The notes under the pieces: generated by a model
What the model was told of the DNA's origin: nothing
Databases searched by the model: none
The model's input: only the letters and a program-made list of their open reading frames with translations
Origin: an uncultured Alphaproteobacteria bacterium
GTDB taxonomy: Bacteria; Pseudomonadota; Alphaproteobacteria; Micavibrionales; Micavibrionaceae
Direction: 5' to 3'
DNA length: 64,000 nucleotides
Assembly: GCA_937923625.1 (NCBI GenBank)
Contig: CALDTV010000010.1
Span: 1 to 64,000 of the forward strand
Translations under genes and position numbers: made by a program
Shown here: positions 1-64,000 of the stretch, piece after piece
Numbering within the stretch: position 1 is the first letter of the stretch
Layout: every line of letters begins with the position of its first letter

Positions 1-1
1 A

Positions 2-340
2 TTATTAGCGGCAATAATAAATCATCCCACGATTTTTGATGTTTTTGAAGAGGAAATCGGACTTTTAGGCATAAAACAGCCACGAATTGATGCTTTGAGG
101 CAGAAAATTATTGAATTAATTAGTGAAAATCCTAATTTTACGGCTGAAAATATGGTTTTAGAGCTTAAAAACTCTGGTTTTTCTAGCGAATTGCGGGTTG
201 TTTTGTCAGATGAGCTATATGCTTTAGCGCGTTTTGCCCGTCCGCAGGCCGAATATGAGGATGTTTGCGAAGGCTGGCGCGGGCTTTATGATGCTATTCA
301 GCAAAGGCGTGGATCGCAAGAAAACAAACGCCAAAACTAA
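2..340 (+). CDS. dnaG: DNA primase DnaG, C-terminal end (partial)
   Basis: The frame is open from the left edge of the window to a TAA at 338-340, so only the last 112 codons of a longer gene are present. The visible part is helical and charged, with a motif like INHPTIFDVFEEE followed by LRQKIIEL, which fits the C-terminal DnaB-interacting region of bacterial primase. Primase makes RNA primers for the replisome. The identification rests mainly on this fit and on position: dnaG directly precedes rpoD in the macromolecular-synthesis operon of many alphaproteobacteria. The catalytic TOPRIM part lies outside the window. Confidence 0.72.
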   Translation, partial: LLAAIINHPTIFDVFEEEIGLLGIKQPRIDALRQKIIELISENPNFTAENMVLELKNSGFSSELRVVLSDELYALARFARPQAEYEDVCEGWRGLYDAIQQRRGSQENKRQN

Positions 341-499
341 TGTGGTCGCGGAAGTGACCAGAAATCCCTTGAAAACGTTTTTTGCTTATATATAAAGGCG
401 TTATACGAAGAACAGCGAATCATATATAAATAAACGCTTATTAAAGGTTGTCGCATAAGATAGCTGTATTTTGATAAGAGTCTAATAGCGGTAAAGATT

Positions 500-2848
500 T
501 TGGCGACAAAAAAAACGACAACAAAAAAAGCAGGTAAAAAAGCAGCTGCCAAAAAGGCGGCGAAGAAGCTTGCGCCTTCAAAAAAAGATATAGTGAAGAA
601 AACAGCCAAAAAAACGGTGAAAAAAACGGTTAAAAAAACCAGTTCCAAAAAGGGGGCGACTCCTGTAAATAAAGCCAGCACTTCTAAAAAATCTGCGGTT
701 AAGACAAAAAAGACGGCCAAGAACATATCTAAGAAAACGCCGACTAAAAAGAAAATAGAATCAACAACTAAAGCGAATAGTAACAACGTGACCCAAGCTG
801 TAAAAAACGACGCATCGAAACAAAAACCTAAAGCGGCTGCTGTCAAAACGGCCGCCAAAAAGGCGGCGAAGAAAGCGTCGAAAAAATCTTCTAAAAAAGA
901 TGTTGTTCCTGAGAATAATTCTGAAGAAGATGTAACCGCAGCGCCAAAGCGCACGGTTAAAGGCACGCTTGCGCAAATTGTTAAAAAGTTGGTTAAGCAA
1001 GGTAAAGAAAAAGGTTATGTGACCTATGACCAACTAAATAAAGCTTTGCCTGCCGAAGAATTCACGTCGGAACAAATTGAAGATGCTATGTCGACTTTGT
1101 CAGATGTTGGTATCCAGATGACGGAGGGCGATGACTCCGATGAAGAGGAAGAGAATTCCTATGATGCAGGTGGTAACATCAGCTCTGATGATACGGGGCG
1201 GACGGATGATCCTGTTCGTATGTATCTTCGTGAAATGGGTACAGTTGAATTGCTGTCCCGTGAAGGTGAGATTGCGATTGCCAAGCGTATTGAAGCGGGG
1301 CGCGAGATGATGATTGGCGGGATTTGTGAAAGCCCGCTTGCGATTGAATCGTTGATTGCATGGTATGAAGCTTTGCAAAAAGGGGACATCTTATTGCGTG
1401 AGGTGATTGACCTTGATGCGACCTATAGTGACGGGCCAGAAGAAGATCATTCCGTCAAGCCAAAGCCACCATCGACTCCCCAAAAGAAAATGGAAGAGAT
1501 CAAAGAAAAGGCCGCGAAGAAAGAAGAAGAAGCCAAGAACGAAGATGGCACGGACGATTCTAACGAGGAAGAGGCAGAAGAGAATGTTTCTCTGGCGGCG
1601 ATGGAAGAAGAGCTGAAGCCAAAAGTTTTTGAAGTTTTTAATAAGATTAAAAAGACTTATAAGAAAATTCAGACCCTGCAAAAAGATCGTTTTGAAGCAA
1701 TTCAGGCGGGTAATGAGCCAGCGGATGCCATTAACAAAAAATACAATAAGCTAAAAACCGAAATGGTAAAATTGATGGGGGAAGTGACCCTTCACAACGC
1801 CCGTATTGAGCAGTTGGTTGAAGCTTTATATAAGATCAATCGTGAATTGGTGATGATGGAAGGTAAGCTCCTTCGTATGGCGGTTGATGCCAAAGTGAAG
1901 CGCGAAAGCTTCCTTGATAATTATTACGGTTCAGAACAAGATCCCGCTTGGTTGGACCGCGTGCGTAAGATTGATGCAAAATGGGAAAAATTTGCAGAGA
2001 AAAACGAGAGTAAAATTATTACTATTCGTGAGCAAATCACATTGGTGACTGAAGATGCGGCCTTGCCGATTAAAGAATTCCGCCGTGTTGTATCTACGGT
2101 GCAACGTGGTGAAAAAGAAGCGGCGCGCGCGAAAAAAGAAATGGTTGAAGCAAACTTACGTTTGGTTATCTCCATTGCAAAAAAATATACAAATCGTGGT
2201 TTGCAATTCCTTGATTTGATTCAAGAAGGAAATATCGGCTTGATGAAAGCGGTTGATAAATTTGAATATCGCCGTGGGTATAAATTTTCCACCTATGCAA
2301 CGTGGTGGATTAGACAAGCCATTACGCGCTCCATCGCGGACCAAGCGCGGACAATTCGTATTCCTGTTCACATGATTGAAACGATCAACAAGTTGGTGCG
2401 AACATCACGCCAAATGATGCACGAAATTGGCCGCGAGCCAACGCCAGAAGAATTAGCGGAGCGTTTACACATGCCGCTTGATAAGGTGCGTAAAGTCCTA
2501 AAAATTGCGAAAGAGCCAGTCTCTCTTGAAACACCAATCGGCGATGAAGAAGATTCATCACTTGGTGATTTCATTGAAGATACCAATGCGATTTTACCCG
2601 TTGAAAGTGCAATCCATTCAAACCTGCGTGAAACAACAACCCGTGTGTTGGCGTCATTGACGCCGCGTGAAGAGCGCGTTTTGCGGATGCGTTTTGGTAT
2701 CGGGATGAACACAGATCACACTTTGGAAGAGGTTGGGCAACAATTTAACGTGACGCGTGAGCGTATCCGTCAGATTGAAGCGAAGGCGCTCCGTAAGTTG
2801 AAGCACCCTAGCCGTTCTAGAAAACTTCGTAGTTTCCTCGATACTTAA
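500..2848 (+). CDS. rpoD: RNA polymerase primary sigma factor RpoD (sigma-70) with long basic N-terminal tail
   Basis: This is the housekeeping sigma factor that directs RNA polymerase to -10/-35 promoters. Residues 1 to about 150 are almost only Lys, Ala, Ser and Thr ([15 protein letters not shown]-type repeats, like histone H1 or AlgP tails). Region 1.1 follows at about 155-205, region 1.2 ([20 protein letters not shown]) near 235, and an acidic non-conserved insert at about 310-370. Region 2 follows ([22 protein letters not shown], with [14 protein letters not shown]), then region 3, and region 4 ends in [19 protein letters not shown]. At 782 residues it is longer than the usual 600-700. 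The start is a TTG with only a weak upstream purine stretch; no ATG occurs in frame before region 1.1, so the tail depends on this TTG or another non-ATG start. It is probably co-transcribed with dnaG. Confidence 0.97.
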
Positions 2849-2862
2849 ATCCGGGGCAAACA

Positions 2863-4074
2863 ATGACTGCTTTGTCAGAGCCGATACAAAAAACATTAAT
2901 TTTTTGCGCGTTTTTACCGCTTTGCCTTGCGCCATTTCTATCCGTTGAATTTCCAAGAATATTGGCGTTTTTGCCATTGATGACAATTTTCTTTTGTTTG
3001 CCGTTAAACGGTGCAGAAATTAAAAATAGTCTTAAAGCGTTTAAATATATGTTTGGCTTTTTCGCTTTTTTGCTGGCCGCCATATTTGTGCATAATTATT
3101 TTGTTGCTGATTTTAACGAGGCAAAAGATCGTCTTTGTAAAATATGGATGATCTTTGCAGGGGGGGGGCTATTCCTAAGTTGCCTCTGGTCGATAAGGGC
3201 GCCACCGCTTAATAAATTTTTAAAAGCGACGCTTATTAGTTGTTCGCTGGGGGCGCTTCTTCTTGTGTTTGAGCTTAAATTTGATGGTATGATTTATCGC
3301 CTTGTGCGGGATATACCTGCAGACGAAGTTTTTTCTACATCTGTTTATAATCGCGGCGCTCTCACAATCGCTTTATTATTTTTGACTGTATTTTTATTGA
3401 GTAAAACAAAAAAACAGCTGTTTTTTTTAGTGGCCTGCGTTCCTGTCATCATGATGCTTTTTATGGTGCAAAGCCAATCCGCTCAGTTAGTTTTTGTGTT
3501 TGGCTTGCTGTTTTATTTTTTGTTTCCAGCATCCTCTAAAGTATTTTGGGGATTGTTATGGATGGGCGTGGTTGTGGTTATGCTGTCTAAACCGTTTATG
3601 GTGTCATATTTGTATGACAATTTACCTAGCTTTGTTGATGAGATGCATTTTTTCAAACATAGCTATGTTGGTGCGCGTTTTGAAGTATGGGATTATATCA
3701 GCCAGAAAGTTTTTGAAGCGCCAGTCTGGGGACACGGCATAGAATTCACAAGGACTTATGATGAATTTGAAACGCAAGGGCGTTATTCGAATGTGACAAG
3801 TGTTTTGCACCCCCATAGCTTTATTATGCAGCTATGGATTGAATTTGGTGCTGTTGGTATTTTACTAGCGATTGGCGTATTTACCGCCATTTTATCCTTT
3901 ATCTATAGACGCCTTGAGGGCGACCAACAACGCGCTGCCGTGGCGATGTTTTTAAGTTTTCTTGTGGTAAGTGGCTTTTCTTATGGTATGTGGCAAAGCT
4001 GGTGGCTGGGGCTGGCATTTATAATTACAGGCTGGTTTGTTTTGGTGGTAAGAAACACAGAAAAAGCAGATTAG
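2863..4074 (+). CDS. O-antigen ligase / polymerase family membrane protein (WaaL/Wzy-like)
   Basis: A 403-residue polytopic inner-membrane protein with about ten to twelve hydrophobic segments. A long periplasmic loop around residues 240-320 carries the VGARFEVWDYISQKVFEAP block and then HPHSFIMQLWIEFGAVGIL. The His-rich motif followed by a W-x-E-x-G segment is typical of the O-antigen ligase superfamily, which transfers undecaprenyl-linked glycans to lipid A core or polymerises them. It begins 14 bases after rpoD and is probably read through from it. WaaL, Wzy and protein O-oligosaccharyltransferases share this architecture and cannot be separated here. Confidence 0.75.
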   Translation: MTALSEPIQKTLIFCAFLPLCLAPFLSVEFPRILAFLPLMTIFFCLPLNGAEIKNSLKAFKYMFGFFAFLLAAIFVHNYFVADFNEAKDRLCKIWMIFAGGGLFLSCLWSIRAPPLNKFLKATLISCSLGALLLVFELKFDGMIYRLVRDIPADEVFSTSVYNRGALTIALLFLTVFLLSKTKKQLFFLVACVPVIMMLFMVQSQSAQLVFVFGLLFYFLFPASSKVFWGLLWMGVVVVMLSKPFMVSYLYDNLPSFVDEMHFFKHSYVGARFEVWDYISQKVFEAPVWGHGIEFTRTYDEFETQGRYSNVTSVLHPHSFIMQLWIEFGAVGILLAIGVFTAILSFIYRRLEGDQQRAAVAMFLSFLVVSGFSYGMWQSWWLGLAFIITGWFVLVVRNTEKAD

Positions 4075-4127
4075 TCTTTGAATTTAATAGACTTTTGATC
4101 TGTTTTTTGGCATTTAAGTAAGGGTGT

Positions 4128-4204
4128 GGGCCTGTAGCTCAGCTGGTTAGAGCAGACCGCTCATAACGGTCTGGCCGGGGGTTCAAGTCCCTCCGGGCCC
4201 ACCA
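4128..4204 (+). tRNA. tRNA with CAU anticodon, probably tRNA-Ile2 (lysidine type)
   Basis: A complete 77-nt cloverleaf with an encoded CCA at 4202-4204. The acceptor stem GGGCCTG pairs with CGGGCCC with one G-T pair, the D arm is GCTC/GAGC, the anticodon arm is GACCG-CTCATAA-CGGTC, and the T arm is GGGGG-TTCAAGT-CCCTC. The anticodon CAT is at 4162-4164. CAU tRNAs can be initiator Met, elongator Met or Ile2. The C29-G41 pair and the overall similarity to proteobacterial Ile2 favour the isoleucine form, read after TilS converts C34 to lysidine. Elongator Met is not excluded. Confidence 0.93.
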
Positions 4205-4217
4205 CCATTTATATTTT

Positions 4218-4685
4218 CTAATATCTATATCTACCATAAGGATCGCGCCAGTAATAACGGGAGCGGTCAAGCCTGTCCCATCTTGACCATCTGTTCGCAT
4301 CTTCGATGGCGTTGGCGTTATCTTGTTGGGCTTTGATTGATAAGATGGCTTTACAATCAATGTTTCTATTTTTGATCTCAGCATCAAATGCCTGTACGGC
4401 AGATTTCACCTTTTCGTGCATCCAGCTGTTACAAAGTTCTACATGGGAGAGCTTTTGTGATGCTTGGGTATATTTATTATATATTTCTTGATGGCAATTG
4501 AGGCCGCGGCGCTGGACTTCTGCGCTGACGGCGGGGAGGCTGAATCTTGCATCATCAAGGCATAAAGAAACAGGGCTGGTTTCTTGCAACTGCGCGGGGG
4601 TCATGTTCAATGTGATGGGTTTTTTATGGGATGCGCCGCAAGCGCTGACAAATAACAATAGGGGTAAAATTAAAATTTTTCTCAT
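4218..4685 (-). CDS. Small lipoprotein of unknown function
   Basis: Starts at the ATG at 4685, preceded by AAGAGAT, giving MRKILILPLLLFVSACGAS: a short signal peptide with lipobox VSAC, so the mature protein should be lipid-anchored. An upstream ATG at 4715 in the same frame would give an unlikely charged extension. The mature part is about 135 residues, mostly helical, with scattered Cys (SLCLDDARF, LNCHQEIY, ELCNSW, IDCKAI) that suggest disulfides in the periplasm. The C-terminus is rich in Arg, Trp and Tyr (DPYGRYRY). The family is not recognised. It is convergent with the CAU tRNA. Confidence 0.72.
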   Translation of the reverse strand: MRKILILPLLLFVSACGASHKKPITLNMTPAQLQETSPVSLCLDDARFSLPAVSAEVQRRGLNCHQEIYNKYTQASQKLSHVELCNSWMHEKVKSAVQAFDAEIKNRNIDCKAILSIKAQQDNANAIEDANRWSRWDRLDRSRYYWRDPYGRYRY

Positions 4686-4846
4686 TGTTTTATCTCTTTC
4701 TAAGTTATTGAACACGGTAATTACACTCTTCTTATACCAGAAAAGCTAGCTTAGGGACAAATTAAGGCCTAATCATGCCCTTTCTTGCGTTTCGACATGA
4801 ATCGCCTGATAAATCTATTTATAAGATAAAAGGTGAGTGGGGTTTC

Positions 4847-5395
4847 ATGTTTAAAAATGGATTTTTAGTTTTTGTGGTTTTGATAATGGCAGGATGTGCA
4901 ATGCAAGAGCCTGCTCCGCTTGTGACTGCCGCGCCGCATGATGTTCAATTGGGCGTGCCTAAAAATATACCGATCGCAGCAGTGGGCCCTGCTTTTTATA
5001 AAAGTTCTCAACATCAACAATGCGTGCCCTATGCGCGTGAAGTTTCGGGTATTCCAATTCGCGGCAATGCGCATACATGGTGGTATCAAGCCGAAAGCAA
5101 GGGGTATGATCGTGGGCGTGTCCCGTTAAAAGGGTCAGTTTTTGTTCTGGCGAAAACAAGTCGTTTAAAATATGGGCATTTATCAGTTGTGACGAACGTT
5201 GTTGATTCCCGTAAAATCGAAGTCGAGCACACCAATTGGGGGGGCACCATGGATGAGCGTTGCATTGTTTATAAACGTATGCCTGTGATTGATGTCTCAA
5301 AGAATAATGATTGGTCAAAAGTCCGCTTTTGGAATTATCCCTCTAAAAGCTATGGCAGTGTTTATAAAGTCTATGGCTTTATCTACCCAAAATAG
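4847..5395 (+). CDS. CHAP-domain lipoprotein (putative peptidoglycan amidase/endopeptidase)
   Basis: The ATG at 4847 follows AGGTGAGTGGGG and gives a lipoprotein signal ending LIMAGC; a longer frame from 4775 would bury this signal, so the shorter form is chosen. The mature part carries a compact cysteine/histidine peptidase-like fold: QCVPYARE with the presumed nucleophile Cys, GNAHTWWYQAE, a PLKGSVFVLA strand, and GHLSVV with the presumed His. That order (C, then W, then G-H-x-S) matches CHAP domains, which cut peptidoglycan amide bonds. About 182 residues with no separate wall-binding domain. The gene end overlaps the convergent PIN gene by 17 bases. Confidence 0.78.
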   Translation: MFKNGFLVFVVLIMAGCAMQEPAPLVTAAPHDVQLGVPKNIPIAAVGPAFYKSSQHQQCVPYAREVSGIPIRGNAHTWWYQAESKGYDRGRVPLKGSVFVLAKTSRLKYGHLSVVTNVVDSRKIEVEHTNWGGTMDERCIVYKRMPVIDVSKNNDWSKVRFWNYPSKSYGSVYKVYGFIYPK

Positions 5396-5909
5396 GGGCG
5401 GGGTCGGCTATTCTATTTCCCCTATGATCATAGAGAGCCGCATCTAAAACCCCGTCATGTCTCCAAGGGGAATAAAAGCGCAAATCCTTAACAGTTTCTT
5501 CGGCTTGAACGGCTGCGGCACTATACGGAATTCTGACATGTTCAGCATCTAAGCCTTCTTTTTCAAAATCTTTTGGATTGCGTGAGTAAACTTTACATTT
5601 ACGGACGATGGCCGCGGCATAAATAAAAGCATCCGCTATGCCTATTTTTGTATCAATTCTTGCTTGCACGGCAATAAGCGCGGTAGTTTCATCTGTGTCA
5701 TCTATTTCAAGTGATGACTTGAGTAATTCTGCTACGATGTCTCTGGTTTTTTCGTCTTTATAGCCGACGAGAACTTCGGCAAATGTAATGCGGCTTATAA
5801 CACGGTTAGTATTTTGCCTGAATAATCGTATGGCGTGCGTGCTACCGCTTAACCAATCAATAATAATATTGGTGTCAAATACAGCAGTATTTTGGTTAGA
5901 TAGAGGCAT
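5379..5909 (-). CDS. PIN-domain protein (VapC-like ribonuclease)
   Basis: A 176-residue protein whose first about 120 residues form a PIN domain: D12 in FDTNIIIDWL, E45 in FAEVLVGY, D93 in IGIADAFIYAAA and D114 in NPKDFE. These four acidic residues sit where PIN nucleases bind Mg/Mn, so the enzyme is probably active. VapC toxins normally follow an antitoxin gene. Here the bases upstream belong to the divergent GST gene, and no small ORF precedes it, so the gene is solitary. A C-terminal extension of about 50 residues after the PIN core (FYSPWRHDGVLDAALYDHRG) is unusual for VapC. It could be a free-standing RNase rather than a toxin. Confidence 0.8.
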   Translation of the reverse strand: MPLSNQNTAVFDTNIIIDWLSGSTHAIRLFRQNTNRVISRITFAEVLVGYKDEKTRDIVAELLKSSLEIDDTDETTALIAVQARIDTKIGIADAFIYAAAIVRKCKVYSRNPKDFEKEGLDAEHVRIPYSAAAVQAEETVKDLRFYSPWRHDGVLDAALYDHRGNRIADPAPILGR

Positions 5910-5942
5910 AAAATTTTATACAAATAATTTTAGTTTATGTAA

Positions 5943-6569
5943 ATGAATAATTCTTGTCATCTTCTCTATAGTTACAGGCGATGCCCATATGCGATGCGGG
6001 CAAGGATGGCGTTGTTTGCTGCGAGTATTCAATGTGACGTGTATGAAATAGATTTTAAGAATAAGCCCGCTAATATGTTGTTGGCATCGCCAAAGGGAAC
6101 AGTTCCTGTCTTGGTGATGCAAGATGGAGCGGTCATTGATGAAAGCCTTGATATTATGTTGTGGGCTTTAGCGCAGAATGATCCACAAAATTGGCTGGCG
6201 CATAAAGCAGAAGTGGCACAGCTGATTCAGCAAAATGATGGTGCGTTTAAAGCGGCGCTTGATCGATATAAATACCCTAACCGTTTTCCCGATGAAGATT
6301 GTTCTAATGCGCGACAAGACGGAGGTGCGTTTTTACAAGAGTTGGAAGAGCGTTTGGCGCGCCATGAAAATATTTTTGGTAAGGCCGTGACAATGGCGGA
6401 TATCGCAATATTTCCGTTTGTCCGCCAATTTGCCAATGTTGATCGTGCGTGGTTTGACGCGCTTAAGCTTCCGTACCTACAAAAATGGCTTGCGACACAT
6501 CTGGAAAGTGATCTGTTTCTTGCTGTCATGAAAAAACAAAAAGGGAATCCGTCTCCGCTTATTTTGTAA
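5943..6569 (+). CDS. Glutathione S-transferase family protein
   Basis: 208 residues with a thioredoxin-fold N-terminal half (YSYRRCPYAMRARMAL, C14 in a CPYA motif; KGTVPVLVMQDG with the cis-Pro; DESLDIMLW where the glutathione gamma-Glu contact Glu-Ser is expected). A helical C-terminal half includes AVTMADIAIFPFVRQF, the GST N-capping-box region. The Cys suggests an omega/beta-type or glutaredoxin-2-like enzyme using glutathione for thiol transfer rather than Ser/Tyr conjugation. A glutathione reductase gene lies elsewhere in this window. Divergent from the PIN gene; its end overlaps the convergent DUF6629-like gene by 11 bases. Confidence 0.87.
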   Translation: MNNSCHLLYSYRRCPYAMRARMALFAASIQCDVYEIDFKNKPANMLLASPKGTVPVLVMQDGAVIDESLDIMLWALAQNDPQNWLAHKAEVAQLIQQNDGAFKAALDRYKYPNRFPDEDCSNARQDGGAFLQELEERLARHENIFGKAVTMADIAIFPFVRQFANVDRAWFDALKLPYLQKWLATHLESDLFLAVMKKQKGNPSPLIL

Positions 6570-7221
6570 AACTGCTTGTGATATTTTTCGTGTCTTTTGA
6601 TTTATAGTAAAGACATAAAATGGCGCTGAAGAAAGCGGCAAAAAAGCACCAAACAGAAATATAATTTTCTTTAGCGATATAGCTGGTTAAAATAAATGTT
6701 GCTAAAATAATCAGGCCAAAAACCGAAAGCCATTTGTGCGAAGATAAAATTAAGGCGAGCGAGATCACGCTGAGATAAATATATTTCGTATATGGATAAA
6801 CACTAACTTCGTAAAAATTATACAATATATGGTGGTTTTGAATTTGCGGTATGATTGTTCCAGAAAAAATATTGATAAATAAATATACAGAAACCACGGC
6901 ACCGATAGATGTGATAAGCCATAAAATTTTGCGTCGCAAATTGTTTGTCTCCAGCATAAGTACCGTTGCGGGAACCCATATTGGCCATATAACATTGGCA
7001 ATAAAGATAAATCCGTCACTAAGGCAAGCAGGTGGCGTCCCTGAGAGTCGATCAGTTAAATGCAGCCAGATAAACCCTTCGAAAAACTGCTGAAGGGAAA
7101 AAAATATCGGCAGCATTGCAAGGGCATGTTCGCCCTTGGTAGATGATTTTTTAACACAATAGGCCCCGGCTGCTAAAAGCAAAGAAGCGGTCGCAAGGCT
7201 GGCGGTAGCTGAAAAACACAT
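6559..7221 (-). CDS. DUF6629-like integral membrane protein
   Basis: 220 residues with about seven hydrophobic segments. The N-terminus MCFSATASLATASLLLAAGA and the following FFSLQQFFEGFIWLHL motif are characteristic of a family of small seven-helix membrane proteins of unknown role (DUF6629 as I recall it). The LQQFFEGFIWL helix is the most conserved part of that family. No catalytic residues are evident. It is a single gene convergent with the GST gene. Confidence 0.7.
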   Translation of the reverse strand: MCFSATASLATASLLLAAGAYCVKKSSTKGEHALAMLPIFFSLQQFFEGFIWLHLTDRLSGTPPACLSDGFIFIANVIWPIWVPATVLMLETNNLRRKILWLITSIGAVVSVYLFINIFSGTIIPQIQNHHILYNFYEVSVYPYTKYIYLSVISLALILSSHKWLSVFGLIILATFILTSYIAKENYISVWCFFAAFFSAILCLYYKSKDTKNITSSFTK

Positions 7222-7248
7222 TGTTGTTTTACTTTTATTCTGTTCTCT

Positions 7249-8016
7249 CTAGCCGTTATTTTGCGCCCCAAAAACTTTCTTTAACAGTTCCGTTGTTTGG
7301 CGCACAGGGTCTTGGCGGATGGCGGCTTCTTGTTGTCCAAGGTAATGGAATATACCGTTAATCCCTTGATCTACGACATAGCCCGTTAAATCTGATTTGA
7401 CATCAGGCATGAAGGGGATAGCTTGGTATTTGCTCATGACGCTATCATAAGCTTGAATAACGCCTGCTTCTGAAATTGCGCTATTGATGAAAGGTTGCAT
7501 TTTTGCGGCTAAGGGCGCGGACATTTTGCTTTGGAAAAACTGTGTGGCAGAATTTTCGGGGCCTTTATATATGCTCATGACGTCATCAAAAGTCATTTCT
7601 GAAATGGCATTCACAAAAAGCTCTTTGGCGTGCGGGGTGGCAATTTCGGCGGCGCGGTTCAGGCGTGTTTCTAAGTCATCAAGAAGGAATGACGCGCCAA
7701 CTTTATCAAGGACGCCCTGTACCTGTGCCAATGAATTTGGCAGAGGGATCCGCACTTTAGGGTCGAGGTTAAAACCGTTTAAGGTACCCAGCTGGCCAAC
7801 AACTTCGCCCGTGCCGATGGTCAAGGCTTGTTTAAAGGCGGCAGCGATGTCTTGATTGGAAAGTAATGAGGATACACCGTTTTGATTATTCATGCCGCCA
7901 AGAATTGTGGCGCCCAAGGAAACCATATCTGCCGCGCTCATAGATTGGTTAGATGTTTGACAGCTGCTAAGTAGTAAGCAAGCGGCGGAAAGCGGAAGGA
8001 TAAGGTTTTTTTTCAT
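7249..8016 (-). CDS. DUF4197 family lipoprotein
   Basis: 255 residues beginning MKKNLILPLSAACLLLSSCQ, a lipoprotein signal with lipobox LSSC. The body matches DUF4197 as I know it: an early GLKxAL-like helix (IAAAFKQALTIGTGEVVGQL), the I-P-L-P motif (VRIPLPNSLAQVQGVL), LETRLNRAAE, the FDDVMSIYKGPENSATQFF block, and a C-terminal GIFHYLGQQEAAIRQDPVRQ. The family is periplasmic or outer-membrane anchored and of unknown function. It is monocistronic; its promoter must lie in the 8017-8286 intergenic region shared with rpsD. Confidence 0.87.
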   Translation of the reverse strand: MKKNLILPLSAACLLLSSCQTSNQSMSAADMVSLGATILGGMNNQNGVSSLLSNQDIAAAFKQALTIGTGEVVGQLGTLNGFNLDPKVRIPLPNSLAQVQGVLDKVGASFLLDDLETRLNRAAEIATPHAKELFVNAISEMTFDDVMSIYKGPENSATQFFQSKMSAPLAAKMQPFINSAISEAGVIQAYDSVMSKYQAIPFMPDVKSDLTGYVVDQGINGIFHYLGQQEAAIRQDPVRQTTELLKKVFGAQNNG

Positions 8017-8085
8017 GGTTCAGTGCCTCGGTTACGTTAAATTCGCGTTATTAAAGCAAATTTTTAGCTTAAGGGCGCGAATTTC

Positions 8086-8113
8086 TTGACAATTATCCCC
8101 AAAGCCTTATAAA
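8086..8113 (+). promoter_or_regulatory. Probable sigma-70 promoter for rpsD
   Basis: TTGACA at 8086-8091, a 16-base spacer and TATAAA at 8108-8113. This is the best -35/-10 pair in the intergenic region before rpsD and leaves a leader of about 165 bases, long enough to hold a translational control element, though no S4-binding fold could be recognised by eye. Confidence 0.6.
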
Positions 8114-8286
8114 TCCTCTCATTCCCAAGAAAAAGAGGCGACTCTTTGTTGATGGGTATCATTTGATACGCTTCAATCCAAACAGGAAATTGGGACAATT
8201 AAAAAACGCCATGCCCATATTCGGGAAAGCTGAGTGATAAAATAACACTGAGCGCGGCTTAAAAAGAAGCAGAAGGAACTGTAAAT

Positions 8287-8904
8287 ATGAGTGAAAAGAG
8301 ACCTAAGTCTAAATATAAAATTGATCGCCGCCTTGGGTGTAACCTTTGGGGTCGTGCAAAATCTCCGTTTAATATGCGTCAAACTGCACCAGGTATGCAT
8401 GGCGCGCGTCGTGCAAAGCCGACAGATTACGGAATCCAGCTATTTGCGAAGCAAAAGCTTAAAGGTCATTACGGTAATATTGGTGAACGTAAGTTCCGTC
8501 GTTATTATAAAGAAGCCAACCGCATGCGCGGCGATACAGGTCAAAACCTTATTGGATTACTAGAGCGCCGTTTGGATGCCGTTATTTACCGCGCAAAATT
8601 TGTCCCAACAGTTTTTGCAGCGCGTCAGTTTGTAAGCCATAAACACGTGACAGTTAACGGTCAAAAAGTGAATATCCCGTCATACCAAGTTAAAGATGGT
8701 GACGTCATTGTTGTGAAAGATTCTTCATTGAAAATGCCAATGGTTATTCAAGCAATAGAATCAGGTGAACGTGATGTGCCTGAATATATTGATGTAGACC
8801 ACAAAGCAGGAAAGGCAACTTTCCTTCGTGTGCCAGAATTAGCAGATGTCCCATTTGCAGTTGAAATGGAACCACATTTAATCGTCGAATTCTATTCACG
8901 TTAA
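8287..8904 (+). CDS. rpsD: 30S ribosomal protein S4 (RpsD)
   Basis: 205 residues, the usual length. S4 is a primary 16S rRNA binder that starts 30S assembly and can repress its own operon in many bacteria. The N-terminal domain has [19 protein letters not shown] and PGMHGARR. The S4 RNA-binding domain is at about 95-160 ([41 protein letters not shown]), and it ends in [14 protein letters not shown] lies upstream of the ATG. It stands alone between its own promoter and terminator rather than in the alpha operon. Confidence 0.98.
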
Positions 8905-8926
8905 TCTGGGATATAAAAGAATTTAT

Positions 8927-8957
8927 AAAAAGCCGCTTTATTTAAAGCGGCTTTTTT
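8927..8957 (+). terminator. Rho-independent terminator after rpsD
   Basis: A near-perfect hairpin: AAAAAGCCGCTTTA, a TT loop, then TAAAGCGGCTTTTTTT. The T-run follows the stem on the plus strand, and the A-run before it could also terminate minus-strand transcripts from the gene at 9011-9733. Confidence 0.9.
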
Positions 8958-9010
8958 TATGCTCTGATTTTAATTTCTTTAAATTGAAGAGCGACGTAAT
9001 TGCTAAATGC

Positions 9011-9733
9011 TTATTTCCACCGAGCATTTTTTTTGGGCGGCAGGTCAATTAAATCATCTGGTTCTTTCTTGCCGTCTTTTAAAGCGTAATCTTCATCAGG
9101 CTTACGGAACATGTGATGTTCAATCATGTGCATGGCGGCATCCGCAACAGTTTTCATGGCCATGAAGAATAATATAAGTAGGGTGCTTTGTGATGTGATT
9201 ATAGGCCCCACAATGATAATGATATGCATGGGGATGATACGGCAATAAGGGTAGAACATGAGCGTGCCAATATTCGGTTTTTTATGTTTAAAATCAGTGC
9301 TTAAATTATGCCGATAAGAATACCCGTGAGAGCCAATGAAGCCGAAAATTAAAGCCAGCAGGCCGAATATTTCAAAGCTTTCCATGCCTGATAAAGGTGT
9401 TTCTGTATATAAAAAAACGGCGTATATCGCATGAAAAAATCCATAATGAATAGCAAAAAATATCGCCGTTTGTTTTTTTATGGCAGGGGTGGCGGACACG
9501 TTGCGACCATTCATTTTAAAGTTTTTTGTGCTGAATTCTTTCAATCCCCAGATGCGAAAGAAATTCACAACACCAATAATGACGCTTTGCCCCCAATACA
9601 CCCATAATATCTCACCTATATCCCAATTTTGTATTATTGCCATGATGATAGATAGGACATTGCTAACAATCAGGACGGTAAGGGAGGAGTCCCGCCATAA
9701 GTTTTTATCTTGAAAAGAAAAACTAGATTTCAT
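9011..9733 (-). CDS. DUF6498-like integral membrane protein
   Basis: 240 residues with about six transmembrane segments. LWRDSSLTVLIVSNVLSII and WVYWGQSVIIGVVNFFRI near the N-terminus match a family of unknown-function membrane proteins (DUF6498 by memory), as does FFAIHYGFFHAIYAVFL. A His-rich end (AAMHMIEHHMFRK) may bind metal. A polar, charged C-terminal tail of about 30 residues (DLIDLPPKKN) faces the cytoplasm or periplasm. It starts 2 bases after the trmJ stop, so it is probably the last gene of the gltX-trmJ transcript. Confidence 0.7.
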   Translation of the reverse strand: MKSSFSFQDKNLWRDSSLTVLIVSNVLSIIMAIIQNWDIGEILWVYWGQSVIIGVVNFFRIWGLKEFSTKNFKMNGRNVSATPAIKKQTAIFFAIHYGFFHAIYAVFLYTETPLSGMESFEIFGLLALIFGFIGSHGYSYRHNLSTDFKHKKPNIGTLMFYPYCRIIPMHIIIIVGPIITSQSTLLILFFMAMKTVADAAMHMIEHHMFRKPDEDYALKDGKKEPDDLIDLPPKKNARWK

Positions 9734-9735
9734 TT

Positions 9736-10473
9736 TTAATTTATCTTTTTACCAATGAGAGCAGAGAGAATTCCATGTAGCGTTCTAATCTCTTGCTGGG
9801 TTAGATCGGTGCGGGAAAAAAGGTTGCGGATGTTGCGCATCATTGTTGGCTTCATGTCTGGATTACGAAAGAAATTATGGCCTTGTAATTCTTCTTCTAG
9901 TCTTGTGATGAACTCATCAAACTCTGCGTGGGTTGCGAGGGCCGAGTCTCCTGTTGGCATATGAACAGGCGTTGTTTTATCAGTCGTTAAATTTATTTCA
10001 TGCGCCATTAATAAAACGCTTTGGGCGAGATTGAGGGACGCAAATTTCGGATTTACGGGCACTGAAATAATATGATGCGCCAGAGCGATATCATCATTGC
10101 TGAGGCCAGCTCGTTCCCCACCAAATAGGGCGGCGGAGCGTTTGCCGTTTGATTGATCAACGGCAATATTTTTTGCCGCCTCACGCGGGGTATAAACTTT
10201 TTTACGCATGTCACGGGGGCGGGCGGTGGTGGCGTAAATAGTATGAAATTCCTTTAACGCATCAGCGGTATGATCAAATAGTTGAACAGGTTTTAGAATG
10301 TCGAGCGCGCCAACGGCGTTGGCGGTTGCAACGTCGTTTGGCCAGCCATCACGGGGGGCAATCAAACGCAAATCTTCTAGATTAAAATTCGCCATCGCGC
10401 GTGCCGCGGCGCCAATATTCTCCCCCATTTGCGGGGCAACAAGAATAATGGCGGGCGTCATAAGCTCAGGCAT
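9736..10473 (-). CDS. trmJ: tRNA (cytidine/uridine-2'-O-)-methyltransferase TrmJ (SPOUT family)
   Basis: TrmJ methylates the 2'-OH of position 32 in tRNA anticodon loops using S-adenosylmethionine. The 245-residue protein has the SpoU/TrmH motifs in order: motif 1 VAPQMGENIGAAARAMANF, motif 2 ALFGGERAGLSNDDI, and motif 3 VPVNPKFASLNLAQSVLL. A helical C-terminal extension after residue 165 fits TrmJ rather than the shorter TrmL. Its ATG overlaps the gltX stop by one base (TAATG), indicating translational coupling. Confidence 0.9.
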   Translation of the reverse strand: MPELMTPAIILVAPQMGENIGAAARAMANFNLEDLRLIAPRDGWPNDVATANAVGALDILKPVQLFDHTADALKEFHTIYATTARPRDMRKKVYTPREAAKNIAVDQSNGKRSAALFGGERAGLSNDDIALAHHIISVPVNPKFASLNLAQSVLLMAHEINLTTDKTTPVHMPTGDSALATHAEFDEFITRLEEELQGHNFFRNPDMKPTMMRNIRNLFSRTDLTQQEIRTLHGILSALIGKKIN

Positions 10474-11819
10474 TAACCAACCAAACGTTTTTTAACTTTT
10501 TCAGGGCCAAGTAAGGGTAATAATATTGGCAATTCTGGACCGTGATCCATACCTGTTAAGGCTTGGCGTAACGGCATGAAAAGCGTTTTACCTTTGCGGT
10601 CTGTGGTATCTTTTACTTTGCCCACCCAATCTTTAAAGGTGTTTTCATCCCAAGGGGCAGGGGGGAGAAGTTCCGCGGCTTGGGCAACAAAATCTTTATC
10701 TTCATCTGCCACCGTCGATGTCAGCGGAGCATTGACAACGTTCCACCATTCTTTGATATCTTTCAGTTTTTCTAAATTTGGTTTAACCGCATTCCAGAAA
10801 TTTTCATCTAAATCGTTTAAGTCCATATCGTTTAAACGTGATTTAACATCATCATAATTGGTTTGATGTAATATTTTGGCATTCAAACGGTAGAGTTCTT
10901 CTGTATCAAACTTTGGCGGGTTACGGGAGAATTTCGAAAAATCAAAGCTTTCAACCAATGGCGTGATGTCCGTGTAAGCTTCAATCGGGTCGCACGTACC
11001 AAGCCGTGCCATCAATGAGACAACAGACATTGGTTCTAATCCTTCAGTATTTTCAACTTCTTTTAAGCTAAGCGAGCCAAGGCGCTTGGATAATTTACCC
11101 CCTTCGGCATCGGCAATAAGGGATAAATGCGCGAAGGTTGGCACGTTGCCTTCGCCAGAAATGGCTTCGAACATTTGTACGTGTGTTGCGGTGTTGGACA
11201 CATGGTCTTCCCCGCGCACAACGTGGGTGATGTCAAAATCAACGTCATCAATCACAGAACATAAATGATAAAGCGGGCGTCCATCTTCACGCAAGACGAC
11301 AGGATCAGATAAATCTTCGCCTTTAAATTCAACATCGCCGCGGATCATATCGTTCCATTTGATGGGCGCGTGATTTAATTTAAAACGCCAGTGCGGTGTG
11401 CGACCTTCGGCTGCATATTTCGCAATTTGCTCATCGGTCAAAGATAATCCCGCACGGTCATAGGTCGGCGGCACGCCGCGTGATAATTGTGTTTTACGTT
11501 TCAAGCCAAGCTCTTCTGGTGTTTCATAACACGCATAAAGGCGGCCATTTTGTTTTAAGGTTTCAATCACTTCGGCATAACGATCTGTGCGGTCTTTTTG
11601 ATTAACTTTGTCATCCCAATCAAGCCCCATCCATGTCAGCCCATCCATGATGGCTTGTTCATATTCGTCCTTTGAACGCTCGCGGTCAGTATCGTCAATA
11701 CGAAGTAAGAAATGCCCGTTTTGATTGCGCGCAAAAAGCCAGCAAATAAGCGCGGTACGGGCATTACCAACATGCAACATACCAGTAGGCGAGGGGGCAA
11801 AACGAATTTTAACAGACAT
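10473..11819 (-). CDS. gltX: Glutamyl-tRNA synthetase
   Basis: 448 residues. A class I synthetase that charges tRNA-Glu (and in many alphaproteobacteria also tRNA-Gln). FAPSPTGMLHVGNARTAL carries the HIGH-like signature as HVGN, and GGKLSKRLGSL carries KMSKS as KLSKR. The RIDDTDRERSKDEYE segment that positions Glu is intact. The C-terminal half is the helical anticodon-binding domain. Many alphaproteobacteria have two gltX genes and this could be either. First gene of a minus-strand group with trmJ. Confidence 0.95.
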   Translation of the reverse strand: MSVKIRFAPSPTGMLHVGNARTALICWLFARNQNGHFLLRIDDTDRERSKDEYEQAIMDGLTWMGLDWDDKVNQKDRTDRYAEVIETLKQNGRLYACYETPEELGLKRKTQLSRGVPPTYDRAGLSLTDEQIAKYAAEGRTPHWRFKLNHAPIKWNDMIRGDVEFKGEDLSDPVVLREDGRPLYHLCSVIDDVDFDITHVVRGEDHVSNTATHVQMFEAISGEGNVPTFAHLSLIADAEGGKLSKRLGSLSLKEVENTEGLEPMSVVSLMARLGTCDPIEAYTDITPLVESFDFSKFSRNPPKFDTEELYRLNAKILHQTNYDDVKSRLNDMDLNDLDENFWNAVKPNLEKLKDIKEWWNVVNAPLTSTVADEDKDFVAQAAELLPPAPWDENTFKDWVGKVKDTTDRKGKTLFMPLRQALTGMDHGPELPILLPLLGPEKVKKRLVG

Positions 11820-11889
11820 GGTGTTTTCTTTCTTTATTCACACTGCATTATTAAGCATCATAATGCTGAATATCAACCTCGCAAATAGC

Positions 11890-11918
11890 TTGACATTATT
11901 TACATAATGCAATACTGT
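11890..11918 (+). promoter_or_regulatory. Sigma-70-type promoter of the ClpS-like cluster
   Basis: TTGACA at 11890-11895, a 17-base spacer and TACTGT at 11913-11918. The block CTTGACATTATTTACATAA (11889-11907) occurs again, base for base, at 53102-53120 in front of an unrelated small secreted-protein gene, and contains a TTACATAA-like core that may be an operator. Confidence 0.65.
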
Positions 11919-11943
11919 ATTGAAAATTTGTCAGAGAGTAAGA

Positions 11944-12333
11944 ATGTCAGTTATTGAAAAAAAACGCCCGTCTAAAAAAGGTAGAACAGATTCTGGCGCG
12001 CCAAATATTGTTCCTAAAAAGCGGCGCGAGCCAGAAGAATGGCATGTCCGCTTACTATTAACAGAAGAGGGAAAACAGACGAAATCTTTTAAAGATGATC
12101 GAATGCTAGTGAGAGCTACGCACGCTATCGTTCTTCGTGACATTTTTAATATTAAGTATGTTTCAGCTGTTTTGAAAATTGCTGTTGTTGAATCACAAGG
12201 ATTTACCAGTATTTTTGCTGGTACGAGAGAAGTATGTGAATCAAAGATGCAACAAGCTCAAGATCGTTTGGAACGCATTAACTCTCCAGATTGGGCAAAA
12301 GACGCTTTAACATATGACGTTTCTAAAATGTGA
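11944..12333 (+). CDS. ClpS-like protein, paralogue 1
   Basis: The ATG at 11944 follows AGAGAGTAAGA and gives 129 residues; an earlier frame start at 11920 lacks a ribosome site. A basic, disordered N-terminus of about 35 residues (KKRPSKKGR) precedes a ClpS-like core. WHVRLLLTEE takes the place of the first strand, IVLRDIFNIKYVSAV the helix, and GFTSIFAGTREVCESKM matches the E. coli ClpS segment ending VFTAEVAETKV. ClpS delivers N-degron substrates to ClpA. Its pocket residues (Asn-Asp-Asp and His66 in E. coli) are not preserved here: TEEGK replaces NDD, and Glu replaces His. So the fold is likely but N-degron binding is doubtful. First of three tandem paralogues. Confidence 0.68.
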   Translation: MSVIEKKRPSKKGRTDSGAPNIVPKKRREPEEWHVRLLLTEEGKQTKSFKDDRMLVRATHAIVLRDIFNIKYVSAVLKIAVVESQGFTSIFAGTREVCESKMQQAQDRLERINSPDWAKDALTYDVSKM

Positions 12334-12344
12334 TTGTAAATCGA

Positions 12345-12673
12345 ATGAGTACTTCCACGATTATACCCCCAACAAAAAAGAAGAAGCCGCATAAGGGGAA
12401 TCCTTAGGCTAAGATTGTTTTTCATTTGGCCGCAGAAAAACCTGATGATACAAGGATTATGGGTTTTTTAGGGGTGCTTTTAATCTGGATAAGCGCAGGG
12501 CAATGCAAAAAGCAAGGCTTGCTATAGATGCTCAAGGGGTTGTTGTATTTACAGGATCTGAAAAAGCGGCCAAAGCTAAAATGAAGACGGCTATCAAATT
12601 AAGAAGGCGTATAAAAGAACAGGGTGTTAAAAATACAAGCGGTCTTTTAATGAGAGTGCAGCGATTTAATTGA
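12345..12673 (+). pseudogene. ClpS-like protein, paralogue 2, decayed (stop codon plus frameshift)
   Basis: Starts at the ATG at 12345 (MSTSTIIPPTKKKKPHKGNP), hits TAG at 12405-12407, and continues in the same frame as AKIVFHLAAEKPDDT. Coding similarity then shifts to another frame around the T-run at 12464-12469, reading GAFNLDKRRAMQKARLAIDA and GVVVFTGSEKAAKAKM to a TGA at 12671-12673. Joined, these pieces follow the neighbours' ClpS-like core (GLSIVFTGSAEIAETKA in paralogue 3). One nonsense and one frameshift lesion make a functional product unlikely unless recoding or sequence error is involved. Confidence 0.7.
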
Positions 12674-12704
12674 ACATCATAAAGTGTGAAATGAAACCAA
12701 CACC

Positions 12705-13028
12705 ATGAACGCAATCGTGAAAGATAGACCTGTTGTAGAGACAGCCCTAAAGCCAAAAGAGCCGAGCTTGTTTGATGTGATTTTCTTTAAAAAAGATAAT
12801 CTTTGCATAACAGACGAGGTGATTACTTTAAAACATGTGTTTAGGGTGGATGAGAATACAGCGATAGATCACGTAGAGCGTGCTGCGGTAAATGGTTTGT
12901 CGATTGTTTTTACGGGCAGTGCCGAGATTGCAGAAACCAAAGCAGATCAAGCGAACGCATTCTTACAAAACACGATGTATGGCGAAAAGCTTTTAGCACA
13001 TTGTTGGTTTACATTCAAAAGAAGATAA
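12705..13028 (+). CDS. ClpS-like protein, paralogue 3
   Basis: 107 residues, close to the length of true ClpS. After a short polar N-terminus, SLFDVIFFKKDN fits strand 1 and its loop, VITLKHVFRVDENTAIDHVE the helix pair, and GLSIVFTGSAEIAETKADQA the most conserved ClpS strand-turn-helix; a GEKLLAHCWF end fits the last strand (HPLLCTLE in E. coli). The NDD pocket is replaced by KKDN, and the His at the start of the G-x-x-V-x-x-G/F segment by Asn. It probably docks to a Clp ATPase or copies the fold for another partner; N-degron recognition is not supported. No strong ribosome site precedes the ATG. Confidence 0.7.
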   Translation: MNAIVKDRPVVETALKPKEPSLFDVIFFKKDNLCITDEVITLKHVFRVDENTAIDHVERAAVNGLSIVFTGSAEIAETKADQANAFLQNTMYGEKLLAHCWFTFKRR

Positions 13029-13040
13029 AAGCCTATAGTC

Positions 13041-14636
13041 TTAATTTTTTGCCGTTGATTTAAAAAATCCATTTGTCATGGGAATGCGGCGATTACGGCC
13101 AAAGGCTTTGGTCGTTATTTTAACCCCTGGTGGTGCTTGGCGGCGTTTATATTCGTTGCGGTCTAACATCTGCCAAATGCGTTTAACGGTTTTGGGGTCG
13201 TGCGGGATATCGGCGGGCGGTGTATTTTTTTCAATTAAATGTTCCAAAATATCATCAAGTACATCATAGGGCGGTAAGCTGTCTTGGTCTGTTTGGTCAG
13301 GTTTTAATTCCGCACTGGGCGCTTTGGTGATGATACGTTCAGGGATAACTAAACTTTGGCTGTTGCGCCATTTTGAAAGTGCGTAGACTTGCCCTTTATA
13401 TAAATCTTTAAGCGCGTTAAACCCGCCACACATATCGCCATAAAGTGTTGCGTAGCCAACGGCCATTTCTGATTTATTACCCGTCGTTAAAACCATTTTA
13501 CCGCTGGCATTGGATAACGCCATCAGTGTCATGCCGCGGGCGCGGGATTGGATGTTTTCAAAAGTCGTGCCCGCAGTTTTTTCGTTAATTGTTTTTGCGA
13601 GCATTTCATCAAACGCCTTCATAGCGGGTTCGATAGAAATAGTATCTAGTGTGATGCCTAACAATCTTGCGCACTCTGCCGCATCATCAAGGCTGTCTTG
13701 GGAGGTGAAAGGGGAAGGCATCATGACACAATGCACTCTATCTGCGCCTAAGGCGTCAACAGCTATGGCGGCGGATAACGCACTGTCTATTCCACCAGAT
13801 AGACCAATGAGCACACCAAGGAAATTATTTTTCGTGACGTAATCATGTAAACCAAGAATGAGGGCATTATAGATCGTTTGTTCGTCACTTTTTTGTAAGG
13901 CATGTGTATTTAAGTTTGAGGCACTGATAGCCTCTTCAAATGTTGGAAGAGAATGTGTGACCTTGCCATTTTGATCCATCACAAATGAGCCACCATCAAA
14001 AACCAATTCATCTTGCCCACCAATTTTGTTGACATATACCAAGGGTAATCCTGTTTCCTTCACGCGGTCTGTCGCTTGTTTAAGCCGCATTTTGTGGATG
14101 TCGGTTTGAAACGGGCTGCCGTTTGGCACGATAAGCATTTCTGCGCCGTGTTCTTTTAAATTCACGGCAACATCACTAAACCACATGTCCTCACAAATCA
14201 TGATGCCTAGCTTTGTTCCTTTAAAATCATAAGGTTCAGCGATCGCGCCTTGCGTAAAAATGCGTTTTTCATCAAATACACCGTAATTGGGCAAATGATG
14301 TTTAAACACCGTATGCAGAATTTCACCGTCATGAATGAGATGCGCGGCATTATAAATTTTGTCCTTTATGCGCCAAGGCGTCGGCAAGATAAGGGCGGCG
14401 TTGTAACTTTTGCTCTGCTCAATAATATCTTGAACGTGATGTTCAACCCGATCCATAAAATAAGGATTGAGAACGAGATCATCGGTTGGATAACCTGTTG
14501 TTATCATTTCAGGGAAAACAATAAGACCACCCTTTTGATGTGTCGAACAGACATCCAAAATCTTCTTGCCGTTACCCACCAAATCCCCAACGGTGGGGTT
14601 TAGCTGGGAGAGAGTGATTTTCAGATCGTTAATCAT
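13041..14636 (-). CDS. nadE: Glutamine-dependent NAD+ synthetase
   Basis: Catalyses the last step of NAD+ synthesis, amidating deamido-NAD+ with ammonia from glutamine. The ATG at 14636 (MINDLKITLSQLNPTVGD) is chosen; the frame stays open to 14747 but the extra residues are not like the family. The N-terminal nitrilase-type glutaminase domain shows FPEMITTGYPTDD (Glu) and ICEDMWFSD (Cys). The C-terminal synthetase domain has the ATP-pyrophosphatase loop LSGGIDSALSAAIAVDALG, TTGNKSEMAVGYATLYGDM, and ends with KITTKAFGRNRRIPMTNGF. 531 residues is normal for the two-domain form. Confidence 0.96.
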   Translation of the reverse strand: MINDLKITLSQLNPTVGDLVGNGKKILDVCSTHQKGGLIVFPEMITTGYPTDDLVLNPYFMDRVEHHVQDIIEQSKSYNAALILPTPWRIKDKIYNAAHLIHDGEILHTVFKHHLPNYGVFDEKRIFTQGAIAEPYDFKGTKLGIMICEDMWFSDVAVNLKEHGAEMLIVPNGSPFQTDIHKMRLKQATDRVKETGLPLVYVNKIGGQDELVFDGGSFVMDQNGKVTHSLPTFEEAISASNLNTHALQKSDEQTIYNALILGLHDYVTKNNFLGVLIGLSGGIDSALSAAIAVDALGADRVHCVMMPSPFTSQDSLDDAAECARLLGITLDTISIEPAMKAFDEMLAKTINEKTAGTTFENIQSRARGMTLMALSNASGKMVLTTGNKSEMAVGYATLYGDMCGGFNALKDLYKGQVYALSKWRNSQSLVIPERIITKAPSAELKPDQTDQDSLPPYDVLDDILEHLIEKNTPPADIPHDPKTVKRIWQMLDRNEYKRRQAPPGVKITTKAFGRNRRIPMTNGFFKSTAKN

Positions 14637-14732
14637 AGTTGTTTTTAAACCACAGAGCCGCAGAGTCACAAAGTTTTTTTTACAAATAATGTATCTGAAA
14701 TTTTGAAGAAAGCTTGTAAACACATAGTGTAT

Positions 14733-14763
14733 AAAAAAACGGAGCATAGGGTATATGCTCCGT
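14733..14763 (-). terminator. Rho-independent terminator for the gene at 14790-15119
   Basis: A perfect 10-bp stem (ACGGAGCATA / TATGCTCCGT, 14739-14748 with 14754-14763, 5-base loop). Read on the minus strand, it is followed by a T-run (the A-run at 14733-14739 on the plus strand). It sits between this small gene and nadE and separates their transcription. Confidence 0.85.
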
Positions 14764-14789
14764 TAAAAATTTTATTAAAGTAAGATTAA

Positions 14790-15119
14790 TTACTTCCTAG
14801 TCGGCCTTGGATCAGTAACACCGCCACCGTAATAATGGCTATATCTCATGTCTTCAGGTGGGGCAACGGTAACGCCAGTAGGAGAAGAAGTTGTTTCTGC
14901 TTCGCGTAACATTCTTAAGTGCTCTGGTGTTTCACCGAACGCTCTAGCCATAGACAGATCGTGCTCTGCTTGCTCGTGTGCCGTAAGTGAGGTTTCAGCA
15001 GCTGGGGCTTTTTTACTAAAGGCTCTTTGGACTAAACCCGATGCAGCTGCTAGGGCTGCAGCACCAAGGTCTTGATTAGGTGTGCCACCTTTAAAAAATG
15101 ATTTTCTAAAATCGCTCAT
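14790..15119 (-). CDS. Small hypothetical protein
   Basis: 109 residues, not recognised. An Ala-rich helix (LGAAALAAASGLVQRAF) is followed by a second helical stretch (TAHEQAEHDLSMARAFGE, HLRMLREAE) and a Pro/Gly-rich tail (SHYYGGGVTDPRPTRK). There is no signal peptide. Codon usage resembles its neighbours and it has its own terminator, so it is likely a real, separately transcribed gene. Confidence 0.6.
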   Translation of the reverse strand: MSDFRKSFFKGGTPNQDLGAAALAAASGLVQRAFSKKAPAAETSLTAHEQAEHDLSMARAFGETPEHLRMLREAETTSSPTGVTVAPPEDMRYSHYYGGGVTDPRPTRK

Positions 15120-15216
15120 AATATGCGCCTTCTCTTTTTGTTTTAATGTGACAACTTTCTAACAGATATTGAATTTTAATGTCCAGTAATTATTTTCATA
15201 ATATTAAACTATCTGG

Positions 15217-16563
15217 TTATCTTAGAGCTTTCAGCTCATCTGCCACCAAGAATGCTAATTCTAATGCTTGATTCGCGTTCAGACGTGGATCACAGGCAGT
15301 GTGATAGCGGCTGGAGAGGTCTTCTTCGGTGACATCGTGAGCGCCGCCAACACATTCGGTGACGTTTTGGCCGGTCATTTCAAAATGGACGCCGCCCGGA
15401 TGTGTGCCCTCACTACGGTGAACAGCAAAGAAGCCTTTGACCTCTGCCAAGATATTATCAAAGCGTCTTGTTTTAAATCCTGTCGATGATTTTTCAACAT
15501 TGCCATGCATCGGGTCACAAATCCAGACGACGTTGCGACCTTCTTCTTTCACACGGCGCACGAGTGGCGTCAGCTTTTCTTCAACTTGACCAGCCCCCAT
15601 ACGGGCAATAAGGGATAAGCGCCCTGCCTCATTTTCTGGGTTTAATTTATCAATAAGTTTAATCAGCGTATCCGCCTCTAATTCTGGCGGAACTTTAATG
15701 CCAATTGGGTTATTAATGCCACGGGCAAATTCAATCTGCGCGCCATCGGTGTCTTGGGTGCGTGCGCCAATCCACAGGAAGTGAGCGGATGTGTCATACC
15801 AATCGCCCGTTGTACTATCTACACGGGTCATGGCTTCCTCAAAAGGTAGCAATAAGGCTTCGTGACAAGTGTAGAAATCGGTCTCGCGCATTGTCGGGAC
15901 TTTTTCGCCTGTAATACCGCACGCCGCCATGAATGTTAGGGCACGATCAATGTCACCTGCCAATTGTTCGTAACGCTGGCTGAGGGGGCTGTCTTTGATG
16001 AAATCTAAATTCCAACGATGGACTTCATTTAAATCCGCATACCCACCTTGGGCAAAAGCGCGAAGCAAGTTGAGCGTTGCCGCAGATTGATTATAAGCGC
16101 GGATCATGCGTTGTGGATCAGGTGCGCGGCCTTCTGCTGTGAAATCAAGCTTGTTAACGATATCACCGCGATAGCTGGGCAGGGTGACGCCGTCAATTGT
16201 CTCATCATCGCTAGAGCGCGGTTTAGCAAATTGCCCCGCCATACGTCCCATTTTGACAATCGGCATCGCCCCGCCAAATGTCATGATAACCGCCATTTGT
16301 AATAAAACGCGGAAAGTATCACGGATTTTATTAGCATTAAATTCAGCAAAGCTTTCGGCGCAATCACCGCCTTGAAGGATGAATGCCTTGCCATGACAAG
16401 CATCAGCCAATTGCTGTTTCAGGTTGCGTGCTTCGCCTGCAAATACTAAAGGCGGCATTTCACCAATAATCTCTTCCACACGGTTAAGCTGGTCTTGATC
16501 AGGGTAATTAGGAAGCTGTTTTGCAGGCTTGTCACGCCAAGTTTTGGGAGTCCATTCAGTCAT
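15217..16563 (-). CDS. Class II 3-deoxy-D-arabino-heptulosonate 7-phosphate (DAHP) synthase
   Basis: Commits phosphoenolpyruvate and erythrose 4-phosphate to the shikimate pathway. 448 residues of the plant/Mycobacterium class II type: [14 protein letters not shown] at the N-terminus, the metal- and PEP-binding [39 protein letters not shown], a FLWIGARTQ strand, WICDPMHGN, and the end [17 protein letters not shown]. The catalytic Cys in GGDCAES and His in DPMHGN are present. It replaces the AroF/G/H class I enzymes of enterics. No neighbouring aromatic genes are present. Confidence 0.96.
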
Positions 16564-16646
16564 GATTTCAGTGATTTCTTAAGTGTTTAATAGGGCTTAT
16601 CAATAAGGGATTTGATGTTTGAAAGCAATATAGAAAGCGCCTTAAA

Positions 16647-16675
16647 TTGACATAATAAATATCCTATGTTATTTT
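16647..16675 (+). promoter_or_regulatory. Sigma-70-type promoter before the interrupted GNAT gene
   Basis: TTGACA at 16647-16652, a 17-base spacer, and TATTTT at 16670-16675. The expected start of transcription falls at or within a base or two of the ATG at 16681, and no ribosome-binding site precedes that ATG, so the mRNA would be leaderless. Confidence 0.5.
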
Positions 16676-16680
16676 GTCTC

Positions 16681-17412
16681 ATGGCTATTTCTACGCGTAT
16701 TATATCAGGTAAAGACGTGCTTTCATCATGGTTTTATGGCGCGAGCGCGGTTGATTAAGATAAGTTAGGGGATGATATACAAGGAATTTTTGATAAAAAT
16801 CTTTTGCCACTCCTTGCTGAAGATTTTCCTGAAGCCAGTAAAAACATAAAAGGAATGATTAGGTTAAAAGAAACAAGCGTTATATTGGCAATTGATGGAG
16901 CTAAGGTCGTGGGCTATATGGTTGTGCAATATCCAGGCGGTATAGAATATGATGATGGATCTGTTTCTGCGAATATTCGATCTGTCGCAGTTGATAGTGA
17001 TTCAAGGGGGAAAGGTGTTTTTAAAAATTTACTAAAAACCGCCCAAGAATATGTTCGTAAAGAGCATCCGGAGTGTGTTCGCATGACGGCTCAAACTATC
17101 ACAAAGCCAAAGTTAAACCGCGCGAGTGTCGGAGCTTTTACAAAAGCGGGATATCATGTCGCTCAATTTGAAAAAAAGACAGGTGAAAGAGAGGCTTATC
17201 TTCAGTTTACTTTGCCAGTTGATCGTTTTGACGATGAAAATTTTAAACAAACAGCTAGAGAGCAAGGGCAAGCTCTTTTAAAAGCTGTCAACATTGAAAA
17301 AGCTCTAATGGATTTGCCTAGTTTTACAGCTAAGGCCGAAAATTATCCAAGTCCACCTCCTGTTGCTTCAAGTAAAGGTCCGTCAAACGATCCTGCACCT
17401 CAAAATCATTAG
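16681..17412 (+). pseudogene. GNAT acetyltransferase gene interrupted by an in-frame stop
   Basis: The frame begins at the ATG at 16681, reads 25 sensible codons, meets TAA at 16756-16758, and continues in the same frame as coding sequence to 17412. The remaining frame could start only at a TTG at 16804 (202 residues), losing the sequence between. The body is a GNAT domain: IRSVAVDSDSRGKGVFKNLL is the acetyl-CoA pyrophosphate-binding motif A (Arg-Gly-x-Gly), and GAFTKAGYHVAQFEK is motif B. The C-terminus is a Pro/Ser-rich tail. One base change (for example GAA to TAA) would explain it. A shortened active product, readthrough or sequence error are alternatives. Confidence 0.65.
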
Positions 17413-18776
17413 GCCTTTACAGGCGTTCGCATTGTCACGAATTCTTCGGCGCTGGTGGGGTGGATGCCTATGGTGCGGTCAAAGTCTGCTTTAGTGGCGC
17501 CGCATTGCATCGCGATACCAATCCCTTGCATGATTTCAGGTGAGTCTGCCCCGCACATATGCACGCCAAGGACTCTGTCGGTTTTCTTATCAACGATCAA
17601 CTTCATCAGCGCGCGTTCATCGCGTCCGCTCAAAGTGTGGCGCATGGGTTTGAAGTTGGATTTATAAATATCAATTTCATGGCCTTGCTTCCGCGCTTGT
17701 TCTTCAGTCAGGCCGACTGTGGCGATGTTAGGATTTGAAAATACGGCTGTGGGGATATCATTGTACCCCACTATTTTGCGGCCTTCGCTTTGTTTAAATA
17801 AATGATCCGCCAGCCAGTGACCTTCGGCAATGGCAACAGGTGTTAGATTAACGCGGTTTGTAACGTCGCCAACGGCATAAATATGATCGATATTAGTTTG
17901 ATAGCGATCATTGACGATAATTTGACCATTTTCTTTATGCTGAACATCCGTTTTACTTAGTCCTAATTTTTCAACATTGGGAACGCGGCCAATTGCGCTA
18001 AAGACTAAATCGCATAAAATCTCTCCATTTTTGTCGGTTTGAACGATTTTTTGGCCGTTATTATCACCTATTTTAGTGATATTTGTTTCCAAAAGGATAT
18101 TAATACCCTGTTTTTCCATTTCAGCAGTTAGAAATTCACGAATATCTATGTCAAAACCATTTAAAATAGTATTTTTCCTGTAAATTATGGTTGTTTCTAC
18201 GCCCATGCCGTGAAAAATATGGGCGAACTCAACGGCAATATAACCCGCGCCTTCAATCACGACACTTTTAGGCAGTGTTTCCAAATAAAAAGCATCATCA
18301 GAGACAATAGCGTGCTCTGCACCTTCATAATCAGGGCGCCTTGGTTCACCGCCGACAGCGATCAAGATTTTATCAGCCGTAATTTTTTGATCACCCACTT
18401 GTAAAGTATGGTCATCAATAAAAGTCGCAAATTCTTTAAAAACCTCGACACCAGAATTCTCAAGCATATTTTGATAAATTCCATTGAGGCGATTGATTTC
18501 ATTATCTTTGTTTTGAATAAGCGTGTGCCAATCAAAGGTCGGTTTTTCGGCGCTCCAACCATAGCCTTTGGCATCTTCAAACATGGCGTGATAATCAGAA
18601 GCGTAGGCGAATAACTTTTTTGGGACGCAGCCGACATTCACACAGGTGCCGCCCAAATATTTGCCTTCTGCCAAGCCAACTTTGGCGCCGTGACCTGCCG
18701 CAATACGGGCAGAACGCACACCACCAGAGCCGCCACCAATAACAAAATAATCATAATCATACTTATGCTGTGTCAT
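17409..18776 (-). CDS. gor: Glutathione-disulfide reductase
   Basis: An FAD/NADPH enzyme that regenerates reduced glutathione. 455 residues with the FAD motif FVIGGGSGGVRSARIAA, the redox-active pair GGTCVNVGCVPKK, the NADPH-binding VIEGAGYIAVEFAHIFHGMG, ...AVGDVTNRVNLTPVAIAEG, and the C-terminal dimer motif IGIHPTSAEEFVTMRTP with the catalytic His. The VCVPKK-type active site and the IHPTSAEE end favour glutathione over lipoamide or mercury. It starts 4 bases after the lpxL-like gene, so it is in the same transcript as the lipid A genes, an unusual companion. Confidence 0.95.
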   Translation of the reverse strand: MTQHKYDYDYFVIGGGSGGVRSARIAAGHGAKVGLAEGKYLGGTCVNVGCVPKKLFAYASDYHAMFEDAKGYGWSAEKPTFDWHTLIQNKDNEINRLNGIYQNMLENSGVEVFKEFATFIDDHTLQVGDQKITADKILIAVGGEPRRPDYEGAEHAIVSDDAFYLETLPKSVVIEGAGYIAVEFAHIFHGMGVETTIIYRKNTILNGFDIDIREFLTAEMEKQGINILLETNITKIGDNNGQKIVQTDKNGEILCDLVFSAIGRVPNVEKLGLSKTDVQHKENGQIIVNDRYQTNIDHIYAVGDVTNRVNLTPVAIAEGHWLADHLFKQSEGRKIVGYNDIPTAVFSNPNIATVGLTEEQARKQGHEIDIYKSNFKPMRHTLSGRDERALMKLIVDKKTDRVLGVHMCGADSPEIMQGIGIAMQCGATKADFDRTIGIHPTSAEEFVTMRTPVKA

Positions 18777-18780
18777 GTTT

Positions 18781-19680
18781 TTAATCCTTGTTTTTTAAAT
18801 CTTGTTCTTTTTGTTCATGTTTTTTTATTTCTTCGTTACTCATCCAACGGCGATGAAGCCATAGCCATTGGGCGGGTTTATCCTTGATCCATTTTTCTAA
18901 AATGTCATGGCTTTGGGCAACGATATCCTCAACGGCGCGGTCTTTTGTTTTGATAGGGGGGTGAACAGTAATACGAAATTTTGCGCCTTTTAAACGCTCT
19001 ATTTGTAGAGGAATAAGCGGGCAATCAAATTTTTGTGCTAATTGCGCAAAGATAGGCGAAGTCATTGCAGGCGCGCCCATCAAATCCATTTTGATTCCAG
19101 GGTTATATTTTTGATCAATCAAAATACCCAGCCCCTGATTATTTTTTAATGCGGTAACGATATTGCGCGTGCCAGATTTTGATTTTGGAATGGTTGATAA
19201 TTTCCCCTTCAATGAGCGTGCCCGTTTTAGTAACCAATCCGAATAGGGATTATTGGGGGCGCGATAAATTGATGCGGATTGATACCCTGTTTGTAAATAT
19301 ATCGCAGGTGGGCAACATTCCCAATTTCCTGTATGGGCGGAGATGAAAATGGCAGGTTTATTTTTAAGCGTGTCAAAAATTTCTGCGCCGATAATTTCTG
19401 TGCGCTTTGCGGCGATGTTTTTTAAATGTGGATATTCCAGCATCACGCGCCCCAAATTATCCCACATGCCAGAAATTATTTTACTTTGTTCACTTGGGGT
19501 TAAATGAGGCATGGTCATTTTTAAATTACGCAAAGCTTTGCGTGATGCTGCCAAACGGGGGCCAATTGTGCGGGCTATCCAGCCGCCCATGTTTGAGGCC
19601 AATGAAACAGGCAGGCATTTTGATAAAATAAGTAAAAATCCCAATAATAGGGCTTCGAGTATATAACGAATATGCTTCAT
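18781..19680 (-). CDS. Lipid A biosynthesis acyltransferase (LpxL/HtrB family)
   Basis: 299 residues. Transfers a secondary acyl chain to Kdo2-lipid IV-A at the inner membrane. An N-terminal hydrophobic helix (LEALLLGFLLILSKCLPV) anchors it. ISAHTGNWECCP supplies the HX4E catalytic motif, and ILIDQKYNPG and the late QWLWLHRRW match the family. Which acyl chain it adds cannot be told. ATG overlaps the lpxK stop (4 bases), so translation is coupled. Confidence 0.9.
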   Translation of the reverse strand: MKHIRYILEALLLGFLLILSKCLPVSLASNMGGWIARTIGPRLAASRKALRNLKMTMPHLTPSEQSKIISGMWDNLGRVMLEYPHLKNIAAKRTEIIGAEIFDTLKNKPAIFISAHTGNWECCPPAIYLQTGYQSASIYRAPNNPYSDWLLKRARSLKGKLSTIPKSKSGTRNIVTALKNNQGLGILIDQKYNPGIKMDLMGAPAMTSPIFAQLAQKFDCPLIPLQIERLKGAKFRITVHPPIKTKDRAVEDIVAQSHDILEKWIKDKPAQWLWLHRRWMSNEEIKKHEQKEQDLKNKD

Positions 19681-20624
19681 GATATTTTTGTATCTATAAA
19701 TTCTTTTAGATCATCTGGATTTGAAAATTTTAAAGAGATGGGGAGCGTTTCAATATTTTCTTTTTGATCTTTCGATAAACGCACGAAATCTTTTTCAGTT
19801 GTGATTAATTTTGCGTTTTTTTCTGCTGCGATAGCTTTTAAGTTTTGAATATCCTCATAGGTGTATGGGTGATGATCGGGGAAGGGATACCAGACAATAA
19901 GCTGTGCTTTAAGATCAAGGAGAGTGTTCTTAAATTTATCGGGAATCGCTAATCCGGCAAAGGCGATATATTGTTGATTTTCATCAATGTTATTTTGCGG
20001 TTCTATCGTACTTTCAAAAACGGGTAGGTCAGATTGTAATAGTGCACCAATACAAATGACAGCGTCACTTTTACGCAAAGTTTCTTTTAAGGGGGCGCGT
20101 AACGGCCCAGCAGGGATAATCTTGTTATTGCCAAAATCAATTTGACGGTCAATTACCATAAATGTGAAATCCTTTATAAGGCTGTTATTTTGTAGGCCGT
20201 CATCCATGATGATTATTTCGGCCTTATCCTTTTCTGCAAGCTTTGCCCCTTCGGCACGGTTGCGACAGATGATGGTTGTGGCATGTTGCGCAAGCAATAA
20301 AGCTTCATCACCAACATGGCGGGCTTCGTGTTTGTTCAAATTAACGATCAAAGGCTCAGTTGTTTCTCCGCCGTAACCACGGGTGAGAATGGTAATTTTT
20401 TTATCGGTTAAGATTTTTGTAAGGGCAATAACTGTAGGTGTTTTACCGCCGCCACCTGCCGTGGCGTTACCAACGCAGATCACGGGGATAGAAGATTTGT
20501 AGGGGGTGGGTTTCAACGCTTGGTTTATTTTATCGCCCAAACGATAAAGCCATGAAAGCGGCGTTAGCAGCGTTGATAAAATTCCGCGTGGTTTGTACCA
20601 AAATTGTGGCGTGCGCATTGGCAT
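19677..20624 (-). CDS. lpxK: Tetraacyldisaccharide 4'-kinase LpxK
   Basis: Phosphorylates the 4' position of the lipid A disaccharide. 315 residues: an N-terminal amphipathic membrane helix (LLTPLSWLYRLGDKI), then the P-loop VGNATAGGGGKTPTV, ILTRGYGGE, HVGDEALLLAQ, RAEGAKLAEKDKAEIIIMDD (the DDGLQ Walker-B-like motif), and FPDHHPYTYEDIQ. All landmarks of LpxK are present. It lies between waaA and lpxL in one minus-strand operon. Confidence 0.96.
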   Translation of the reverse strand: MPMRTPQFWYKPRGILSTLLTPLSWLYRLGDKINQALKPTPYKSSIPVICVGNATAGGGGKTPTVIALTKILTDKKITILTRGYGGETTEPLIVNLNKHEARHVGDEALLLAQHATTIICRNRAEGAKLAEKDKAEIIIMDDGLQNNSLIKDFTFMVIDRQIDFGNNKIIPAGPLRAPLKETLRKSDAVICIGALLQSDLPVFESTIEPQNNIDENQQYIAFAGLAIPDKFKNTLLDLKAQLIVWYPFPDHHPYTYEDIQNLKAIAAEKNAKLITTEKDFVRLSKDQKENIETLPISLKFSNPDDLKEFIDTKIS

Positions 20625-20628
20625 GGTG

Positions 20629-21915
20629 TTATGCGGCCTCTTTTTGGTTTGTTGTCATTAAATTATTTATCTGCGTTACGTAAGTATCAAGTATATATGA
20701 TGTGGGTGAAGCATAATTATTTGCGGCCTGTATCATTTTTTGTTTTTCATCAGCAGAAGTCAAAAATATTTGCAAAGTTTGAAAAAGTTCCTCTTCACTC
20801 ATGATTTGTTTGGCGGCGTTTGCTTGAAACATGTCATCGAATAATTCTTGTTGGTATTGAATGTTCGCCCCTGTCAGGACAGCGCAATTTAACTGCGCGG
20901 CTTCAATGGGGTTATGGCCGCCGCCGCCATCACGGCTAAAGGATCGGCCAATCATCGCAATGTCACTAAGGCGGTAAAACAGCCCCAATTCACCCAACGT
21001 ATCAACAACGTAAATATCTGTTTTAAGGGTGGGGAGGTTTTTATCGTTACCGCGAAAAACAATGTTTAAATCATCCCGCGTTAATTTACCCGCAATCTCT
21101 TCGCAGCGTTCGGGGTGGCGCGGTACGATGATAGTGAGAAGATCAGGAATAGTTTTCTTGAGACGTCGATGGATGCTAGTGGCAAGTTCTTCTTCGCCAT
21201 CATGCGTGCTGGCGTAAACCCATGTGGGGCGATTACCAATGATGCCCCGCAATAAATCAAGGTCGGCTTTGTTATGGGGCAGGGGCGCGGCACTATGTTT
21301 TAAATTTCCTGCAGTGATAACGTTACTGCCACCTAATAATTCGTAGCGAATTTTATCTTGATCTGTTTGGCACAGAATAGCATCAAAAGTTTTTAACAGA
21401 CGTTTGGTTTGCGTTTTTAGGCGTTTCCAACCACGAAAAGATTTATCCGATAAACGGGCATTTACCAAAACAGCAGGGATATTTTGGGTCTTCATGCTTT
21501 GTAGGATGTTCGGCCATAATTCTGATTCCATCCATAAGGCCAAATTGGGTTGCCAGTGATCGAGGAAATTTTTGACCCATTGGGGGTGGTCCAACGGGAT
21601 ATATTGATGAAAGGCGTGAGGGGGTAGACGTTCTGCCATTAAGGTGGCGGAAGTGACTGTGCCGCTTGTGACCAAAAATTGCGCTTCCGAGCGTTGTTTT
21701 GTGATTGCGTTAATTAAAATAAGGGCGGATTGCGCTTCGCCAACACTGGCGGCATGTATCCATATAAGTTGCCCTTTTGGGCGTGATAGGGTGGGTTTTC
21801 CTTGGCGCTCATGCAGGCGGCTGGCGTTTTCTTTACCGCGTTTGAGGCGCAGGCGCAAAAGTAAATTAAGCACGGGCGCGCTGAACGCGGTGAGGAATTT
21901 ATACAGTTTCAACAT
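20629..21915 (-). CDS. waaA: Kdo transferase WaaA (KdtA)
   Basis: Adds Kdo residues from CMP-Kdo to lipid A precursor. The ATG at 21915 (MLKLYKFLTAFSAPVL) aligns with the start of known KdtA; an ATG at 21954 adds 13 residues, and the frame runs further upstream without family similarity. Key blocks: WIHAASVGEAQSALILI with the catalytic Glu, the FLVTSGTVTSA strand, LALWMESELWPNIL, VYASTHDGEEEL, IVPRHPERCEEI, and GGHNPIEAAQLNCAVLTG in the nucleotide-binding half. 428 residues is the family length. First gene of the waaA-lpxK-lpxL-gor operon. Confidence 0.94.
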   Translation of the reverse strand: MLKLYKFLTAFSAPVLNLLLRLRLKRGKENASRLHERQGKPTLSRPKGQLIWIHAASVGEAQSALILINAITKQRSEAQFLVTSGTVTSATLMAERLPPHAFHQYIPLDHPQWVKNFLDHWQPNLALWMESELWPNILQSMKTQNIPAVLVNARLSDKSFRGWKRLKTQTKRLLKTFDAILCQTDQDKIRYELLGGSNVITAGNLKHSAAPLPHNKADLDLLRGIIGNRPTWVYASTHDGEEELATSIHRRLKKTIPDLLTIIVPRHPERCEEIAGKLTRDDLNIVFRGNDKNLPTLKTDIYVVDTLGELGLFYRLSDIAMIGRSFSRDGGGGHNPIEAAQLNCAVLTGANIQYQQELFDDMFQANAAKQIMSEEELFQTLQIFLTSADEKQKMIQAANNYASPTSYILDTYVTQINNLMTTNQKEAA

Positions 21916-21997
21916 AAAAGCGGGTGAATCCTTGTGCAGTTTAGGGCTTCGCATGGTAGGATATAGGATATTCTGATGATAATGCAAAGGGTATCCC

Positions 21998-22444
21998 GTG
22001 GAAGAATCTCCTGACGCCAAGCCTAAAATAAGTAAAAAACGGCAAAAAATTCTTGAAAAAGCCTTCGCGCAGCTTAGAAAAGCGAGGGGGCAGATGGATC
22101 CTGCGCTTTTAAAAAATATCCGCCGTATGATCGCAGGCAGTCCCGATATGATGAAAAAATTGGGTGTCGGCGATGATTTAAAGCCTGAGCAGGCGAAATC
22201 GCCAAAAGCTCCGTCACCGTCCAAACCAGCGCACACAAAACCTCCCACGCCAAAGGTGCAAGAGCAACGGCAACAGCAACAGCAACAGTTAAAGGTGGAT
22301 AAGTCAGCAGCCAGTGATGAAAAAGCAGCAAAGCACGAGAAAATCGATCAAGCCAAGAATATGGAAGTAATGGCGAAATTATTGGAGCTAAACCCCGATG
22401 GACGGGATAAAATAATAGCTACGATTAAAAAGGCGGGCGATTAA
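21998..22444 (+). CDS. Charged hypothetical protein
   Basis: 148 residues from a GTG at 21998 preceded by AAAGGG. The first about 50 residues form a basic helix (SKKRQKILEKAFAQLRKARG), then a Pro/Lys/Gln-rich linker with a run of Gln (QEQRQQQQQQL), and a final helix (AKNMEVMAKLLELNPDGRDK). No signal peptide or known motif. Divergent from waaA, sharing about 80 bases of intergenic DNA. Likely cytosolic; function unknown. Confidence 0.6.
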   Translation: MEESPDAKPKISKKRQKILEKAFAQLRKARGQMDPALLKNIRRMIAGSPDMMKKLGVGDDLKPEQAKSPKAPSPSKPAHTKPPTPKVQEQRQQQQQQLKVDKSAASDEKAAKHEKIDQAKNMEVMAKLLELNPDGRDKIIATIKKAGD

Positions 22445-22485
22445 TAAAAGTCACGGAATTGCTAATAAATTCTAGGTTCTTGAGA

Positions 22486-23511
22486 TTAAATGCAAGAAGG
22501 AGCGCTTCTACCGCTTGAATCTACGCTGTAACTACAGCCTGGATTTGAGCAAACGGCGTCTGGGTAATCTTTACCGTCCGTTGTTACAACTGTAACGCCT
22601 GTATATATCGGAGCACCACAAACCCCTGACTTCAATTTATCGCCTACATCTTTATAAGTGTTAAAAACATTTTCTTGGAATTTATAGGTTTTTTCGCCAA
22701 GGTTTTTAGAATTTGAAAATTCTATTCTCCATGAGCCCATTGTTCCGCCAAGATTTGAGCCTGCGCATTCTAAGCCTTTAGGAAATATTCGTTTATCCGA
22801 ATTAAGCGCTTCAGCGTATCCTTCAACGCTAGGAATGGCTTTCCCAGAACTGTCTACACCATATCCTTTAATTGCTGTGAAGGGGTAGAATCCATCTGTT
22901 TCACTAAATTCGTTTTGATCAATGAAGTTTGCACATTTAGCCGTTTGCCAAATTTTTTGCATAGTTGTACACGTGTATTGCTTTGTTGTAATTGGGTTAT
23001 CAGGCCGTCCTGTTACAGTAACTTTTGTAGGTTCAATAAAATAATCACCGTGATTTTGATAACTATTGTTATTATTTCCTGCGACAATCATTTTGTCTGC
23101 ACGCCCGCCCAGATATGAGTGGCGGAAATTTAAGTCTCTATATTTTCCAAGTGAATTGTAAACGACATTGTTGAGGGAGTTAGCTAAAACATTGCTATTA
23201 AGAGGTTTGGGGCTGAAATAACTCGTATCAGTAAAAATCTTCGCGCCTTCCTGTGCATTGATGGCAACGAATTGGTCAAAGCAAGTATATTCTAAAACAC
23301 TGTCAGGTTTGAAGATCAAATTTTGATTCTGCATGATTTCACGCTCAGCTTCAAGCCATGCGCGGGAGCTCATTTGATTCCAATACTGTGCGTCGCAAGG
23401 TTGAGGAGCGATGTCTATGTTTTGGGCCATTGCACTCTTTGTCACAGGCGCTGATGTGAAGAGTGCTGTAAAGCCAACAACAAGCAAAAGAGCTAATATT
23501 TTTTGTGTCAT
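22486..23511 (-). CDS. Secreted protein of unknown function, family A (KPDSVL-CF type)
   Basis: Starts at the ATG at 23511 (MTQKILALLLVVGFTALFTS); an ATG 9 bases upstream lacks room for a ribosome site. A Sec signal peptide with a probable cleavage near AMAQ. The mature part of about 310 residues carries several Cys, including PCDAQYWNQM, KPDSVLEYTCF, and a Cys-rich C-terminus (VCSNPGCSYSVDSSG). KPDSVL-x-Y-x-CF is repeated in the protein at 25288-25929, so the two are paralogues; this one has a much longer C-terminus. Cys pairs suggest disulfides in the periplasm. I do not recognise the family. Last gene of a six-gene minus-strand run. Confidence 0.7.
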   Translation of the reverse strand: MTQKILALLLVVGFTALFTSAPVTKSAMAQNIDIAPQPCDAQYWNQMSSRAWLEAEREIMQNQNLIFKPDSVLEYTCFDQFVAINAQEGAKIFTDTSYFSPKPLNSNVLANSLNNVVYNSLGKYRDLNFRHSYLGGRADKMIVAGNNNNSYQNHGDYFIEPTKVTVTGRPDNPITTKQYTCTTMQKIWQTAKCANFIDQNEFSETDGFYPFTAIKGYGVDSSGKAIPSVEGYAEALNSDKRIFPKGLECAGSNLGGTMGSWRIEFSNSKNLGEKTYKFQENVFNTYKDVGDKLKSGVCGAPIYTGVTVVTTDGKDYPDAVCSNPGCSYSVDSSGRSAPSCI

Positions 23512-23609
23512 AAATTTCATCCTATACTATTGTACCTAAAATGAGGGAGGTTTGGCAAACTATTGTCTTATTCTATTAAGAAATAACAATAATAACATTG
23601 TTGTTGCTG

Positions 23610-24686
23610 CTATTTCTTACATTCCCCTATTTTGGCGTTTCCTTTTGGTTTGATGTACGTACACCCTTGATTGAGGCAGAAGGCATCTTCATATTCTTCG
23701 ATATAGCCAATGCCATCATTATTGGCGCGTTGCCTTAAGACATCAACGTTGGTTTTTGTTGGGGGCTGACATTGCGTGGCATCGTGTGACCAAAATTCTT
23801 TATAAGATTTGGCTTTTGAGCTTCTCACAAAGGTTCCTTGGGCTGTGGCTATCATTTGTGTTTCGATGCAGGTGCTACCAGAGCAATTTGTCGGACGCGA
23901 GACGATGCCTGAGCTGCTTGGTGATGTTGGCGGGTAGTAAGGTTGGATCACTGTACTTCCCGCGCCAGAGCTTGAGCCTGTTCCAGCGATAAGTGTTCCT
24001 GCTGTCGGGCCGCTTGTGACGGAACTTGCACCTGCGCCGCGGGCGCGGTCAGATTGTTCGCGCAAGGCCGCAATGTTATCTGCATCACAAATATCAATTT
24101 TACCGCCCATGGGGCACTGATTTAGATCTGGATTAACGATATCATCACGAAAATATTTTTTGACACTGTCGCCGTAAAAATAAGCGCCTTTTGAGTTATC
24201 GACCGTGCCGACAATACATTGCGCATCAAGCGTTTTACCATTATGTGCAATAATATAATCCAAGTGTGCGACACCGACACCTGTGTCTCCCGTTCTGACT
24301 TGGTTTGTGTTTGGATCGTAAGCATCCGCTCCATCAAGGTGCGCATATTGAATTGTTATTCCATTGCCACAATCAAATTTTGCAATGTTACCATAGCCAC
24401 GAACATAAGGGGTTTTTTTGCCGCCATACACATTCACGCAGCCCTCAGGTGGCCCTTTGGCTGGAGTGCCAACACCGCCATAATCCCGCGTACTATAATC
24501 GGTTCCTTTATGGTTAGAGGATGCGCCGTTAATACGTGTTTTTCTGGGGCCCATGTTACTGGTAACGCGGTTCAGTGGTTTTTCAATATTAACAGGGCCG
24601 CCATCACACATGGTTTGTGCCATAGTTTGCTGTGTGCCGGTAAAAACACTTCCAAAAATCAACAAAAATACGGCAAGATTTTTCAC
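23610..24686 (-). CDS. LytM/M23-like secreted protein with altered metal site
   Basis: 358 residues with a signal peptide ending near TMAQ. Residues 45-160 resemble a LytM (M23) endopeptidase: MGPRKTR, then H59-x3-D63 (NHKGTDYS), YGNIAKFDCGNGITIQYAHLDG with the His at 116, and a GDTGVGVAHLDY end. In active M23 enzymes this last motif is H-x-H; here it is H141-L-D143, so one zinc ligand is Asp. The second half is a Ser/Gly/Thr-rich linker then a Cys-rich domain (NCSGSTCIETQ, FCLNQGCTYI). GTG start overlapping the upstream stop by 4 bases. It may cut peptidoglycan weakly or only bind it. Confidence 0.72.
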   Translation of the reverse strand: MKNLAVFLLIFGSVFTGTQQTMAQTMCDGGPVNIEKPLNRVTSNMGPRKTRINGASSNHKGTDYSTRDYGGVGTPAKGPPEGCVNVYGGKKTPYVRGYGNIAKFDCGNGITIQYAHLDGADAYDPNTNQVRTGDTGVGVAHLDYIIAHNGKTLDAQCIVGTVDNSKGAYFYGDSVKKYFRDDIVNPDLNQCPMGGKIDICDADNIAALREQSDRARGAGASSVTSGPTAGTLIAGTGSSSGAGSTVIQPYYPPTSPSSSGIVSRPTNCSGSTCIETQMIATAQGTFVRSSKAKSYKEFWSHDATQCQPPTKTNVDVLRQRANNDGIGYIEEYEDAFCLNQGCTYIKPKGNAKIGECKK

Positions 24687-25279
24687 GGGGCAGGGGGCCT
24701 CGTGATGTTAAAATATTCATCGGATTTTAGATCATATTGCATGACATTATATTGCGTGTAATCAATGTTTTGATAAGCACGAAGAGACATAAAGCCGCTT
24801 ACGCGCTCATCAGTCGAAAGGCCGATCCCTGTTGAATAAATGGGGCCAAAAGCTTTGAAGGCCTTTAAAGATCTCTTTGCATCAGGCAGATTTCTGTCTT
24901 GGATAATAAAATTGGGACATAACGGCGTATCGTCTTGCGTATATTTACAAAATAAGCCTTTGCCTTCCTCTGCGCTATCATCAATACGGGCGATAAGCTC
25001 ATTACGGCCATCACCATCCAAATCAGCAAGGGCCGTGTGAATATCGGGGAACAAAAATAATTTCCCGTTTACGATGTGAAGCCCATCATCAAAATAAGCT
25101 TTATCTTTCTCAAGGGGGTTGGGCAATGTTTTTAGCTTGAAATAGGCAATTTTACATGCCGCAGTATCATCGGGACTACCGCATAAATTATAATCAAGCG
25201 CTTCCGCCTTTTGAGTCGTAAAGGCCAAAATTAAAGCAAATGATAAAATTAGCATAATATATTTCATTTTAACTCTCAT
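24683..25279 (-). CDS. Secreted protein of unknown function, family B (FG-GAP-like)
   Basis: ATG at 25279 (MRVKMKYIMLILSFALILAF) is preceded by GAGAGG; an ATG at 25267 is an alternative start. Signal peptide ending about AEALDYNLC. Mature about 175 residues with a Ca-binding-like repeat, LADLDGDGRNELIARI, found in FG-GAP proteins, and Cys pairs (LFCKYTQDD, PLCPNFII). The paralogue at 25992-26501 has the matching ATDLNDDFIDEYIL and CPTYIIAL. Upstream TGA of the family A gene overlaps the region, so translation is likely coupled. Function unknown. Confidence 0.68.
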   Translation of the reverse strand: MRVKMKYIMLILSFALILAFTTQKAEALDYNLCGSPDDTAACKIAYFKLKTLPNPLEKDKAYFDDGLHIVNGKLFLFPDIHTALADLDGDGRNELIARIDDSAEEGKGLFCKYTQDDTPLCPNFIIQDRNLPDAKRSLKAFKAFGPIYSTGIGLSTDERVSGFMSLRAYQNIDYTQYNVMQYDLKSDEYFNITRPPAP

Positions 25280-25287
25280 ATAACCTC

Positions 25288-25929
25288 TCAATTACACATC
25301 ATATTGGGCGGGAATTCCCGGGGGTCATTGCGAACAAGTTCCTCAAAGGTGTAAAAAACATCTGTTCCATCAAAATGGCGGCATTTTGATGCCTTCCATA
25401 TCTCGGACATGGTGACACATAAAGATTGGCCATTTGTTGCGACGGGCACGGTTCCACTGACGAAGGGGTGATTAAATTGATTATTAATATAAAAATGCGC
25501 CGCAGATTCTACGACACTAAATAGTGCTAAATCTAAGGCATTACGCCCTGGATCAAGCGCGATAGTGGTTGTGTCACCATATAGCTCGACAGTGACGTTT
25601 GCCCAATTATCTGTTTCGGAAAAGATAGGCCCTAAATTCTCCGCGGCATTTTTAATTTGACCGCCAAAACAACTATATTGAAGGACGCTGTCAGGTTTCA
25701 CGATAAAGCGTTTATTTATCAAATCTTCGCGCCGTGTTTGCAATACGGCTTGGTTGACCATGGCTGTCCATGTGTCTGCGGCACAGCCACTTAATGTTGA
25801 TTGTGTTCCAGAAGGAGGTGAAGGCGTATAATTAATAGCTTGCGCCTGTGCCGTCCCTATTGTGCTCAATAGGGTAAAAAAGGCGGCAAAAGCAAAAAAT
25901 GCAAAGTTTTTATAAAAATTGGCCATCAT
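25288..25929 (-). CDS. Secreted protein of unknown function, family A, short form
   Basis: 213 residues with a signal peptide (FFAFAAFFTLLSTIGTAQAQ). Contains VKPDSVLQYSCF, matching the family A protein at 22486, as well as CAADTWTAMVNQAVLQTRRE against CDAQYWNQMSSRAWLEAERE and a shared LCVTMSEIWKASKCRHF against CTTMQKIWQTAKCANF. It ends with MMCN and lacks the long C-terminal domain of its paralogue. The shared order of Cys suggests conserved disulfides. Unknown family. Second of the A/B pairs in this run. Confidence 0.68.
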   Translation of the reverse strand: MMANFYKNFAFFAFAAFFTLLSTIGTAQAQAINYTPSPPSGTQSTLSGCAADTWTAMVNQAVLQTRREDLINKRFIVKPDSVLQYSCFGGQIKNAAENLGPIFSETDNWANVTVELYGDTTTIALDPGRNALDLALFSVVESAAHFYINNQFNHPFVSGTVPVATNGQSLCVTMSEIWKASKCRHFDGTDVFYTFEELVRNDPREFPPNMMCN

Positions 25930-25991
25930 ATCATTAGGTTAAGTATAACCTTTTTAAGCGCATCAGGGCAAAAACCTTGCGAAAAAAAGAT

Positions 25992-26501
25992 CTAGGAGAC
26001 TGTGTCAGAGAGCTCATAAGAAAAATTATGGGGATTCCAAATAGCGGTTTCGACATCAAAATCATTATAAAGAGCAGTATAAACGGATATTTGTCGAACC
26101 CCGTAATTCTTTTTGCGGGAGACTGCCATTTTATGTGCATCAAACTGACCAAGTATAACCGGCTCACGTTGTTGCAGGGCGATAATATACGTTGGGCAGA
26201 TCGGGGCTTTGGGGCAACTTTGCGGTGATTCTGGCCTTAAAATATACTCATCAATAAAGTCATCGTTCAAATCGGTGGCGGATAAAAAATATTTAATATC
26301 AGGCCTTTGCGTATTTTTTTGAAGAAATTGAATGATCTTTAGTTCTTTAAAACCCATAGCCTCACGAAAACGTAAATCTTCCTGTGCGCTGGCGGGAATT
26401 GTAATAAGAACCACTGAGCCTAGAGATAATATAACGCTAAATAAATGGCGCAGTAATTTATTCTGGCAAATCAATATCGAGGATGGACATATTAAAGTCA
26501 T
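25992..26501 (-). CDS. Secreted protein of unknown function, family B, divergent copy
   Basis: The ATG at 26501 gives a long signal peptide (HLFSVILSLGSVVLITIPAS) and overlaps the end of the DUF3126 gene by 44 bases; the frame stays open further upstream but would then overlap nearly all of that gene. Mature about 130 residues with the FG-GAP-like ATDLNDDFIDEYIL and Cys pair (CPKAPICPTYII), as in the family B protein at 24683. The start position is the least certain part. Confidence 0.6.
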   Translation of the reverse strand: MTLICPSSILICQNKLLRHLFSVILSLGSVVLITIPASAQEDLRFREAMGFKELKIIQFLQKNTQRPDIKYFLSATDLNDDFIDEYILRPESPQSCPKAPICPTYIIALQQREPVILGQFDAHKMAVSRKKNYGVRQISVYTALYNDFDVETAIWNPHNFSYELSDTVS

Positions 26502-26682
26502 AAGAGGTTTCCCCTTCATCTGTATCCTTATAAACAAGGCCGATAAATTCGCCATTGAGCAAAACTTCGATGGAATCAGCGGTTTGTGAGCGCGGACGCA
26601 CAGCCAGACCTTCATTGCCGAATTTTGATCTAAGATAGGCTTGAATTTTAATTAGTTCTTCTGGGGCAATATCTGCGCTCAT
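26458..26682 (-). CDS. DUF3126 family protein
   Basis: 74 residues from an ATG at 26682 preceded by GGAGA; 13 in-frame residues upstream are not family-like. The sequence IKIQAYLRSKFGN, LLNGEFIGLVYKDTDEGE and TSYDFNMSILDIDL matches DUF3126, a small cytosolic family restricted, as far as I know, to alphaproteobacteria and of unknown function. It leads the minus-strand run of secreted-protein genes, but similarity of function with them is not implied. Confidence 0.87.
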   Translation of the reverse strand: MSADIAPEELIKIQAYLRSKFGNEGLAVRPRSQTADSIEVLLNGEFIGLVYKDTDEGETSYDFNMSILDIDLPE

Positions 26683-26774
26683 TTTTGTCTCCGCTTGTTT
26701 TTTAAGTCGCGATGCCCACATGCGGCAAAGCGTCTATATCGTGCCTAAAGCATTAAGGCGCTCGCGCGTGAAAA

Positions 26775-27557
26775 TCAAGGGCGAGATTGCGTATTTTTTA
26801 ACCCTACCGCGACATCTTTTTGGCAATCATTGGCAAAAGCTTTACGGTCCTCATAATTTGCAGCAGGGCGCGGTGGGTGAAACGTCACCAGAATATCTGC
26901 GCCCTTTAATTTCGCCAGCGCCCACAAATGTGGCGGCAGTTCCATATCGCCATACCAAGCATAAACATCATGTGCTTCAACATTCGCGGGTGGTGTTTGT
27001 GCGTTAATACCCGTGATGGAAAGGGTGAAGGGCTGAACGGTTAAATTATTTTTAAGTTCTTTGTTAAGAAAGAGCTCAAATACACTTGATTTAAAAGGTA
27101 AAACATTCGTCCCATTTGTTGATGTTCCTTCTGGGAAGAGGATAAGGGAGCGTCCAGCGGTGAGGGAGTTTTTAATATCTGCAATAGCTTTTGTTGCCGC
27201 GCTGCGGCTGCGTTCGATAAAAATTGTTTTGGAGATAGAAGCCAGCCAGCCAAAAACAGGCCATGTTTTCACCGAAGCTTTAGAGATAAAAACGGCCTTT
27301 AAAATACCGCCTAAAAAGGGGATATCAATATAAGAGAGATGGTTGCCAACATATACGACATGACCATGCGCTATGTTTCCTTGGACATGGGTTTTAATAC
27401 GAAAAATAAAGCAGGTGGTGTTGTGAAAGAAGGTCGGAACGATGAAATAAAAACGCGTGCGCCCGAATAAAAATAAATTGAGCGTTTGTGTTGGTAATAT
27501 AACCAAACAAAGTAATCCAAAGATTGTTACTTTAATGAAGGCAATGACCGTGCGCAT
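26775..27557 (-). CDS. olsA: Lyso-ornithine lipid O-acyltransferase OlsA (PlsC family)
   Basis: 260 residues with a membrane-anchoring N-terminal helix (FIKVTIFGLLCLVILPT). PlsC-type catalytic motifs: GNHLSYIDIPF (HX4D) and ILFPEGTSTNG (the glycerol-phosphate/acceptor-binding FPEG). The family acylates lysophosphatidate or lyso-ornithine lipid. Direct adjacency (one base) to an olsB-like gene favours the second: OlsA would add the ester-linked secondary acyl chain to make ornithine lipid, a phosphorus-free membrane lipid of alphaproteobacteria. A PlsC role in phospholipid synthesis is not excluded. Confidence 0.83.
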   Translation of the reverse strand: MRTVIAFIKVTIFGLLCLVILPTQTLNLFLFGRTRFYFIVPTFFHNTTCFIFRIKTHVQGNIAHGHVVYVGNHLSYIDIPFLGGILKAVFISKASVKTWPVFGWLASISKTIFIERSRSAATKAIADIKNSLTAGRSLILFPEGTSTNGTNVLPFKSSVFELFLNKELKNNLTVQPFTLSITGINAQTPPANVEAHDVYAWYGDMELPPHLWALAKLKGADILVTFHPPRPAANYEDRKAFANDCQKDVAVGLKNTQSRP

Positions 27558-27558
27558 T

Positions 27559-28380
27559 TTATGAAGCTATTTCTGCCCGTTCACGCGTGGGAATAGATTT
27601 TTGGTTTTTACGTTCATAATGTTTGACGTATTTCTCTTTAACCAAATCGGTTGGTAAAACAATACAAACATCGGTGGTGTTAAATTGCTTATCAACGACT
27701 GCGCCATCTCCAATATACGCGCCTAAGCGAATATAACCTTTAACCAATGGGGGCAAAGAAATGAATACGGCTTTGGCGTCTAAATCTTCTTTGGCGTGCA
27801 GGTTCATATCAACAAAAAGGCCATCAACCGCCCGCGGACATAAATGTTCTGGCGCGCGGTGGTAATGATGCAAATAAGCAAGCTGTTGCGATAACCCTTT
27901 AACGTCGGTTCCATGGAGGCTGGCGCAACCAAACATCAACCCAATATTATGGTCAGCGACGTAATTGGCGATGCCTTGCCATAGTTTTTGCAAGACGGGG
28001 CGGGTGCGGTAAATCGGCAAAACGCAAGATCGCCCTAGCTCTAGTAAATCTTGTTCATAGTCCAATAAGGGCTGAATATTATATTCGCTGCTGGTGTAAA
28101 ATTCCCCATGCTTTTCGGCTATGGCGCGGCGTAACAATCGATAGGTGCCAATAATTTGATCGGGGCCATCGGGTAAGTCACGATCCAGTACAACCAGATG
28201 GTCCGTGATGTCATCATAAGAATCGATGTCGCGTTTTTCTTGGCGCATTTCTTCATTTGGCTCGGCGCCAAATTCTTCGTAGAAAACTTTATAGCGTAGC
28301 GCCTGTGACGCCCGCACTTCAGCGTCATTTTTGGTTAATCTGACTTGAATTTTATCAGGATCATAGGGAAGGGCGCTCAT
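27559..28380 (-). CDS. olsB: L-ornithine N-alpha-acyltransferase OlsB (GNAT-like)
   Basis: 273 residues. Transfers a 3-hydroxyacyl chain from ACP to the alpha-amine of ornithine, the first step to ornithine lipids. Family landmarks: AEVRASQALRYKVFYEEFGA near the N-terminus, DIDSYDDITDHLVVLD, IIGTYRLLRR, LELGRSCVLPIYRTRPVL and LMFGCASLHGTD. The later LPPLVKGYIRLGAYIGDGAVVD matches the hemolysin-like end of OlsB. Upstream of olsA in the same direction. The absence of a bifunctional OlsF points to the two-gene route. Confidence 0.85.
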   Translation of the reverse strand: MSALPYDPDKIQVRLTKNDAEVRASQALRYKVFYEEFGAEPNEEMRQEKRDIDSYDDITDHLVVLDRDLPDGPDQIIGTYRLLRRAIAEKHGEFYTSSEYNIQPLLDYEQDLLELGRSCVLPIYRTRPVLQKLWQGIANYVADHNIGLMFGCASLHGTDVKGLSQQLAYLHHYHRAPEHLCPRAVDGLFVDMNLHAKEDLDAKAVFISLPPLVKGYIRLGAYIGDGAVVDKQFNTTDVCIVLPTDLVKEKYVKHYERKNQKSIPTRERAEIAS

Positions 28381-28442
28381 AAGGCGTATCCTTCAACATC
28401 CCCCCTTGATGGTCAAGCCATAAGGCGCTATTACCTTCGCTT

Positions 28443-28901
28443 ATGCCAAAAATTTTATTTGTTTGTACGGGGAATATTTGTCGCTCATCTGGTGCAGAAG
28501 CCGTTTTGCGTCATGAAGTTAAAAAAGCAGGGCTTATAGAAGAGTTTAAGATCGATTCCGCTGGAACGCATGGCTACCATATCGGGGAGGCACCCGATCC
28601 GCGTGGGATAAAAGCCGCAAAAAAACGCGGCATTTCAATGGAAGGACAACGGGCGCGTCAGGTCATGTCGGATGACTTTCATCAATTTGATTACATTATT
28701 GCCATGGATCATGGGCATCGCCAAATATTAGAGAATTTGATGCCTAATAATACACAGGCGAAATTAAATATGTTTGCTGATTATTGTAGCGAACATAAAA
28801 TTCAAGATGTTCCAGACCCATATTACGGGGATTTGGATGGTTTTGAAACAGTATTGGATATTTTGGAGGATGGCGTTAAAGGCATTTTCGATAAGGTTTG
28901 A
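28443..28901 (+). CDS. Low-molecular-weight protein-tyrosine phosphatase
   Basis: 152 residues. The CX5R loop is C8-T-G-N-I-C-R14-S (FVCTGNICRS), preceded by the usual strand, and the general-acid motif DPYYGD is near residue 120. SAGTHGYHIGEAPDPRG is the typical loop. It hydrolyses phosphotyrosine or arginine phosphate; in bacteria it often reverses exopolysaccharide or stress kinases. No cognate kinase is adjacent. Divergent from olsB with about 60 bases between; no clear ribosome site before the ATG. Confidence 0.92.
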   Translation: MPKILFVCTGNICRSSGAEAVLRHEVKKAGLIEEFKIDSAGTHGYHIGEAPDPRGIKAAKKRGISMEGQRARQVMSDDFHQFDYIIAMDHGHRQILENLMPNNTQAKLNMFADYCSEHKIQDVPDPYYGDLDGFETVLDILEDGVKGIFDKV

Positions 28902-28910
28902 AGGCCTTAT

Positions 28911-30023
28911 TTATTGTCCACAAGAAGCAGAACAGCCATTTGCGCCTGTATTTAAGATTGAATTAAAAATCGCGATCGGGTCAGTTTCACCGTTAAAGAG
29001 GCCGCCGTTTCCACCACAACTGCCAGAATTTGTCGTGCCATCAGGGTTGGTGGTTGCACCCAATGCAGGCGCGTCAGACGCTGATTTATGCGCACCGTTC
29101 AAACAATCTTCAAGGGCTGCCGCCATTTCGGCCTTGGCTTCTTCTAAACGGTTCATTTCAAAATCAATCCACGCTTGTTTGATGGGGTTATGAAGTGGAG
29201 CGTCTGTTATTTCTGAAATGGTTATTCTGTATTTTTTGTCCGCGGTCAAAGAAAAATCAGGATCGAGAATCACGAGGTCTGTCGCTCTTACTTTTAAGCC
29301 AGCTTCAAAATAGGTCTGTCCTTTTATATCAACGGTGATGGCTCTTTTTTCGACAATATGCCCATTGCCATTTGGCGCGGGAGTGGCAACCCAAACAAAG
29401 CTTTGATCATTATTGTCTTTTTGCAAGGCGCTGAGGGGAAGACGTTTTGAGCCAATCGTCTCAAGCGTGATAACAGACACTTTATTATTAAGGCGTGATG
29501 TATCTGTTGCCTCTGGCAGGGAAATGGTGATGGTTGTGTTATCAATATTTTCGATTTTACCACCCAAGGGCAATGTTTTGCCATTCTTATCGTAAAGAAT
29601 AACATTTTGGTTTTGCTTTAACGGCAAGTCGCTTCCTTCGGGGAGGGAAACAAGCGCTTTATTTTCTTGATATGTCGCTGTGAAATCAACGGTACGAATA
29701 AGGGGGCCAAAATGTGGGACAGCGGCGGTGTAGCCAAATTCTGCAATAGGAATCAAATCTGTTTCTTGTTTTTCTTGATCTAATTCGTTGAGGGATCCAT
29801 CATTTTGGATGGCTGAAGATGCCTCATTATTTGAAGAGAGGGGATTTGTAATAGCATCGCCATCACCACTGTCATCGTCATTATTGGCGTATGTAACATT
29901 ATTTTGCTCTTGTATCTTTTGCGGCGCTTTTTCGCTCTCTGCGGTTTCTGTTTGATCAAGCAAGGGAGCGCCCAGATAAGAGGCGATAACTATGATGACG
30001 ATCCAAAATAAAGCTTTTTTCAA
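28911..30023 (-). CDS. Periplasmic protein with partial membrane-fusion-protein-like domain
   Basis: 370 residues with an N-terminal membrane anchor (MKKALFWIVIIVIASYLGAPL) and an acidic, Asn/Ser-rich linker to about residue 90. Residues about 95-275 look like the beta-barrel and membrane-proximal domains of RND/HlyD adaptors (IGSKRLPLSALQKD, GQTYFEAGLKVRATDLVILD), but the lipoyl and coiled-coil hairpin parts are missing. A helical segment and a Cys/Gly-rich C-terminus (SCGGNGGLF, GCSASCGQ) follow. No exporter is adjacent. It is followed upstream by the OmpA-like gene, 6 bases apart, so the two likely act together. Confidence 0.62.
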   Translation of the reverse strand: MKKALFWIVIIVIASYLGAPLLDQTETAESEKAPQKIQEQNNVTYANNDDDSGDGDAITNPLSSNNEASSAIQNDGSLNELDQEKQETDLIPIAEFGYTAAVPHFGPLIRTVDFTATYQENKALVSLPEGSDLPLKQNQNVILYDKNGKTLPLGGKIENIDNTTITISLPEATDTSRLNNKVSVITLETIGSKRLPLSALQKDNNDQSFVWVATPAPNGNGHIVEKRAITVDIKGQTYFEAGLKVRATDLVILDPDFSLTADKKYRITISEITDAPLHNPIKQAWIDFEMNRLEEAKAEMAAALEDCLNGAHKSASDAPALGATTNPDGTTNSGSCGGNGGLFNGETDPIAIFNSILNTGANGCSASCGQ

Positions 30024-30029
30024 TATAGC

Positions 30030-31298
30030 TTACCGTAAGAATAAGTGGACTTCATTGCTTGTCGCTTGCGCACTTGGAGCATTAGACAATTCAATTTTAT
30101 CCATAGAGACACCCATCTGGGTGAGGGTTCTTAAAACTTTTTCAGCGTTGCGGCGGGCACGTGTGCTTTCAATCGCAAGTTGCGCTGGATTGCCGCTGGT
30201 TGGATGAACAGCAATTAATTCAAAGCGGCCATTGGGGTAACGTTGCATCGCGTTTTGTACCGCAACATAAATTGGCTGCTGATAATCAACATTCGCTTTG
30301 TCAAAACGAATTTTCGCCAATGGTTGAGGGGCGCTGACAGAAGGTGCGGACGGCGCGCCAATCGAGGGTGTTATGCGTGTCGGGATAACAGGCGCAGCCA
30401 TTATACCTGCCGATGGAGCCATGGGGGCGCGCATAACAGGGGCGGCAGGTACACCACCAAAACTTGCTTGTTGTAGCAATGTGCTTTGTGGTGCGCGGGA
30501 GAATGGATAATTAGATAAATTTTTACCGTACAAATCACCATTCGTCACGGCTAAAGCAAGCGTGCGAAGATCATTTCTTTCCGTTGAAATATAAGCATTT
30601 GTGCGGGTGATGCCATCATTTACATTATTTAACAAACGATCAACCATGACCATATTACTGTTTACTTGGTCTTCCATTTGCGCAAGGCGGGCGTGATCTT
30701 CCTCAATAGCGCCTGATAAGCTGTAGGCAGCGCGAATATTTTCGAGCAAGAAAGTTGATTGTGATGCGGCATTGGAAATTTCAACAGCCATAGCATTAAG
30801 TTCTGCCGAGTTATTGGCAAGGGTATCAAGGTTATTCTGCGCTTCGTTCAACTTAGCAATTAAACGAGGGTTGCCTGGGGTTGTTCCACTTTGTAGTTGT
30901 GTATTGATTGTTGCCACACTGGCGTAATAGCCTGCCGCGATGTTTCTATTGCGGTTTTCGATGGAACGTAATTGCTCTGCAAGGCGGCTAACGGTGGATT
31001 GAATGGCAAAAAAATCTTTACTTATGCCCTCTACTTTTCTGCCGACGGCTGTCGTCCCACCGTCAGAGAATGCTTGGCCAACTATTTGTTGTTGTGTGAT
31101 TTCGGGCGCGCGGCGCGGCGTGTTATAGATAGGGGCGGCAACTTGGGGCGCCATTGCTTTGTTTGTAATAACCAATACTGGCTGTTGCCCCATATCAATT
31201 TGGGCGTGCACCTGTTTCGAGCCGCCAAGCAGGGAAATACATGCAATTAAAGGCAGGCTTGAGGTTAATATGTTGTTTTTCAATGTTTTTTTGATCAT
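30030..31298 (-). CDS. Periplasmic coiled-coil protein with OmpA-like C-terminal domain
   Basis: 422 residues with a signal peptide (SLPLIACISLLGGSKQVHAQ). Residues about 80-260 are strongly helical and likely coiled coil (FAIQSTVSRLAEQLRSIENR, LAQMEDQVNSNMVMVDRLL). A Pro/Ala-rich linker follows to about residue 325, then an OmpA-like fold from about 325 (KIRFDKANVDYQQPIYVAVQ; RFELIAVHPTSG; AIESTRARRNAEKVLRTL) that normally binds diaminopimelate in peptidoglycan. The role is probably structural or part of an envelope complex with the MFP-like partner. Family not otherwise recognised. Confidence 0.68.
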   Translation of the reverse strand: MIKKTLKNNILTSSLPLIACISLLGGSKQVHAQIDMGQQPVLVITNKAMAPQVAAPIYNTPRRAPEITQQQIVGQAFSDGGTTAVGRKVEGISKDFFAIQSTVSRLAEQLRSIENRNRNIAAGYYASVATINTQLQSGTTPGNPRLIAKLNEAQNNLDTLANNSAELNAMAVEISNAASQSTFLLENIRAAYSLSGAIEEDHARLAQMEDQVNSNMVMVDRLLNNVNDGITRTNAYISTERNDLRTLALAVTNGDLYGKNLSNYPFSRAPQSTLLQQASFGGVPAAPVMRAPMAPSAGIMAAPVIPTRITPSIGAPSAPSVSAPQPLAKIRFDKANVDYQQPIYVAVQNAMQRYPNGRFELIAVHPTSGNPAQLAIESTRARRNAEKVLRTLTQMGVSMDKIELSNAPSAQATSNEVHLFLR

Positions 31299-31608
31299 TT
31301 TTCTAGCGCCTAGAGAATTTATACTCGTGTAATTTAAATATTATTTAGTACTTTCTTGGAAGTCTATCTTTAATCGCCTGAAACCCCCATGAGAGTCAAG
31401 GAAAACACAGAATTTTTCGTAAAAATGCTTAGGATACTATTGGGGCGCGATATTAAGGCGAATAATGTTTTTAAAATTGCTTTGTTTAAGGGTTGCAATT
31501 ATGTGTTTGCTTCATGTAGTGTGCCTTCGATTATTAAGGAAGCGTTGCATAAGAACGCCCCTTTTTACCAAGTCTTCCTTCTAGCGGGAACGACAAGCTT
31601 ATAATAGT
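31299..31608. other. Intergenic region with no supported gene
   Basis: About 310 bases between the OmpA-like gene and tRNA-Arg. A 71-codon plus-strand frame (31389-31604) has no ribosome site, no recognisable similarity and ends next to the tRNA. No terminator, repeat or clear promoter was seen, though the tRNA promoter should be near 31560-31600. Confidence 0.5.
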
Positions 31609-31685
31609 GCACCCGTAGCTCAACTGGATAGAGCGTTTGACTACGAATCAAGAGGTTAGGGGTTCGACTCCCTTCGGGTGCACCA
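31609..31685 (+). tRNA. tRNA-Arg (ACG)
   Basis: A 77-nt cloverleaf with encoded CCA at 31683-31685. Acceptor GCACCCG pairs with CGGGTGC, anticodon arm TTTGA-CTACGAA-TCAAG with ACG at 31643-31645, T arm GGGGTTCGACTCCC-like. The A34 is expected to be edited to inosine by TadA to read CGU, CGC and CGA. It lies just upstream of the pilus locus, a typical integration site, but no integrase or att repeat was seen. Confidence 0.95.
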
Positions 31686-31852
31686 TTTATTTTTTCATAA
31701 CATTATAGTCATTTATTAACCTTTTTATTCGATACTGAATAAGAGGGTAACACATTGTATTTTCATAAATAATTTATGCTGCCAAATTTAAATTCTTAAA
31801 GGCATAAATGAGATTTATTAATCTTATTAATTGAGTGATTGCATGGAGTCAT

Positions 31853-33760
31853 ATGAGTAAAGATAACAATATATCGATGAATGAGCCGGGATTAGTTCTT
31901 GATGCCGATTGGGAAGTGGAATCAGCCACCTATGATGAGGCAAAAGCTGAGGAAGTTGCAGCCCCAATAAACAATCCGAACAACAATAATGAAGTTGATC
32001 ATGATGCTGGTAAGGCGCTGGTTGCTGGCGGAACAGCGGTTCAAAAAACATCGGGTCAATCTTTTTTAAATGAAAAGGGCGAGAAGCTTCGTATTGGTGA
32101 CAAGCTAATATCTATGGGCCTGATTACCCCAGATCAGCTAAATGTGGCGCTTCAGGAAAAGAAAATCTCTAATAAAATGATTGGTGAGGTCATGGTTGAC
32201 CTCGGCTTTATAGATGCTGAAGCGTTAAGCGCAATATTGGCAGAAAGTGCAGGGTTTCAAGTTTTTGATCCCAAGAACACGATCATTGATTCTGAAGCTC
32301 TTGAGATGATCGAAAAGCCAATGGCGTTGAAGCATTTTATTATGCCTTTCTCAATTGTCGAAAATGAGCTTATGGTTGCGATGGCGGATCCCTATGATGT
32401 CCTTGCTCTAGATACGCTTAAGAAATATGTCCCTAAAAATCTTAAAGTTGTTCCTTGTGTGACAACGCCACAAACACTCGCCGATGCGATTGATGCGGCT
32501 TATGGGTATGCAAGTTCTGTGAATGCCATTTTGAAGGAACTTGAGGGACGTGATCCTGACGAGTTAGAGGATGTTGCTGAACTTTCGCAAGAAGAAGCGT
32601 ATAGTCACCCTCTTGTGCGATTGGTAAATGCCCTTATTTTTGAGGCAGTTAAGGTCGGGGCTTCAGATTTGCACTTTGAGCCAGAAGAGAATTTTATTCG
32701 TTTGCGCTATCGTTGCGATGGTGTCTTATCGACGGTGCAAATTCTGCATAAGAAACACTGGAATGGTGTTTCGCAACGTATTAAGCTGATGTCGAGTTTG
32801 AACATTGCTGATAAGCTCGCGCCACAAGATGGGCGTATAAACATGAATGTAGGCGGCAGGGAAGTTGATTTCCGTGTGTCTTCTCTCCCTACCGTTTTTG
32901 GCGAAAATATTGTTATGCGGGTTTTGGACAAACAGTCCAGTATCATGCCGCTCTCAAAACTTGGGTTTAGCCCAACCAATCAAGAGCTTATCAAAAAATC
33001 ACAAAAACGTCCGGAAGGCATTATTATTGTCACGGGACCGACGGGGTCCGGTAAGACGACCACGCTTTACTCGATGTTGAATGAAATCAATACGGTAGAT
33101 GTGAATATTCAGACATTGGAAGACCCTGTGGAATATTCTTTGCCGATGATCCGTCAAACGGCTATTCGTGAAGGAATTTTAGAATTTGCCGATGGTATTC
33201 GCGCACTTTTGAGACAAGATCCCGATATTATTTTCATTGGAGAAATTCGTGATAAGACGACCGCCGAAATGGCATTGCAAGCGGCGATGACAGGTCACCA
33301 AGTTTATACAAGTTTACACACCAATGATTCGTTTGGCGCATTGCCACGTTTGTTTGATCTTGGCATGGTGCCAGGTATGGTTGCAGGGAATATTATTTCT
33401 ATTTTCGCGCAACGCTTGGGTAAAACATTATGTGCAAACTGCAAAGAACCCCACAAAGCAACAGATGAAGAATGCGAAATTCTGAACCTTAGTGAAAGCG
33501 TTGATTTGTTTAAGGCACGTCAAGGGGGTTGTGACGTATGTGATGGTCAAGGATATAAAGGACGTGTTGCTTTTGCTGAAATTTTACCTTTCGATGAAGA
33601 AATGGATGATATTTTGGCCACCAACGGCACCAAAGCTCAATTAAAAGAGCTTGCTGTGAAGAAGGGATTTAAGAACATGAAAGAAGATGCTATTGTTAAA
33701 ATTCTAGAAGGTATCACAACCATCGAAGCGGCATCAAAAGTCGTCGATATGACCAAATAA
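31853..33760 (+). CDS. Type IV pilus / MSHA-type assembly ATPase (PilB/MshE/GspE family)
   Basis: Hexameric cytosolic ATPase that drives pilin polymerisation. The ATG at 31853 follows TGGAGT; a GTG at 31835 would add six residues. Residues about 75-220 form the MshE N-terminal domain (IGDKLISMGLITPDQLNVAL, MVDLGFIDAEALSAIL), which binds c-di-GMP in MshE. Catalytic part: Walker A GPTGSGKTTTLYS near 395, Asp box, Walker B DPDIIFIGEIRD, and His box TGHQVYTSLHTND. Zn-binding Cys pairs CANC and CDVC follow. First gene of the pilus locus. Confidence 0.93.
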   Translation: MSKDNNISMNEPGLVLDADWEVESATYDEAKAEEVAAPINNPNNNNEVDHDAGKALVAGGTAVQKTSGQSFLNEKGEKLRIGDKLISMGLITPDQLNVALQEKKISNKMIGEVMVDLGFIDAEALSAILAESAGFQVFDPKNTIIDSEALEMIEKPMALKHFIMPFSIVENELMVAMADPYDVLALDTLKKYVPKNLKVVPCVTTPQTLADAIDAAYGYASSVNAILKELEGRDPDELEDVAELSQEEAYSHPLVRLVNALIFEAVKVGASDLHFEPEENFIRLRYRCDGVLSTVQILHKKHWNGVSQRIKLMSSLNIADKLAPQDGRINMNVGGREVDFRVSSLPTVFGENIVMRVLDKQSSIMPLSKLGFSPTNQELIKKSQKRPEGIIIVTGPTGSGKTTTLYSMLNEINTVDVNIQTLEDPVEYSLPMIRQTAIREGILEFADGIRALLRQDPDIIFIGEIRDKTTAEMALQAAMTGHQVYTSLHTNDSFGALPRLFDLGMVPGMVAGNIISIFAQRLGKTLCANCKEPHKATDEECEILNLSESVDLFKARQGGCDVCDGQGYKGRVAFAEILPFDEEMDDILATNGTKAQLKELAVKKGFKNMKEDAIVKILEGITTIEAASKVVDMTK

Positions 33761-33786
33761 TTTTCTTTTTTTGAGACAATAATCCA

Positions 33787-34995
33787 GTGGAAAAATTTAA
33801 ATATAGAGCCATTAATGTATCAGGATCTTCCGTTCGGGGGGTGCTTACGGCGGCCAGTGAGAATGATTTATATAAGCAGCTGCAGGATGCTGGTCTTGAC
33901 TTAATTAATTGCTCGCAAATGAAGAAAAAAAAAGGGGTGTTCGCTTTTGGTGGTAAAATCGAAATACGCGATTTAATCCAATTTTTTCTCCATCTTAAGC
34001 AAATGCAAGGCGCTGGAATCCCCTTGTTAGACTCTTTAGCGGATATTCGTGATAGTTCTGATAATGACAAATTCCGCGATGTTATTTCCGAAATGTATCG
34101 GGAAGTTTCCGAAGGTAGTTCCTTTTCTGAAGCGATGGAGCGTCAGCCCAAAGCGTTTAACAATCTTCATGTTTCTATTATGGGGGCAGGAGAAGAAAAC
34201 GGTGATATAAAATCATCCTGCGCGCAATTAATTGTTTATTTAAAGTGGGTTGATGCCATGCAAACGCGGGTCCGTAAGGCGACGCGTTACCCTATGATTC
34301 TTATGGTTGCTGTGATCTTGACGGTTGTTGTCATGATGGCATTTGTTGTGCCGCAAATTGTTGGCTTTATTCGTAACATGGATATGGAATTACCAGCGGC
34401 TACGAGATCTCTGATTGCGGTGTCTGATTTCTTTGTGCAGTACTGGCTTTATGCCCTTTGTTTGCCTGCGTTATTAGCGGCTTTTGTAATTGTGATGAAT
34501 AGGGTGTCAGAATCTTTTCGCTATAGGGTGCATGCACTTATGTTAAAATTACCGATTATGGGTGAGCTTATTCGTAAAATTAATATTGCTCGATTTTCAC
34601 AAACATTTGGCGCTCTTTTTTCGGGCGGGATTGATATTTTAAAATCCCTTGATGCCGCTTCATTGACTGTTGGTAATATGGTTTTAAGAGACAGTCTGGT
34701 TCAGGTGAAAGAATATGTGAAAGAGGGGGACCCTCTATCGCAAGCGCTTAATAAAACGGGGGAATTCCCTTCCATGGTGGTTCGCATGTTAAAAGTAGGG
34801 GAAGAATCAGGAAATTTAACGGTCGTTTTGGATCAAGTGGCAGAATTTTATACGAGCGATGTTGACGAAGAGGTTGAAAAAGTTATCTCAATGATTGAAC
34901 CTTCCCTTACGGCGATTCTTGGTGGTATGATATTATGGATTGCTGTCGGTGTGTTCGGGCCTATTTATTCTAGCTTCGAAAATATTGATTTCTAA
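33787..34995 (+). CDS. Type IV pilus platform protein (PilC/GspF family)
   Basis: 402 residues with a GTG start. An N-terminal KFKYRAINVSGSSVRGVL segment is followed by two T2SSF domains: the first about residues 60-180 (FFLHLKQMQGAGIPLLDSL), the second about 265-390 (RFSQTFGALFSGGIDILKSL, VVRMLKVGEESGNL). Transmembrane helices lie near 165-200, 215-240 and 370-395. The inner-membrane platform couples the ATPase to the growing pilus. Directly follows the ATPase with a 26-base gap. Confidence 0.92.
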   Translation: MEKFKYRAINVSGSSVRGVLTAASENDLYKQLQDAGLDLINCSQMKKKKGVFAFGGKIEIRDLIQFFLHLKQMQGAGIPLLDSLADIRDSSDNDKFRDVISEMYREVSEGSSFSEAMERQPKAFNNLHVSIMGAGEENGDIKSSCAQLIVYLKWVDAMQTRVRKATRYPMILMVAVILTVVVMMAFVVPQIVGFIRNMDMELPAATRSLIAVSDFFVQYWLYALCLPALLAAFVIVMNRVSESFRYRVHALMLKLPIMGELIRKINIARFSQTFGALFSGGIDILKSLDAASLTVGNMVLRDSLVQVKEYVKEGDPLSQALNKTGEFPSMVVRMLKVGEESGNLTVVLDQVAEFYTSDVDEEVEKVISMIEPSLTAILGGMILWIAVGVFGPIYSSFENIDF

Positions 34996-35048
34996 TTATA
35001 TAATATGTTTTAGAATATAAGAATAAGTGTTTAAACAAGGTTTTAAAA

Positions 35049-36698
35049 TTGTCTCTATTATCAAGCTCCAAAACCGTTCTCGTTTTAAAGGATGAAGGAT
35101 TACAGATTTTTAGTGCGGCGCGCGCGGCGACTAAATTTGTTGATCTCATCCCTTGGGAAACAGAAGACTTTGAAACAAGTGTATCAACGTTGCTTGTCAA
35201 AAAATGTAAGCGCAAACCTGTCTTGATTTTAAATGACATGGTTGAGCAGCATTATCGCAAAGAAAAAATGCCTAAAGTGGGTGCTTTGGATAAAATGGCT
35301 GTTTTAAAAAGACGTCTATCGCTGGCCTTCCCTAATTACAATATTCGTGCTGCTTTGAAATTAAAAGAAACGAAGGGCAACGCGGTTGGGGCGAGTTATC
35401 TTTTTGCTGCTATTCCTTCTGGTGATCAGGTTACTAAAACAATTAAAGCAGTCGATATGTCGGGTGTGTCAATTCAAGGTTTATACTTGTTGCCGGTTGA
35501 ATCTTCCGAAATGGTGCGGGCGTTATCGGCAAAATTGTCGAAAAAAAGAACGCATAAAGCTGAGTGGGTGACGTTTGTTGGTCAACACCAAGGGGGTGGG
35601 CTTCGTCAAATTGTGATCCGTAATGGTGAGCTTGCTTTAACAAGAATGACACCGATTATTGATACGGATGTTGAGCCTGACTTGTGGGCCAAAGAAGTAT
35701 CTGCTGAATTATTGTCAACAATGAGCTATCTAGCGCGACTTGGTTTTAAGGAAACTGATGGCTTAGAAGTTATTGTGATTGCAAATGATTCTGCACATGC
35801 TGTGCTAGAGCAAAGCGTCGATGTCGGGGCTGAATTAGAGATTATGACGGCTGCCGAGGCGGGCGCCGTTTTAGGGGTGAATTTAGGGGCGCAAAAGAAC
35901 CTAAGATATGCCGATGCTTTACATGCGGCTTATGTCGCAAAAAAGCCGAAATTAAAACTCCCTATGCAGTCTTCTGCGATTGAGGGAGTCACAAGACCGC
36001 GACAAATTGCAGCTCTTTTAATTGCGGGGCTTTTGGCTGGGTGTGCTTATTTTGGCTATGATGCTTTTGGTAAGTTTAATAAACAAATTGAAACATCAGA
36101 TCGTCTAGAAATTGTAGAACAACAAGCTCAATCAATTCGGTCAGATTACAGACGTGTTTTAAGTGAACGTAAGGCATTGGGGTATGATTTGCTTTTAGTC
36201 AATAACACAGTTGAAGTTTATAACGAAATCCAGGAAAGTAAATATGACGTAGATTTTGTTGTCGAGCAAGTTGGCTTAGCTCTAGGGCCCGATTTAAAAT
36301 TAAATAAGATGGCTTTAAGTTCTCATGAAATTAAAAAGGAAGCAGAGGCTGCAAATGCTTTTAGTTATCAGCCGCCCTCTACTGAAATAGACACGACAAA
36401 AGAGGATACAAGAAAAAATTCTGTTTTAAATCTGGTGATCTCTTTTTCTTTTGCAAGCAGCATTGACGTCGCCGAAGGAGTTGCAAGAATGAATGCTCTT
36501 CGTGATAGGCTGCAGAATAGATTAAAGGAGTATGATGTCAAAATTATCAAGCAAGTGGCAGATTTAAGTTACACAGGTAACTTTGTTGTAGAATCTCCAT
36601 TAGAAAGTAATGCTGATGGTGACGCCGAAGATAATGCAGCACAAGGAAGTGAAGAAGTTTACACTGCTGAAATTCAAATCAGGGGGCGTAAAAAATGA
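35049..36698 (+). CDS. PilM/GspL-like pilus assembly protein with one membrane helix
   Basis: 549 residues from a TTG at 35049 preceded by AAGG. A cytoplasmic actin-like half (SLLSSSKTVLVLKDEG; EVSAELLSTMSYLARLGF; AAEAGAVLGVNLG) is followed by a transmembrane helix about residues 325-345 (IAALLIAGLLAGCAYFGYDA) and a periplasmic helical-plus-ferredoxin-like part. This is the arrangement of GspL, or of PilM fused to PilN, as in MSHA biogenesis proteins MshI/MshI2. It links the assembly ATPase to the periplasmic ring. Sequence is divergent; call is by position and topology. ATGA overlap with the next gene. Confidence 0.72.
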   Translation: MSLLSSSKTVLVLKDEGLQIFSAARAATKFVDLIPWETEDFETSVSTLLVKKCKRKPVLILNDMVEQHYRKEKMPKVGALDKMAVLKRRLSLAFPNYNIRAALKLKETKGNAVGASYLFAAIPSGDQVTKTIKAVDMSGVSIQGLYLLPVESSEMVRALSAKLSKKRTHKAEWVTFVGQHQGGGLRQIVIRNGELALTRMTPIIDTDVEPDLWAKEVSAELLSTMSYLARLGFKETDGLEVIVIANDSAHAVLEQSVDVGAELEIMTAAEAGAVLGVNLGAQKNLRYADALHAAYVAKKPKLKLPMQSSAIEGVTRPRQIAALLIAGLLAGCAYFGYDAFGKFNKQIETSDRLEIVEQQAQSIRSDYRRVLSERKALGYDLLLVNNTVEVYNEIQESKYDVDFVVEQVGLALGPDLKLNKMALSSHEIKKEAEAANAFSYQPPSTEIDTTKEDTRKNSVLNLVISFSFASSIDVAEGVARMNALRDRLQNRLKEYDVKIIKQVADLSYTGNFVVESPLESNADGDAEDNAAQGSEEVYTAEIQIRGRKK

Positions 36699-37375
36699 TA
36701 AAAAGGATTGGTACGGCTAAGATTTTTATTTTGATTGTTCTTGCTGTCTTGTGCGCTTTTTTTGCTTTTTTAAGTTTATATTTCCTTGATTCAAAATTAA
36801 TAAAGGACACACGTACTTTAAATGCTGTACAGGGCGAGGTAACGGATCTTTCAGAGAAAACTGAAAAGCTAAAGGAAAGCGCGGTTGAATTTGAGAAGCA
36901 CATCAAAACTTTTTTAAAAATGGAAAAAGATGGTTTTTTTAATCAACAAACCAAGGGGCAAGAAACAGGTGCAATTATTGATGCGGCCATCCAACAAGCA
37001 GATTTAATTGCTTATAAATATGAAATAAAGTCTGCTGAAACGATTAACGCTCCTCAGTTAAAAGAAGTGGGGCGTAAATTAATTAGCTCAGAAATACATT
37101 TTGATTTGAAGGCCTTGGACGATGTCGATATTTATAAGTTTTTTAATTTATTGATTTCGACCTTACCTGGTGAAGTCTTGGTTCAAGAGGGTTTGGTTTC
37201 TAAAAAAGAACAGATTACGCCTGAACTTCTACGTGAGATTGGTACGGGTAAAAAAATACCGATTATTGAGGCAAAAGGAATATTTTTATGGAGAACGATT
37301 GTCCCCGATGAAAACGCTTCTGCTGATGTGCGCGATGGTGAGTTTATTGGCGAAGATGGTTCGGGGGAGTTTTAG
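36695..37375 (+). CDS. PilO/GspM/MshJ-like pilus assembly protein
   Basis: 226 residues with one N-terminal transmembrane helix (IFILIVLAVLCAFFAFLSLY), a coiled-coil of about 50 residues (LNAVQGEVTDLSEKTEKLKE), and a compact alpha/beta periplasmic domain (ISSEIHFDLKALDDVDIYKF, FNLLISTLPGEVLV). This fits PilO/GspM/MshJ, which dimerises with the PilN/GspL partner encoded upstream. The start overlaps the preceding stop. Identification is mainly topology and position. Confidence 0.68.
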   Translation: MIKRIGTAKIFILIVLAVLCAFFAFLSLYFLDSKLIKDTRTLNAVQGEVTDLSEKTEKLKESAVEFEKHIKTFLKMEKDGFFNQQTKGQETGAIIDAAIQQADLIAYKYEIKSAETINAPQLKEVGRKLISSEIHFDLKALDDVDIYKFFNLLISTLPGEVLVQEGLVSKKEQITPELLREIGTGKKIPIIEAKGIFLWRTIVPDENASADVRDGEFIGEDGSGEF

Positions 37376-37378
37376 ACT

Positions 37379-37909
37379 ATGTTTAAAAATATTTTAGCCT
37401 CTTCTTTGTTGATTTGTTTAACCTCAGTCAGTTTTGTCTACGCCCAAGATATGAATGCTTCTCAGGAGATTGAACTTTTAAACCCATATAATGGGTCATC
37501 AGATGATCAACAGCAGCCACAGCGCCCACGTATAAGTTTAGAGCAATTTCCTTCTTTGTTTTTAACGCCAAATGAGCAGAGTTTGTTAAGGGAAGCACGT
37601 GCTGGCTTTAACACTGCTGACCCCAATAAGATTGATAACTCGATGGGGAGTGTATTGGGAGGTTCACGTGAATTGATTTTAGGGGGTGTGGCTTATCGTT
37701 CCCGTGCGGAATGGGCCATCTGGCTCAATGGGCAAAAAATTACGCCTAAAAATTTACCACCTGAAATTTTAGATATTAATGTTTATAAAGATTATATTCG
37801 ACTTAAATGGGTTGATTCAGCCACAAATCAAATTTTTCCAGTTAAACTAAGAGCCAATCAGAGATTTAATATGGACACGCGTATGTTTTTACCGGGTGCA
37901 GGAATGTAA
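37379..37909 (+). CDS. MshK/PilP-like periplasmic pilus protein
   Basis: 176 residues with a signal peptide ending near FVYAQ. The C-terminal half has one conserved block (LILGGVAYRSRAEWAIWLNG, ITPKNLPPEILDINVY) that resembles the MshK/GspC-type HR domain which docks to the secretin. Short length and the place between the PilO-like and ABC genes fit an MshK-like adaptor. The rest is low-complexity (DDQQQPQRP). Family assignment is tentative. Confidence 0.62.
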   Translation: MFKNILASSLLICLTSVSFVYAQDMNASQEIELLNPYNGSSDDQQQPQRPRISLEQFPSLFLTPNEQSLLREARAGFNTADPNKIDNSMGSVLGGSRELILGGVAYRSRAEWAIWLNGQKITPKNLPPEILDINVYKDYIRLKWVDSATNQIFPVKLRANQRFNMDTRMFLPGAGM

Positions 37910-37913
37910 TATT

Positions 37914-38621
37914 ATGACACAGGCAGTGACACAAAATGTTCTATCCGTCTCTTCGCTATCTGCGGGGTATGGACAGGTAAAAGTTGTTGATGATGTTAGC
38001 TTTGATATTAAACAAGGGGAGATTTATGGCCTTGTGGGTTTGAACGGTGCTGGTAAGACAACGCTGATCAAAACAATCCTTGGTCTGCGTCAGAGATTTT
38101 CTGGTGAGATAGAAACAGGCGGCGCTGATAAGGTGTCTTATTTGCCAGAAAGATTCGATCCGCCTTGGTTTTTAAATGGCTATGATTTTATTCATTTTTC
38201 TTTGAAAATTTATAATAAAAAAATATCTAATCAAGAGATTGAAGAAGCGGCCGCAAGTATTTCTTTAAATGTAGATTTCTTGAAAAAATTTGTGAACACA
38301 TATTCAAAAGGGATGCGGCAAAAGCTTGGTTTGTTGGCGACTGTCCTTTCGGGGTGTCCGTTATTAATTTTAGATGAACCCATGAGCGGGCTGGACCCTA
38401 AAGCGCGTCAGGAAGTAAAACGCATAATTAAGGATGTCAAAAATGATGGTAATTCAGTTTTTATGAGTTCACATATTTTGGCAGACGTGGCTGAGCTGTG
38501 TGATCGTGTGGCCGTTTTTCATCATAATAAGATTATTTTTATTGGAACTCCCCAAGAAATGCTTGAAAAAGGGGCAGGTGACGACCTTGAAAAAGCATTT
38601 TTGTCTTTAATTTCGGTATAG
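37914..38621 (+). CDS. ABC transporter ATP-binding protein
   Basis: 235 residues from the ATG at 37914 (an ATG at 37896 overlaps the previous gene). Complete ABC ATPase: Walker A GLNGAGKTTLIKT, a YLPERFDPPWFLNGYD Q-loop region, signature YSKGMRQKLGLL, Walker B LLILDEPMSGLDP, and switch His in SSHILADVAEL. It is of the drug/lipid-export DRA or GldA/NatA type with an ABC-2 permease partner. The likely partner is the permease gene at 44747, in the same direction but six kilobases downstream with pilus genes between. Cargo unknown. Confidence 0.88.
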   Translation: MTQAVTQNVLSVSSLSAGYGQVKVVDDVSFDIKQGEIYGLVGLNGAGKTTLIKTILGLRQRFSGEIETGGADKVSYLPERFDPPWFLNGYDFIHFSLKIYNKKISNQEIEEAAASISLNVDFLKKFVNTYSKGMRQKLGLLATVLSGCPLLILDEPMSGLDPKARQEVKRIIKDVKNDGNSVFMSSHILADVAELCDRVAVFHHNKIIFIGTPQEMLEKGAGDDLEKAFLSLISV

Positions 38622-38713
38622 TTTGGGCATTAGGATTTCATAATTTGTATTGATAGGCAATTCTGTTAATATAACGCAAATTGATTTGGAACGTTTAAGG
38701 TAGAACCTCAGAA

Positions 38714-39883
38714 ATGATGATGTCATTTAAAGCTAGGAAAAATAAATTATTTTTGAGTGCCTCTTTGGCGCTCATATTAGGTTTCGCTACGCCGGTTATG
38801 GCGCAAGTCGAACTTTCCCTAGATGATATTACGCTTGATCTTGGGGATGCGCCGCCTCAACCTGTTCAAACACAAATGATGGAGGGGGGGATTCCTTCTT
38901 CACCGCCTGCTGATGTGACAGATATTTTGCCTGAGCAAGTTATGGACATCCAAGAGATTACTCTAGATGAAGCCTCAGAAGGTGGGTGGATGGAAAGTGA
39001 CCTTTCTTCGGAGGATATCCCTTCTAGCGAAATTATTGATCTGACATCTGTTGATTTGGTAGAAAGCGAAGAAATGCCAACGGTAAGTGTTGCGCCGCCA
39101 ACAGAAGCTTTGGTGAGTCCAGCGTTTGATGCGCCCGATCCTGTGGCGGTTAAACCTCCTATTCCTGCTTACTCTGGGCAATATTTTGACTCTGATGCGA
39201 TTGTTGCAAGACCTGCTTTTGGTGCGCGGTTAGAGCCACGTCAGGTTGATCCGCTTTATGAGCCAGGATCAAGTTTTGTCGTTGTACGAAAAAATGCGGG
39301 CGCGAATAGCCGACAAGCAAAAATTATTGCCGCGCAAAGAGCGATAAAATTAGGACGTTATTCATCAGCGTTGGAATTATATGAGCAACTATACAAGCAA
39401 ACACCCAAGGATAAGCGCGTTCTAATGGGGCTTGCTGTGGCGCAACAAAATAGTGGCTTTACCGAATCCGCAATTGCGACGTACGAAGAATTGCTTCGCA
39501 TTGATCCTAAGAACACAAATGCAACAGCCAACATGTTGGGTTTGATTTCTCAAGAATATCCTGCTGTTGCTTATCGTAAGTTGTTAGATTTATGGCGCAA
39601 AGACTCTTCTAATCCTGCTATAGCGGCGCAAATAGGTCTGACGACGGCAAAGGCAGGAAATGTTGAAGAAGCTATCCGATTTTTAGGAATTGCGGCAAGT
39701 ATCGAGCCAAATAATGCGCTTCATCTTTACAACATGGCGATTGTTTCTGATCAAACTGGTGCGCATAAAGACGCTGTTGATCTATACCAAAAGGCTATGG
39801 AATTAGATGCCGCCTATAGCGGTAGTCGTTCTATCCCGCGTGACCAAGTATATGACAGGCTTGCACAGCTTCGCCGTTTATAA
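38714..39883 (+). CDS. TPR-repeat periplasmic protein of the pilus locus (MshN-like)
   Basis: 389 residues with a signal peptide (FLSASLALILGFATPVMAQ). Residues about 35-170 are acidic and Pro-rich. From about 200 onward there are TPR repeats: SRQAKIIAAQRAIKLGRYSSA, KRVLMGLAVAQQNSGFTESA, AAQIGLTTAKAGNVEEAI, and NALHLYNMAIVSDQTGAHKD. PilF/PilW and MshN are TPR proteins that support secretin or pilus assembly, which fits its place. The function is inferred from context. Confidence 0.72.
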   Translation: MMMSFKARKNKLFLSASLALILGFATPVMAQVELSLDDITLDLGDAPPQPVQTQMMEGGIPSSPPADVTDILPEQVMDIQEITLDEASEGGWMESDLSSEDIPSSEIIDLTSVDLVESEEMPTVSVAPPTEALVSPAFDAPDPVAVKPPIPAYSGQYFDSDAIVARPAFGARLEPRQVDPLYEPGSSFVVVRKNAGANSRQAKIIAAQRAIKLGRYSSALELYEQLYKQTPKDKRVLMGLAVAQQNSGFTESAIATYEELLRIDPKNTNATANMLGLISQEYPAVAYRKLLDLWRKDSSNPAIAAQIGLTTAKAGNVEEAIRFLGIAASIEPNNALHLYNMAIVSDQTGAHKDAVDLYQKAMELDAAYSGSRSIPRDQVYDRLAQLRRL

Positions 39884-39895
39884 ATTTTCAAAACT

Positions 39896-40390
39896 TTGAT
39901 TTATAATTTTGATAGTGTGCCTATAGAATTCATTGTTTTTCTAGCTATTTGTTTTGCCTTGCTCGGTGCTTGTCTGGGAAGTTTTGCTTCTGCCATTATT
40001 CCGCGTATTATTGATGGTAAATCTTGGGCTTTCAACACATCTCAAAAAGCGGCAAGGTCAGAATGTCCCAAATGCGGACACATATTAAATAGCCTCGATT
40101 TAATCCCAATCTTTTCTTATTTGCTTCAAAAAGGGTGCTGTCGTTATTGTCGCGAAACGATCTCTAAGCGTTATTTTTTGTTAGAGATATTCTCTGCATT
40201 TTTTGCCGTTATAATTTATTTTATTTTTAGCTTCAGTATATTTACGCTCGCTATTTTATCGGTCTACCCATTCTTATTGTCGCAAATACATGTTTATATG
40301 ACAAAACGTTTCCTTTCGCGTCAGCTTGTTTTTATCATTCTATTATTGCTTATTATTTATGGAATTATAGCGATTGTTAAAATGATTTAA
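39896..40390 (+). CDS. Prepilin peptidase-like protein reduced to the N-terminal methylase domain
   Basis: 164 residues from a TTG at 39896. Residues 20-100 match the N-terminal (methyltransferase) domain of PilD/GspO: LLGACLGSFASAIIPRI, SECPKCGHILNSLDLIPIFSYLLQKGCC and RYCRETISKRYFLLEI, with the Zn-binding CxxC...CxxC set complete. The C-terminal aspartyl peptidase domain with its two catalytic Asp (LPD and GxGD motifs) is missing; only two or three hydrophobic helices follow. It may methylate pilin N-termini or assist a full-length peptidase encoded elsewhere. It ends naturally (TAA) without a visible frameshift. Confidence 0.75.
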   Translation: MIYNFDSVPIEFIVFLAICFALLGACLGSFASAIIPRIIDGKSWAFNTSQKAARSECPKCGHILNSLDLIPIFSYLLQKGCCRYCRETISKRYFLLEIFSAFFAVIIYFIFSFSIFTLAILSVYPFLLSQIHVYMTKRFLSRQLVFIILLLLIIYGIIAIVKMI

Positions 40391-40518
40391 GCTGTTTTGT
40401 TGACCTATAGTGAGGATAGGCAGACAATATTTTAGGGTTCTTTACTTTTTGTTGGTATTTTTAGCTTAATAATGAAATATCGGCTAATTCTGCTTAAATA
40501 TTCTTTTAGGAGGCTTTC

Positions 40519-41661
40519 TTGGATTTAACACAATTGCTTGCATTTTCGATGAAAAATAATGCGTCAGATTTACATCTGAGCGCAAACAGTCCGCCAATTA
40601 TCCGTGTGCGCGGCGATATGAAAAAAGTTAAGTCCGATAAGCTCTCTAGTGATGAAATTCGTACCATGTTGTACTCCGTCATGTCTGAAGAACAGCGCGC
40701 AACATACGAGCGTGAAATGGATTTAGATTTTGCAATTGCCTTTGGTGACACAGCGCGTTTTCGTGTGAACGCCTTTAATACACGCAATGGTGCCGCGGCA
40801 GTTTTTAGAACAATTCCACACGAAGTGCCGACAATGGAAGAGCTGAACTTACCGCCTGCTATACGTAATTTTGCGGAGTTAGAAAAAGGTTTGGTTCTTG
40901 TGACGGGGGCAACAGGAAGCGGTAAATCGACAACGCTCGCCGCGCTCATCAATCATATTAATGCAACAAAAAACAAGCATATTTTAACGATTGAAGACCC
41001 TGTTGAATTTTTCCACACCTCTAATAAATGTTTGGTAAACCATCGCGAGATTGAAAGAGATACGAACAGTTTTAGATCTGCCTTAAAGAGCGCTTTGCGG
41101 GAAGACCCAGATGTTATTTTGGTGGGGGAGATGCGGGACTATGAGACAATCTCACTGGCAATGACAGCTGCAGAGACAGGGCATTTGGTTTTAGGCACGT
41201 TACACTCAAATACGGCCAATAAAACGATTGATCGTATCATTGATGTTTTTCCTTCGGGGGATAAAGAGATGGTGCGGGCGATGCTTTCGAGTGCTTTGGA
41301 AGGCGTTGTCGCGCAAAAATTGTTAAAACGAGCAGATGGTCAAGGCCGTGTCGCGGCTTTTGAAATTTTAGTTGGTACAAACGCTGTGCGCAATTTGATT
41401 CGTGAAAACCAAATTTCACAAATTTATTCGATGATGCAAACAGGATCGCGCTATGGGATGATTACTATGGAAGAGGCTATTAATAATTTAGTCGCAGATG
41501 GTTCCATTACGCCTGAGCTAGCGCGCGCCTCTCTTGCAAAAGCGGGAGATGAAGGGTTGGGTACAGTAAGCAAAACAGACGAGGAAGCGCCAAAAGCAAA
41601 AGAACCCGCTAAAGTAGCCGCAACAAAAGCACAAGATGATGATGAGGGGTATTCTTTTTGA
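40519..41661 (+). CDS. PilT-family retraction ATPase
   Basis: 380 residues from a TTG at 40519 placed six bases after a strong AGGAGG, so the non-ATG start is firmly set. PilT disassembles the pilus for twitching or surface movement. PilT landmarks: NNASDLHLSANSPPIIRV, Walker A GATGSGKSTTLAALI near residue 130, LTIEDPVEFFH (Asp box), DPDVILVGEMRDYETI (Walker B), GHLVLGTLHSNTA (His box), AIRDLIRE-like NAVRNLIREN, and a Lys/Ala-rich C-terminal tail of about 40 residues not typical of PilT. Overlaps the next gene by 4 bases. Confidence 0.93.
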   Translation: MDLTQLLAFSMKNNASDLHLSANSPPIIRVRGDMKKVKSDKLSSDEIRTMLYSVMSEEQRATYEREMDLDFAIAFGDTARFRVNAFNTRNGAAAVFRTIPHEVPTMEELNLPPAIRNFAELEKGLVLVTGATGSGKSTTLAALINHINATKNKHILTIEDPVEFFHTSNKCLVNHREIERDTNSFRSALKSALREDPDVILVGEMRDYETISLAMTAAETGHLVLGTLHSNTANKTIDRIIDVFPSGDKEMVRAMLSSALEGVVAQKLLKRADGQGRVAAFEILVGTNAVRNLIRENQISQIYSMMQTGSRYGMITMEEAINNLVADGSITPELARASLAKAGDEGLGTVSKTDEEAPKAKEPAKVAATKAQDDDEGYSF

Positions 41662-42785
41662 GCCAGCCAATCGCCTTTAAATACCTAAACGCCATGAATG
41701 AGCGTAATGCAAGTGACCTATACTTGACGGTTGGGCACGCCCCCGTGATGCGCGTTGATGACCAGCTTCAGGATATTGATCCTGATCCAATGACGATTGA
41801 TCAAGTTAATGAAGTCATTCATAGCATTTTGACGGCCAAACAGCGCCGTGATTTTGAATTGAAATGGGAATTAAATACGTCACTTGATGTGGGTAAATAT
41901 GGACGTTTTCGTGTGAATATTTTAAAGCAACGCCAAAATCCTGCTTTGGTCATTCGCCGTATTATTTCAACTATTCCGCAGATTGGCGATTTAAGATTGC
42001 CCAAAATTGTTGAAAATTTATCTTTGGCGCGCCGCGGCCTTATTCTTTTGACAGGGATGACGGGGTCTGGAAAATCCACAACTCTTGCTTCTATGTTAAA
42101 CCATCGTAATGAGAGAGTTGGTGGACATATTCTTACAATCGAAGATCCAATCGAATATTATCACGAACATAAAAAAAGTGTGGTGACACAGCGTGAAGTA
42201 GGGGTTGATACAGATTCATATTCAACAGCATTGAAAAATTCTTTGCGTCAACGCCCAGATGTTATTCTAATTGGCGAGATACGTGATAAAGAAGTGATGG
42301 AGCAGGCTTTAACAATTGCTGAGACTGGACATTTATGTCTGGCGACGCTTCATACGAATAACGCCTATCAAGCCATTGAGCGTATTGTAAATTTCTTTTC
42401 CGAAGACCAACAAAAGCAAGTGCGTATGAATTTATCAATGAATTTAAAAGCAATTGTTTCTCAACGGCTGCTTCAATCTGAAAAAGGCGGGCTCGTTCCA
42501 GCACTAGAGATTATGCTAAATGAGGCCTTGATACGTGATTTGATCGTTAAGGGGGATTATGGCAAAGTAACGGATGTTATGGAACAAAATAATCCAATGG
42601 GCATGTGTACTTTTGATCAATCACTTATTTCACTTTATGTTGATGGGCATATAGATGAGGAAACGCTGATAAGTCAATCTGACAAGTCTAGTGATATGAA
42701 AGTAAAAGTTCAAGAAGTTCGTTTGGGCGCTGGGATGGATGGTTTGGATGCTATTGATACGTCAATTCTATCCGTTTCTGATTAA
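41658..42785 (+). CDS. PilU/PilT-family ATPase, second retraction ATPase
   Basis: 375 residues, TTG start overlapping the TGA of the upstream PilT. Contains ERNASDLYLTVGHAPVMRV, TGMTGSGKSTTLASM (Walker A near 133), ILTIEDPIEYYHEH, RPDVILIGEIRDKEVM and GHLCLATLHTNNAYQAIERI. The C-terminal tail is longer than that of PilT (about 40 residues after the RecA-like domain), as in PilU. PilU acts with PilT in retraction. The tandem PilT-PilU arrangement is common. Confidence 0.9.
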   Translation: MSQPIAFKYLNAMNERNASDLYLTVGHAPVMRVDDQLQDIDPDPMTIDQVNEVIHSILTAKQRRDFELKWELNTSLDVGKYGRFRVNILKQRQNPALVIRRIISTIPQIGDLRLPKIVENLSLARRGLILLTGMTGSGKSTTLASMLNHRNERVGGHILTIEDPIEYYHEHKKSVVTQREVGVDTDSYSTALKNSLRQRPDVILIGEIRDKEVMEQALTIAETGHLCLATLHTNNAYQAIERIVNFFSEDQQKQVRMNLSMNLKAIVSQRLLQSEKGGLVPALEIMLNEALIRDLIVKGDYGKVTDVMEQNNPMGMCTFDQSLISLYVDGHIDEETLISQSDKSSDMKVKVQEVRLGAGMDGLDAIDTSILSVSD

Positions 42786-42899
42786 AATTATAAATAACTC
42801 AACCAAGCTATGGTGTATCTTAGATAAATCCGTTAGATTCTTAAATAGAATCATATTCTAGTAATATATTTTTAAATTCACGCGTTGGGGGTTAACGCA

Positions 42900-44723
42900 A
42901 TGTCACATAGTTTTTCAGCTGTTCAAAAGCTTTTCTTGGTTTTGTTTTTTATAACAGTATGTCCTTTTCTTGCGTCATGTGAAATGACGCAGAATTATTT
43001 GAAGCATGACCGCGAGAATAATATGGAGCCTCAAGATTATCGTGATGCTCTTGCGCCGCGCCCCATTGATATTGGGGATAAAAACAAAGGGCGCCTAAGT
43101 GGGAATATTCCTGCATTGAAACCTTATGTCGCGGCGCCGGATACAAACTATAAGCCAATGCCACTGGTGACAATTTCTGTAAATCAAACAGTTCCGATCA
43201 GAGACGTGATTTATGAAATTGCAGAACAGGCAGAATATGATGTTGAACTAGATCCGCGGATTCGTGGTTCCATTATCTTTTCAGCGCGAAACCGTCCTTT
43301 AGACATGGTTATTGAACGTATTTCTGATATAGCGGGGCTTCGTTTCAACTTTGAAGATGACATGCTTCGTGTTGAAATGGATACACCATATCATGAAACA
43401 TATAAGATTAATTATTTAGCTTTAACGCGAACCAATGCCAGTTCTATCAGCAATAACATATCAGTTGTCGCAGAAGGCGGCGCAGAAACGGGATCTCAAT
43501 TTTCTGCTTCTAATGAGAGCGTTATAGATTTTTGGCAAGAGTTAGAAACAAACTTAACGCAAATAGTTCAATCTAATAGGGATAGTGCTCGTTTAGCGAC
43601 GGATCGTGACCCTACAGTGACCGTTGCTCAAGGTGCGCCAGCCCCTGTTGACCCGCTTGTTATGGATGATCAGGGGAATATTGCCGAAAATGGCCCCAAT
43701 GTTCAGGTAGCGCCACCCGCCGCAGTTTTAAATGTAAACGCGATAGCACAAGAGGGTGAGGAAGAATCGAACAGTGAAGAAGATCCCTTTGAAGCGCGCT
43801 TCTCTATGAATAGGCAAGCAGGGCTTGTATCGGTTTTTGCGCCTGAAAGAGTGCATGAAAAAGTATCTTCTTACCTGTCCGAGTTAAAAAAATCAGCGAC
43901 AACTCAGGTGCTGATTGAAGCCAAGGTTCTTGAAGTGACATTGGATGATCAATTCTCCGCTGGTATTGATTGGACGATTATTTTTGATGAATTGTCACGT
44001 GGTGGCATTGGTTTTAATGCGACAGGTGGTTTGGTTCGTGGTGTTATTGATTCCGGCATTGCTGATACAAACACGGCGATCGCGACTTACAGCCGTGGTG
44101 ATGTGAACGCGACGATAGATGCTCTATCACAATTTGGTACGATCCAAGCTTTGGCGAGTCCTAGATTAACGGTGTTGAATAATCAGTCGGCTGTTTTAAA
44201 CGTCGCAGAAAATGTTGTTTATTTTGAAATTGAATCTGAAACAACGATAACCGATGGTATCGCTCTTACGGAAACAACGGCTGAGACGCGTACTGTGCCA
44301 GAAGGCGTTCTCATTAATGTGCAGCCTGCAATTGATGTTGACGACCAGTTAATTTCAATGGCTATTCGTCCAACAATCACAACAATCACTCAAAGAATTC
44401 CAGATCCCGTTAATGCTGGAAATACTGTTCCGCAAGTTAATGTTCAGGAGTTTGACTCCATTATTCAAATGAATAACGGTCAAGCGGTTGTTATGGGGGG
44501 CTTAATGCAAGATCGCGTTGAAGGAATACGTAAGGGGGTTCCTGTTTTGGGAGAAACACCTTTACTCGGCGCTCTCTTTAGAAACCAGCAAGATCAAGTT
44601 AAAAAAACCGAACTTGTTGTATTCCTGAAGGCAACAATTGTTGAAGGCGGAAATAGCATTCATGCAACGGATAAAGATTTATATCGTACATTCTCTAGCG
44701 ATAGACGTCCTTTTGATCTGTAG
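42900..44723 (+). CDS. Secretin of the pilus locus (MshL/PilQ/GspD family)
   Basis: 607 residues from an ATG at 42900. It starts with a lipoprotein signal (FFITVCPFLASCEMTQ; lipobox LASC). N-domain around residues 85-170 (VTISVNQTVPIRDVIYEIAE), a low-complexity acidic stretch around 270, and a secretin domain from about 310: QVLIEAKVLEVTLDD, IQALASPRLTVLNNQSAVLNV... (VAENVVYF follows), MGGLMQDRVEG, and GVPVLGETPLLGALFRNQ. Forms the outer-membrane pore for the pilus. Its lipid anchor suggests self-targeting or a pilotin-less assembly. Confidence 0.92.
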   Translation: MSHSFSAVQKLFLVLFFITVCPFLASCEMTQNYLKHDRENNMEPQDYRDALAPRPIDIGDKNKGRLSGNIPALKPYVAAPDTNYKPMPLVTISVNQTVPIRDVIYEIAEQAEYDVELDPRIRGSIIFSARNRPLDMVIERISDIAGLRFNFEDDMLRVEMDTPYHETYKINYLALTRTNASSISNNISVVAEGGAETGSQFSASNESVIDFWQELETNLTQIVQSNRDSARLATDRDPTVTVAQGAPAPVDPLVMDDQGNIAENGPNVQVAPPAAVLNVNAIAQEGEEESNSEEDPFEARFSMNRQAGLVSVFAPERVHEKVSSYLSELKKSATTQVLIEAKVLEVTLDDQFSAGIDWTIIFDELSRGGIGFNATGGLVRGVIDSGIADTNTAIATYSRGDVNATIDALSQFGTIQALASPRLTVLNNQSAVLNVAENVVYFEIESETTITDGIALTETTAETRTVPEGVLINVQPAIDVDDQLISMAIRPTITTITQRIPDPVNAGNTVPQVNVQEFDSIIQMNNGQAVVMGGLMQDRVEGIRKGVPVLGETPLLGALFRNQQDQVKKTELVVFLKATIVEGGNSIHATDKDLYRTFSSDRRPFDL

Positions 44724-44746
44724 ATTTTTTTAGCAAGGCTCTTTAG

Positions 44747-45508
44747 ATGATAGGTCTTTTGATAAAATATATTTTGACGGCCGCTTTAAGAGATCGTCTT
44801 CTCCTTAGCTTTGTTGTGTTGGTCGGGCTTGGCTTAAGTGTTTCAGTATTTTTGGGGTCTGCGGCACTGACTGAAAAAGATCAATTCTCTCTTGTGTTTG
44901 CGGCTGGCGGCCTAAGGATCGCCGGTTTATTAACATTAATATTATTCGTGGTTTTTTATCTTCGACGTTCATTTGAAACAAGGGATGTTGAGTATATTTT
45001 ATCGCGTCCAATTTCAAAATTTCAGTTTTTATTAGCCCATTCCCTAGCGTTTAGTATTCTGGCAACTTTTATTGCAGTGGTCGTGACCGCGGCGATCACT
45101 CTGTTATCTTATCAACATATACAATTAGGACATTTATTGTGGGGGGGAAGCTTTTGGGTTGAGCTTCTTGTGATGGCAAACGTTGCCTTATTTTTTGCCC
45201 TTTTCTTATCAAGCGCTGTGACAGCAACATTGATATCATTTGCTTTTTACGTACTTTCGCGCCTGATCGGCGATATCTTAGGGATTATAGAGAAGCCAGG
45301 CGAAAGTGGTACAATCGCATTTTTGGAAAAAATAATGAACTTGGTTTCAGTCTTTATTCCTCGTTTGGACCTCATGGGACAGACAAGCTGGCTTTTATAC
45401 GGCACTGGTGGGGCGGTTAATTTCCCCTTTTTGTTTATGCAAGGGGCCGTATTTTGTGGTCTCGTTCTGGCTGCCGCTTATTACGATCTTAGTCGAAGGC
45501 AGTTTTGA
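44747..45508 (+). CDS. ABC-2 type transporter permease
   Basis: 253 residues with six predicted membrane helices (ALRDRLLLSFVVLVGLGLSV first; LRIAGLLTLILFVVFYLRR; FLLAHSLAFSILATFIAVVV; LLVMANVALFFALFLSSAV). RPISKFQFLLAHS is the loop typical of ABC-2 permeases. It probably pairs with the ATPase at 37914. The stop overlaps the next start (TGATG), linking it to a gene at 45508. A role in exporting a pilus- or surface-related component is an inference from location. Confidence 0.82.
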   Translation: MIGLLIKYILTAALRDRLLLSFVVLVGLGLSVSVFLGSAALTEKDQFSLVFAAGGLRIAGLLTLILFVVFYLRRSFETRDVEYILSRPISKFQFLLAHSLAFSILATFIAVVVTAAITLLSYQHIQLGHLLWGGSFWVELLVMANVALFFALFLSSAVTATLISFAFYVLSRLIGDILGIIEKPGESGTIAFLEKIMNLVSVFIPRLDLMGQTSWLLYGTGGAVNFPFLFMQGAVFCGLVLAAAYYDLSRRQF

Positions 45509-46236
45509 TGAAGCAAAATAAAATGCCCTTTGTTATCTTTACAGTATTCTTTTTAGCAAATCTTTTTTTTTGGTCACATGCTAAGGGCATACAATCTTTT
45601 TGGACAAATGTGCCGCCCGTTCCAACTGTTGAGAGAGCGTCGATGCTTACGTTGGGGGATAAACAATTTGCTTATCGCACCTATGCGACAATGCTACAGA
45701 ACCTAGGCAATGTTGGTGGACGCTATGTGTCTTTACTTGATTATGATTATGCGCGTCTCAAAGATTGGTTTTTCTTAGTCGATCATCTTGATCCTGTCGC
45801 GGATGTTGTTCCAATGATGGCGGCTTATTATTTTGGCGGTGTTCAAGACAAAGACAAACAAAAATATGTAATTGATTATCTAGAGCATGTGGGGCAAAGC
45901 CCTATCGGTGAAAAGTGGCGCTGGTTAGGTCATGCGGTTTATCTTTCGCGTCATGAGCAAGAAGATACCGACCGTGCTTTGGAGCTTGCTTATAAGTTAG
46001 CAGAAAATAAAAGTCCAGATTTAGCCGATTGGGCAAAACAAATGCCGGCTTTTGTCTTACAAGAAAAAGGCAATGATAAAATGGCCTATCAAATTATGCT
46101 TAATATATTAATCTCAAATATAGATACAATGCATCCCAATGAGATTAATTTTATGGTGGAGTATTTATGTGTGACGTTGCCAGAAAATAACCCGTCTTTA
46201 TACAACCCAGAACTTTGCAAAAAGGGGACGCCATGA
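45508..46236 (+). CDS. Membrane-anchored hypothetical protein of the pilus locus
   Basis: 242 residues, TGATG-coupled to the ABC permease. One N-terminal membrane helix (MPFVIFTVFFLANLFFWSHA), then a helical soluble part with tandem alpha-hairpins typical of TPR-like proteins (AYRTYATMLQNLGNVGGRYV; DRALELAYKLAENKSPDLAD; MAYQIMLNILISNI). Its close coupling to the permease suggests a shared task. Not recognised as a known family. Confidence 0.65.
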   Translation: MKQNKMPFVIFTVFFLANLFFWSHAKGIQSFWTNVPPVPTVERASMLTLGDKQFAYRTYATMLQNLGNVGGRYVSLLDYDYARLKDWFFLVDHLDPVADVVPMMAAYYFGGVQDKDKQKYVIDYLEHVGQSPIGEKWRWLGHAVYLSRHEQEDTDRALELAYKLAENKSPDLADWAKQMPAFVLQEKGNDKMAYQIMLNILISNIDTMHPNEINFMVEYLCVTLPENNPSLYNPELCKKGTP

Positions 46237-47276
46237 ATTCAATTGCTTTAGAGTTTAATCTTCACGAAATCATTGCCTTATTAGGATTGGCGCAGTGTCT
46301 TTACGCACTCGTTTTTATAAGCTTTCGGATCGAAAATTTTTCTAGAGCTGTCATACCAATTTTATTTTATGCTGTTTTATTAGTTGGCTTTTTATTAAAC
46401 GTTTCACGGCGCGGCTGGGAAGATCTCGTACCATATTATAATGATTTGCTATGGCTATTTTGGACGTTATGTATTCCAGTTAGTGTTTTGCTGGCGCTGC
46501 AAATTGCGCGTATTACAAAAACGCCTGGGTATATCTATTGGAATATTTTGTTTCTCGTTCCAATAGGGTATACGACGTCAATCATTTTTGATTACTTATT
46601 TGGTGATTTTGATAGCTGGCTGATCGTCACTGGTATTATTGTCGGCGCATTAAGCTTATTGGTTGTTTGGGCTCGAAGAGATTGGTTGAATAATATCTTA
46701 AATCATAAAAATGGACGAGAGCGCTTTTGGCTTGTGATGTCTCTTGTGGCTCTTAATATTGGTTTGATTGCAATTGGCCTTATGTCATTAAATGGCAAGC
46801 TTTCCTTCCAAGAGGCTGATTTTATCCGCACTATATTAGGGATCAGCTTTGTGTATATTACGTCAACTAGCCTGTTCCGTTTGTACCCCCATGCTTTGTC
46901 TCTTGTGAAGAATTCTAAAAAGAAGAATGAGACGCTTTCTGATAATGAGATTGAATATGCCTTAAAGATTGAAGATTTACTTAATTTAGAAAAAGTTTAT
47001 CAAGAGCCGAGTTATGGTCGTTCTGATATGGCAAGAGAATTAGAGATAACCGAATCAAGCTTATCAAAGATTGTGAATGTTCATTTTAATAAAAGTGTGC
47101 CGCGATTATTGAATGAATACCGTGTTGAGGAGGCCAAGGTCTTATTAAAACAAACTGAGGCAGACGCAACAACAATTTCTTCGGAAGCAGGATTTAACTC
47201 GATGGCCACATTTAACCGTGTTTTCAAGGAGATGACGGGTGTTACTCCATCAGAATATAGAAGTTCTCGTAAATAA
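46233..47276 (+). CDS. Membrane-embedded AraC-type transcriptional regulator
   Basis: 347 residues, ATG at 46233. Six to seven transmembrane helices (residues 10-240) are followed by a linker and an AraC-like HTH domain at about 255-345 with SDMARELEITESSLSKIVNV (first helix-turn-helix), FNKSVPRLLNEYRVEEAKVL, and FNSMATFNRVFKEMTGVTPS (second HTH with the PSEYR end). DNA binding by a membrane-bound AraC protein recalls the ToxR-like one-component type. It sits immediately upstream of the pilin genes, so it is a good candidate for controlling them; no operator was identified. Confidence 0.83.
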   Translation: MNSIALEFNLHEIIALLGLAQCLYALVFISFRIENFSRAVIPILFYAVLLVGFLLNVSRRGWEDLVPYYNDLLWLFWTLCIPVSVLLALQIARITKTPGYIYWNILFLVPIGYTTSIIFDYLFGDFDSWLIVTGIIVGALSLLVVWARRDWLNNILNHKNGRERFWLVMSLVALNIGLIAIGLMSLNGKLSFQEADFIRTILGISFVYITSTSLFRLYPHALSLVKNSKKKNETLSDNEIEYALKIEDLLNLEKVYQEPSYGRSDMARELEITESSLSKIVNVHFNKSVPRLLNEYRVEEAKVLLKQTEADATTISSEAGFNSMATFNRVFKEMTGVTPSEYRSSRK

Positions 47277-47431
47277 GGTCTCTCATTTTGTCATTATGGG
47301 GTTTAAGACGTAAAATTGGTTTAGATTTGTTAACTTTTGTACTGCTAATATTGATTCATAGATTGAAAAAGGCTGTTTATTCAAAACTACTACAGTTTTT
47401 AAATATCAGTTATAATAACTTGTTAATTTCA

Positions 47432-47444
47432 AAGGAGAAAACAC
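47432..47444 (+). promoter_or_regulatory. Strong ribosome-binding site of pilin 1
   Basis: AAAGGAG just before the ATG at 47445. The 168-base intergenic region upstream has a TATAAT at 47411-47416 without a good -35 box, fitting an activator-dependent promoter, possibly for the neighbouring AraC-type regulator. Confidence 0.45.
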
Positions 47445-48179
47445 ATGACATCCGTCAGATTACATAAAAATAAAAAAAGTGAGGCTGGTTTTACCTTGGT
47501 TGAATTGGCCATTGTAATGATTATTATTGGATTACTTATCGGGGGAATTTTAAAAGGACAAGAGCTTGTTGGTAACGCCAGAGTGACTGCAACTGTTGCA
47601 CAAATCAAAGGGATTGATGGGGCGATTTCAACATTCCGCGACAAATATTCTGCGTTGCCCGGTGATATGCTGACGCCTAATGCGCGCTTAGCGAACTGCA
47701 CAGCACAACCTTGTGCTGACGCCGGAAATGGTAATGGTCGTATTGATAGCATTGCATTGGGAGCGACAACAAATCAAAATTCTGAAGAGGCTGTTGCTTT
47801 TGTTCATTTATCAGCAGCCGATTTAATATCAGGCGTTCAAAATATTGATACTGATTTATTTGGAACAATGTTGCCGGAAGCTGAAGTTGGGGGTGGTTTC
47901 TGGTTGGGCTATACACCTGATGGAAACGCGGCAGAATTAGCAGCTGGCGATTTACGTGCGGGACACTATCTTGTGCTTGCTGGAGCTGTAGGTGCTATTA
48001 CAGCAACGAGTATTGGTTTAACTCCAATCCAAGCAGCACAGATTGATCGTAAGCTTGATGATGGCCAAGCAGCATCTGGTGGTGTTTGGACGGTAGGTAC
48101 TTCTTGTCACGTAGCTGGTGTATACAATGAAGCAACTGAGGTTTCTCAGTGTAAAATGTATATTCGTGTACAGAGCTAA
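47445..48179 (+). CDS. Type IV prepilin, copy 1
   Basis: 244 residues. A 15-residue basic leader ends AG before the mature N-terminus FTLVELAIVMIIIGLLIG, with the conserved Glu5; cleavage after Gly15 by prepilin peptidase and N-methylation of Phe are expected. The globular part has LPGDMLTPNARLANC, a Gly-rich loop, and a Cys pair near the end (TSCHV and SQCKM), fitting the D-region disulfide of MSHA-like pilins. The following hairpin is a terminator. It is likely the major pilin of this locus. Confidence 0.9.
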   Translation: MTSVRLHKNKKSEAGFTLVELAIVMIIIGLLIGGILKGQELVGNARVTATVAQIKGIDGAISTFRDKYSALPGDMLTPNARLANCTAQPCADAGNGNGRIDSIALGATTNQNSEEAVAFVHLSAADLISGVQNIDTDLFGTMLPEAEVGGGFWLGYTPDGNAAELAAGDLRAGHYLVLAGAVGAITATSIGLTPIQAAQIDRKLDDGQAASGGVWTVGTSCHVAGVYNEATEVSQCKMYIRVQS

Positions 48180-48206
48180 TTCTTGGCTAAATGTATGATA
48201 ATTCTC

Positions 48207-48236
48207 AAAAAGCTCCTTTACGAAGGAGCTTTTTTT
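48207..48236 (+). terminator. Terminator between the two pilin genes
   Basis: AAAAAGCTCCTT, loop TACG, AAGGAGCT then T-run. It is nearly the same sequence as the hairpin after the second pilin, showing that the duplicated unit includes its terminator. Confidence 0.88.
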
Positions 48237-48253
48237 CAAGGCGAGGTTTCATT

Positions 48254-48978
48254 ATGAATAACAATCAATCTGGATTTACACTTGTTGAATTAGCGATCGT
48301 TATGATCATCATCGGTTTGTTGATTGGTGGCATCTTAAAAGGTCAAGAGCTTGTTAGTAATGCGCGTGTGACATCAACTGTGGCACAAATTAAAGGAATT
48401 GATGGGCTATCTCAACATTCCGCGATAAATATTCCGACTTGCCCGGTGATATTTTATTGCCACAAACACGTTTAGCGAACTGTACGGCGGCTCCTTGTAG
48501 AAGAGGTGGGAATGATGATGGGCAAATTGATATAAATGTTGGGGGCACGCCAGGTATATCAAGGGAAAATTCTCTCGCTTTTGTTCATATGGCTGCTGCT
48601 GATTTAATATCGGGCGTGCAAAATGTTGATGTTGTTGCTTTTGGGCAAATGCTACCGCAGGCAAATGTTGGTGGCGGTTTTATGATAGGCTTTACAGCAG
48701 ATGGTGCAGCCGTTGGTGGCGCAGGCGTTGGTTTTCCAGCTAATCAATTGCTTGCAGGACATTATCTAGTTTTAAGTGGAGAGGCAAATCAAGTCACTCT
48801 TAATAATTTAGGGCTGACGCCTATTATTGCCGCGCAAATTGACCGTAAACTGGATGATGGTGTTGGCAATACAGGCGGGATCCAAGTCATGGGAACAAAC
48901 TGTGCGGATGGCACAGGTGTTTATAATGAAGTGATTGAAATGTATACATGTAAATTATTTATTCGTGTCCAAAGCTAA
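48254..48978 (+). pseudogene. Type IV prepilin, copy 2, frameshifted
   Basis: Starts MNNNQSG, then FTLVELAIVMIIIGLLIGG, with a seven-residue leader and the same mature N-terminus as copy 1. After GIDG (about codon 51) the frame is lost. Compared with copy 1, where the run is GGGGC, copy 2 has GGGC at 48404-48407: one G is missing. A G inserted there restores SLPGD-like DLPGDILLPQTRLANC and reads on to the stop at 48978. As sequenced, a truncated product of about 75 residues would form. Options are a recent pseudogene, reversible slippage, or a sequencing error. Confidence 0.85.
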
Positions 48979-49004
48979 TTTTCATTTGTGGTTAAGGGGG
49001 GGGC

Positions 49005-49034
49005 AAAAAGCTCCTTTTTGAAGGAGCTTTTTTT
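49005..49034 (+). terminator. Bidirectional terminator after pilin copy 2
   Basis: AAAAAGCTCCTT, loop TTTG, AAGGAGCTTTTTTT. The flanking A- and T-runs let it serve both the pilin genes and the convergent leuB gene, which ends at 49036. Confidence 0.88.
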
Positions 49035-49035
49035 A

Positions 49036-50124
49036 TTAGCTTAATTCTGCAATGAGTGCGTCACCCATTTTTGCTGTCGATACTTCGGTGCAACCGTTCG
49101 CCATGATATCGGGCGTGCGGATGCCTTTTTCGAGGACTTTTTGGACGGCTGACTCGATAAGATTAGCTTGCTCACCGCAATCAAGTGAGTATCTAAGCGC
49201 CATAGCAAAGCTTAAGATTGTGGCGAGCGGGTTGGCTTTACCTTGTCCTGCGATGTCGGGGGCGGAGCCGTGAACGGGTTCGTATAGTCCTGGCTTACCA
49301 GCTTCACCTAGGGAAGCGGAAGGGAGCATGCCAAGCGATCCAGTGCACATTGCTGCGGCGTCTGAGAGTAAGTCACCAAACAAATTATCTGTCACAATCA
49401 CATCAAATTGTGATGGATTGCGAACAAGTTGCATGGCGGCATTGTCGGCGTACATATGTTCGAGCGTGACGTCAGAAAAGTTGGCAGTATGTAAAGCAGT
49501 GATATCTTCACGCCATAACTTGCCGCTTTCCATGACGTTGGCTTTTTCGCAAGAAGTAACTTTATTATTTCGCTTGCGGGCTAAGTCAAAGGCGACGCGG
49601 CCAACGCGGTCAATTTCATATGTTTCATAAACCTGCGTATTGACACCACGACGTTGGCCGTTACCAAGATCTTCGATGCCGCGGGGTTCGCCAAAATAAA
49701 CACCACCAGTTAATTCGCGCACAATAAGAATGTCCAAGCCACGAACAATTTCAGGCTTTAAAGTTGATGCATCAATCAAGGCATCAAATACAAGAGCAGG
49801 GCGAAGATTTGCAAATAGTTGCATTTCTTTGCGTAGATTAAGCAGGCCTTGCTCTGGTCGTTTATCGTAATCAACCTTGTCCCATTTCGGCCCGCCGACA
49901 CTGCCCATGATAACCGCATCACTGGCTTTACATTTTTGTAATGTTTCATCCGCCAAAGGAACGCCATAACGATCATATGCCGCCCCACCAATATCATCTT
50001 CATGCAGGGTAAAGGAGATGTCTTGCGTGTCCTCTAACCAAGTAATAACTTTACGGACTTCTGCCATGGCTTCGGGGCCGATACCATCACCGGGGAGAAT
50101 TGTGAGCGTATAATTTTTTGTCAT
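49036..50124 (-). CDS. leuB: 3-Isopropylmalate dehydrogenase
   Basis: Oxidises and decarboxylates 3-isopropylmalate in leucine synthesis. 362 residues: [14 protein letters not shown] at the N-terminus, [61 protein letters not shown] and the metal-binding [18 protein letters not shown]-binding [18 protein letters not shown] is present. Its ATG overlaps the leuD stop by 4 bases (ATGA). Confidence 0.97.
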
Positions 50125-50735
50125 GATTTATAAAGCCAACTACGTTTCTGTTTGTCGTTATTTTCAAAATCGGCGATGTGGGCTTTTTTCTCTAATGTTA
50201 AGCCAATATCATCTAACCCATTGAGCAAGCAATGCTTGCGGAAGGGGTCAATGTCGAAATCAAAACTAAATTTATTGCCGCGCTTGATTGTCTGGTTTTC
50301 TAAGTCAATCTCAAGAGGTGCCTCAGGATTAGTTTCGGCTTCGTCCATTAATTGATCGACTTGTTCTTGGGGGAGTTGAATAGGCAAGATACCGTTTTTA
50401 AAGCTGTTATTGTAAAAGATATCCGCAAAGCTGGGGGCGATGAGACAGCGTATGCCCATATCCAAAATTGCCCAAGGGGCGTGCTCGCGCGATGAACCGC
50501 AACCAAAATTCTCACCAGTGATAAGAATTCCTGCATCGCGGTAGGCGTCTTTGTTTAAAACAAAATCTGTTTTCTCACTGCCATCTTCATTATAACGAAT
50601 ATCGTTAAAGGCATTTACGCCAAGGCCTGTGCGTTTGACAGTTTTTAAAAATTGTTTTGGGATAATGATATCTGTATCAACATTAATCATCCGAAGCGGT
50701 GCGGCTATTGCGCTCAATTTATCAAATTTTTCCAT
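50121..50735 (-). CDS. leuD: 3-Isopropylmalate dehydratase small subunit
   Basis: 204 residues. Swivelling domain of isopropylmalate isomerase, partner of Leu[38 protein letters not shown] and the [20 protein letters not shown] run mark the family. Directly upstream of leuB and 9 bases downstream of the HD-domain gene. Confidence 0.97.
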
Positions 50736-50743
50736 GTTTGTTT

Positions 50744-51460
50744 TTACCTTGCGGCTAGCTGAAAATCAATAAAACGCTGTAAAATTTCAGGGTGAAATGC
50801 GCCGCCATATTTCTTGCCTGTTTTCATGCGCTCTAAAGCACTGGCGGGGCTGCGGCGCTCTGGTTGGTGTGGGCGATGGATCATATCGCCATCAAAGGCA
50901 TCTATAATGCAAATCGCCTGAATAATTTTTCCGAGCTTACTGGCTTCCAAGCCCTCATAGCCTTCACCATCCATCCGTTCATGATGAAGACGTTGTAAGG
51001 ATTGAACGATTTGAATATGGGGGTGCGTCAGAAGCTCTTCGGGTGATTTTGAAACCGCCATATCGGTCAGCTCAACGCCCAATTGTGTGTGCTCACGCTT
51101 TTCTTGGCGCTCTTCTTGTGTTGGGCGGTGAGGGAGCTGCCAAATAGCTGGATCATAGGAGGGGTGAGTTTTACCCAAATCATGGAGCAAATTTGCATCA
51201 TAAAAATTGCGGCCAGCACGTTCGGAAAACCCTAGTTCTGTTGTGATAAATTGCATGCCAACGGCGGAGGTACGAATGAGATGCTGGCTCATCACCGAGC
51301 CATAATTATTGATTTCCTCAGCATAATTTTCAATGCGTGACCATAAATTGGTTTCAATAGGCTTCCAATGTGTTGCAAGGACGGGGTCGTCTTGGACATC
51401 GTAGCTATCCAAAAGGGCGTCAATATTACCAAATGTGTCTGTTTGGGCCGCGTTAAGCAT
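50744..51460 (-). CDS. HD-GYP-like phosphohydrolase inside the leu group
   Basis: 238 residues. Residues about 60-170 hold an HD-GYP-like core: [13 protein letters not shown] is the HD signature, [13 protein letters not shown] the next helix, and [17 protein letters not shown] the HH/GYP motif with GYE in place of [18 protein letters not shown] is the late DAFDAMT-like block. HD-GYP enzymes cleave cyclic-di-GMP; the GYP change leaves that open and a general metal-dependent phosphohydrolase is possible. No receiver domain. The gene lies between leuD and leuC in the same direction. Confidence 0.8.
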
Positions 51461-51510
51461 ACGCCCTTATAGGCTTGTATAGGAGATTTGAAAAGATTTT
51501 TATCCTTAAA

Positions 51511-51580
51511 CGTCATTGCGAGAATGTAATAACAAAGCAATCTGGATTGCTGCAGTCGTTAACGCTCCTTCGCAATGACG
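51511..51580. repeat. Interspersed palindromic repeat (MITE-like)
   Basis: A 70-base element with outer inverted arms CGTCATTGCGAG and CGCAATGACG and an inner palindrome AGCAATCTGGATTGCT. Elements with GTCATTGCGAG and AGCAATC arms are a widespread class of short palindromic repeats in many bacterial genomes. It sits between the HD gene and leuC and folds into a hairpin in the transcript, where it could affect mRNA stability. Only one copy is in this window. Confidence 0.8.
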
Positions 51581-51588
51581 GAAGCTGG

Positions 51589-53004
51589 TTATAATTCGCG
51601 AATATCCGTCAACTTCCCCGTAATAGCGGCGGCGGCGGCCATGGCGGGAGACATTAAATGGGTGCGGCCTCCACGGCCTTGGCGGCCTTCAAAGTTGCGG
51701 TTGGAGGTTGAAGCACAGCGCTCTTGTGGCTCTAGCTGATCTGGGTTCATGCCCAAACACATGGAGCAACCGGCTTCACGCCAATCAAACCCAGCATTAA
51801 TAAGTATTTCGGCAATGCCTTCGGCTTCAGCTTGTTCTTTCACCAGTCCTGAACCGGGGACAACCATGGCGAGCTTGATGTTAGGCGCAATTGTTTTGCC
51901 TTCGACAACTTTGGCGACGGCGCGTAAATCCTCGATACGGCCATTGGTGCATGATCCGATGAAGATTTTATCAACCGTGATATCCGTTAACGGTGTGCCA
52001 GCCGTTAAGCCCATATAATCCAGCATACGGGCGACAGATTTTTGTTTGGCTTCATCGTCAAAATCGCTCGGCGCAGGGACAACACCTGTGATGGGCATGA
52101 CATCTTCGGGGGTCGTGCCCCATGTGACGGTTGGCGCAATATCTGCTGCATCCAGCACGACTTCTTTATCATAAGTAGCCCCTTCATCAGATTTGAGCGT
52201 CGCCCAATACGCAACGGCCTTATCCCATTGTTCGGCTTGGGGTGCCATTGGGCGGCCTTTTAAATAGTCAAACGTGGTCGCGTCAGGCGCGATTAAGCCT
52301 GCGCGTGCGCCGCCTTCAATCGACATGTTACACATGGTCATGCGGCCTTCCATCGACAGACTCTGCACTGCGTCTCCCGCATATTCCAGCACATATCCAG
52401 TGCCGCCCGCCGTGCCAATTTCACCAATGATTGCTAAAATCATATCTTTGGCCGTTACACCGTCGCCAAGTTCACCATTCACCGTTATGCGCATGGATTT
52501 TGCGGGTTTTTGAATAAGGGTTTGTGTCGCAAGGACATGCTCGACCTCGCTTGTACCAATCCCAAAGGCCAATGCCCCAAACGCGCCGTGGGTAGAGGTG
52601 TGGGAGTCTCCACAGACAATTGTCATGCCCGGTTGGGTGAAGCCTTGTTCTGGGCCAATAATATGGACGATCCCTTGGCGTTTATCTGCCATATCAAACA
52701 GCTGAACGCCGAAATCTTCGCAGTTTTTATAGAGTGTCTCGACTTGAATACGGCTTTCTTCGTTCATGCCGCCTTCTTCCAAACGATCAGTTGTCGTGGG
52801 GACATTATGGTCACAAACCGCCAAAGTCGCATCAATCCGCTGTACGGGGCGGTTCGCCATCTTCAAGCCTTCAAATGCCTGCGGGGAAGTGACTTCATGC
52901 ACCAAATGACGGTCAATATAAATAAGGCTCGTACCATTTTCATCCGTATGGATAACGTGATCATCCCATATTTTTTGATATAATGTGCGCGGTGTAGTGG
53001 TCAT
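51589..53004 (-). CDS. leuC: 3-Isopropylmalate dehydratase large subunit
   Basis: 471 residues. Carries the [4Fe-4S] catalytic part of isopropylmalate isomerase: [34 protein letters not shown] with the first cluster Cys, [12 protein letters not shown] with the other two, and [19 protein letters not shown]. With LeuD it interconverts 2- and 3-isopropylmalate. It heads the minus-strand leuC-HD-leuD-leuB group, separated from the HD gene by about 128 bases containing the palindromic repeat. Confidence 0.97.
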
Positions 53005-53102
53005 GTTTTATTTGCCTTTTATGTGGTGCACTCTTATATCGTATTATGAAGCTGTTTTTCAAGTAAGTGGCCTAACGTGTCGCAATATTTTTTTAAAAAA
53101 AC

Positions 53103-53130
53103 TTGACATTATTTACATAAGCTGTATTTT
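53103..53130 (+). promoter_or_regulatory. Promoter sharing its upstream block with the ClpS-like cluster
   Basis: TTGACA at 53103-53108, 16-base spacer, TATTTT at 53125-53130. The 19-base block at 53102-53120 is identical to that at 11889-11907, covering the -35 box and a TTACATAA-like spacer sequence. AAGGAG at 53148-53153 serves the gene that follows. Confidence 0.65.
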
Positions 53131-53159
53131 GTGAGGCCTGTTTACTCAAGGAGATGGTA

Positions 53160-53474
53160 ATGCATTTAAAAGATATCATGGGTGGCGCGGTTTTTTTGGG
53201 AGCAGCAGTTTCAATGCCCACTTTGGCAGCTGCATTTGATTTAACGCGCCAATTACCAGAGTTTGTAGCCCCTTTTCATCATTGTACAAATAATGGTGAC
53301 GGCGGCGTTTTGCTTATTCGTAATGATGACGCTATGAGCGTTGTTGATGTAGGCAACCAATGGGCAATATCTCAAGGAAACAAAATTTGTTATAATGTAA
53401 GTGATCCTTCTCAATATGCTCCCTTTTATCAGGCGAGTGCCTCTAGAGGATTAATATCACAGCTTGCTAAATGA
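53160..53474 (+). CDS. Small secreted protein of unknown function
   Basis: 104 residues from the ATG at 53160 (another in-frame ATG, at 53154, lies too close to the AAGGAG). Signal peptide (DIMGGAVFLGAAVSMPTLAAA) then about 80 mature residues with one Cys pair (PFHHCTNNGDGG and KICYNVSDPS). A FDLTRQLPEF start and a QASASRGLISQL end are not recognised. Likely periplasmic or secreted with one disulfide. Its promoter block is shared with the ClpS-like genes. Confidence 0.68.
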   Translation: MHLKDIMGGAVFLGAAVSMPTLAAAFDLTRQLPEFVAPFHHCTNNGDGGVLLIRNDDAMSVVDVGNQWAISQGNKICYNVSDPSQYAPFYQASASRGLISQLAK

Positions 53475-53502
53475 TATTGCCTGATAGATTTATATTTTCA
53501 TT

Positions 53503-53539
53503 AAAAAAAGAGCGCGGACATGTTGCCGCGCTTTTTTTT
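53503..53539. terminator. Bidirectional terminator
   Basis: Stem AGCGCGG (53511-53517) with CCGCGCT (53526-53532), A-run before and T-run after. It serves both the small secreted-protein gene and the convergent rplS. Confidence 0.88.
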
Positions 53540-53562
53540 GATTATTGTTTGTAAAAGAAAGT

Positions 53563-54144
53563 TTAACCTTCAGCATTCTCCGCTGGCGCTTCTGCTGCGG
53601 CAGCTTCGGCTTCTTTGGCTTTCTTTTCTGCTTCTTTGGCAGCGGCTTTTTCGGCCTTGCGCTTTTCTTCTGCTACTTTGTTTTCTGCGCGCGCTGTCTT
53701 CTTTGCGGCTTTCTTATCAGCAGCTTTTTGTGTTTTAGACACTTTGTTCTTTTCTGCTTCGTCAATCACTTCCATACCGTGACCTGTTGTACGCTCGGAA
53801 ATACGGGCGGACTTACCACGACGATCACGAAGATAGTAAAGCTTCGCACGACGGACAGAACCGCGGCGAATAAGCTCGATTGACTCGATACGTGGTGAAA
53901 ATAGAGGGAACACACGTTCCACACCTTCACCAAGGCTAATTTTACGGACAGTAAAGCTGGCATTTGCGCCAGTTGTGCCAGAGCGGGCGATACAAACACC
54001 TTCGTATGCCTGAACACGCTCACGTGTACCCTCGCGGATTTTCACGTTTACTTTAACAGTATCACCGGCGGCAAATTCTGGAATTTTGTTGTCAGCCAAG
54101 AATTTTTCATTCTGACGGGCTTCAAATTTTTCTAATGTATTCAT
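53563..54144 (-). CDS. rplS: 50S ribosomal protein L19 with Lys/Ala/Glu-rich tail
   Basis: The first about 115 residues are standard L19: [60 protein letters not shown] and [19 protein letters not shown] further about 75 residues are nearly all Lys, Ala and Glu, expected to be a long single helix or disordered. L19 lies at the 30S-50S interface. The usual partner trmD is separated from it here by an opposite-strand gene. Confidence 0.96.
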
Positions 54145-54331
54145 GGTCTTATCCTTGTTTTTTAATACATTTTAGCGGACTCGATAATCAAGGATATATG
54201 TATCCAAGGCAGTCCTTTTTGGCTTTAACTATAAAAGCTATGCGGTTTATCCCAAATACCTTGCATTTTTGCAAGTATTTTGTTAATTTACGTAATGTTT
54301 TTTGTTTGTGAATTTAATAAAAGTAAAATGA

Positions 54332-54874
54332 ATGAGTAGTCTCGCCACAACTGCAGTTCGTGCCGCTTTAGGGGCTGTAATGCGTCGTCGTGTTCCTGTA
54401 TCGCCAACAATTGCACGCATGCAATATATTTCACGGCTTAATCCCTTACAATATGTTGAGCTTAATGTTATCGGGAATCTAAGTGTACAAAACGCATTTG
54501 GACGAATTGCTGATGATGTGTCAGGCAAGCCGTATCGGCCTCACCTTTGGCATATTGATATAAAAATTGAACGAGGACAACGTATTGGGGATATTGCTGG
54601 TAATAACGCTTACAACATTCCTCAGGATAGCCGTGATATTAGAGTGAATATTGGGGACGGGTTGAATAGGCATGATTTTAACCAAATTTTTATTTCATTT
54701 TTTCCAGTCTTATCAAGTGGTTGTCTTAAGTATGATTTGTTAAAGTCACTTGAAGACGCTGCGAGACATATGTCTGAAATTAATAGTGTGGAGATCGCAT
54801 CACTTGTGAAAAATCTTAAAGGCTATGATTCCCAAATAGACTGTCGTACAGGACGGCCTGCTATGTTCCCTTAA
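54332..54874 (+). CDS. Hypothetical protein encoded opposite to the trmD-rplS genes
   Basis: 180 residues from an ATG at 54332 with a weak ribosome site. No signal peptide is clear. The first about 30 residues are basic (ALGAVMRRRVPVSPTIARMQ). Beta-rich middle (PHLWHIDIKIERGQRIGDIA; DIRVNIGDGLNRHDFNQIFI) and a helical end (LKSLEDAARHMSEINSVEIA). Not recognised. It lies on the plus strand between the minus-strand rplS and trmD genes, breaking an otherwise conserved linkage. Codon use is like its neighbours. Confidence 0.6.
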   Translation: MSSLATTAVRAALGAVMRRRVPVSPTIARMQYISRLNPLQYVELNVIGNLSVQNAFGRIADDVSGKPYRPHLWHIDIKIERGQRIGDIAGNNAYNIPQDSRDIRVNIGDGLNRHDFNQIFISFFPVLSSGCLKYDLLKSLEDAARHMSEINSVEIASLVKNLKGYDSQIDCRTGRPAMFP

Positions 54875-54885
54875 GTGCGATAGTT

Positions 54886-55572
54886 TTAAAGTAAATCGGG
54901 ACGAATTTTTTTTGTAATTTTTATCGACTGCTCTTCGCGCCATTCGTCAATTTTGGCGTGGTCGCCGTTTTTTAGGACTTCAGGAACGGAGTGCGTGACA
55001 CTTTTCGTATCTGTCCATTCAGCGGGACGGGTGTAATGAGGGTATTCTAAAAGGCCGTTTATGTTCTCACCAAAGCTTTCATTATCCGCTGTATCCGCAT
55101 TGCCCATAACATTAGGGAGAAGGCGAATGCAAGCATCCATCAAGATCATGGCGGCAGGCTCTCCGCCGCTTAAAACATAATCGCCGATAGATATTTCTTC
55201 AAAGTTATGCGCGTCCAAAATACGTTGGTCTACGCCTTCGTACCGTCCACATAATAGTGTTAGGTTCTCTTCTTGCGATAGCTCTTTTGCGAGGGCTTGG
55301 TTTAAGACCTTGCCGCGCGGGGACAGATATATTTTGCGCCCTTGATCGGGCACAGAAAGCAGGGCGCGTTCGATAATATCAGGGCGCATAACCATACCCG
55401 CACCGCCACCATAGGGTGTATCATCAACGCTTTTATGGTTGTCGGTGGCAAAATTACGAATATTTACGGTGTTAAATGACCAATCTCCGCGTTCCAGTGC
55501 TTTACCCGCCAAAGACTCTCCGAGCATGCTTGGAAACATATTAGGAAAGAGGGTGAGGATGTTAAATTTCAT
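54886..55572 (-). CDS. trmD: tRNA (guanine-N1-)-methyltransferase TrmD
   Basis: Methylates G37 of tRNAs reading CNN codons to prevent frameshifting. 228 residues: ILTLFPNMFPSMLGESLAGK, the DDTPYGGGAGMVMRPD loop, LLCGRYEGVDQRIL, and EISIGDYVLSGGEPAAMILM contribute the trefoil knot and SAM site. The C-terminal EYPHYTRPAEW block is present. ATG overlaps rimM by 4 bases. Confidence 0.97.
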   Translation of the reverse strand: MKFNILTLFPNMFPSMLGESLAGKALERGDWSFNTVNIRNFATDNHKSVDDTPYGGGAGMVMRPDIIERALLSVPDQGRKIYLSPRGKVLNQALAKELSQEENLTLLCGRYEGVDQRILDAHNFEEISIGDYVLSGGEPAAMILMDACIRLLPNVMGNADTADNESFGENINGLLEYPHYTRPAEWTDTKSVTHSVPEVLKNGDHAKIDEWREEQSIKITKKIRPDLL

Positions 55573-56078
55573 TCTCTTAAACCCTCTGGGATAACGACAA
55601 TAATTTGATCCTCTTGAATATCTAGGATGGTGTCGTCAGTCATGGGGAGATAAAAACTTTCACCATTTTCTGGTTGAATATCGAGCAGATCACCAGCGCC
55701 GAAATTTTGAAAGGCGATTATTTTTCCTATCGATTCGCCATCTTGGCTGATGCAGGGCAGGCCAATAATATCATTGATATAGAACTCACCTTCGTCAGGT
55801 TCGGGAAGGGAGTTTTTATGAATGAAGAGGTTGGTGCCGCGTAACTTTTCGGCTTCGGTGCGGTCGTTTATACCGTCAATCTCTGCGAGCCAATGTTTAG
55901 CGGTCGCATTTTTTAATTTAATTTTGAGAGTTTTTTCGCCAGTTTCGGCAGTGAATAAATCACCATTAAGTAGATCGGTATTTTCAACAAACACATGAAG
56001 TTTGACGAGCCCCTTGATACCGTGTGCCGTGGCAATTTTGGCCACGCATAATCGGTTGTCTTTGGGCTCGTCTGTCAT
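55569..56078 (-). CDS. rimM: 16S rRNA processing protein RimM
   Basis: 169 residues: KIATAHGIKGLVKLHVF, LRGTNLFIHKNSLPEPDEGE and YINDIIGLPCIS lead to the PRC-barrel end GDLLDIQPENGESFYLPM. RimM binds S19 and helps mature the 30S head. In the rpsP-rimM-trmD order; 17 bases after rpsP. Confidence 0.95.
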   Translation of the reverse strand: MTDEPKDNRLCVAKIATAHGIKGLVKLHVFVENTDLLNGDLFTAETGEKTLKIKLKNATAKHWLAEIDGINDRTEAEKLRGTNLFIHKNSLPEPDEGEFYINDIIGLPCISQDGESIGKIIAFQNFGAGDLLDIQPENGESFYLPMTDDTILDIQEDQIIVVIPEGLRE

Positions 56079-56095
56079 TTCTTAAAGCGAAGAAA

Positions 56096-56581
56096 TTAAT
56101 CTTCTTTTTTCGCTTCTTCAACAGGGGCTTCAGCTTCAGCAGCTGGTGCCTCCGCAGGAGCTTCCTCAGCAGGCGCATTCTTTGCTTCCTCAGCGGCGGC
56201 TTTTGCTTCTTCTTCAGCAGCTTTTGCGGCTTCAGCATTCGCTTTTTTCTTTTCTTCCTTATCGGCAATACGCATCTTTGTTTTTTCAGATGGCTGGCCT
56301 TTATTCGGGTTGTTGGGTGTTTCGGGCATGGGTGCAAGACCTGCTTTACCTAAAAACACAGCAACACGGTAAGATGGTTGTGCGCCTTCACCAAGCCAGT
56401 GCTTGATACGCTCCTCGTTTAAATTTACGCGGTTGTCATCATCTTTTGCGAGTAGTGGGTTATATGTACCCAAACGCTCGATGTAACGACCATCACGCGG
56501 CATGCGTTTATCCGCAACCACGATACGGTAGAATGGGCGGGATTTACGTCCACCTCTTGATAGTCTCATTGCTAGTGCCAT
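56096..56581 (-). CDS. rpsP: 30S ribosomal protein S16 with Ala/Glu-rich extension
   Basis: The first about 80 residues are standard S16 ([44 protein letters not shown]). The remaining about 80 residues form a Lys/Ala/Glu tail ([20 protein letters not shown]) like the one on L19 in this window. Such tails are known on alphaproteobacterial S16. First gene of the rpsP-rimM-trmD unit. Confidence 0.96.
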
Positions 56582-56627
56582 TTTAGTTCTCCTTTAGTGT
56601 GTTTAAAATGTTTGTTTGTTAATTCGG

Positions 56628-58253
56628 TTATCTTTTCTTTTTCTTAGGTTTGCGGTTTTTCTTTGAACCGCCGCGTGTGGGAAGGCCGGGCATGCCCATG
56701 CCGCCGCCCATATTGCTCATCGGGCCGCCCAGACCTGCAAGGCCAGGCATTGTCGCGCCAGCAGCCATATTACCTGCATCATCAAATGGGTTCGCGCCTA
56801 ATGGCCCCTCATTATTCATGTCTTTGGCGAGGGCCTCGAAATCCATGTCGCCACCTTCCATGCCCCCACCCATACCTTGTGAAAGCATCTCAAGCTCATC
56901 GCCTTTGCCGCCCATAAGGGATTTCATTTGTTTCATCATGCCACCCATGCCCATCTTTTTGATGCGCTTCATGACTTGTTGCATTTGTTGTTGTTGCTTG
57001 CACAATTTATTGATTTCTTGAACGGTTGTTCCTGATCCTGCGGCGATACGTTTTTTACGCGAAGCATTCATAAGCGAAGGCTTTTCGCGCTCTTGTAATG
57101 TCATTGAAAGGATGATGGCTTCGTGTTTTTTCAACACGCTATCTGCCAAGCCATTTTCTTCCAGTTGCGATGCCATTTTGCCCAAGCCTGGTAGCATTTT
57201 CATCATCGCGCCTGCGCCGCCCATTTTGGACATTTGCTTCATTTGTTTTAAAAGGTCATTAAAATCAAACTGTCCTTTTTTTAACTTCTCTGCCATTTCG
57301 GCAGCGTCTTCTTGCTCGATATTCTCTGCGGCTTTTTCAACGAGGGAAACAACATCCCCCATACCAAGGATACGTCCCGCAATACGGTCAGGATAAAACG
57401 GCTCAATCTTATCCCATTGCTCGCCCGTTCCCATCAACTTGATCGGCTTACCCGTAACGGCCTTCATTGACATGGCGGCACCGCCGCGTGCGTCACCATC
57501 AATACGGGTCATCATTATGCCCGTGATACCAACTTTTTCATCGAACTCTTTGGCAACATTCACCGCGTCTTGTCCTGTCATCGCATCGACAACCAGTAAG
57601 GTTTCCGACGGATTGGAGAGTTTTGAGATCGCCGTGACTTCGGCCATTAATTCTTCATCAATGCTCAAACGCCCAGCAGTGTCGAGCATGACGATGTCAA
57701 AGCCGCCAAGCCTCGCCTCGCTCATCGCGCGTTTGGTAATATCAATCGGTGATTGGCCTTTAATGATCTCAAGCGTTGCAACGCCTGTTTGCTCACCCAA
57801 CACCGCGAGCTGTTCTTGCGCGGCGGGGCGTTGCGTATCAAGCGACGCCATCAAGATTTTCTTATTTTGCTTATCGCTTAAAAATTTGGAGATTTTCGCG
57901 GTCGAGGTCGTTTTACCAGACCCCTGTAAACCCACCATCAAAAACGCCGCGGGCGGCGCAGCATTAATATTTAATTCTTCAACGTCATTGCCGCCGAGCA
58001 TTTCGACCATGGTGTCGTGAACAATTTTGACGACTTGCTGACCAGGTGTGACGGATTTAACGACTTCTGCGCCAATCGCGCGAGATTTAACGATTTCAAT
58101 AAATTCTTTAACAACAGGAAGCGCAACATCGGCCTCAAGCAAAGCGACGCGAATTTCGCGTGCGGCATCATTGACTTCTGCCTCGGTCAGGTTGCCCTTA
58201 CCACGCAGTTTATCAAATATTCCGCCGAGTTTATCGCTTAAACTATCAAACAA
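56628..58253 (-). CDS. ffh: Signal recognition particle protein Ffh
   Basis: GTPase that binds signal sequences of nascent membrane proteins with 4.5S RNA. 541 residues: N domain (LSDKLGGIFDKLRGKG), G domain with GLQGSGKTTSTAKI, the SLDTQRPAAQEQL loop, VMLDTAGRL and TRIDGDARGGAAMS, then the Met-rich M domain (LKQMKQMSKMGGAGAMMKML). The C-terminus is a Gly/Met-rich tail (GGGMEGGDMDF) and a basic KKNRKPKKKKR end. Downstream ftsY and this gene form the SRP pathway. Confidence 0.97.
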   Translation of the reverse strand: MFDSLSDKLGGIFDKLRGKGNLTEAEVNDAAREIRVALLEADVALPVVKEFIEIVKSRAIGAEVVKSVTPGQQVVKIVHDTMVEMLGGNDVEELNINAAPPAAFLMVGLQGSGKTTSTAKISKFLSDKQNKKILMASLDTQRPAAQEQLAVLGEQTGVATLEIIKGQSPIDITKRAMSEARLGGFDIVMLDTAGRLSIDEELMAEVTAISKLSNPSETLLVVDAMTGQDAVNVAKEFDEKVGITGIMMTRIDGDARGGAAMSMKAVTGKPIKLMGTGEQWDKIEPFYPDRIAGRILGMGDVVSLVEKAAENIEQEDAAEMAEKLKKGQFDFNDLLKQMKQMSKMGGAGAMMKMLPGLGKMASQLEENGLADSVLKKHEAIILSMTLQEREKPSLMNASRKKRIAAGSGTTVQEINKLCKQQQQMQQVMKRIKKMGMGGMMKQMKSLMGGKGDELEMLSQGMGGGMEGGDMDFEALAKDMNNEGPLGANPFDDAGNMAAGATMPGLAGLGGPMSNMGGGMGMPGLPTRGGSKKNRKPKKKKR

Positions 58254-58282
58254 CCTTTGAATCCTTCATAAATAGCAAAATC

Positions 58283-58318
58283 GCCCCGGTGAGCGTATCT
58301 TCGCCGACCGAGGGGTAC
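58283..58318 (-). promoter_or_regulatory. GC-rich hairpin in the ffh leader
   Basis: CCCCGGT with ACCGAGGGG about 16 bases apart, with one bulged A, within the 5' leader of ffh. There is no T-run, so it is not a terminator. It could be an mRNA structure affecting ffh translation; no other evidence. Confidence 0.35.
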
Positions 58319-58368
58319 CGTTAAGCACTAGCCATTAACAATGACAGTGAATTTGAAGGTTTTTTACC

Positions 58369-58397
58369 CATTATGCTTGTGGTATGCAAGCATAATG
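58369..58397. promoter_or_regulatory. Palindrome upstream of alr (possible operator)
   Basis: Perfect 11-bp inverted repeat CATTATGCTTG / CAAGCATAATG with a 7-base spacer, 31 bases before the alr start. No T-run follows, so an operator for a dimeric regulator is more likely than a terminator. Confidence 0.5.
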
Positions 58398-58428
58398 TTG
58401 AATTTTAAAAAAATGCATGGGTTGGGGA

Positions 58429-59553
58429 ATGTCTGAATACGATCAATACATAAGAAATACTTGGTTTGAAATCGATCTCAATCAGTTTCAAAAGAATATT
58501 CAGATCATTAAAGATCATGTCAAAACGAGAGTTCTAGTTGTTGTCAAGGCGAATGCTTATGGACACGGCCTTGTTAAATGTGGATTGGCCGCCGAAGAAT
58601 CCGGTGCAACTATGTTGGGCGTTGCAACGGTAGGAGAGGCATCTTTACTTCGCAAAGCTGATGTGAAAATTCCGCTACTTCGTATGACGGCTTATGGTGA
58701 GAATGAAATGGAAAGCTTCATAAAAGATGATATTCATTTCTTCGTTTGGACAGTAGAACAAATTGAAAGTGCGAATAGGATTGCGGAGGTCAAGGGCAAA
58801 AAGGCGAACGTTCATTTAAAAGTTGATACGGGTATGGGGCGTGCAGGTGTTTTTGCTGAAAACGTAAAACTTGTCGTAGAAATTATTAAAAAATCAGGAA
58901 ACGTTAATTTTGAAGGTGTTTGTAGCCACTTTCACACCGCTGATATGATTGAGACTGATTCTGTCTTTAGGCAAATTGATAAATTTGAACAAGCTTTAAG
59001 CACTCTTGATGATATGGGCATCACGCCACCATATATCCATTTATCTAATTCTCCCGCGTTATTAAGATTTAAAGAGGCGCGTTATAATATGGTGCGGACG
59101 GGTGTTATTACTTATGGACAATATTATGAGCGCAATACAGAGCTTTTTGATGGAATGAAAGCTATGGGGACATGGAAGGCCAGGCTTGTCTCTGTCAAAA
59201 CATTGCCGCCAAACCATGGTGTTAGCTACAGCCTTAAATATAGAACTGAAAAAGAAGAGCGTATTGGCATTATTCCTGTTGGATATGCGGATGGCTTTCA
59301 CCGCCGACCATTAGGAGCAAATAAGGTTTTACTGAATGGAAGGCGTGTAAATGTTATCGGTAGCGTTTGTATGGATCAATGTATGATTAAAATTCCTGAC
59401 GATTTAGACGCGCAAATAGGTGATGAAGTGGTTATTATGGGCGGGCAAGGAAGTGACTATATAGACTCTCTTGATATCGCAGACGCATGGGGCACAAATA
59501 ATTATGAAGTTTTTGCTAATATTAGTGACCGTGTTCCTCGGGTTTATATTTGA
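58429..59553 (+). CDS. alr: Alanine racemase
   Basis: PLP enzyme that makes D-alanine for peptidoglycan. The ATG at 58429 (MSEYDQYIRNTWFEIDLNQF) has GGGGA nearby; an ATG at 58417 is an alternative. The catalytic Lys is in VVVKANAYGHG, LKVDTGMGRAGV and GVCSHFHTADMIETD are conserved, and the second catalytic Tyr is in VSYSLKYRT. 374 residues. Its upstream region has the palindrome described separately. Confidence 0.94.
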   Translation: MSEYDQYIRNTWFEIDLNQFQKNIQIIKDHVKTRVLVVVKANAYGHGLVKCGLAAEESGATMLGVATVGEASLLRKADVKIPLLRMTAYGENEMESFIKDDIHFFVWTVEQIESANRIAEVKGKKANVHLKVDTGMGRAGVFAENVKLVVEIIKKSGNVNFEGVCSHFHTADMIETDSVFRQIDKFEQALSTLDDMGITPPYIHLSNSPALLRFKEARYNMVRTGVITYGQYYERNTELFDGMKAMGTWKARLVSVKTLPPNHGVSYSLKYRTEKEERIGIIPVGYADGFHRRPLGANKVLLNGRRVNVIGSVCMDQCMIKIPDDLDAQIGDEVVIMGGQGSDYIDSLDIADAWGTNNYEVFANISDRVPRVYI

Positions 59554-59586
59554 CGAAATTTTATAACCGCTGTAAATCCATTGCAT

Positions 59587-60840
59587 ATGACTAAAAACCC
59601 ACCTGAACTCGTCACCTTTGGCTGTCGTCTCAATACTTATGAGAGCGAGGTAATGCGCGGCCATGCGCAAAAGGCGGGGATGGGCGATGCCATTATCTTT
59701 AATACCTGTGCGGTGACCAAGGAAGCCGAAAGGCAAGCACGGCAAGCCATTCGCCGTGCAAGGCGGGATAATCCAAACGCGAAAATCATTGTCACCGGCT
59801 GTTCCGCACAGATTGATCCGGATACTTACGCACAAATGGATGAGGTCGATCAAATTATTGGTAATGATTTGAAGTTAAAAGCCGAAAGCTGGGGGATAGA
59901 AGGGGCGGAGCGCGTCCTGGTCAATGATATTATGTCCGTGAAGGAAACGGCAGGGCATTTAATCGAGGGGATTGAAGGGCAGGCGCGGGCGTTTATTCAG
60001 GTTCAAAATGGCTGTGATCATCGCTGTACCTTTTGTATTATCCCCTATGGCCGTGGAAATTCGCGCTCCGTGCCTATCGGTGAGATTAGCGATCAAGTAC
60101 GGAAATTGGTGGAGAGCGGCTATAACGAAGTTGTGATGACAGGCGTCGATGTGACCTCGTACGGTGCGGATTTACCGGGTCAGCCGAGCCTGGGGCAGAT
60201 GATCCGCCGTGTGTTGGCGCTGGTGCCTGAGTTGCCGCGTTTGCGCCTCTCCTCGCTTGACCCTGTTGAGATTGACGAAGACCTTTGGCGTTTGATCGCC
60301 GAAGAGCCGCGCTTGATGCCGCATTTGCACATGAGTCTGCAAGCAGGCGACGATATGATCTTGAAACGCATGAAAAGACGCCATTTACGCAGTGATGCGA
60401 TAGAAATGTGCCGTAAAGCGCGTGAATTCCGCCCTGATATGGCCTTTGGAGCGGATATTATTGCCGGTTTTCCAACGGAAACCGACGAAATGTTCCAAAA
60501 CACCCTCGATATTGTCGAAGAATGTGATTTAACCTTCCTTCATGTGTTTCCTTATAGCGAACGTCCCGGAACGCCCGCCGCAAAAATCCCAAACCAAGTG
60601 CCGGTGCCGGAGCGTAAAGAGCGAGCAGCACGGTTACGGGCGCAAGGCGAAAAACAGCTGCAAAAATTCCTGCGATCTCACACGAATAAAAAACGACAAG
60701 TCATTGTAGAAAAAGGAAATATTGGCCGCACGGAGCACTTCGCCGAAGTGCGCTTAGATCAAGAATGCGAGGCCGGTAGCTTAGTGAATGTGATGACGGG
60801 CGATGTTGATGGCACTTTACTAACCTCTAAGGCCGTATAA
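59587..60840 (+). CDS. mtaB: tRNA t6A37 methylthiotransferase MtaB
   Basis: Radical-SAM enzyme adding a methylthio group to t6A37 of ANN-decoding tRNAs. 417 residues. N-terminal UPF0004 domain with the extra cluster Cys (LVTFGCRLNTYESEVM, FNTCAVTKEAERQARQ, IVTGCSAQIDPDTYAQ); radical-SAM CDHRCTFCIIPYGRGNSRS; a later FGADIIAGFPTETDEMF block and C-terminal TRAM-like region. CRLNTYES (rather than the CQMNxYDS of MiaB) supports MtaB. GC content appears higher than its neighbours. Confidence 0.93.
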   Translation: MTKNPPELVTFGCRLNTYESEVMRGHAQKAGMGDAIIFNTCAVTKEAERQARQAIRRARRDNPNAKIIVTGCSAQIDPDTYAQMDEVDQIIGNDLKLKAESWGIEGAERVLVNDIMSVKETAGHLIEGIEGQARAFIQVQNGCDHRCTFCIIPYGRGNSRSVPIGEISDQVRKLVESGYNEVVMTGVDVTSYGADLPGQPSLGQMIRRVLALVPELPRLRLSSLDPVEIDEDLWRLIAEEPRLMPHLHMSLQAGDDMILKRMKRRHLRSDAIEMCRKAREFRPDMAFGADIIAGFPTETDEMFQNTLDIVEECDLTFLHVFPYSERPGTPAAKIPNQVPVPERKERAARLRAQGEKQLQKFLRSHTNKKRQVIVEKGNIGRTEHFAEVRLDQECEAGSLVNVMTGDVDGTLLTSKAV

Positions 60841-60922
60841 ATTATTTGCATAATTTTTATTTCTGCTCAATGACAGTAATAGCGAATTATATGTTTTAGG
60901 GAAAATAACTATTAATAGATAG

Positions 60923-61480
60923 CTACATGTTTTTTCTAAATTCTGCACAGTGAACACTATTCCAAAATTTTTCACCATGATAAATAGTCCAATCAAGAGC
61001 ATTTTTTATATTATGATGGTGTGAATCCATCCTTCCTTGTAGGTCTTGTTCAAAACCATCAAATGAGCTACGCATATTTGCTACATGGTATGCTTGACGA
61101 CAGCCTTTACCTAAAACGCGTTGAATAACATCAGCATCTATTTGGGTAAAAGGAATGCCTGAAACACCTCCTGCGCCACCTCCGGCAGCGGCAAATCTAC
61201 GATTTGAAAGTATTTTAAATTCTTCCAGGGAATAGGCGGCAATTTTATTAAAAAAATCATATTCTAGAAGCGGGGCTTTACTTCCAGTATTTACTATAAC
61301 GGAATTTGGACCTGAAGCTTCGTAAGCAACACCTTCAGCGGTGCCTAAAGTTTTAGCTTTTGTGTTAAGAGATATTATACCTTCTAACGCCGCATTATGT
61401 AAGTTGTTACTCTCAATACATGATTTTACGCCTATGAGGACACCTATAGAAGCAACCACACCAAAAATTCTGCCAATCAT
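60923..61480 (-). CDS. Hypothetical protein with one N-terminal membrane helix
   Basis: 185 residues, starts MIGRIFGVVASIGVLIGVKSC. The N-terminal hydrophobic stretch may be a signal anchor; a lipobox is not convincing (VKSC). The rest is mixed alpha/beta with a Gly-rich stretch (AAGGGAGGVSGIPFTQIDAD), a QRVLGKGCRQAYH motif and a HHHNIK-like DSHHHNIKNALDWT. Several Cys and His suggest metal binding or disulfides, but no family is recognised. Opposite in strand to its neighbours mtaB and ftsY. Confidence 0.58.
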   Translation of the reverse strand: MIGRIFGVVASIGVLIGVKSCIESNNLHNAALEGIISLNTKAKTLGTAEGVAYEASGPNSVIVNTGSKAPLLEYDFFNKIAAYSLEEFKILSNRRFAAAGGGAGGVSGIPFTQIDADVIQRVLGKGCRQAYHVANMRSSFDGFEQDLQGRMDSHHHNIKNALDWTIYHGEKFWNSVHCAEFRKNM

Positions 61481-61583
61481 CAGCTAATCTTTCTTTATTA
61501 TTTCATATATATATTACTTTATTTTCATAAGGTCAATGCAAAAATGACTTTTTAAAATAAGTTTTTAAGAGTATGAATGAGAC

Positions 61584-62759
61584 ATGGTTTTTTGGCGGAA
61601 AAAGAAGAATGCGGGCGCACAGGAGCGTGAAGAGCAAGATGATGAATTATTACATCATAAAACCGACCCCGCGTTGGAGCCTGCGACTGAATATGACGCT
61701 GAGATAGACGAGGCCGCGAAGGCACGTTTAAATAAATCCGAAGATGACATTATCGAGGAATTGATTGAAACTCCCGTACCTGATCATACGCCCGAGCAAG
61801 ACAGCGTTGAGGCGGAAGAGTTGGGTGATCATTCAAACGAAGGCGGGTGGTTATCCCGTCTTACCAAAGGCTTATCAAAATCATCTAATAAATTAGGTCA
61901 AAATATTACGGACGTGTTTACCAAGCGTAAACTGGACGCAGACGCGCTGGAGGAGTTGGAAGACATTCTGATTACGGCTGATATTGGCCCCAAAACATCG
62001 GCAAAAATGGTCGCAGATTTTAGTGAAAATAGATTTGATAAAGAAATCGAACGCGGGGAAGTTCAAAAAGCACTTGCGGAACAGATTACGGACATGCTTA
62101 CCCCTGTGGCAGTGCCGCTGAATATTGAGGAAGCGGAGACGAAACCCTTCGTGATGTTGGTTTGCGGTGTGAACGGCGCGGGAAAGACGACAACCATTGG
62201 TAAGTTGGCGTATGAGTATCACATGAAGCAGCATAAAAAAGTGATGATCGCCGCGGGTGATACGTTCCGCGCGGCGGCTGTCGAGCAGCTCGATGTCTGG
62301 GCGCAGCGTGCGCATGTGCCGCTGGTGAAAAAAGATATTGGCGCAGACAGCGCGGCAGTGGCGTATGAAGCCATTGAAAAAGCCAAGGCCGAGAATGTTG
62401 ATCTGTTGATGATTGATACGGCGGGTCGTTTGCAGAATAAGGCCAATTTAATGGAAGAATTGGCCAAAATGATCCGCGTGATCAAAAAACAAGATGAAAC
62501 CGCCCCGCATGCGGTGGTTTTGGTGCTGGACTCCACTACGGGGCAAAACGCGCACTCCCAAGTGCAACATTTTAAGGATGTTGTTGATGTCACGGGACTT
62601 GTGGTCACAAAGCTAGATGGCTCTGCTAAAGGCGGAGTCGTTGTATCGCTAGCCGAGCAATTTGGTCTGCCGATCCATGCTGTGGGGGTGGGGGAGAAGA
62701 TAGAGGACTTAAGCCCCTTCAGCGCCAAGGACTTCGCCAAAGCACTGATGGGGTCATAA
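61584..62759 (+). CDS. ftsY: Signal recognition particle receptor FtsY
   Basis: SRP receptor GTPase. 391 residues: an acidic N-terminal A domain to about residue 85, the N domain (SSNKLGQNITDVFTKRKLD, LEELEDILITADIG), then the G domain with CGVNGAGKTTTIGKLAYEY, GDTFRAAAVEQLDVW, MIDTAGRLQNK, VVTKLDGSAKGGVVVSLAE and the GVGEKIEDLSPF end. Works with Ffh at 56628. The ATG at 61584 is assigned with no strong ribosome site nearby. Confidence 0.97.
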   Translation: MVFWRKKKNAGAQEREEQDDELLHHKTDPALEPATEYDAEIDEAAKARLNKSEDDIIEELIETPVPDHTPEQDSVEAEELGDHSNEGGWLSRLTKGLSKSSNKLGQNITDVFTKRKLDADALEELEDILITADIGPKTSAKMVADFSENRFDKEIERGEVQKALAEQITDMLTPVAVPLNIEEAETKPFVMLVCGVNGAGKTTTIGKLAYEYHMKQHKKVMIAAGDTFRAAAVEQLDVWAQRAHVPLVKKDIGADSAAVAYEAIEKAKAENVDLLMIDTAGRLQNKANLMEELAKMIRVIKKQDETAPHAVVLVLDSTTGQNAHSQVQHFKDVVDVTGLVVTKLDGSAKGGVVVSLAEQFGLPIHAVGVGEKIEDLSPFSAKDFAKALMGS

Positions 62760-62882
62760 GTCAGTGATACTCTTTCGTAATTTTTACGCTGGGTAAAAAT
62801 ACTTGTATAAACATAATACCATAACTATATTCCATAACAAAGATGTTTTTTACTTTTTTTCAAAGAGTGTGTCGCCTTAGTG

Positions 62883-63071
62883 ATGCAAAATACGCCTATG
62901 CCGCTTCACGATAAGCCGAAGTCGTCTTCGGGGGCAGATCAATTCTTTGGTGCCTTAAACCAGCACCTTGGTATTTTGGTTGATGCTTGGAAGGTTTGTA
63001 AGGCGAATCATATGCCTAAAGTACATTCCAGAAAATTTAGACCTGTGACGGAAGCTTTTGTTCTGCAATGA
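62883..63071 (+). CDS. Possible small protein upstream of amn
   Basis: 62 residues (MQNTPMPLHDKPKSSSGADQ then FFGALNQHLGILVDAWKVC). The sequence has a plausible amphipathic helix and composition like real coding DNA, but no clear ribosome site and no recognised family. It lies alone in the gap between ftsY and amn. Could be a real small gene or chance. Confidence 0.35.
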   Translation: MQNTPMPLHDKPKSSSGADQFFGALNQHLGILVDAWKVCKANHMPKVHSRKFRPVTEAFVLQ

Positions 63072-63115
63072 TATCTAATTCATTGAATTTTCATTATTTT
63101 AGGCGATAATGGTGA

Positions 63116-64000
63116 ATGATTAAAATACCAGAATTCGTCAAGCCTTCGCAGTTTCAAACAGCAAAAGATGCCTGCGCGGCGATTATTGAGATTTACGACG
63201 CGCAAGTTGAGTATTTACGAACGGCTTTTGATGATTTCTCAAGCGGTGATATTCCGAAACAAAAAATTAGCGGTTATTACCCCTATTTAAAAATTGAAAT
63301 AACAGAATCGTCATTTAAAAAATTACAATCAGGCACAAAACATTCTTATGGTTTTGTTTCAAAACCAGGTGTGTATAAAACAACGTTAACGCGCCCTGAT
63401 ATTTTTGGACATTATTATTGTGAGCAAATCACCCATTTATTGGCCAATCATGATGGCGTGGTTGAAGTGGGGCTGAGTGATACCCCAATTCCCGTTCATT
63501 TTGCGCTGGGGGAAGAATTTCATTTAGAAAGTGACTTAAGCGAAGCGCAAATGGAAGCGTTGCCGAATTTATTCGATCAGCCAAATCTTGAAGTGATGGA
63601 TGATCAAATTGCCAATGCAACTTATATCGTTGGGGAGGGGAAGGCGAGCCCGCTGGCGCTCTTTACTGCACCGCGAACAGATTTAAGCGTGATGCGTCTA
63701 AAACATTATACGGGAACCAATGCTGCGCATTTTCAAAACTTTGTGATTTATACCAATTACCAATTTTACATTGATGAGTTTGTTAAGTTAGGAGAAGAGC
63801 GCGTTGGTGAAGAGGGATATACGGAATTTGTTCAACCGCCAAGTGATAAACGCCTACCGCAAATGCCTGCTTATCATTTAAAACGCGCCGATGGCAGCGG
63901 CATTACAATGATTAACATTGGTGTTGGGCCCTCTAACGCTAAAAATATTACGGATCATGTCGCGGTGTTGCGGCCGCATGCATGGCTGAAGCTGGGGCAT
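63116..64000 (+). CDS. amn: AMP nucleosidase, N-terminal part (runs off the window)
   Basis: The frame from the ATG at 63116 is open to the window end, 295 codons, and continues beyond. Amn splits AMP into adenine and ribose 5-phosphate, controlling AMP levels. Visible: FQTAKDACAAIIEIYDAQVE, the SGYYPYLKIEIT block, LTRPDIFGHYYCEQI, GLSDTPIPVHFALGE, RLKHYTGTNAAHFQNFVIYT and ITMINIGVGPSNAKNITDH. These match the N-terminal AMN-N domain and the start of the phosphorylase-like domain. The C-terminal catalytic part is outside. Confidence 0.88.
   Translation, partial: MIKIPEFVKPSQFQTAKDACAAIIEIYDAQVEYLRTAFDDFSSGDIPKQKISGYYPYLKIEITESSFKKLQSGTKHSYGFVSKPGVYKTTLTRPDIFGHYYCEQITHLLANHDGVVEVGLSDTPIPVHFALGEEFHLESDLSEAQMEALPNLFDQPNLEVMDDQIANATYIVGEGKASPLALFTAPRTDLSVMRLKHYTGTNAAHFQNFVIYTNYQFYIDEFVKLGEERVGEEGYTEFVQPPSDKRLPQMPAYHLKRADGSGITMINIGVGPSNAKNITDHVAVLRPHAWLKLGH

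Follow-up and report, generated by a model that had tools for sequence, protein, structure and literature searches.

Between gltX and nadE, the forward strand of the window, i.e., the whole 64,000-nucleotide stretch analyzed here (contig CALDTV010000010.1, from an uncultured member of the Micavibrionaceae), carries three ClpS-like reading frames in head-to-tail order. The stretch between the two flanking genes is hereafter called the slot, and the frames are numbered 1, 2 (decayed) and 3 from 5' to 3' on that strand (Table 1). Frame 1 carries the ClpA-docking motif REVCESK and an insert of about 11 residues ahead of the pocket loop; the motif of frame 3 reads AEIAETK. The ATG of the decayed copy lies 11 bases past the frame 1 stop. 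This copy has an in-frame stop at codon 21, followed by a frame change, and its ClpS-like C-terminal half is still open (positions 12449-12673). Frame 3 ends 12 bases from the end of nadE. An earlier note on this DNA had described two intact frames and one decayed frame of ClpS type, a description borne out by the ORFs and by the slot-profile scores given below. The note had also proposed a check for a canonical clpS elsewhere in the genome; an ordinary clpS is indeed present in the window's own genome, adjoining clpA. A promoter and terminator scan returned 7 promoter-like sites, with 3.6 expected, and 1 terminator-like site, with 1.4 expected.

Table 1. Genes and reading frames at the slot (positions in the window)
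Feature	Position	Strand	Description and basis
gltX (glutamyl-tRNA synthetase, named from sequence)	10473..11819	-	divergent flank; ORF
ClpS-like protein 1 (frame 1)	11944..12333	+	129 aa, intact, ATG 11944
Decayed ClpS-like copy (frame 2)	12345..12673	+	ATG 12345; reading frames; remnant profile score
ClpS-like protein 3 (frame 3)	12705..13028	+	107 aa, intact, ATG 12705
nadE (glutamine-dependent NAD+ synthetase, named from sequence)	13041..14747	-	convergent flank; ORF

Occurrence of ClpS-like genes in the slot

We have surveyed the slot in the family to which the window belongs (104 genomes), gltX being located in 95 of them at E ≤ 1e-120. Three genomes (G046, G048 and G056) were left out because gltX was matched in part only or right where a contig ends, and the stretch upstream of gltX was thus surveyed in 92. 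A tblastn search with the nadE protein of the window placed nadE upstream of gltX in 80 of these stretches. In 46 of the 80, nadE begins at most 215 bases from the cut point, which itself falls about 60 bases inside gltX, so that there is scant room in the slot there. A clear ClpS-like gene was found in the same gltX/nadE slot in eight of the 92 genomes, from four genera: the window genome (G000; three, one decayed), G002, G016, G017, G039, G095, G101 and G105. The search for homologous genes in relatives that had been suggested was therefore positive. No clear ClpS-like gene was found in the remaining 84 surveyed slots, that of G060 among them, and in G004 the gap measures 323 bp and holds no ORF of at least 55 aa.

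Three further genomes (G001, G007 and G009) had candidates of similar layout that were not counted as members. Aligned with hhalign, the G007 candidate gave E 0.0008 against the slot set and E 0.012 against ordinary ClpS; the corresponding values for the G001/G009 pair were 0.0012 and 0.17. G007 (L078, slot-oriented positions 206-535 and 561-767) may hold a divergent ClpS-like gene and, behind it, another copy that is truncated; this would make a possible, weakly indicated second tandem.

Searching the 104 genomes with frame 1 as a single query gave matches at E ≤ 0.1 in seven: its own and, weakly, six others. Among 385 genomes sampled across the class, a set that lacks most slot genomes, slot-profile scores higher than 71 bits were reached by slot proteins only (of G016 and G000). 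None of our searches turned up a close relative of the window copies. With frame 3 as query, no relative was found in IMG/VR or, by tblastn, in phage records, and a phage source is therefore not supported; ordinary ClpS as query retrieved 70 loci (L192-L261) from IMG/VR. Other ORFs occupy the gltX/nadE gap in several genomes, and the position of the ClpS-like genes therefore implies no link to gltX or nadE; a functional link to either gene was not adopted. In the slot of G095 (L084:665-1510), a 281-aa ORF, macro domain-like by eye, lies between the ClpS-like gene and nadE. In the open-licence literature on ClpS and Micavibrio, on ClpS-like paralogues and on anti-adaptors, no account of a slot family of this kind was found.

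Other unusual ClpS genes were observed outside the slot. Four genomes (G100, G102, G033 and G098) have a further ClpS gene between apparent ileS and lspA genes, both named from sequence (L061:1381-1704, DNT; L062:1375-1692, NDD; L270:1864-2184, NDD; L273:2058-2453, NDN), with the pocket His present in all four. G053 carries a tandem of divergent ClpS-like genes with no gltX alongside (L038:1646-2131 and 2149-2532), scoring 20.7 and 12.8 bits with the Pfam ClpS model, both below its cut-off. Finally, unlike ordinary ClpS, the ClpS domains encoded in G131 (L272:1958-2539) and G043 (L275:395-925) are extended N-terminally by about 100 residues.

Relationship to ClpS and to the ClpS2 type

Frame 3 scored 25.1 bits with the Pfam ClpS model (PF02617, cut-off 23); frame 1 scored 16.9 bits, below the cut-off, and a 56-aa piece of the decayed copy gave no match. 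With the NCBIfam ClpS models, frame 3 scored 32.5 bits at best, short of the equivalog cut-off of 159, and frame 1 gave no match. The nearest solved sequence to frame 3 was Agrobacterium ClpS2 (PDB 4yjm, E 0.0019).

Leave-one-out profiles built from the slot proteins gave 62.3 bits for frame 3 (best shuffle 10.8, with 896 of 1000 shuffles reported) and 30.6 bits for frame 1 (best shuffle 9.1, with 892 of 1000 reported). When the 653 open stretches of the window were scored with a profile built without both window proteins, frame 3, frame 1 and the decayed remnant took ranks 1, 2 and 3 (56.8, 27.3 and 7.4 bits, respectively). Of 2000 shuffles, 2 reached the score of the remnant; taken alone, the N-terminal part of this decayed copy was not above chance (155 of 2000 shuffles). 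Scored with an ordinary-ClpS profile, frame 3 reached 24.1 bits (best shuffle 6.3) and frame 1 only 6.8 bits, below its best shuffle (8.2); the slot proteins of G095 and G101 were likewise not above their best shuffles. Frame 1 is therefore tied to ClpS via its slot relatives and not directly.

Of the 142 genomes of the order, 132 have a match at E ≤ 0.01 to profile A2, which was built from the nine slot proteins only; the slot members' own genomes are included in this count. The matches fell mostly at ordinary clpS genes, where E was mostly between 1e-10 and 1e-14. Aligning the slot set with ordinary ClpS by hhalign gave E 2e-16. Judged from these sequence comparisons, the homology of the slot family to ClpS is firm at the profile level.

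For all nine slot proteins, the score from a ClpS2-type profile exceeded that from a ClpS1-type one (7.9 vs 4.1 bits for frame 1), a comparison that leans to ClpS2 because six of the eight ClpS2 sequences had first been chosen for their high slot-profile scores. A 61-sequence tree with a ClpS1 as its root placed the nine slot proteins and the eight ClpS2 sequences in one clade (UFBoot 94), within which the slot proteins alone were also recovered as a clade (UFBoot 78). The ClpS2 label rests on resemblance to ClpS2 of Agrobacterium tumefaciens (PDB 4yjm, 4yjx, 4yka). Descent of the slot proteins from the ClpS2 type is thus supported, as read from profiles and tree. The slot proteins differ from the ClpS2-type sequences of the class, which they resemble in sequence and join in one clade, by sitting between gltX and nadE and by their pocket: six ClpS2-type sequences keep Asn-Asp-Asp and the His, and no slot protein keeps the triad.

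We have also considered the fold of frame 3. A single-sequence model had a pLDDT of 60.6, and the 50 PDB matches listed for it include no ClpS. An alignment-guided model reached a pLDDT of 87.2, and all 30 of its PDB matches at E ≤ 0.001 are ClpS, A. tumefaciens ClpS2 being among the nearest folds. Its alignment combined both window proteins with 28 ClpS from viral contigs and so leans towards ClpS; the model hence supports, without proving, a ClpS fold. The refuting result that had been proposed, a fold unrelated to ClpS, did not arise for the alignment-guided model, which has ClpS rows in its alignment, whereas the single-sequence model, of low confidence, pointed to no ClpS. The intact window proteins probably keep the ClpS fold. 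That the likeness to ClpS is a chance one, confined to a short strand-turn-helix, would agree with the single-sequence model and with frame 1 scoring below the Pfam cut-off and not above shuffles with the ordinary-ClpS profile. Such an explanation is highly improbable given the leave-one-out scores, the matches of the slot-only profile to ordinary ClpS, the hhalign value and the ClpS2 clade. The derivation from ClpS put forward in the earlier note is supported.

Expansion by duplication, which had also been proposed, is weakly supported: among the 92 surveyed slots, three copies occur in the window genome only, and the tandem in G007 is weak. Since the two intact copies share only 27% identity, a recent duplication is unlikely; the duplication in the window would be old, or its copies would have diverged fast.

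N-degron pocket, ClpA-docking residues and N-terminal extension

In the passages of PMC12493166 drawn on here, the amino group of the N-degron is contacted by Caulobacter ClpS Asn47, Asp49 and His79, which correspond, by our offset of 13, to positions 34, 36 and 66 of E. coli ClpS, whose numbering is used throughout. The complete triad was found in none of the nine slot proteins and in all 54 ordinary ClpS rows (53 distinct, the genome's own ClpS being entered twice; all were selected by similarity to that ClpS at E ≤ 1e-20). Two of the three residues are kept in G016 and G105 (Asn34 and His66) and in G002 (Asn34 and Asp36). Both window proteins keep one, Asp36, found within Lys-Lys-Asp in frame 3 and, in the alignment used, within Lys-Asp-Asp past the insert in frame 1, around which the alignment is uncertain. 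Position 66 is Ala in frame 3, Glu in frame 1 and, by eye, Asp in the remnant. Thr38 and Met40 are absent from all nine proteins, and most pocket positions have no replacement pattern common across genera. The loss of a complete N-degron triad claimed in the earlier note was thus confirmed. Its details were right in part: Asn34 and His66 are gone from the window proteins, but Asp36 of the Asn-Asp-Asp stretch is kept in both, and of the residues given for the His position (Glu, Asp or Asn), Glu and Asp stand, whereas frame 3 has Ala and not Asn.

ClpS contacts the N-domain of ClpA through Glu79, Glu82 and Lys84, according to the same passages of PMC12493166. Position 79 is acidic in all nine slot proteins (five Glu, four Asp), Glu82 is present in eight and Lys84 in seven; G002 is without Glu82 and Lys84, and G101 without Lys84. 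Both window proteins have all three residues, and the window genome's own ClpA is identical to E. coli ClpA at the partner residues Glu23, Glu28, Thr81 and Arg86, as read from the alignment. For the statistics, eight sequences were used, G105 being dropped as a near duplicate of G016. Cells identical to ordinary ClpS amounted to 17 of 24 at docking positions vs 20 of 96 at pocket positions (Fisher 6.7e-6 over cells), and the docking set was kept better than random conserved positions (permutation p 0.03 for identity and 0.02 for similarity). Compared with other ClpS-conserved positions, erosion of the pocket gave permutation p 0.08 for identity and 0.25 for similarity (Fisher over cells 0.025). 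The pocket being not significantly more eroded than other positions, the contrast between pocket and docking set rests on retention at the three docking positions. The pocket would then have eroded about like the remainder of the protein while docking was held. Judging from the ClpS fold, residues 79-84 probably begin a helix, and this stretch could therefore be kept for folding.

PMC9663308 reports entry of the N-terminal extension of E. coli ClpS into the pore of ClpA, and also that ClpS becomes degradable once Pro24-Pro25 is altered. The junction proline, Pro25, is found in all nine slot proteins, preceded by 18-29 residues, and Pro24 in three only.

In the G016/G105 pair, dN/dS of the slot gene is about 0.05, like that of nadE, with dS near saturation, and the gene is under strong purifying selection; the pocket-bearing stretches (25-45 and 62-69) are identical at 27 of 29 positions. 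Between G039 and G095, which belong to one genus, the slot protein is 35% identical vs 71% for nadE.

Possible roles of the slot proteins

On balance, we favor the view that the slot proteins are ClpS2-derived paralogues that dock on ClpA, are blind to N-degrons and change what ClpAP degrades. The intact window proteins, assuming that they are expressed, would dock on the ClpA N-domain via the kept residues and would have lost N-degron binding in the ordinary way. Slot proteins in general should not bind N-degrons ordinarily, because part of the N-degron site is gone. Once docked, such a protein would alter degradation by ClpAP, either by filling both the pore and the site of ClpS, and so competing with the genome's ordinary ClpS, or by presenting a partner held through the remodelled pocket region. 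We regard these two routes as about equally likely and drift towards loss as less likely, the latter being above all a possibility for the window copies. The more specific proposal of a dedicated ClpS2-derived pseudo-adaptor lineage, held at one slot in Micavibrio relatives, docking on ClpA, blind to N-degrons and antagonizing or redirecting ClpS, is put forward tentatively.

Several known proteins are informative here. Leptospira ClpS1, as described in the parts of PMC12493166 consulted, has Asp in place of the pocket His, binds ClpA and lowers its ATPase activity. Like the slot proteins, it is a second ClpS encoded away from clpA with its pocket His replaced; it differs in reportedly retaining one Asn and one Asp of the pocket and in having Val for Lys84, which seven of the nine slot proteins keep. 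Synechococcus ClpS2, another ClpS paralogue to which the slot proteins can be likened, is reported to block degradation of a model substrate, casein (PMC6274998), but works with ClpC and has a reported affinity for N-terminal Leu, Phe, Tyr, Val and Ile (PMC7966870). The Salmonella anti-adaptors HspQ and MgtC would resemble the slot proteins, if these compete with ClpS, in reducing ClpS-dependent delivery, but act on ClpS or on the substrate and are not described as ClpS-derived in the relevant part of PMC7966870.

If the slot proteins were competitors, i.e., anti-adaptors, they would sit where ClpS docks on the N-domain of ClpA and place their extension in the pore, so that both ClpS-dependent and SsrA degradation fall. 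Kept docking residues and a kept extension alongside an incomplete triad, coexistence with an ordinary clpS-clpA pair and the precedents of Synechococcus ClpS2 (PMC6274998) and Leptospira ClpS1 (PMC12493166) are compatible with this role, for which the chances are perhaps one in three. A pure competitor, however, has no evident reason to retain the former pocket region as closely as G016 and G105 do. This close retention, despite near-saturated synonymous sites, would suit alternative adaptors, with the protein of each lineage delivering a specific non-N-degron partner to ClpAP via its remodelled pocket. Adaptors of this kind, which would also account for the kept N-terminal extension, seem to us just as plausible as competitors. 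Against them, pocket replacements follow no common pattern across genera at most positions, the identity between G016 and G105 may merely reflect folding constraint, and the neighborhood suggests no partner gene.

The slot proteins might also be relics of a ClpS2 gene, drifting towards loss and without present function. The function of the slot gene is dispensable, since one window copy has decayed and most surveyed slots are without a clear ClpS-like gene. The decay, the few slots with clear members, the short G004 gap devoid of longer ORFs and the divergence between the G039 and G095 proteins, well beyond that of nadE, would all suit such relics. Nevertheless, we consider this unlikely: intact frames occur in four genera, the G016/G105 gene is under strong purifying selection, and the docking residues are retained better than other conserved positions.

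If true, the favored reading, namely that of N-degron-blind, ClpA-docking paralogues derived from ClpS2, would illustrate the conversion of a protease adaptor into a regulator of that protease. The slot proteins would then provide natural mutants with which docking, engagement of the pore and binding of degrons could be told apart in ClpAPS.
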